A DNA stretch of 20,529 bases from a virus. Made by a program: the position numbers and the translations under genes. Position 1 is the first letter of the stretch. Every line of letters starts with the position of its first letter. A model generated the notes under the pieces. That model was not told the DNA's origin. It saw nothing but the letters and a program-made list of their open reading frames with translations, and did no database searches. Location of the stretch: the IMG/VR virus record IMGVR_UViG_3300017971_000863, positions 1-20,529 of that record. One strand, given 5' to 3'. This document shows, piece by piece, positions 1 through 20,529 of this stretch.

Positions 1-478
1 ATCTCGTACTTGTGCTGGTCGTGGACGTACTTGTGCTGGTCGTGGACGTACTTGTGCTGGTCGTCGTACTCGTGCTGGTCGTGGTGTCGGTCGTAGTCGT
101 TGTACTAGTCGTGGTGTCGGTCGTAGTCGTTGTGTTTGTCGTAGTCGTGCTGGTAGTCGTGGTCGTGGACGTACTTGTGCTGGTCGTAGTACTACTCGTT
201 GATGTGGTGGTAGTGCTTGTGCTACTCGTTGACGTTGTGCTGGATGTCGACGTGGTACTAGACGTTGTCGTCAGAAAACCAGAACTTACATTACGCCAGT
301 AAGAGCCGTCCCACTGTAGCACGTCACCGTTAGCCAGAGCCGTCAAGTCCACGTCAAGCATCCCGGACACCTTTAATAATGTGTCGTTAAGCTCGGTCAT
401 ATTCGCATCCAGCGCCGTTAGCCAGCCCTGGCAAGAGTAGCGAAGCGTACGAAGTTGTGACGCGCTAAGATATGCCAT
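1..478 (-). CDS. Fibre-like tail protein with long Thr/Ser-rich segment (partial)
   Basis: This gene starts at 478 and runs off the left edge, so only its first 159 codons are visible. Its ATG shares one base with the TAA of the hub gene (TAATG), which fixes the start. Residues 1-40 look helical. Residues 41-64 (MLDVDLTALANGDVLQWDG, then YWRNV) match the 'dvdl..l.dGdvL.wdg..W.nv' segment that recurs in phage tail-fibre proteins. From residue 70 to the edge the protein is almost pure Thr/Ser, at least 90 residues, broken only by one Asn and two Asp. The position after the tail hub fits a fibre or tip-associated protein. I cannot tell whether the Thr/Ser segment is a terminal tail, as in four other genes here, or a linker to a further domain. 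That the gene is real is fairly sure; the fibre role is inferred. Confidence 0.75.
   Translation of the reverse strand, partial: MAYLSASQLRTLRYSCQGWLTALDANMTELNDTLLKVSGMLDVDLTALANGDVLQWDGSYWRNVSSGFLTTTSSTTSTSSTTSTSSTSTTTTSTSSTTTSTSTSTTTTTSTTTTNTTTTTDTTTSTTTTTDTTTSTSTTTSTSTSTTSTSTSTTSTSTR
5..67 (-). repeat. 21-bp tandem repeat, three units, in Thr/Ser coding region
   Basis: The unit cgtacttgtgctggtcgtgg plus a occurs at 5-25 and 26-46, and at 47-67 with the last three bases changed. A fourth copy of its first 19 bases lies apart at 170-188. The period is seven codons, so gain or loss of units keeps the reading frame. On the coding strand each unit encodes Thr/Ser. Confidence 0.9.
81..140 (-). 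repeat. 30-bp tandem duplication encoding the Asn/Asp-containing Thr block
   Basis: Positions 81-110 and 111-140 are near-identical 30-bp units that differ in a few bases near the end. They encode TTTTTDTTTS-like and NTTTTDTTTS-like decapeptides. These are the only places in the visible Thr/Ser tract where Asp or Asn breaks the Thr/Ser pattern. The period of ten codons preserves the frame. Confidence 0.85.
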
Positions 479-2811
479 TATTCCGCCTGCCCGTAGTATT
501 CTGTAGTATTATCCTGGGCGCCCGCCACAACGACCCAGGGCGAGGTAAAGCCATTTACTAGCGCCCGAACGCGTAAGTTGTGAATGCTGAACGGATTTGG
601 GTCAGAGTAAGTAAACGTGTAGGAGCTTTCGGTGGTTTCTGCGACGTAATCCGCTGCCCCTACCTTAGTGGCCCACTGGAATGCCCCGACATACTCGGGC
701 GGCCATTGATCGGTTTGACCGTCCACTGAGCCGTATGTTGCTCCGGCTCCGTCAACTACGCCGCCTCCGGCATAAACCCGGGTTGTCGGCCAAATGGTCG
801 CAGTGAAGGTGCCAGCTCCATTCCCGACAGTCCGTACCAGATAGGGCGGCCAGGGCGTCCGAGCAGTCGCGGCGTAGTTAACCGTGATTTCTGCACATCC
901 GCTCTCATCCGCAGTATAATTATCGAGAAACGGTACCAATTTCACGTAAAAGGTTCCTGCCATGATGTTGGTCATGATGTTGTCGCCAACGTGCACGAGC
1001 CATAGCTCCTTACCAACGGCCCAGGTCTGCTTTTCAGTATTCAGCAGTCCTCGAATAACGCCTGTGAGCTGATAGCTGGTACCGCCGAGTGGTGTCACGG
1101 TCTGAAAGGCAATAATTTCGAACTCATCAGACGACGGGTCGTACAGAACACCGATGCGCGGTTCCGCGAATAGCGCCGCCCGGGAGACCGAGTCGAAGGT
1201 AGGCGCGACCGCCCTCGTAAACGTTAGACCCACATCGTCATCAATCGTCCTGGTGTCGATGGGGTACTCCGCAGACACCGTCCCAAGCTCAGAGAAAAAG
1301 GACGCGCTTTGATGGACCCCGAAGTCGCCTCCTGAGGTTACGGAGTACATCATCTCGAAGCCGGTCTCTTGCCCCGCGCGTTCGCACATGCACAAATATG
1401 CCGGTTCCTCCTGGTATGTGCCTGTGTATGGCAGCTCGATGATGCGCTGGTTCGCGGGCGCCGCTGCCCCATAATGGCTCTGAACCCAGGAGGTTCGCCC
1501 CGCTACACCGTAGTTATCATCCATTAAGCCTTCGATGTACTGCGTCAGCGTCAGATTGATGTCATTCGTATCAATGGAGCCCTCGGTCTTGCTGGTGACG
1601 CGATACTCCGCCGCGCTGATGGCGTAGTCGTCATGGTTAATGGTTACAATTTCGCCTACGTTGATACCTGAGAACTTCGCGGACACCTTGCATTGTATCT
1701 GCGCCTCGGGGTAAGACATCCGCTTCATTACTTCATGTAGTCGTTGGCTCGCGGCCTCAGAGTCCCGATAAGCCGTCAGGTCGATGGTTTTCTGGCGGTC
1801 GTGCCCTATCATGTTATGTACTGCAGGGTTACGCACACGTAGCGTACGCTGAGTATAGTCGGCGTCCTGGTCTGTGAAGTTGGCGCGGAAGTCCGTAAAG
1901 CAGTCGTCCCAGGTGCGCCTAGAGAATTTAAACTCGTTGAAATCCTCGGTGTTCAGCGTATCGACGCTGGCTTCCGAGTCCGTGAAGGCATGGATGATGA
2001 ACTTGTCATTTTCATCCACGCGTAAAGCAAAGTCAACATATGACTGAATCTTCTTGATGTGGTTACGTACTTCTTGCTGCTTGTTGAGCGTGATGTTCAG
2101 CCCGTAGCCCTTTGAGTACCACTCTTCTGCCGCGGCCTCAAATGACGTCACATCGATGCTTGAGCTCGGGACCCCCGATGCCCGGAGAAGATCCCAGACG
2201 ATCGCCGCTGGGTTGACCCCGTTCGTCATGTTGATTTTTTCGGGATTGGCGAGCAGTAGCGGCGCATCTGAAGTACGTTCAACAATGAAGTGGAGCGTTG
2301 GCGCGGTCGAAACGTTGACTCCGAGGAGATACCGGTTTAGAGATATGTGAACTACCGGATTAAGCGCCGCCGCGTAGGCTCCGGGCTCCGTAGGAAAGGT
2401 GGCTTGCGATCCGTCATTCACATCATAGCTGGTGACCGGGAGCTCGGCGATGGTGTGCTTTTTGTCCTGGATGTATACGTCGCTTATCGTGACGTTCGGG
2501 CCTTGGCAGATGGCATGCCACATGTCTAGATAGTAGCGATATCCCGAGATGGTTTTCTTCGAGCCGCCCTTGCCACCGCCCTTTGAATAGACTGGCTCAG
2601 TCTCTAAATTCCCATACCACAAGAAGTTAGTGCTGATGCGGACCTTCCCCCACACCATCGGTACGACGGAACCCTCCTGGTTTTGGTTTATCTGGAAGGA
2701 GTCGAGCCCCTGCGGGTCAAGCTTGGGGCCTTCGGGGCCGCTCTGCGACATGGTATAGTATAGGATCCCGGCCGCGAGGACCCCGATGAGAAGTGCGACT
2801 CCAAAGCCCAT
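478..2811 (-). CDS. Tail hub / host-specificity protein (J-like, GTA gp15-like)
   Basis: This 777-residue protein is probably the central tail-tip hub, which caps the tube and carries receptor-binding domains. After a hydrophobic N-terminus (residues 1-20, MGFGVALLIGVLAAGILYYT) comes a region near residues 45-125 typical of phage hub proteins. It contains the pattern 'VPMVWGKVRISTNFLWYG', then a Gly/Lys loop (SKGGGKGGSKK), then 'YYLDMWHAICQGPNVTISDVYI'-type sequence. The C-terminal part (about 680-777) looks like a fibronectin-III or similar beta domain. It follows the NlpC/P60 gene directly (TAG then ATG), with GGAGG upstream of the start, and it couples to the fibre-like gene by a 1-nt overlap. 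Gene order matches the end of GTA-type tail cassettes. The family call is made from pattern and synteny; the receptor specificity is unknown. Confidence 0.75.
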   Translation of the reverse strand: MGFGVALLIGVLAAGILYYTMSQSGPEGPKLDPQGLDSFQINQNQEGSVVPMVWGKVRISTNFLWYGNLETEPVYSKGGGKGGSKKTISGYRYYLDMWHAICQGPNVTISDVYIQDKKHTIAELPVTSYDVNDGSQATFPTEPGAYAAALNPVVHISLNRYLLGVNVSTAPTLHFIVERTSDAPLLLANPEKINMTNGVNPAAIVWDLLRASGVPSSSIDVTSFEAAAEEWYSKGYGLNITLNKQQEVRNHIKKIQSYVDFALRVDENDKFIIHAFTDSEASVDTLNTEDFNEFKFSRRTWDDCFTDFRANFTDQDADYTQRTLRVRNPAVHNMIGHDRQKTIDLTAYRDSEAASQRLHEVMKRMSYPEAQIQCKVSAKFSGINVGEIVTINHDDYAISAAEYRVTSKTEGSIDTNDINLTLTQYIEGLMDDNYGVAGRTSWVQSHYGAAAPANQRIIELPYTGTYQEEPAYLCMCERAGQETGFEMMYSVTSGGDFGVHQSASFFSELGTVSAEYPIDTRTIDDDVGLTFTRAVAPTFDSVSRAALFAEPRIGVLYDPSSDEFEIIAFQTVTPLGGTSYQLTGVIRGLLNTEKQTWAVGKELWLVHVGDNIMTNIMAGTFYVKLVPFLDNYTADESGCAEITVNYAATARTPWPPYLVRTVGNGAGTFTATIWPTTRVYAGGGVVDGAGATYGSVDGQTDQWPPEYVGAFQWATKVGAADYVAETTESSYTFTYSDPNPFSIHNLRVRALVNGFTSPWVVVAGAQDNTTEYYGQAE

Positions 2812-3303
2812 CTATTCCTCCATTATCCTGAAGACGTTCGTCTGACGCGCCCGAAAGGACTCGCTATGTCGGACGATACAGACCCCACGCTTTGGGTCGG
2901 CGTGCATGATTTGCCCCGCGTCCCGCTCGACATCCGCCCAATACATTGCCGCGTGATTCGTGACCGGCGAGAAAACCGCGAAGGTTAGTAGGTCACCAGG
3001 CATGAGCTCGGCGTCCGGACCAAGTCGCTCGATTTGTATCCCTGGCGCCGCGTGACGCTGAAAGTGCTCGTGCAGGCTCTCTAGGACCCGCTCGTCCGGT
3101 GCGTGCCGGTACCAGTCCCTCGGATAGTAGCTGTATTCCACCTTCTCGAGGATTCCGGATTCCTTCCAACAAGCGCCGATGAACAGCGTACAGTCCGCCC
3201 CGCCGCCACGCACCATGGTACAGTGCTTGTAGGGCGTCCCAAGCCAGGACTCGGCGATGGTCTGGAAGGCTTTCCAGCGCTCAAGCGTGAAATATGGCGT
3301 CAT
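2812..3303 (-). CDS. NlpC/P60-family cell-wall peptidase of the tail tip
   Basis: This 163-residue protein fits the NlpC/P60 papain-like hydrolases of phage tail tips, which cut peptidoglycan stem peptides during DNA entry. The N-terminal part reads 'AESWLGTPYKHC', then 'GGGADCTLFIGACW', so the likely nucleophile is Cys38 in A-D-C. His117 in 'TNHAAMYW' is the expected general base, and His134 in 'IMHAD' a plausible third residue. A longer frame extends upstream to 3411, but ATG 3303 is preferred because it overlaps the TGA of the DUF2163 gene (TGATG) and leaves a normal family length. The stop abuts the hub gene. It is the homologue by position of GTA gp14 and of the lambda gpK peptidase region. 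The fold is quite sure; the exact bond cleaved cannot be told. Confidence 0.85.
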   Translation of the reverse strand: MTPYFTLERWKAFQTIAESWLGTPYKHCTMVRGGGADCTLFIGACWKESGILEKVEYSYYPRDWYRHAPDERVLESLHEHFQRHAAPGIQIERLGPDAELMPGDLLTFAVFSPVTNHAAMYWADVERDAGQIMHADPKRGVCIVRHSESFRARQTNVFRIMEE

Positions 3304-4100
3304 CAGTTGGCTCCGTACATCACTGGATTGCGTGATGGAATGTAGGGCATCCCGAGAAAATTGGTCAGGTTGTTGAATTTGTTTACGCAGGTGGACGGGT
3401 CCCCATCGCATCCCGGGTAGGCATCGACCGTTACGCCTGCATGAACCCGAGAATCGAAGGGTACCTGGATGGTTACTGTGTCCCCTGTGTGCGCCGTAAC
3501 CAGTCGCATATCCGTTCCAAACTGAATCCAGCCGTTTGTAAAGTAGTCATTCCCAGCGCTGGCGAAATCGGCGGAGACGAGCGTGGAGCCAGAGACCGAG
3601 GACAAAGTCGCCGAGACGAGCCATAAACCAGAATTCAGACCGCAGTCATCATCATAAACGTCATGGTTGCAGAAGCTCTGGTAGACGACATCGGGCAGTT
3701 TTTTGGCGAGGTACTTGTTTTTGCTCTGGCAGACTGCCTCGGCCTGGTTTCCGCTGAATGCAACGGATTGAATCTGGCCCTTGAAGACGACGACGTACTC
3801 GGTCGCGTCGGAGGTCAGCATCCGATAGATCGAGATAGACGTCGGCTCCGTCGGCTGGTTCGCGATGTACTGCGCCAGCGTGGGCGTAATGATGGACTTG
3901 ACGCGCACCTTGATGGTTCCGAACTCGACATCGGTGGATATATTGCCACGCGAGATACTTGCTGCCGCGTACGTGAAGCCCTGGAATGTCACATCCGACC
4001 GATAGGATGTATATCGCTCGTATGTGTTACCAGTTTTAAGCTCATACAGCTCCGGGGTAGACTCTTGCTGCGTCGCGACTCGGTTTGTTTCGTAGCTCAT
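3303..4100 (-). CDS. DUF2163 tail-tip protein, probable metal or Fe-S cysteine site
   Basis: This 265-residue protein matches the DUF2163/phage BR0599 family (GTA gp13-like), which links the distal tail to the hub. Its C-terminus has the family signature 'GCDGDPSTCVNKFNNLTNF', followed by LGMPYIPSRNP. Two further cysteines lie upstream in 'SFCNHDVYDDDCGL', giving a C-x8-C plus C-x6-C set. In phage lambda the functionally similar tip protein gpL binds a [4Fe-4S] cluster, so these four cysteines may do the same; that is inference. The start at 4100 is chosen over an in-frame ATG at 4154 because ATGA overlaps the preceding stop by 4 nt with GGAG nearby, and because the peptide MSYETNRVATQ is a natural family start. 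Confidence 0.82.
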   Translation of the reverse strand: MSYETNRVATQQESTPELYELKTGNTYERYTSYRSDVTFQGFTYAAASISRGNISTDVEFGTIKVRVKSIITPTLAQYIANQPTEPTSISIYRMLTSDATEYVVVFKGQIQSVAFSGNQAEAVCQSKNKYLAKKLPDVVYQSFCNHDVYDDDCGLNSGLWLVSATLSSVSGSTLVSADFASAGNDYFTNGWIQFGTDMRLVTAHTGDTVTIQVPFDSRVHAGVTVDAYPGCDGDPSTCVNKFNNLTNFLGMPYIPSRNPVMYGAN

Positions 4101-4729
4101 GAAATCTCCGAGTATTCCTGTACCAGCTCTACAAAATCGAGCGAGGTCTCGCAAATTGTATTAGTTACACAGCGCTCCGCGAGCTCGTCGTTATCGAAGC
4201 GCGCCCATAGCAGCCGCCCGATGCGGTAGTGGTTATCAGTAGTGACTTCACGGTCTAAGACCGTATTAATATTCAGCGTGAGCTCCGAGCCGTCGTCCGT
4301 GGCGCCTGTGACCTTGCGCGTCAAAACGTCGCCATTATTCATCAAGATGTAAATGCGCTCGTATCCCTGGTATTGTAGCTCGAAGCCGTTCGAATTGCAT
4401 ACCAGCGTAGCGGAGCCGTTAGTAGCGGTCGATTTAAGCTCGAAGTGCCGCCTAGGATGTTTAATCCAAAAGCGCTGGCACCGCCCGAGGCGTGCGCAAA
4501 AGAACTCGAGTAGCGTGCACTCTTGCTCCTTGTTAAGCAGCGTAAACCCTGCCTTGAACTTAAGAGGCACATCGTCCGTTAGGCTCTTGAGCTGATGCGA
4601 CGTACCGCGCTGAGACAGGACGCGCCGTAACATTGCGAGGTCGGTAGTTGGATTGGATGCCCAGTTAGGCTCGAGTGGGAAAAGCAGCGCAGAGCCGCCA
4701 GTTCCTAGGTCTTCGAGGCTATCGGCCAT
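4097..4729 (-). CDS. DUF2460-like minor tail protein
   Basis: This 210-residue protein sits where GTA-like phages encode the DUF2460/TIGR02217 distal tail protein, directly before DUF2163. It has a beta-rich, tail-protein look: 'FPLEPNWASNP' near the N-terminus, 'ERIYILMNNGDVLTRKV' in the middle and a C-terminal stretch of alternating hydrophobic residues. It lacks motifs strong enough to name the family by itself, so synteny carries much of the call. The start ATG overlaps the TAA of the 675-residue protein by 1 nt (TAATG), and its own TGA overlaps the next start by 4 nt, placing it firmly in the coupled tail-tip cassette. It probably forms part of the ring between tube and hub. Confidence 0.65.
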   Translation of the reverse strand: MADSLEDLGTGGSALLFPLEPNWASNPTTDLAMLRRVLSQRGTSHQLKSLTDDVPLKFKAGFTLLNKEQECTLLEFFCARLGRCQRFWIKHPRRHFELKSTATNGSATLVCNSNGFELQYQGYERIYILMNNGDVLTRKVTGATDDGSELTLNINTVLDREVTTDNHYRIGRLLWARFDNDELAERCVTNTICETSLDFVELVQEYSEIS

Positions 4730-6756
4730 TAGAAATACTCCAGAAAGTCCACGGTAACCGTATCATGCTCTTCCGTGTGCTCGTTGAACTTGACGCGCTG
4801 GACGAGCCCGATGAACAACGGGTACAGGCGCGTCCGGTTCGTGTTGAAGGTGTTACTGATATCTTCTACCGTTACAATTGTATTCGTTGGGTCCTTATTG
4901 ACGGAGTCGATTAGCTTGAGCTCCGTCGTCCCAGTCGTATGGTCGATGATGGCGACGTATTCAGCGAGGTTGTTTAGGTAGTAGAAATAGTCGATGGCTT
5001 CCGCCGGAACGTCAATAGTTGTGCCGCCCTGTGGGATGGTCGTTGGAATTACCATCTCATTATAAACTGGCACACCGAACAGCTTGTCATGGGCGTAGGA
5101 GAGCTCGTAAAAGAAGCGCTTGCCCTCATCCCCATAGACCAAGAACGTCACTGAACACGAGAGCTGAGGCTCATCTGTCAGCGGGCGCCGCTGCTCAGCA
5201 AAGCGTTCGGTCTGATTCAGCACGGTCTCGAAGCCATATTTGATTTGTACGTCTTTTGCCCAGTTGGGCATGGGTCGGAGCCCAAGGACACGGATACCTG
5301 TTACGCCGATATCATACTCGGCACCATCGACCGTAGGAGTCCAGATGGTATCCTGAATCGCAGGTCCGGTCTCTTCCACCGTTAGCGTAAGGTCTTCCGC
5401 TCCTGATGGGGCGATGGCCTTCGGTAGTGTAGGATAGTCCATCGAGGTCCCAGACTCGTTAGTAACCGCCATCGAGGTAAATTGTACAGACCGCCCTAGC
5501 CACCCGTTCCATATAATGACGTCGTAATCCGACGCCTCTGTGATGAAGCCTGCATCAATGCTCGTAGGTTGGACCCACACCCGATTGAAGATCACATCAT
5601 TGCCAAAGACGGTCCGGTCGATGCCGACGCGGTCACCAGAGCGGCGTCGGTCAGTCTCTGCGGCAGTATAGGCCGGAAAAATGGCGTACGTATAGTCGAA
5701 CACGCTGTAAGAGCCCCAAGATGATGGCATCCCGGCTGCGTAGTCGTTCGGTGCACTCGACAGCGCCCGGCCTGGAGGACCATCGCCAAACCAAAGCGAC
5801 ATAGTTCCTGATTCCGACACGATGGCTAACCAGACTTTTTGTCCGGCGCTGATGCTAACAGGCGTCGACAGGTCAAAGCCGCACCAGAAATCGTCATCGT
5901 TTCCGTCCCAGGCAAACGTTCCTAAATCCTCGAGTAAGGTCGTCGGATAGCTGTCTCCATTGTACAGCCCCATCTTGAAGTTTTCGGCGGTGCCTTTAAT
6001 ACGCATGTATATTTTATGTAAGCTGCCATCTTCCGAAAAGGTAAACGGAAACGCACGCCGCGTTGTTGGGTTGGCATATGACGTCCCGTCCGGCGGAACC
6101 CCATCCGTCGCGTCATATCGCGGCCCACCCAGGTAAGGCGAAGCCGAATAATTGGCGCTCCAGCAGTACGCGTAGCTGTTATTGATGGACACCGAGCCGA
6201 AACTATCGGGCAATGTCCCCGCCCAATCTGGCACGGACCCGCTGGCCCTGCCTGGGTAGCCTGCTGAAGCGTAGTAATAAAAATTTGGTTCGTTTTCCTT
6301 AGTAAGGAGAGCAATCCAAATGCGTGAGCCTTTCTGCACATATAGCGGTTGTAGTAGCGAAAACTCTTGGTTTGCTAGCTGCTGCCACGCACTACGGATG
6401 CCGGTCTCCGCTAATTTGACGCCAGGCCTATCATCAACATCTGAGTAAATCCCGCCCTGCAATAGCGTAGCTTGAGTCGAAAACCAGTATGATAGGCTAT
6501 ACACATAACCATCCTCTGGTACTATGAAAGGCATCGCCCTCCAGTAGGTATAAGCAGTGCTGTACGGTCCCTGCGCAGGCAACCCAAAGCTGCCTAATCG
6601 ATGTGCCCTTGGAGCATTCGTGCCTTGCACCTGCGGCGCCCAGAAACCCGAAGAGTTGCCCGCTGGTCGGACCGCCTCGCGGAAGTCGTCGCCAGAATTC
6701 GCCGTACTGATGTCCGCCGCGCCCAGAACAAGCTTTTGCCCTCGAAAGTCTGCCAT
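4729..6756 (-). CDS. Minor tail protein with duplicated N-terminal beta domain
   Basis: This 675-residue protein appears to have three parts. Residues about 72-204 and 233-364 are two copies of one domain. Each has 'PF.v.EDG..', then a G-x-Y turn (GGIYSD; MGLYNGD), then 'g..iWiAL' (SRIWIALL; QKVWLAIV), then 'GyPGRA' or 'GPPGRA', and a Y/F-rich end (YAYCW; YAIFPAY). The fold resembles carbohydrate-binding beta-sandwiches in layout, but that is inference. Residues about 380-675 resemble a phage minor tail or distal-tail-type core, with 'YGFETVLNQTERFAEQRRPL' recalling the E-x-R segment of DUF2460-type proteins. ATG overlaps the previous stop by 1 nt (TGATG). A tail-side receptor or glycan-binding role is plausible and untested. 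Confidence 0.65.
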   Translation of the reverse strand: MADFRGQKLVLGAADISTANSGDDFREAVRPAGNSSGFWAPQVQGTNAPRAHRLGSFGLPAQGPYSTAYTYWRAMPFIVPEDGYVYSLSYWFSTQATLLQGGIYSDVDDRPGVKLAETGIRSAWQQLANQEFSLLQPLYVQKGSRIWIALLTKENEPNFYYYASAGYPGRASGSVPDWAGTLPDSFGSVSINNSYAYCWSANYSASPYLGGPRYDATDGVPPDGTSYANPTTRRAFPFTFSEDGSLHKIYMRIKGTAENFKMGLYNGDSYPTTLLEDLGTFAWDGNDDDFWCGFDLSTPVSISAGQKVWLAIVSESGTMSLWFGDGPPGRALSSAPNDYAAGMPSSWGSYSVFDYTYAIFPAYTAAETDRRRSGDRVGIDRTVFGNDVIFNRVWVQPTSIDAGFITEASDYDVIIWNGWLGRSVQFTSMAVTNESGTSMDYPTLPKAIAPSGAEDLTLTVEETGPAIQDTIWTPTVDGAEYDIGVTGIRVLGLRPMPNWAKDVQIKYGFETVLNQTERFAEQRRPLTDEPQLSCSVTFLVYGDEGKRFFYELSYAHDKLFGVPVYNEMVIPTTIPQGGTTIDVPAEAIDYFYYLNNLAEYVAIIDHTTGTTELKLIDSVNKDPTNTIVTVEDISNTFNTNRTRLYPLFIGLVQRVKFNEHTEEHDTVTVDFLEYF

Positions 6757-7793
6757 CAGGACACCTTAAATCCAAAGCCCCAGTCCGATACGCCCTGCTT
6801 CTGTATTGGAAAAACAATGTAGGTTGAGCCGCCCCAGTCCACCTCCTCACCAATAGTCAACCCAGAGTACGGGAAATGGTACACAGGCAACGTCCCGAAC
6901 ATGTAGAACTTTGAGCTGGCTGTATCCCGGATAAACATCGCTGGCTTCTGCACCATTCGGAAGTTGTTGTAGCTAATCATCCGCATCCCGAGCTCCATCC
7001 GCATCCCGAGCCCCTCCCCTGGCGTTGAGCTCCAGTGCATCGAGTCGTATACCGGCTGGTCATTGTGAAGGTAGAAGTTGTGCAGATAATCGTCGGTATG
7101 CGTCCGCCCAGCGCTGTCCCAGTAGATGTATCGATCGTACCCGTTCGCCGCTGTCTCGTGCTCCGGGCTGCAAAAAGGCCAGAATTGTGTAGGACTAGAA
7201 TCCATGTCCGACCACTTATACTGGTACGTGGAGCCGCCAATCCAAACGCCCATCAAGTCCGAGCGGCTCTTGAATTCGGGAATGAGCTCAGGTAGCCCGA
7301 AGGCGAAGCTGTAGACATGGTCCGAGTCTACCTGACAAACCACCGCGATGAACTTCTCATCGCCGAAAATCCACATGTTATTAAACGAGGAATCCGGGAT
7401 ACTTGCCGAGCGAAAGTCCGCGCTGCCTTGTGTATTGCGTCCGTTGTAATGGTCTTGCTCGCATGGGTCGTATGCGTCGTTGATGTCGTAAGTCTTGTCG
7501 GCATATGGAATGCCCGATACCTTAAGGATGTCATCGTACGTGGCATCGTTGTCGACCACAAATCGGTAACACAGCTGCTGGCTGTGCTCAGAAATCGTCC
7601 CATTCTCGAGCTGAAGGAACCGCTGGTCCCCCGCTGCTAGCGACCATCCCGTTGTCTGGACCCATCCATAATCCGCTCCGGTCTTGTCCTCACCAAGTGT
7701 CCAGCCCCATGCCGAAGCCTTCGCGGCGATGTTCTGCAGCATCTCCTTCCCACTCGCGGGCGTCGAGTATGCCTGATAATTCAAGGTTGACAT
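6756..7793 (-). CDS. Phage structural protein, tail region (unknown function)
   Basis: This 345-residue protein is of a type common in phage tail modules without an assigned role. Residues 1-50 contain 'AAKASAWGWTL', a W-rich start typical of these proteins. The middle reads 'MWIFGDEKFIAVVCQV', a strand pair that aligns in layout with 'YWIYSNRQRIIVILD' of the neighbouring upstream gene. The end reads 'FYMFGTLPVYHFP' and 'GGSTYIVFPIQ'. It has no Thr/Ser tail. A strong Shine-Dalgarno (TAAGGAGGAACG before ATG) includes the upstream gene's stop codon, and the stop overlaps the next start by 1 nt. Near 6978-7011 an 18-bp period duplicates MRMELG-MRM. It is probably a virion component of the tail; the name of the family is not known to me. 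Confidence 0.6.
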   Translation of the reverse strand: MSTLNYQAYSTPASGKEMLQNIAAKASAWGWTLGEDKTGADYGWVQTTGWSLAAGDQRFLQLENGTISEHSQQLCYRFVVDNDATYDDILKVSGIPYADKTYDINDAYDPCEQDHYNGRNTQGSADFRSASIPDSSFNNMWIFGDEKFIAVVCQVDSDHVYSFAFGLPELIPEFKSRSDLMGVWIGGSTYQYKWSDMDSSPTQFWPFCSPEHETAANGYDRYIYWDSAGRTHTDDYLHNFYLHNDQPVYDSMHWSSTPGEGLGMRMELGMRMISYNNFRMVQKPAMFIRDTASSKFYMFGTLPVYHFPYSGLTIGEEVDWGGSTYIVFPIQKQGVSDWGFGFKVS

Positions 7794-7802
7794 CGTTCCT
7801 CC

Positions 7803-7883
7803 TTACGGTGCAGTCGTGGTTGATGTCGAGCTGGTCGAGCTGGTCGAGGTCGAGCTGGTCGTCGTAGACGTCGTGGTGGTCGT
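7803..7883 (-). repeat. Thr/Ser tail-coding tract built on 9-bp units
   Basis: This is the 26-codon tail plus stop. On the plus strand gtcgagctg recurs at 25-33, 34-42 and 49-57 of the 7801 line (7825-7833, 7834-7842, 7849-7857), with a six-base partial unit between the last two. The unit differs in both length and sequence from those in the other Thr/Ser loci. Confidence 0.8.
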
Positions 7884-9203
7884 TGCCTCGGTGACACAGA
7901 AGTAATCCTCCGGCAACGCGTCAGCGTGTCCGAGAAAGACACGATGTTTCTTCGTGAGTCCCTTCACGATATCATTGACTGAGACATCGTCCGACGGAAC
8001 CCCGTACAAGCCATCGAGGTCCATTAGTATGCGCTTGTTCGCCTGGTCCATCACGAAGATGGGCTGCATGAACAGATGACCCGATGGTGTCGATGTCAGC
8101 GTCTTCGAGCTGTTGTAGTGCGTCGTATGCCCGGAAGTCGAGGCGGTCGGATAGAAGCATGGCAGATTGTAAATCGACGCCTGGTTCATGTGCTGATACG
8201 AATTGTCCGGCAATATTGTATGCAGCGTGTAGTGGTATGACGTAAGGTTCGATTGATTCGGACCCATCGCCCAGTCGTTGGACAAGTCGCCCGGTGCCAC
8301 AAGGTAGCTGTACGCCGATGCCTTCGCAATACCCGGATTAGGATATTCCGAAGCCGCCCCAAAGCGCCTACCAAATCCGAGGTACATGCCCTCCCACCTT
8401 GAGCGATCCAGGATGACGATGATGCGCTGTCGGTTCGAGTAAATCCAGTATTCGTACGTCGATGGTGCAGTGACCTTGGTTCCTGGTAGGCTCGGAAGCT
8501 GTGTCCATACATCGTATGTATTATTGTAGCCGCTGAGTCCCGAGGTCGCTGCATCGTAATTCCAAATGGTCGGAGTAGAGTCCGGGTAGCTCTTCCAAAT
8601 GGCGATTTGTAGTCCGTAGCGGCTATTAGCCGAGTCGTAAAACTCGCGCATCCCCACGGTTACATAATCCTCGCCAGCGAGCCCACGGTTCTGAATTATC
8701 CACTCCTTGCAGTCGCCAGCGGACCACGTATCCGTAATCGTCGAGCCCGTCGAGTCGGTCGTGTTACGGTAGACAAGCTCCTTCCAATCTGCGCCCGGTT
8801 CGCCATAAATGTAGGCGCCGTAAATATTTGTCGAATTGTCGGGAGCGGTTGAGAAGTTGAGAACCCAGTCGCCCGTCGTGTAGTCGATGGTGTTTGCCAG
8901 CGCCGTGTTCAACTTCCCGCTCGCGGATTCGTCCACGATGGTCCCCGACCCGTCATCGAGCGCATAGTAATCCACTGCCCCGACCGTGTACTTGACTCGG
9001 AACCGACCTAGCGCAATGGGATTGTTCGCCGCGGTCCCCGAGAATGCGGTCAGGATGCCGTTAGGCGTCGCATCGATGGTTTCGGACCATTCCGATACCT
9101 CGGTACCCGTGATGATGCCCCGCAAGGTCTGTAGGAAGCCCGAGGCGCCGTACCAGTCGGATAGGGTCCCGTTCGCGAAGGTCTGATTCAGTGAATCTGA
9201 CAT
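7803..9203 (-). CDS. Structural protein with C-terminal Thr/Ser tail
   Basis: This 466-residue protein lies between the tape measure and its relative at 6756-7793. Residues about 1-130 form a beta-rich module ('GTYTIDDYTTGDWVLNF'-like pattern, here IDYTTGDWVLNFS). Residues 245-300 contain 'YWIYSNRQRIIVILD' and 'MYLGFGRRF', matching the layout of the next gene. The last 26 residues are Thr/Ser only until A-P-stop. ATG at 9203 is preferred over an in-frame TTG at 9206: it sits in TGATG with the tape-measure stop and has AGGAG 8 nt upstream. Several cysteines and aromatic residues argue for a folded virion protein. The tail is one of five Thr/Ser segments in this window. The exact role is unknown. 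Confidence 0.65.
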   Translation of the reverse strand: MSDSLNQTFANGTLSDWYGASGFLQTLRGIITGTEVSEWSETIDATPNGILTAFSGTAANNPIALGRFRVKYTVGAVDYYALDDGSGTIVDESASGKLNTALANTIDYTTGDWVLNFSTAPDNSTNIYGAYIYGEPGADWKELVYRNTTDSTGSTITDTWSAGDCKEWIIQNRGLAGEDYVTVGMREFYDSANSRYGLQIAIWKSYPDSTPTIWNYDAATSGLSGYNNTYDVWTQLPSLPGTKVTAPSTYEYWIYSNRQRIIVILDRSRWEGMYLGFGRRFGAASEYPNPGIAKASAYSYLVAPGDLSNDWAMGPNQSNLTSYHYTLHTILPDNSYQHMNQASIYNLPCFYPTASTSGHTTHYNSSKTLTSTPSGHLFMQPIFVMDQANKRILMDLDGLYGVPSDDVSVNDIVKGLTKKHRVFLGHADALPEDYFCVTEATTTTTSTTTSSTSTSSTSSTSTTTAP

Positions 9204-12130
9204 CAATCTTCTCCTAAGACGATTTGTTTCAGCATGAATTGATTCTCGGTAAGGATGTTAAGGACATCCTTTTCGCCAGGCTTGCTCTGCAAGTAGCCGC
9301 TCATGGCTTGTGGGTCCTTGACGTTGACGATATTGATGGGCGTCGAGCCTCGTCCACCCTGCGACGTATCGGGCAGGTCCCGTGCTCCTCGGGCTACGGC
9401 CCCGCCTGCCTGGAAGCGGAAACGGTTCGATGGGGGCGCCGGAGGCACGCCCGCCGCCGCAGATGCCAGTACTTCCCGCGGAATGCTGCGCGACCGGATG
9501 GCTTCCATCGCCTGGGCGCCGTAGTACTTTACGGTTGAGACCGGCTGGACAAACTCGCCCGCGGTCAATCTGGCATTGATGTTATCCGCCTTCGCATGCG
9601 GGCTAAAGCCCTGTACCTCACCACCCTCGGCAAGGCTCTGCTGGCGGATTGTATTGACTCGCGCCAGGCCTTGAGCCACGGCGAGCGCTGCCATGACGGG
9701 CGCCAGGTAGGTCCCGACGTATGGAATCGCGGCCGCCGTGGTGTAGGCATTCTGCGCCGATTCGTACGTTTTCATTAGCGTCATCGCGATGGCGATGGCT
9801 TTCTGGGCATAGAAAAACTCTTTCGCCTTCTTGCCCGAGGCTTCATAAAGCTCCGTGAAGGCATCGGAGGCGTTCTGCAGGGTCGAGCTGGTCGCATCCC
9901 AGACCCGCTCATTCGCAGCCTTTCTGATTTCGGCGAGCTCGTTCTCGTGGGCCTGGACGATTTGCTTCTCGATGTCGTTCTGCTCGAGCTTGGATACCAT
10001 TCCCTGGTCAAAAAGGACCTGGGCTTGCGCCATGCGCTCCTGGAAGCGTAGGTCAGCCTCCGCGGTAGCCTGCTCGTCAAGCGCCAGAAGCCGACTTTGT
10101 TCATCCTGCGCTCCTGCAACAGCGATGTCGCTTAGCATCGCCTGAAGCTTCTGCTTCTGTTGCACCGCTTTGAGCTGCGTCTCGGAGCTGAGCCCGGGCG
10201 CTGCGGCTGTGGCACCATCGGGCGTGGTCTTCTTGACGCCTTCGTCCTCTGCAGCGAGGCGCTTACGCTCTGCTTCCTGCGCTTTCTCCTTCTGAGCGAT
10301 TATCGCACGCGAAAGCTCCTCATATTTCAGGGAAAGTTGGTCAACATTTGAAATCTCGGATGCAAGCTCCCGAAGGCGCGCCTGCGCCGCGTCGCGCTGC
10401 GCCGCCCAGTATTGCTCCTGGTCGCTCCGGTCGGTTGCCAAGACGTCGGATAGGATCCGCTGCGCCTCGATTTCGGCCTTCGTAGACTTGATGCGCTGGT
10501 CAGCAGCCCGGACTCCAGCATCACCGACCCGAGCCAAAGCCCGCTCCGTGTTGTAAAGCCCCTTCAACAAAGCGTCGGGGACCGCGGCATCGCTGAATTG
10601 ATTCACGGCGTCCAGAGCCAGGCGCGTTTTTTGCACCAGGTTTGCCAGTGTGGCTATGATGTCCCGCGCCGCAATCCGAAACGCCTTGCTAACATTGTGC
10701 CAAGCAACGTTGATGTACAGGACGGCCGCCCGAAAATCGGCTATTAGGCTCTGCAGGTGCCGTAACCCCTTGGTTACCAGCTCGGCGAAGCCGTACCAGG
10801 TCGAGGACAAGAGCTCCCAGACCATTTGCAGCCCGCGCCAGGAGTCCGTCAAGTAAGCAACACCATATGTTACACCGCGGATGGCGGATGCCATGTTGTT
10901 CCCAAAAGCGGACCCTTCTTCCCCGAGTCCTCGTACCGCCATGGCGAGGATATTCATGGTCTTGGTGAGCTCGCCGCCTGCCGAATCGGCATCCAGTGTA
11001 TTGAGCGTCAGGCTCTCGAATGCGCTTTTGACCCGCAAAAGCGCGCCGTTTAGGTTGTTATCCATGATTTCTGCGGTAAGCTTCGCGGAGCCCTCAACAC
11101 CCCGAAGTCGCGACGCGAACTTGTCCACCTCAGGCAGATTTTGCGCCAAGATGTTGAACGTCGGTCCCGCGCGGAGCCCAAACAGGTTCATGGCTTCCTG
11201 AGCATCGACGCCTGCCGCAGCAAGGTTCCCGATAGCCTCGGACAATGAGACGACGGTCAGGTCCACTTTTTCGAGCGGCACCCCGACCTTCTCCGCGACG
11301 CCCGCGAGCCTGGCGATGACACGAGCCAGCCCAGACCCGCCGATGCTGCCTGCTCTGGCGTTGTTGGCGAGGACCTGCAGTGCTGCGGTAGTTTGCTCGA
11401 GGTCCAAGCCGAACAGTGCCGAGGTAGAGCCTGCATGCTTTAGCGCCTCTCCAAGCTGGGTCACATCCGTATTAGATGTGTTCGCTGCGGTTGCGAGAAC
11501 ATCTACCGCGTGCCCCGCCTGAAGTCCCGATTTCCGGAACGCCGCCATGGTCGTGGCGACAAGCTTCGATGCGTCCGCCAGCTCGATAGCGCCCGCCTGC
11601 GCTAAAGTCAAAGTGTCATCGATGGTCTCGAACACGGCGTTAGTGTCAAGTCCCGCCCGGGCAAGCTCGACCATGCCCTCGGCTGCCTGTGTCGCGGTAA
11701 ATCGGGTTGTTGCCCCGAGGTCCTTGGCTCGCTGCTCGAGGGTCGCGAACTCCTCGCCGGTTGCTTTGGTGATAGCCTGTACCGTGGACATCGCCTGACC
11801 AAAGTCCGCGACCGTCTTAATCGCCTTGCGGAGAATCAAGAAGCCACCGATTGCCACCAGCGCACGCCGCAAAAGCTGCGCGGTGGATCGCGTGGATTTC
11901 ATCGTCGCGTCGGTTCGCTTCAGCTCCTTGGTGAACTGCCCGAGGGAGTTCCTCCCGCGCTTCGCGGCTTTTCCGGTCTGGTCTAACGATTGTCTGACCT
12001 TACCGGTTTGCTTGCTGGTTGACTTCCCGGTGTTCCCGAGCTTCCGTAGCGCCTGCTCGATGCCCTTGAGCCGCTGCGTGGCGGCTGCGGCCTCGAGTTG
12101 GATGATAATCTGGAGATTTTCGGATGCCAT
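9203..12130 (-). CDS. Tail tape measure protein
   Basis: This 975-residue protein sets tail length and is ejected with the DNA. Residues 1-95 are Lys/Arg/Gln-rich coiled coil. Residues about 105-370 match the phage tail tape-measure core (TIGR01760/PhageMin_Tail): 'FGQAMSTVQAITKATGEEF', then 'LGATTRFTATQAAEGMVELA', 'AGLDTNAVFETIDDTL' and 'NNARAGSIGGSGL'. The centre has long helices. The C-terminus carries 'AEGGEVQGFSPHAKADNINA' and RLTAGEFVQPVS, a segment conserved near the end of many tape measures. At about 0.15 nm per residue, the usual relation, the tail would be roughly 145 nm. It begins immediately after the TAG of the frameshift product and ends in TGATG with the next gene. Confidence 0.95.
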   Translation of the reverse strand: MASENLQIIIQLEAAAATQRLKGIEQALRKLGNTGKSTSKQTGKVRQSLDQTGKAAKRGRNSLGQFTKELKRTDATMKSTRSTAQLLRRALVAIGGFLILRKAIKTVADFGQAMSTVQAITKATGEEFATLEQRAKDLGATTRFTATQAAEGMVELARAGLDTNAVFETIDDTLTLAQAGAIELADASKLVATTMAAFRKSGLQAGHAVDVLATAANTSNTDVTQLGEALKHAGSTSALFGLDLEQTTAALQVLANNARAGSIGGSGLARVIARLAGVAEKVGVPLEKVDLTVVSLSEAIGNLAAAGVDAQEAMNLFGLRAGPTFNILAQNLPEVDKFASRLRGVEGSAKLTAEIMDNNLNGALLRVKSAFESLTLNTLDADSAGGELTKTMNILAMAVRGLGEEGSAFGNNMASAIRGVTYGVAYLTDSWRGLQMVWELLSSTWYGFAELVTKGLRHLQSLIADFRAAVLYINVAWHNVSKAFRIAARDIIATLANLVQKTRLALDAVNQFSDAAVPDALLKGLYNTERALARVGDAGVRAADQRIKSTKAEIEAQRILSDVLATDRSDQEQYWAAQRDAAQARLRELASEISNVDQLSLKYEELSRAIIAQKEKAQEAERKRLAAEDEGVKKTTPDGATAAAPGLSSETQLKAVQQKQKLQAMLSDIAVAGAQDEQSRLLALDEQATAEADLRFQERMAQAQVLFDQGMVSKLEQNDIEKQIVQAHENELAEIRKAANERVWDATSSTLQNASDAFTELYEASGKKAKEFFYAQKAIAIAMTLMKTYESAQNAYTTAAAIPYVGTYLAPVMAALAVAQGLARVNTIRQQSLAEGGEVQGFSPHAKADNINARLTAGEFVQPVSTVKYYGAQAMEAIRSRSIPREVLASAAAGVPPAPPSNRFRFQAGGAVARGARDLPDTSQGGRGSTPINIVNVKDPQAMSGYLQSKPGEKDVLNILTENQFMLKQIVLGED

Positions 12131-12663
12131 CTACACTATCCCTCGTGGGGGCTTCTGCCTCATGTATCGGTTCCACTCTTCTTTCTTGGCAAAGCGTGCG
12201 GTTCTCATGGCGACGGCCAGCTGCTTGGTATACTCATACTCCGAAATCATTGCTCGGTTGATGGCGCGGATGAAGTAGCTGTATCCGTATCCGAAGGGAT
12301 CACTGTGGCCTCGGCCAATGAGGAAGCAACCGAGCTCAAACAGTCCGCAATCAATGAATTTCTGAGCTGCAGCGCTATCTCCTTTAGCCCCGCCAGCTTC
12401 GCGATGCCGAAAAAAGTGGCGTTTACCTCGCGCACTGCTTCCCAGATGTCGGCTGCGTCGGAAGGACGGAGGTCCTCGAGGTCCTCCATCGTAAGGTCGG
12501 TACAAAGAGGTAGGATTCGACCGCCAAAGTGCTCGAGTAACACGTTAACGCTGGCTTTGTTCGGCACCTCAGAGAAGTCGAAAAGGCTTTTGATCTGTCG
12601 GATGGTGAGCTCTTTGACGATAATTTGCTTACCGTCGATCTCACAGGTTTTCTGTCCGCGCAT
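12131..12663 (-). CDS. Tail assembly chaperone fusion (gpGT-like) by -1 frameshift
   Basis: Two overlapping minus-strand frames here match the lambda gpG/gpGT arrangement between major tail protein and tape measure. The downstream frame is open to the TAG at 12131 and lies one base back from the upstream one, so a -1 shift joins them. It has no convincing start of its own. Its C-terminal part (from 'DPFGYGYSYFIRAINRAMIS' to 'MRQKPPRGIV') is charged and helix-prone, as in gpT domains that bind the tape measure. If the shift occurs at the T-TTT-TTC heptamer at 12409-12415, the product is 177 residues; a later slip would give a different join. The existence of the fusion is inferred from synteny, the frames and the slippery site; the slip site is uncertain. 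Confidence 0.72.
12247..12663 (-). CDS. Tail assembly chaperone, short form (gpG-like)
   Basis: This 138-residue protein is the unshifted product. It has 'VKELTIRQIKSLFDFSE' near the N-terminus and 'IWEAVREVNATFFG' around residues 73-86, a layout seen in gpG-like tail chaperones that coat the tape measure before tube polymerisation. Its tail is Ser/Thr/Ala-rich (SDTDTATSSAPSTEQ) but is not encoded by repeats and is not counted among the Thr/Ser tails. The ATG at 12663 is chosen over one at 12678 because AAAGGAG lies between the two ATGs and can only serve the downstream one. The gene follows the major tail protein after about 50 nt and precedes the tape measure, which is the canonical position. 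Confidence 0.78.
   Translation of the reverse strand: MRGQKTCEIDGKQIIVKELTIRQIKSLFDFSEVPNKASVNVLLEHFGGRILPLCTDLTMEDLEDLRPSDAADIWEAVREVNATFFGIAKLAGLKEIALQLRNSLIADCLSSVASSLAEATVIPSDTDTATSSAPSTEQ
12409..12415 (-). other. Candidate -1 ribosomal slippery heptamer T-TTT-TTC
   Basis: In the chaperone frame the codons are ACT TTT TTC GGC, giving the canonical X-XXY-YYZ heptamer TTTTTTC. Slipping one base back gives TTT TTT and then CGG in the downstream open frame. It encodes Phe-Phe of 'VNATFFG', which may be conserved for protein reasons, so the slip could instead occur later, for example at CCCTTCG near 12311-12317, which is a poorer slippery site. Confidence 0.5.
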
Positions 12664-12714
12664 GAATTCTCCTTTCATTGGCGCTGTGATTTAACCCATA
12701 AGAGACGCTGGGCC

Positions 12715-12777
12715 TTATGCGGCCGTGGTCGTTGTACTAGACGTGGTTGTAGAGGTACTAGACGTGGTAGTAGTTGT
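12715..12777 (-). repeat. Thr/Ser tail-coding tract with 21-bp tandem pair
   Basis: The 20-codon tail plus stop contains two 21-bp units at 12734-12754 and 12755-12775 that share the 14-base core gtactagacgtggt. The unit length keeps the reading frame. The sequence differs from the repeats of the other Thr/Ser loci, so these tails were not simply copied from one gene to another in recent time. Confidence 0.8.
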
Positions 12778-13293
12778 GATGCGGTTCACAGTAGCGTATG
12801 GGCTCGAAGCCTGATTCGTAGAGTCAGCAAGTCCTTCGCCCGTGAAGCTCATCGATTGCCACTCGTTATCACCAATCAAGGCAATTGCACCGTTAGGCGT
12901 CAGAGCAACACGATGGAAGAACCATCGATACTTAACGCCTATCGGGTTGGTCGCCTCGAATTTAAGGGCGTATTCCTTCTCGGCGTTCTGGAGTATGTAA
13001 ATACTATCCCCAGATTGTGTACCGAGAAGGTATTTGGTGAGATTAGTCGACGCCATCTCATCGCATTCGAATGTGATGGTATACTGCGTCTGTACGACGG
13101 GGTAAGCATCACGCTCCCGTAGACCCTCCCGTGAGCTGAAATGCTCCAGGCGGTCCACGGAAGGCTCGACTTCGATGGATGGACAGTTGCCCATCTCACT
13201 ATACGCCCCGGCACCTCCGGCAAGGGTCCAGTTGGCAATATACAACTTGCCCTTTCCGATGGTGTAGTTGTTAATACTGGCCGGGGTTGCCAT
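12715..13293 (-). CDS. Major tail (tube) protein with C-terminal Thr/Ser tail
   Basis: This 192-residue protein fits siphophage tube proteins, which stack as rings to form the tail. It starts 'MATPASINNYTIGKGKLYIA', then has 'GNCPSIEVEPSVDRLEHFSS' and REGLRERD, then 'TQYTITFECDEMASTNLTKY' and LLG, the usual order for the family. Residues 173-192 are a Thr/Ser tail ending A-A before TAA. The start at 13293 is used although the frame is open to 13362, because TGATG overlaps the preceding stop and GGGAGGAA lies just upstream. Its position before the chaperone pair and tape measure is canonical. Many tube proteins carry an extra C-terminal Ig-like domain facing outward; here that place is taken by the Thr/Ser tract. 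Confidence 0.87.
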   Translation of the reverse strand: MATPASINNYTIGKGKLYIANWTLAGGAGAYSEMGNCPSIEVEPSVDRLEHFSSREGLRERDAYPVVQTQYTITFECDEMASTNLTKYLLGTQSGDSIYILQNAEKEYALKFEATNPIGVKYRWFFHRVALTPNGAIALIGDNEWQSMSFTGEGLADSTNQASSPYATVNRITTTTTSSTSTTTSSTTTTAA

Positions 13294-13751
13294 CAAATTC
13301 CTCCCGTTGAGTGAATGTAAGTTACAACGATGTCGATACCAAATGCACAGTACGGATGCCAATACTCGACATCCGCGATCGGCTTCAACACCGCCTCGAT
13401 TGCGTTCTCCTCAAATCGAGGGTCCGCATACAGAGCGATCCAGAGCTTCTCGAGAAGCTCCGAGAGGGTAGCGTCCGCATCCTCATTATCCTGAAAGTAG
13501 CAGTTGACTCGTATGGTCAAGTCCGACATGATGCGATCGACGTCTCCGGGGATCCTAGCGGACTTCTTTTCGGTCGGCACAGGCAGCCCAGCAGTAATCG
13601 AGGCTACAGGAAACTGGGACTCGTTGAATTCGCTCAGTCCTTCGTACGTGGGCAGGCGCCGAACAACGGTTTTAATTGCGTCAACAGCCTCCAGCTTCGT
13701 TTTTACCTCATTCACTAGTGCTTCCCGCGTCGTATTCCGCCAAGTAGCCAT
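13293..13751 (-). CDS. Tail terminator / tail completion protein
   Basis: This 152-residue protein occupies the usual place of the tail terminator (lambda gpU-like), just before the major tail protein. It begins with a helical segment, 'NEVKTKLEAVDAIKTVVRRL', followed by 'QFPVASITAGLPV', a strand-rich middle ('MSDLTIRVNCYFQ'), a helix ('LSELLEKLWIALYADPRF'), and a strand-rich end (FGIDIVVTYIHSTGGI). That alpha/beta order suits the terminator fold, a ring at the head-proximal end of the tail. Its ATG overlaps the previous gene's TGA by 1 nt, and its own TGA overlaps the tube gene by 1 nt. Sequence similarity alone would not decide between tail terminator and another neck protein; synteny favours the former. 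Confidence 0.68.
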   Translation of the reverse strand: MATWRNTTREALVNEVKTKLEAVDAIKTVVRRLPTYEGLSEFNESQFPVASITAGLPVPTEKKSARIPGDVDRIMSDLTIRVNCYFQDNEDADATLSELLEKLWIALYADPRFEENAIEAVLKPIADVEYWHPYCAFGIDIVVTYIHSTGGI

Positions 13752-14233
13752 CAGAAATTCTCCTCGACTCTTCGCTTGATGGTCCTTACAATAGCTTCCG
13801 CGTCTTGCTTGGAAAAAGCAAAGAATTGTCGTTCAAATCCGGTACGCGTTTGCAGATAGTACGCCTTAGCTGAGCTTCTCGGTCCGTCGTCTTGCCTCCC
13901 CGGTAGTGGAGGGGCTTGCGTAGGCGAGAAATACAGCCTGACGCCCGTCGGCTTGGCTTCGTAGTCTATTGAGGAAAGCATTGTCCCAGACCAGAAAAGA
14001 TTAACCTTCCCGGTTGGATGCCCATGCTTCGAGCGGAACAAAGCATACTCGTCCGAGTATGGCTTGAACGACCGACCATCGGCATCCGTGCCTGCAGCGG
14101 TCCGTACCAACATCTTGGCTCGGAGACCGGACGCAATTTCCGCCCACAACGAGGTAGACCGAAACACGCTCCCTACTCCTGCGAGCTTGTTTAATAGATT
14201 AACAAGGCCCTTTAGCCGGACTTGAAACATCAT
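13751..14233 (-). CDS. Virion morphogenesis / neck protein (Mu gpG-like)
   Basis: This 160-residue protein resembles the phage virion morphogenesis family of Mu gpG (PF05069), which takes part in head-tail joining. Seen are a basic 'LRAKMLVRTAAGTDADGRSF', then 'KPYSDEYALFRSKHG', 'VNLFWSGTMLSSIDY' and a C-terminal 'FFAFSKQDAEAIVRTIKRRV', which follow the family order (I...rT..G.D.dG..F.pYs..Y..R, then vnL..tG.Ml.si, then F...s..d...i). The start could be either of two adjacent ATG codons (14233 or 14230), since ATGATG overlaps the TGA of the adaptor gene. It precedes the tail terminator, as in many siphophages. Confidence 0.75.
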   Translation of the reverse strand: MMFQVRLKGLVNLLNKLAGVGSVFRSTSLWAEIASGLRAKMLVRTAAGTDADGRSFKPYSDEYALFRSKHGHPTGKVNLFWSGTMLSSIDYEAKPTGVRLYFSPTQAPPLPGRQDDGPRSSAKAYYLQTRTGFERQFFAFSKQDAEAIVRTIKRRVEENF

Positions 14234-14670
14234 ATACGTTTGAGCCTGCGCTTCCGCGCTGAGTACTGTTCGTCTTCGTCTATCGTGCCATCCTCATCCC
14301 AGTCATAGTTTATCCCACCTTTCATAAGCGCCTCGAGCTCCTTCTCAAAGTACTCGCGATACAGCAGCATCAGCTTTTCGTACATGTCGGCAGCCGGTCC
14401 AGGCTTGACCTTGCTTCGGAAAATTAACTCGAGCGCTTTGTAAGAGCTAAGCTTGGTAAGCTGGTCAGAGTCCAGATTGTCTGCATCAAAGTACGTAGTA
14501 GTCGTGTCGATGCCGCGGTCTGCGGCTTCGTTCTGGTACCACTGCGCGCGAATAATTCGATCCACATCGGCTTTAGCCTGCGTGTGAAACGTCGTATAGG
14601 AACTGTCGCCCATATTCATGATGGTGGGGATAATCTCGACTAGGTCGAGGTCAGTACTGTAATTAGCCAT
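14230..14670 (-). CDS. Head-tail adaptor / connector protein
   Basis: This 146-residue protein is likely a head-completion adaptor that docks under the portal. It is mostly helical: 'TDLDLVEIIPTIMNMGDSSY', then 'AKADVDRIIRAQWYQNEAAD', then 'LSSYKALELIFRSKVKPG' and 'MYEKLMLLYREYFEKELEAL'. The layout matches HK97 gp6-like connector proteins in general, though I cannot name the family from motifs. The end (about residues 122-135) is an acidic 'DWDEDGTIDEDEQY' that recalls an EF-hand-like D-x-D-x-G loop, DWDEDGTIDEDE, possibly a calcium site; that is inference. A GGAG site precedes the ATG, which lies 1 nt after the TAA of the preceding gene. Confidence 0.68.
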   Translation of the reverse strand: MANYSTDLDLVEIIPTIMNMGDSSYTTFHTQAKADVDRIIRAQWYQNEAADRGIDTTTTYFDADNLDSDQLTKLSSYKALELIFRSKVKPGPAADMYEKLMLLYREYFEKELEALMKGGINYDWDEDGTIDEDEQYSARKRRLKRI

Positions 14671-14671
14671 C

Positions 14672-14944
14672 TTACTCTCCGAGCATGTTAGGCTTGGGGA
14701 TGTCGCTTGCGTCGTGACACTCGAGGTAGTTAAGCCTCCGAAGCATCACCGCGATGGACTTATCGCGCGTCCTAAAGACGCCGTGCTCCGCCTCGATAAG
14801 AGTGCGTTCTTTCTCTGCGTTCCAGAAGACTGTAGGCTGGTCGCGTTTAATCTTTACAAAGATGTACTCTTTTCCTGTCTTCTTTTGCGGAGCTTCGATC
14901 GGCTTTTTCTCTGCCAGTGTTTGCTTGACTTTTTCTTCGTTCAT
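14672..14944 (-). CDS. Small protein of unknown function, first gene after the terminator
   Basis: This 90-residue protein is not recognised. The N-terminus is Lys/Glu-rich, 'MNEEKVKQTLAEKKPIEAPQ'. The middle, 'EYIFVKIKRDQPTVFWNAEK', looks like a beta hairpin, and 'GVFRTRDKSIAVMLRRLNYL' a strand-helix pair. The pattern of a short globular domain with 'GVF.T.d..iA..L...gY' occurs in small phage head or connector-region proteins. The single-copy gene starts just 3' of the strong terminator, with TAGGAGAATAGC before ATG and the T-tract overlapping the leader, so its message depends on read-through or on an unseen promoter. It ends in TAA 1 nt before the adaptor gene. Confidence 0.55.
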   Translation of the reverse strand: MNEEKVKQTLAEKKPIEAPQKKTGKEYIFVKIKRDQPTVFWNAEKERTLIEAEHGVFRTRDKSIAVMLRRLNYLECHDASDIPKPNMLGE

Positions 14945-14955
14945 GCTATTCTCCT

Positions 14956-14984
14956 AAAAAGCGGGGAGCCCGAAGGCTCCCCGC
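14956..14984 (-). terminator. Strong rho-independent terminator
   Basis: On the minus strand a perfect 10-bp stem, arms GCGGGGAGCC and GGCTCCCCGC, encloses a TTCG tetraloop and is followed directly by TTTTT. It lies between the stop of the long-tailed head-associated gene (14992) and the next start (14944). It separates capsid and capsid-associated genes from the connector and tail genes, probably lowering downstream expression by partial termination. Confidence 0.92.
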
Positions 14985-14991
14985 CAGGTAC

Positions 14992-15330
14992 TTACGGTGC
15001 GGTTGTGGTCGTCGACGTACTAGTTGTCGATGTGGTGCTAGTCGTACTCGTCGATGTAGTGCTAGTCGTCGAAGTCGATGTGGTGCTAGTCGTCGAAGTG
15101 CTAGTCGTCGAAGTCGATGTGGTGCTAGTCGTCGAAGTGCTAGTCGTCGAAGTCGATGTGGTGCTAGTCGTACTCGTCGATGTAGTGCTAGTCGTCGAAG
15201 TCGTTGTGGTCGTCAGGTACCGCTCCTGGACCGCTCGAATGTGCTCGCGAAGCCGCGGAAAGACCCCGGGATTGTTCCCGAGGTCTTTTGCATTAAGGCG
15301 TGCAAAGTGATCCGAAAATTCGTTGGCCAT
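14992..15330 (-). CDS. Capsid-associated small protein with long Thr/Ser tail (paralogue B)
   Basis: This 112-residue protein has a 39-residue N-terminal part with 'AKDLGNNPGVFPRLREHIRA' and VQERYL, and then a 73-residue Thr/Ser tail ending T-T-T-T-A-P. The N-part is 30/39 identical to that of the neighbouring gene at 15357-15527, so the two arose by tandem duplication; the copied unit includes the ribosome-binding leader. Position just after the major capsid protein suggests a head decoration or head-fibre protein, with the N-part as the capsid anchor and the Thr/Ser tract projecting outward. That role is inferred. ATG at 15330 follows AAAGGAGG, whose bases lie in a hairpin. A plus-strand Val-rich frame across this region is a shadow. 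Confidence 0.75.
   Translation of the reverse strand: MANEFSDHFARLNAKDLGNNPGVFPRLREHIRAVQERYLTTTTTSTTSTTSTSTTSTTSTSTTSTSTTSTTSTSTTSTSTTSTTSTSTTSTTSTSTTSTTSTTSTSTTTTAP
15029..15202 (-). repeat. Nested minisatellite, order A(48)-B(39)-B(39)-A(48)
   Basis: The 48-bp unit at 15029-15076 recurs at 15155-15202, and between them the 39-bp unit at 15077-15115 recurs at 15116-15154, all reading identically by eye. Both start gatgtggtgctagtcgt, then diverge and end alike (gctagtcgtcgaagtc). Periods are 16 and 13 codons, so every gain or loss keeps the frame. Near-perfect identity at synonymous positions suggests recent expansion by slippage or recombination. Confidence 0.88.
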
Positions 15331-15331
15331 T

Positions 15332-15359
15332 TAAGCCTCCTTTCTGATTCGGAGGCTTA
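15332..15359 (-). promoter_or_regulatory. Hairpin covering the Shine-Dalgarno of paralogue B
   Basis: A 9-bp perfect stem (15332-15340 with 15351-15359) and 10-nt loop lie between the two paralogues. On the minus strand the 5' arm, TAAGCCTCC, contains the TAA stop of the short paralogue, and the 3' arm, GGAGGCTTA, contains the Shine-Dalgarno of the long one. No T-tract follows, so it is not a typical terminator. Translation of the upstream paralogue could open it. Confidence 0.7.
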
Positions 15360-15527
15360 TGGCGCCGTAGTGGTGGACGTTGTCGAGGTGGTCGAGGTGG
15401 TCGTGGTCGTTAAGTAACGCTCCTGGACCGCTCGGATATGCTCCCGCAGCCGCGGATAGACCCCAGGGTTATGCCCCAGGTCTTTCGCTTGCTGCTGTGC
15501 ATCCCTTCCTTCGAATTCGTTAGCCAT
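15357..15527 (-). CDS. Capsid-associated small protein with short Thr/Ser tail (paralogue A)
   Basis: This 56-residue gene starts at ATG 15527 with AAAGGAGG upstream and ends TAA at 15357. Its 39-residue N-part ('AKDLGHNPGVYPRLREHIRA', then VQERYL) is 30/39 identical to paralogue B. The differences are clustered at residues 6-13, plus 19 and 24. The tail is only 17 residues, T and S ending T-T-T-A-P, against 73 in the other copy. It follows the major capsid gene by 27 nt, which suggests high expression together with the capsid and a role as decoration or head-fibre protein. It is too short for routine ORF finding but is well supported by paralogy, start site and spacing. Confidence 0.8.
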   Translation of the reverse strand: MANEFEGRDAQQQAKDLGHNPGVYPRLREHIRAVQERYLTTTTTSTTSTTSTTTAP

Positions 15528-15531
15528 ATTG

Positions 15532-15554
15532 GCCTCCTTTCGTTATAGGTAGGC
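15532..15554 (-). promoter_or_regulatory. Weaker version of the Shine-Dalgarno hairpin before paralogue A
   Basis: Between the capsid stop and paralogue A, GCCTaCC can pair with GGAGGC across the loop TATAACGAAA, with one bulged base. As in the copy before paralogue B, the 3' arm holds the Shine-Dalgarno, and the loop end GAAAGGAGGC is the same, so the leader was part of the duplicated unit. The stem is short and may be marginal. Confidence 0.4.
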
Positions 15555-16520
15555 TCAGGACGTGGCCAGTCCAGTGATTTTCCCGTGGTACTCTTCCGGA
15601 CCGTAATCGAGTCCGATCTGACCATAAATCTGACCCACTTCGCTAGCGCCGCCGGGATCCAGCGGTTCGTAGAAAAGGACGCCCTTTTCTGGTACGGGCA
15701 GATAGACAGGCGAGCACACGGACAGGTCAGCAAGAAGCACGGTATCCGTGTCGAGCTTCGGGCACCAGACCACATCCATCATGACAAAATCAACCATCAC
15801 AGTTGAAATCTCGACGCCACCGACCGTACGGCTCGGCGGAGCGTACCCGAAAATCTCGGAGATGCGTTGACGCTGGTAGCTGTTGCAGAACATCATGATG
15901 TTTCGGAAGATGGCGCCATTACCAGCCATCGTCCTGACAAGCTGATTAATAAGCGATCGAGAAAGCTGCGCGTTACCGGCAGCCACCGCGTTAGTTGAGC
16001 AAGCCGTCACGATACCGCGCGTCTTTGCGGCAACGTTTGCTGCCGTCGCCTGCTGGTACGCACCATGCAAGAACGTGTATTCCGTGTCGATGGCGATCTG
16101 CTCGAGAGCCGCCTGAATCTGAAAATCGCGCTCATTGCGCACCGGCTGCCCGCCACCCATGATGTCAATAAGACCGGTAGTAGGATCGGCCGTGACCTGC
16201 CCAACAACACTCTGCTTGACGTAAGACACATCGACGCTTTTGTGCACGATGTGACAAGTGTTGTAGTCCACTCCACGGACATAGGTCCAAGCCGTAGGTC
16301 GTGTAAGACTATCCGTTTCGGTGATAGCGGGCTGTGCCGCACTCTCGAGAGCGTAAGTCTGCGCCAGCGCAAACTGCATGTCCCCGACAAGCTTTACGTT
16401 CCCGCCCTGCAGACCGCCGATCTGATTCAGAAAAGGCGTCTGATTCGCTCCAATCAGGTAGAGCTCCCCCACATAATTCGGCGCATTCCAAGAAGTTGCC
16501 GCCGCATTCGTGTTTGGCAT
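15555..16520 (-). CDS. Major capsid protein (SU10-like, DUF5309)
   Basis: This 321-residue protein matches the SU10/DUF5309 group of HK97-fold capsid proteins. Characteristic parts are 'YVGELYLIGANQTPFLNQIG', with G-G, then 'ESAAQPAITETDSLTRPTAW' soon after, 'YNTCHIVHKSVDVSYVKQSV' and 'RNERDFQIQAALEQIAIDTE' in the E-loop and spine region. The C-terminus reads 'GVLFYEPLDPGGASEVGQIY', then GQIGLDYGPEEYHGKITGL. AGGAGGAAACA precedes the ATG, a strong site fit for an abundant protein. No prohead protease gene is visible nearby; in this family a separate scaffold, as at 16533-17393, is common. The call is the firmest in the head module along with the portal. Confidence 0.9.
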   Translation of the reverse strand: MPNTNAAATSWNAPNYVGELYLIGANQTPFLNQIGGLQGGNVKLVGDMQFALAQTYALESAAQPAITETDSLTRPTAWTYVRGVDYNTCHIVHKSVDVSYVKQSVVGQVTADPTTGLIDIMGGGQPVRNERDFQIQAALEQIAIDTEYTFLHGAYQQATAANVAAKTRGIVTACSTNAVAAGNAQLSRSLINQLVRTMAGNGAIFRNIMMFCNSYQRQRISEIFGYAPPSRTVGGVEISTVMVDFVMMDVVWCPKLDTDTVLLADLSVCSPVYLPVPEKGVLFYEPLDPGGASEVGQIYGQIGLDYGPEEYHGKITGLATS

Positions 16521-16532
16521 TGTTTCCTCCTA

Positions 16533-17393
16533 TTAGGACTTGGCTCGCTGAAGGTCGTAGATTTGGGTTTTCAGCCGCGTCATTGCTGCGGCATCTCCAT
16601 TCTTCTGCGCCTCCGCGAATTGTGCTTTCAGTGTTGTCAGCGGAGTCCGAGCGCCAGGCGGGCCAGAGCCGCCCCCCGCAGCTCCTGAACCTCCCGACCC
16701 CGCTCGAAGAAGCCTTTCCTTACCAGGATATTCAGAAAAGATAGAGTCCATCGCTTCCGCGAACTGGGCAGGCTCTCCGATGCGCTTTGGGTCCTTGCTC
16801 ATGATGACTTCACCAGTCGCATCTTTCCCGACAACGCGGAGCTTACCATCCACATCCTGAACCTCAAAGCGCCCACCAAAGTATGTCTCAGCGATTTCAG
16901 GCGGAAGTATCGTCCTCGGGTCCGTGCCGCCAAAAAGCTCATGCTGCGCGAACTGAGACGAAATCATAAGGTTTCGGATGTGTCCATCCTTCTGCGTTAG
17001 AAGCTCCTGGAGCGCATGCTCGCGTTCAGCGAACTGAGCCTTAAGCTTCTCTTCCTGGGCTTTAATTCCCTCTCGCGCTTCCTGCTTGATCTTTTCGACC
17101 TCACCGGCTTGCAACTTCTGGGAATCCTCGAGGTTTTGGACCGTCTCCATCGCTTCTCTGGCTGCCGAGACAAACTCATCCAAGTCCTCGACGTCCTCGA
17201 CCGCCTTTAGGCGTGCCTCCGCTGCCTCGAGCTTCAGGCGCTTGGCCTTGTCCTGAGAATTCAGCGTGAGTATCTTGTCGTGCATCCGGTTAGGGTCAAA
17301 AGCCATCTCCGTTCCTTCGTCGTCGACGTAAACGGGAAGACCATCCTCAAGTGCAAGGCTTCCATCCTCGCTGGTTTTGGGTTTCCAAGGCAT
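16533..17393 (-). CDS. Head scaffolding-like protein (DUF6651-type)
   Basis: This 286-residue protein lies just before the capsid gene, the usual place of the scaffold. It opens 'MPWKPKTSEDGSLALEDGLP', then VYVDDEGTEMAFDP, as in phage scaffold-like proteins of the DUF6651 kind. Residues about 45-145 form a long charged coiled coil (KIKQEAREGIKAQEEKLKAQ). The region at 150-215 has 'FGGTDPRTILPPEIAETYFG', then 'FEVQDVDGKLRVVGKDATGE'. A Gly-rich linker (GSGGSGAAGGGSG) leads to a C-terminal helix, 'LKAQFAEAQKNGDAAAMTRL', a likely capsid-binding end as in other scaffolds. It starts after a 92-nt gap with AGGAGAG upstream and ends 12 nt before the capsid ATG. Confidence 0.78.
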   Translation of the reverse strand: MPWKPKTSEDGSLALEDGLPVYVDDEGTEMAFDPNRMHDKILTLNSQDKAKRLKLEAAEARLKAVEDVEDLDEFVSAAREAMETVQNLEDSQKLQAGEVEKIKQEAREGIKAQEEKLKAQFAEREHALQELLTQKDGHIRNLMISSQFAQHELFGGTDPRTILPPEIAETYFGGRFEVQDVDGKLRVVGKDATGEVIMSKDPKRIGEPAQFAEAMDSIFSEYPGKERLLRAGSGGSGAAGGGSGPPGARTPLTTLKAQFAEAQKNGDAAAMTRLKTQIYDLQRAKS

Positions 17394-17485
17394 TGTTCTC
17401 TCCTGCGCTTCCGCGCTCCTTGCTGTGCGGCCGTCCAGCCGCGGTTACACCGTTATTCTAATCAGGGCTTCTGCCCCGTCCTGCC
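17394..17485 (-). other. 92-nt gap before the scaffold gene
   Basis: This is the longest space between genes in the window. On the minus strand it holds TAGAAT after CTGAT, a possible extended -10 without a matching -35, and two small GC-rich stems (GCGGC with GCCGC; GCGC with GCGC) just before AGGAGAG of the scaffold gene. A promoter here for scaffold and capsid is possible but not supported by a full consensus. No T-tract terminator is seen. Confidence 0.3.
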
Positions 17486-17728
17486 CTATTTCAAATACCG
17501 CTGGTATTGCTCATCGGCGTCATAGTATTCCGCAGATAAGTGACATATGAAATCGCATACATCATAATCGTTCGTTATCTCCCGCGCCAGGGGCATCTCG
17601 GAATCGTCATCGGCCCCGTTGTGGAGGGCGCGCGTTATAGCGCGGCGTAAGCGCCGATTCGCGATAGGACGCATCCAACGCTTCGCTTTATCCTTTATGA
17701 TTGGATGCTTCTTGTGCGATCTACTCAT
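17486..17728 (-). CDS. Small basic phage protein of the 'MSRSxKK' kind
   Basis: This 80-residue protein starts 'MSRSHKKHPIIKDKAKRWMR', then PIANRRLRRAI. This matches the recurrent small hypothetical proteins in phages and bacteria that begin MSRS-Y/H-K-K-x-P and contain a K/R-rich 'aNR.vRR' helix. The C-terminal half is acidic and aromatic ('NDYDVCDFICHLSAEYYDAD'), giving an unusual charge split. No function is known to me; nucleic-acid binding would suit the basic half but is inference. It overlaps the DUF2061 gene by 8 nt at its start and is followed by the 92-nt gap. Confidence 0.6.
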   Translation of the reverse strand: MSRSHKKHPIIKDKAKRWMRPIANRRLRRAITRALHNGADDDSEMPLAREITNDYDVCDFICHLSAEYYDADEQYQRYLK

Positions 17729-17900
17729 GACCGTGCCATATTATCTCGTGACCAAAGTAAAAGGCGACTTTCAATATGCGGTCTATCATGCAGCCCGACA
17801 CCGCGATGCTTGCGCTCCCGGTCGCCGCCCACAAGACGCCGACGGTCAAGAGGCTCGAGCCGAGGCTATAGGTCAGCGTTTTCTTCAGTGTACGGCTCAT
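17721..17900 (-). CDS. DUF2061-family small membrane protein
   Basis: This 59-residue protein reads 'MSRTLKKTLTYSLGSSLLTV', then GVLWAATGSASIAVSGCMID, then 'RILKVAFYFGHEIIWHGHE'. It matches DUF2061 in full: a K-T-x-T-Y start, one or two hydrophobic segments around a T-G-S turn, then I-x-K-x-x-x-Y-x-x-H-E-x-x-W. The family is predicted to sit in the inner membrane and has no proven function. A longer frame opens at 17993, but ATG 17900 overlaps the Mu gpF-like stop by 4 nt (ATGA) and gives the family length. A membrane protein in the middle of a head operon is odd; a holin-like or superinfection role is possible but not shown. Confidence 0.72.
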   Translation of the reverse strand: MSRTLKKTLTYSLGSSLLTVGVLWAATGSASIAVSGCMIDRILKVAFYFGHEIIWHGHE

Positions 17901-18793
17901 GCGGGTACCGCCTGCTCTGCAAAATAGTTCTGAACTTCGATGGACCGACCCTCGACCCATTCCTTTTGCACTGGTATGAACGCATGCCTGCAATTATAGC
18001 CACCACGATGCGTCTTGAAGGGTCCAGACTTACCGCGCCAGGTCTGCTTATCAAGCTCCTTGATACGCGCTTCCGTCATCACCTCGCCTGCATGATTCTT
18101 GCAAAATTGCCGCGAGGCCGAGATTACGTCGCCATAATATATGAACCGGTCCAGCCCGATGTCCTGCGCCTTGCTCATAGTGATAGTATTCTGGAAATTG
18201 CGCGTATTGTCGAAGGCAAACTGCCGCGCGTAAGTCGTCATGGGGCGCCCCGTCACGGACTCATGCCCGCGCAGGATGCCCGCCACCTGGCGCTTGAGCT
18301 GGCTGAAGGGCTGCCCTCCGACAATGTGCTCATACATGGCTTTCGCCACGCGATCGCGGGCCGTGACCCCGTAAGCCTCGAATTCTACCATGGCGGACTT
18401 CCGGAGCTCCGCGATGTACCGCTTATCCACTCCCGCATACTTCTGTGGGCTACCGGTCAAGGTCGTCAGATACTTCTCGACGCGCTTCGTCACTCGGGCC
18501 ATGTCCCGATTTATCATATGCGATACCGGTTCTCCGTAGAGCGCCTCGACCGCGGTTGTCATGTCCTTGTGTATCTGCTGGGCCTGCATGAAATTCGTCT
18601 TGGTGCTCACAAGCCGCCCGTTTTCGGTCTCGAGCTGCGTCGCCAGGCGGATTATCTTCTTCTCGAGCTTCTTGATGGCGCCCTCGAGGTACGCTTGCTC
18701 CTGAACCGTCAAATTTGTCAGATACCTATCCAATGAATCCGTCGATTCCTTCATTTTCCGCAAGCTTGGGCGCCTAAAGAGCTTTTTAGCCAA
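17897..18793 (-). CDS. Minor head protein, Mu gpF-like (head morphogenesis)
   Basis: This 298-residue protein belongs to the Mu gpF/SPP1 gp7 group that follows the portal in many phages and is needed for head assembly. The N-terminal 150 residues are helical and charged. The gpF-like domain is C-terminal: 'YARQFAFDNTRNFQNTITMS', then 'RFIYYGDVISASRQFCKNHA' and GEV, then 'GPFKTHRGGYNCRHAFIPV', with Cys and His residues of the family motif R..C...G...H..CRH. The start is a TTG at 18793, with GAGG 10 nt upstream; an ATG lies 13 codons further in. The gene overlaps the zinc-ribbon gene by 8 nt and ends in ATGA with the DUF2061 gene. Confidence 0.85.
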   Translation of the reverse strand: MAKKLFRRPSLRKMKESTDSLDRYLTNLTVQEQAYLEGAIKKLEKKIIRLATQLETENGRLVSTKTNFMQAQQIHKDMTTAVEALYGEPVSHMINRDMARVTKRVEKYLTTLTGSPQKYAGVDKRYIAELRKSAMVEFEAYGVTARDRVAKAMYEHIVGGQPFSQLKRQVAGILRGHESVTGRPMTTYARQFAFDNTRNFQNTITMSKAQDIGLDRFIYYGDVISASRQFCKNHAGEVMTEARIKELDKQTWRGKSGPFKTHRGGYNCRHAFIPVQKEWVEGRSIEVQNYFAEQAVPA

Positions 18794-18974
18794 TCCGATT
18801 TCGCCTCATGCTGGGTATTGCAGGGTCCCCCGCTCGGCGCCTGGGGCGCCCGCGAGCCATGGTCCGTAAGCCGATATACCGATAGGCACTGGACAGACAC
18901 ATCGGGCAGTAAACCCCCACCTCGCTTGTCCAATGATACTCGCTTCCGCAGGTTTCGCACTGTCCGTAATACAT
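18786..18974 (-). CDS. Small zinc-ribbon protein
   Basis: This 62-residue protein has C6-x2-C9 and C23-x2-C26 in 'MYYGQCETCGSEYHWTSEVG', then VYCPMC, a classic zinc ribbon of the rubredoxin-knuckle type. After the ribbon it is basic (RGRPRRRAGD, MRRNRIG). GGTGAG lies a few bases upstream of the ATG, and the portal stop is 15 nt away. Its last eight bases overlap the TTG start of the minor head gene. Small zinc ribbons between portal and minor head genes are seen in various phages, where their role is unproven; DNA or protein binding is inferred. The gene is probably real given motif and spacing. Confidence 0.68.
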   Translation of the reverse strand: MYYGQCETCGSEYHWTSEVGVYCPMCLSSAYRYIGLRTMARGRPRRRAGDPAIPSMRRNRIG

Positions 18975-18989
18975 TTTCTCACCATGTAA

Positions 18990-20519
18990 CTATTCTTCTG
19001 CCTCGTCTTCCGTCGGGTCGCCGCCGGTCTCGAAGGGATTCTCCCGCGGGGCGCCTGGTTCCTGCCCCTCGGGCAGGTCAAAGTCATCTGGCTGCTTCTC
19101 GATTTCCTCATCGATGACTTTCAGCACCTCGTCATTAGGGTCCTGTAAGTACTGCCGAGCGATACTTTTCTCAACCTCCTGCTTGAACGTCCTGCTGTTT
19201 ACGACCGTCTTGGCTGTAAGGGCGTCCGCCAGGTCTTGCGCCAGGTTCCGAACGTCAAAATCCCGAGGCCGCTCGATAACAGACTTGGTGATATACTGCT
19301 CCATCTGTTGCCAGCGGAGCCAGAAATACAGAATCATGTTCTCGGCCTTCTCGACGTTGATAGCCTTCTGCGTCACCTTGGCATTGAGCTGCTGAAATTC
19401 CGCCGTTAGAGCCACGCCGGACTTAGCTGCAGTCGAGGTTTCCGTCGCGTTAAGCCCGCCGGTATGGGCGATGCGATAAATCTCCGCCGCCTTCTTGGAG
19501 ATTAGCTCTCGGAGCGCCTGAATCGTCGGAGCCGCCTGCGGCACAAGCCACTCGGGCTTTGCCTGCGGATTCTCTGGGTCAAACTCGACGACCGCCGGGG
19601 AGCCTACCTCAACATCCTGCCCCTGTTCCTCCATGGGCATTAGCATGACTGGAAAAGCCGTATACCCGACAATTTCATTGATTTGCGACAGGTCCCGGAG
19701 AATGGACAGGTCAATACGGGCGATCTCGTGCAAGTCCGCCACCCCCATCGGCCACTGCCTACCCTTCAGGTTGTGCATCCAGACCCATGGTATCTCCCCC
19801 AGTGGATTCGGTCCTGAGTCTACGAGGATTCCCTCAGCTTCCCCTGGGGCGTTCTCCTCCGGCTCCTCCCATAGCTCCCAGTGGTCCCGCCACCAGATCC
19901 GGTAACGCCCATCGTCGTCGAAGAGCTTGATATAATCGAGCATCGGACGTCCGACATCATCCCTGACGTATTCCCAGTCGAGGATAGCGGTTGGATGGTA
20001 CCCTGCTAGGTAAGGGTACACACCGCGCCTTAACTCCTCGTCTCGATTCTCGATTACCGCTGTTGGTTTGTCCACCAAAAAGCCCACAAACCCAAACACT
20101 GACGCCCAGCGAAATTGGTCCGCCATGTAATCCTGGAAGGTGTCGCCGTACAGGTTGCAGTCTGCCGCGAAGGCTTGCCAGGAAGGATCCTGTGCCAGAC
20201 CGTCGGGTAACTGTCGAATAGGGTCCTTGCGGAACAGATAGAAGTTGGTCAGATCAACGACCGCCCGCGAGTAGTTAAAGCCGTATAAGTCCGCCATGCG
20301 CCGCAGGTAGGCGTCCGAGGTTTCCCGCTCATGCTGCGGCACAACACCTAGCTCTACAAGCTGCCGAACGCCATCATATGCAGCGCCTAAGAACATGAAT
20401 TCGGTGTAATTGTTCTCATGCATCGGATGCGTCGCCCTAAGGTCTTTTACCAGGAAGATGGAACCCGGGATTGTATCGCCATGTTCGGCGGGCGGAGGGT
20501 TAAGTCGTGTATATGCCAT
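18990..20519 (-). CDS. Portal protein
   Basis: This 509-residue protein forms the dodecameric DNA gateway at one capsid vertex. It fits the SPP1 gp6/DUF4055-like portal type: 'YLRRMADLYGFNYSRAVVDL', then TNFYLF, near residues 70-95, 'WASVFGFVGFLVDKPTAV' in the wing, 'YLAGYHPTAILDWEYV', 'GEIPWVWMHNLKGRQWPMGV' and 'RIDLSILRDLSQINEIVGYT' leading to the long stem helices. 'KKAAEIYRIAHTGGLNATET' fits the tunnel region. The C-terminal 60 residues are acidic and proline-rich (NPFETGGDPTEDEAEE), as in many portals. GAGG lies 7 nt before the ATG. The terminase genes, expected upstream, are outside the window to the right. Confidence 0.88.
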   Translation of the reverse strand: MAYTRLNPPPAEHGDTIPGSIFLVKDLRATHPMHENNYTEFMFLGAAYDGVRQLVELGVVPQHERETSDAYLRRMADLYGFNYSRAVVDLTNFYLFRKDPIRQLPDGLAQDPSWQAFAADCNLYGDTFQDYMADQFRWASVFGFVGFLVDKPTAVIENRDEELRRGVYPYLAGYHPTAILDWEYVRDDVGRPMLDYIKLFDDDGRYRIWWRDHWELWEEPEENAPGEAEGILVDSGPNPLGEIPWVWMHNLKGRQWPMGVADLHEIARIDLSILRDLSQINEIVGYTAFPVMLMPMEEQGQDVEVGSPAVVEFDPENPQAKPEWLVPQAAPTIQALRELISKKAAEIYRIAHTGGLNATETSTAAKSGVALTAEFQQLNAKVTQKAINVEKAENMILYFWLRWQQMEQYITKSVIERPRDFDVRNLAQDLADALTAKTVVNSRTFKQEVEKSIARQYLQDPNDEVLKVIDEEIEKQPDDFDLPEGQEPGAPRENPFETGGDPTEDEAEE

Positions 20520-20529
20520 TACTTACCTC

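Follow-up and report, generated by a model that had tools for sequence, protein, structure and literature searches.

Results

Two small tandem genes after the capsid gene

The stretch of DNA analysed here (the window; 20,529 nt) is a siphophage virus record from an uncultured phage. Its structural genes lie on the minus strand in the order portal, scaffold-like protein, major capsid protein, two small genes, connector genes, major tail protein, tape measure and tail-tip genes (Table 1). The initial annotation had described the two small genes as tandem paralogues with the same 39-residue head and tails of 17 and 73 residues. Both minus-strand open reading frames are indeed found directly after the capsid gene, and recomputation returned both tail lengths and heads identical at 30 of 39 residues (85 of 117 nucleotides), a match far above chance level (E = 3.8e-17). 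The leader said to be common to the two genes is real but carries little weight: the exact 10-mer GAAAGGAGGC occurs within the window only upstream of these genes, but it amounts to little more than a Shine-Dalgarno site, and AAGGAG-type leaders are present in relatives too. We therefore dropped it as evidence on the paralogues and regard it as an ordinary ribosome-binding site.

Table 1. Features of the window discussed in the text
Feature	Position	Strand	Remarks
Portal	18990-20519	minus	
Scaffold-like protein	16533-17393	minus	
SU10-type major capsid protein	15555-16520	minus	Pfam SU10_MCP, 3e-54; phrog_1328
Leader GAAAGGAGGC of short paralogue	15532-15541	minus	Ribosome-binding site
Short paralogue, 56 aa	15357-15527	minus	Adjoins capsid gene; head 15411-15527 (39 residues), Ser/Thr tail 15360-15410 (17 residues)
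Leader GAAAGGAGGC of long paralogue	15335-15344	minus	Ribosome-binding site
Long paralogue, 112 aa	14992-15330	minus	Head 15214-15330 (39 residues), Ser/Thr tail 14995-15213 (73 residues)
Major tail protein	12715-13362	minus	Ser/Thr tail 12718-12777
Tape measure	9203-12130	minus	
Structural protein with terminal Ser/Thr tail	7803-9206	minus	Tail 7806-7883
Tail-tip small protein, cut by window edge	2-478	minus	Head of about 69 residues, Ser/Thr tail of at least 89 residues (2-271)

The divergence between the two heads is concentrated where it had been noticed before, with seven of the nine differences at residues 6-13 and the other two at positions 19 and 24. The head core (codons 14-39) is under strong purifying selection, with dN of 0.04 versus dS of 1.02; over codons 2-13, dN is 0.68 and dS is near saturation. 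Because the stretch at residues 6-13 varies across the whole head family while the core is kept under such selection, we reject the proposal that the anchor specialised in this stretch after the duplication.

A conserved head in the slot next to the capsid gene

Capsid proteins were used as queries in four IMG/VR scans, which yielded about 120 loci. Most close relatives carry Ser/Thr tails on the anchor, and in these lineages (brush lineages) each locus with enough sequence encodes a head of 34-44 residues followed by a Ser/Thr tail right after the capsid gene. The consensus of the heads reads N-P-[GA]-[VL]-x-P-x-[LM]-R-x-[YFW]-x3-[LV]-[ND]. In 67 motif-aligned heads the R, which belonged to the anchor pattern used for the alignment, is invariant and the P is present in 61; two further heads did not match that pattern. 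An independent head alignment found both the core P and the core R to be more than 90% conserved. When 27 whole records were searched with a head profile, which includes rows from some of these records, matches fell, with a single exception, in the slot that follows the capsid gene. AlphaFold2 predicts a helix-turn-helix for the head (pLDDT 71). Neither PHROGs nor Pfam profiles matched it significantly, and a PDB-sequence profile search and a Foldseek search with the head model gave no meaningful match. Likewise, nothing significant emerged among the named phages searched with an anchor head, and the cultured capsid relatives that we read (Mycobacterium, Propionibacterium and Dulem phages) have no recognisable anchor gene.

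Exchangeable cargo on the probable anchor

Sister lineages, both more distant ones and nested ones, encode in this slot proteins that begin with the same core but continue into other cargo: Ig-like domains (L051, L063, L068, L100 and others), HDHDG-type fibre repeats (L069, L072, L079, L106) or beta-rich parts (L061, L071, L080). A profile built from the Ser/Thr-tailed heads alone ranks these slot genes above other open reading frames (p = 8e-5 against all, p = 1.6e-4 against long plus-strand ones), some near-identical loci being counted more than once. On the capsid-protein tree, non-brush loci are interleaved with brush loci, which takes at least five changes if truncated loci are included and three among loci where both traits are seen. 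The sole genome match, a Desulfovibrio MAG contig ending just past the capsid gene, groups with non-brush loci, apart from L057 and L058. One of the Ig-like sister proteins is predicted by AlphaFold2 (pLDDT 91) to form a helix from the equivalent P-x-x-R and then a beta sandwich, for which Foldseek returned weak, generic beta-sandwich matches alone. In another genome (G013), a second anchor copy (L147:138-1013) lies 14 kb downstream of the capsid gene; it is identical to the capsid-side copy at 24 of 36 residues and continues into a T/V/F-rich tether and a folded domain of about 235 residues, for which Pfam and PDB sequence searches gave no identification.

As a separate observation, a Cys-rich HNH-endonuclease-like open reading frame separates the anchor slot from the capsid gene in L061 (61-771 nt past the capsid gene) and in L066; judged by eye, it is possibly a mobile homing gene.

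The constancy of slot and core, the variety of cargo, the G013 fusion and the predicted structures of the head and of the sister protein all support the view that the head is a docking tag with an exchangeable display. Its partner is presumably the SU10-type capsid protein, as the constant neighbourhood and the analogy to T5 pb10 suggest. The gene adjoins the major capsid gene and is kept across relatives, and a constant anchor is joined to a variable outer part, both of which are marks of a decoration protein. That the head is a decoration anchor, taken by itself, is a reading that we hold with high confidence. The position of the gene between the capsid gene and the connector genes would also suit an assembly or head-completion factor that acts in capsid assembly without being displayed, the tail being merely a flexible handle. 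However, the large folded cargo found in the slot of sister phages (fibre-type repeats and beta-rich domains) fits display, and the second anchor with its folded domain 14 kb away likewise speaks against such a factor, which we consider improbable.

Short and long copies

The initial annotation had viewed the pair as a capsid anchor bearing a short and a long brush and had proposed comparing copy number and tail length in sister phages. The comparison bears out the pairing for part of the family: a short/long pair occurs in five to six lineages. Ten distinct genotypes have two copies, and in every one of them the first-copy tail has 13-17 residues and the second-copy tail 27-147; tails of single copies range from 12 to 71 residues (median 22). 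On the capsid-protein tree the two-copy state requires at least six changes, or five with one- and two-copy loci alone counted. If these changes are gains, the short-first order in all five to six lineages (two-sided sign test, 0.03-0.06) is suggestive. The two copies may occupy different sites, be made in different amounts or build a brush of mixed height.

Composition of the Ser/Thr tails

The capsid-side tails (2337 residues in all) consist of Ser and Thr to 92% (61% Thr, 31% Ser). They contain almost no Gly, and a Gly-X-Y repeat of the SPP1 gp12 type is not found in them. The length of the tails differs even between loci with identical heads (L009/L062, L092/L094 and L110/L111), and the long paralogue tail of the window holds tandem repeats. 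Both observations could be taken to mean that the tails are functionless products of DNA slippage. However, Thr codons are used near-evenly at third positions, and both Ser codon boxes are used in each of the 36 tails that contain five or more Ser, so that it is the protein composition, not a DNA repeat, that persists. The tails are thus under selection for Ser and Thr. Slippage accounts for the change in length, but not for the kept composition, nor does neutral expansion explain why such tails occur on several virion proteins or why first copies keep to 13-17 residues in every two-copy genotype. We therefore give this explanation very little credence.

The same kind of tail on further proteins

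Beyond the two small proteins recognised earlier, the window encodes three further proteins with a terminal Ser/Thr tail, among them the major tail protein (Table 1). A Ser/Thr-ended protein is encoded in the major-tail-protein region of 51 of 52 brush loci versus 0 of 22 others, and the lone exception has a Ser/Ala/Glu tail in both proteins; over the whole tree, this link amounts to only two to three independent switches. The two proteins of a phage also speak the same dialect: poly-Ser is paired with poly-Ser, Thr-rich with Thr-rich and Ser/Glu/Asp with Ser/Glu/Asp, and the Ser share of the capsid brush correlates with that of the tail protein (Pearson 0.82, Spearman 0.40, n = 47). Non-brush phages seemingly have another type of tail protein. 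The idea of a capsid anchor carrying a brush therefore finds good support in its anchor part, from the constant head at one slot, the exchangeable C-terminal parts, the anchor-tether-domain fusion elsewhere and the recurrence of the short/long pair in several lineages; the brush itself, being present on the major tail protein too, is no speciality of the capsid.

The major tail protein of the window is homologous in its tail-tube part to that of Chivirus (Salmonella phage 35), with about 30% identity over residues 15-162. The Chivirus protein has 379 residues and a long C-terminal part annotated as Ig-like, which the window protein lacks. In the latter the homology stops at residue 162-183 and a Ser/Thr tail comes later, so that Ig-like part and brush seem to be alternatives on the tail, just as on the head.

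Two other occurrences of such runs deserve mention. In five loci (L008, L011, L032, L047 and L057), the protein in the head-tail adaptor position, about 660-850 nt past the capsid gene, begins with a Ser or Thr run (poly-Ser or Thr/Ser/Val) in the dialect of its own capsid brush. At the tail tip there is a second family of tandem small paralogues (window 2-478, minus strand; L142, L143, L145, L146) with the common head ..DTLLKV..LANGDVLQWDG..W.. and with Ser/Thr tails on some copies; in several brush phages two or three of them stand in a row shortly before the glycosyltransferase region.

Glycosyltransferase and sugar gene clusters in relatives

Among contigs that extend at least 20 kb beyond the capsid gene, all 11 with the brush have a GT1- or GT2-family gene 15-31 kb downstream of it and in its orientation, as against a glycosyltransferase match in one of three others (Fisher p = 0.033). 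At 18 kb the contrast is 11 of 13 versus 2 of 5 (p = 0.10), and several domain matches in the region fall below curated cut-offs. In brush phages these genes come after the tail genes. The window, in which no glycosyltransferase was found, stops 15.5 kb past the capsid gene, at the point where a cluster could be expected to start. A search for PF13704 glycosyltransferases found none.

The two clusters read most closely, those of the genomes G012 and G010, adjoin structural-type genes; besides several transferases they encode an epimerase of the SQD1 family and a sulfotransferase-like protein. The G010 epimerase matches the UDP-sulfoquinovose synthase family (SQD1) at 1.3e-92, a score below the NCBIfam equivalog cut-off. 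Epimerase and sulfotransferase matches recur in five genomes (G005, G006, G007, G010 and G012); G012 and G009 have hexapeptide transferases, and G010 has a methyltransferase. None of the 20 cluster proteins checked has a clear membrane segment, which suits the glycosylation of soluble proteins more than a lipid-linked surface modification. The sugar clusters of L122 and L130 pair an epimerase of the SQD1 family (UDP-sulfoquinovose synthase-like) with a sulfotransferase-like gene, a set that would suit a sulfated or sulfonated virion glycan.

Discussion

We propose that the two small genes encode capsid decoration proteins, in each of which a disordered tail of Ser and Thr follows a docking head of about 39 residues. 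With its two helices, the second of them starting at P-x-x-R, on either side of an N-P-G-x-x-P turn, the head would bind the exterior of the SU10-type capsid, and the tail would project outward and accept O-linked sugars from phage-encoded soluble glycosyltransferases. Through the like tail of the major tail protein, capsid head and tail tube might carry one common glycan brush. Through duplication, the anchor would exist in one copy with a short and one with a long tail, so that the brush would be of mixed height. Such a brush would probably shield and hydrate the particle and adhere weakly, taking the place of the Ig-like and fibre-like displays that sister phages bear on this anchor.

The glycosyltransferase clusters of relatives, the soluble type of their proteins and the precedents in mycobacteriophages lead us to favour O-glycosylated brushes; the probable glycosylation had escaped the initial annotation. 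Taken as a whole chain of inference from sequence, an O-glycosylated coat on capsid head and tail appears somewhat more probable than its negation. The transferases could, on the other hand, serve some target other than the tails, and the same anchor might bear a bare Ser/Thr brush acting in hydration, spacing or weak adhesion, with the transferases acting, for example, on host surface glycans or modified DNA bases. The evidence for the anchor needs no sugars, the cargo swaps with Ig-like and fibre-like domains, and the contrast in glycosyltransferases between brush and non-brush phages comes from few contigs. Nevertheless, the persistence of a near-pure Ser/Thr composition despite codon turnover, the single dialect on head and tail proteins and the soluble glycosyltransferase clusters directly after the tail genes all argue against a bare brush, which we judge rather unlikely. 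The fullest form of the glycosylated model can be offered only tentatively, as somewhat less probable than not: the whole particle, head and tail, would be clothed in a phage-made, possibly sulfated O-glycan brush on near-pure Ser/Thr acceptors of one dialect per phage, the capsid docking tag of about 35 residues would also take Ig-like or fibre domains, and the short/long pair would set the height.

If this model is correct, it defines a small capsid-docking tag bearing very different cargo, and a virion-wide coat ties the decoration of capsid and tail to a phage glycan pathway. It would also make testable why phages glycosylate their virions in environments that lack adaptive immunity, and the natural short peptide tag might serve for display on SU10-type capsids.

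The combination of a conserved anchor and a variable display is already known among decoration proteins; in the part of the literature that was searched, we came across neither Ser/Thr-tailed anchors nor a Ser/Thr coat on head and tail. In T5 pb10, a conserved helical anchor binds the hexamer centres and the outer domain diverges (PMC5292684). The proteins described here resemble it in having a conserved helical N-terminal anchor and a strongly diverging outer part, and the Ig-like outer domain of pb10 has its counterpart on the anchor of sister phages. However, the anchor here is half the size and shows no detectable sequence or fold match to pb10, a Ser/Thr tail replaces the Ig-like domain, there are two copies per genome, and capsid binding is putative; the 39-residue head may nonetheless be distantly akin to the solved pb10 anchor domain. 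SPP1 gp12, which has collagen-like repeats and forms a trimer at hexamer centres (PMC7602432), is likewise a small capsid protein, as ours would be, with a low-complexity repeat part, but here a Ser/Thr tail stands where gp12 has its collagen repeat. Mycobacteriophages such as Che8, according to the accounts of Freeman 2023 in PMC11256854 and PMC13313380, encode glycosyltransferases thought to modify virion proteins, and their major capsid protein is reported to be modified. The likeness lies in the phage-encoded glycosyltransferases, seen here in the genomes of relatives, whereas the proposed acceptors here would be separate Ser/Thr-tailed anchors together with the major tail protein.
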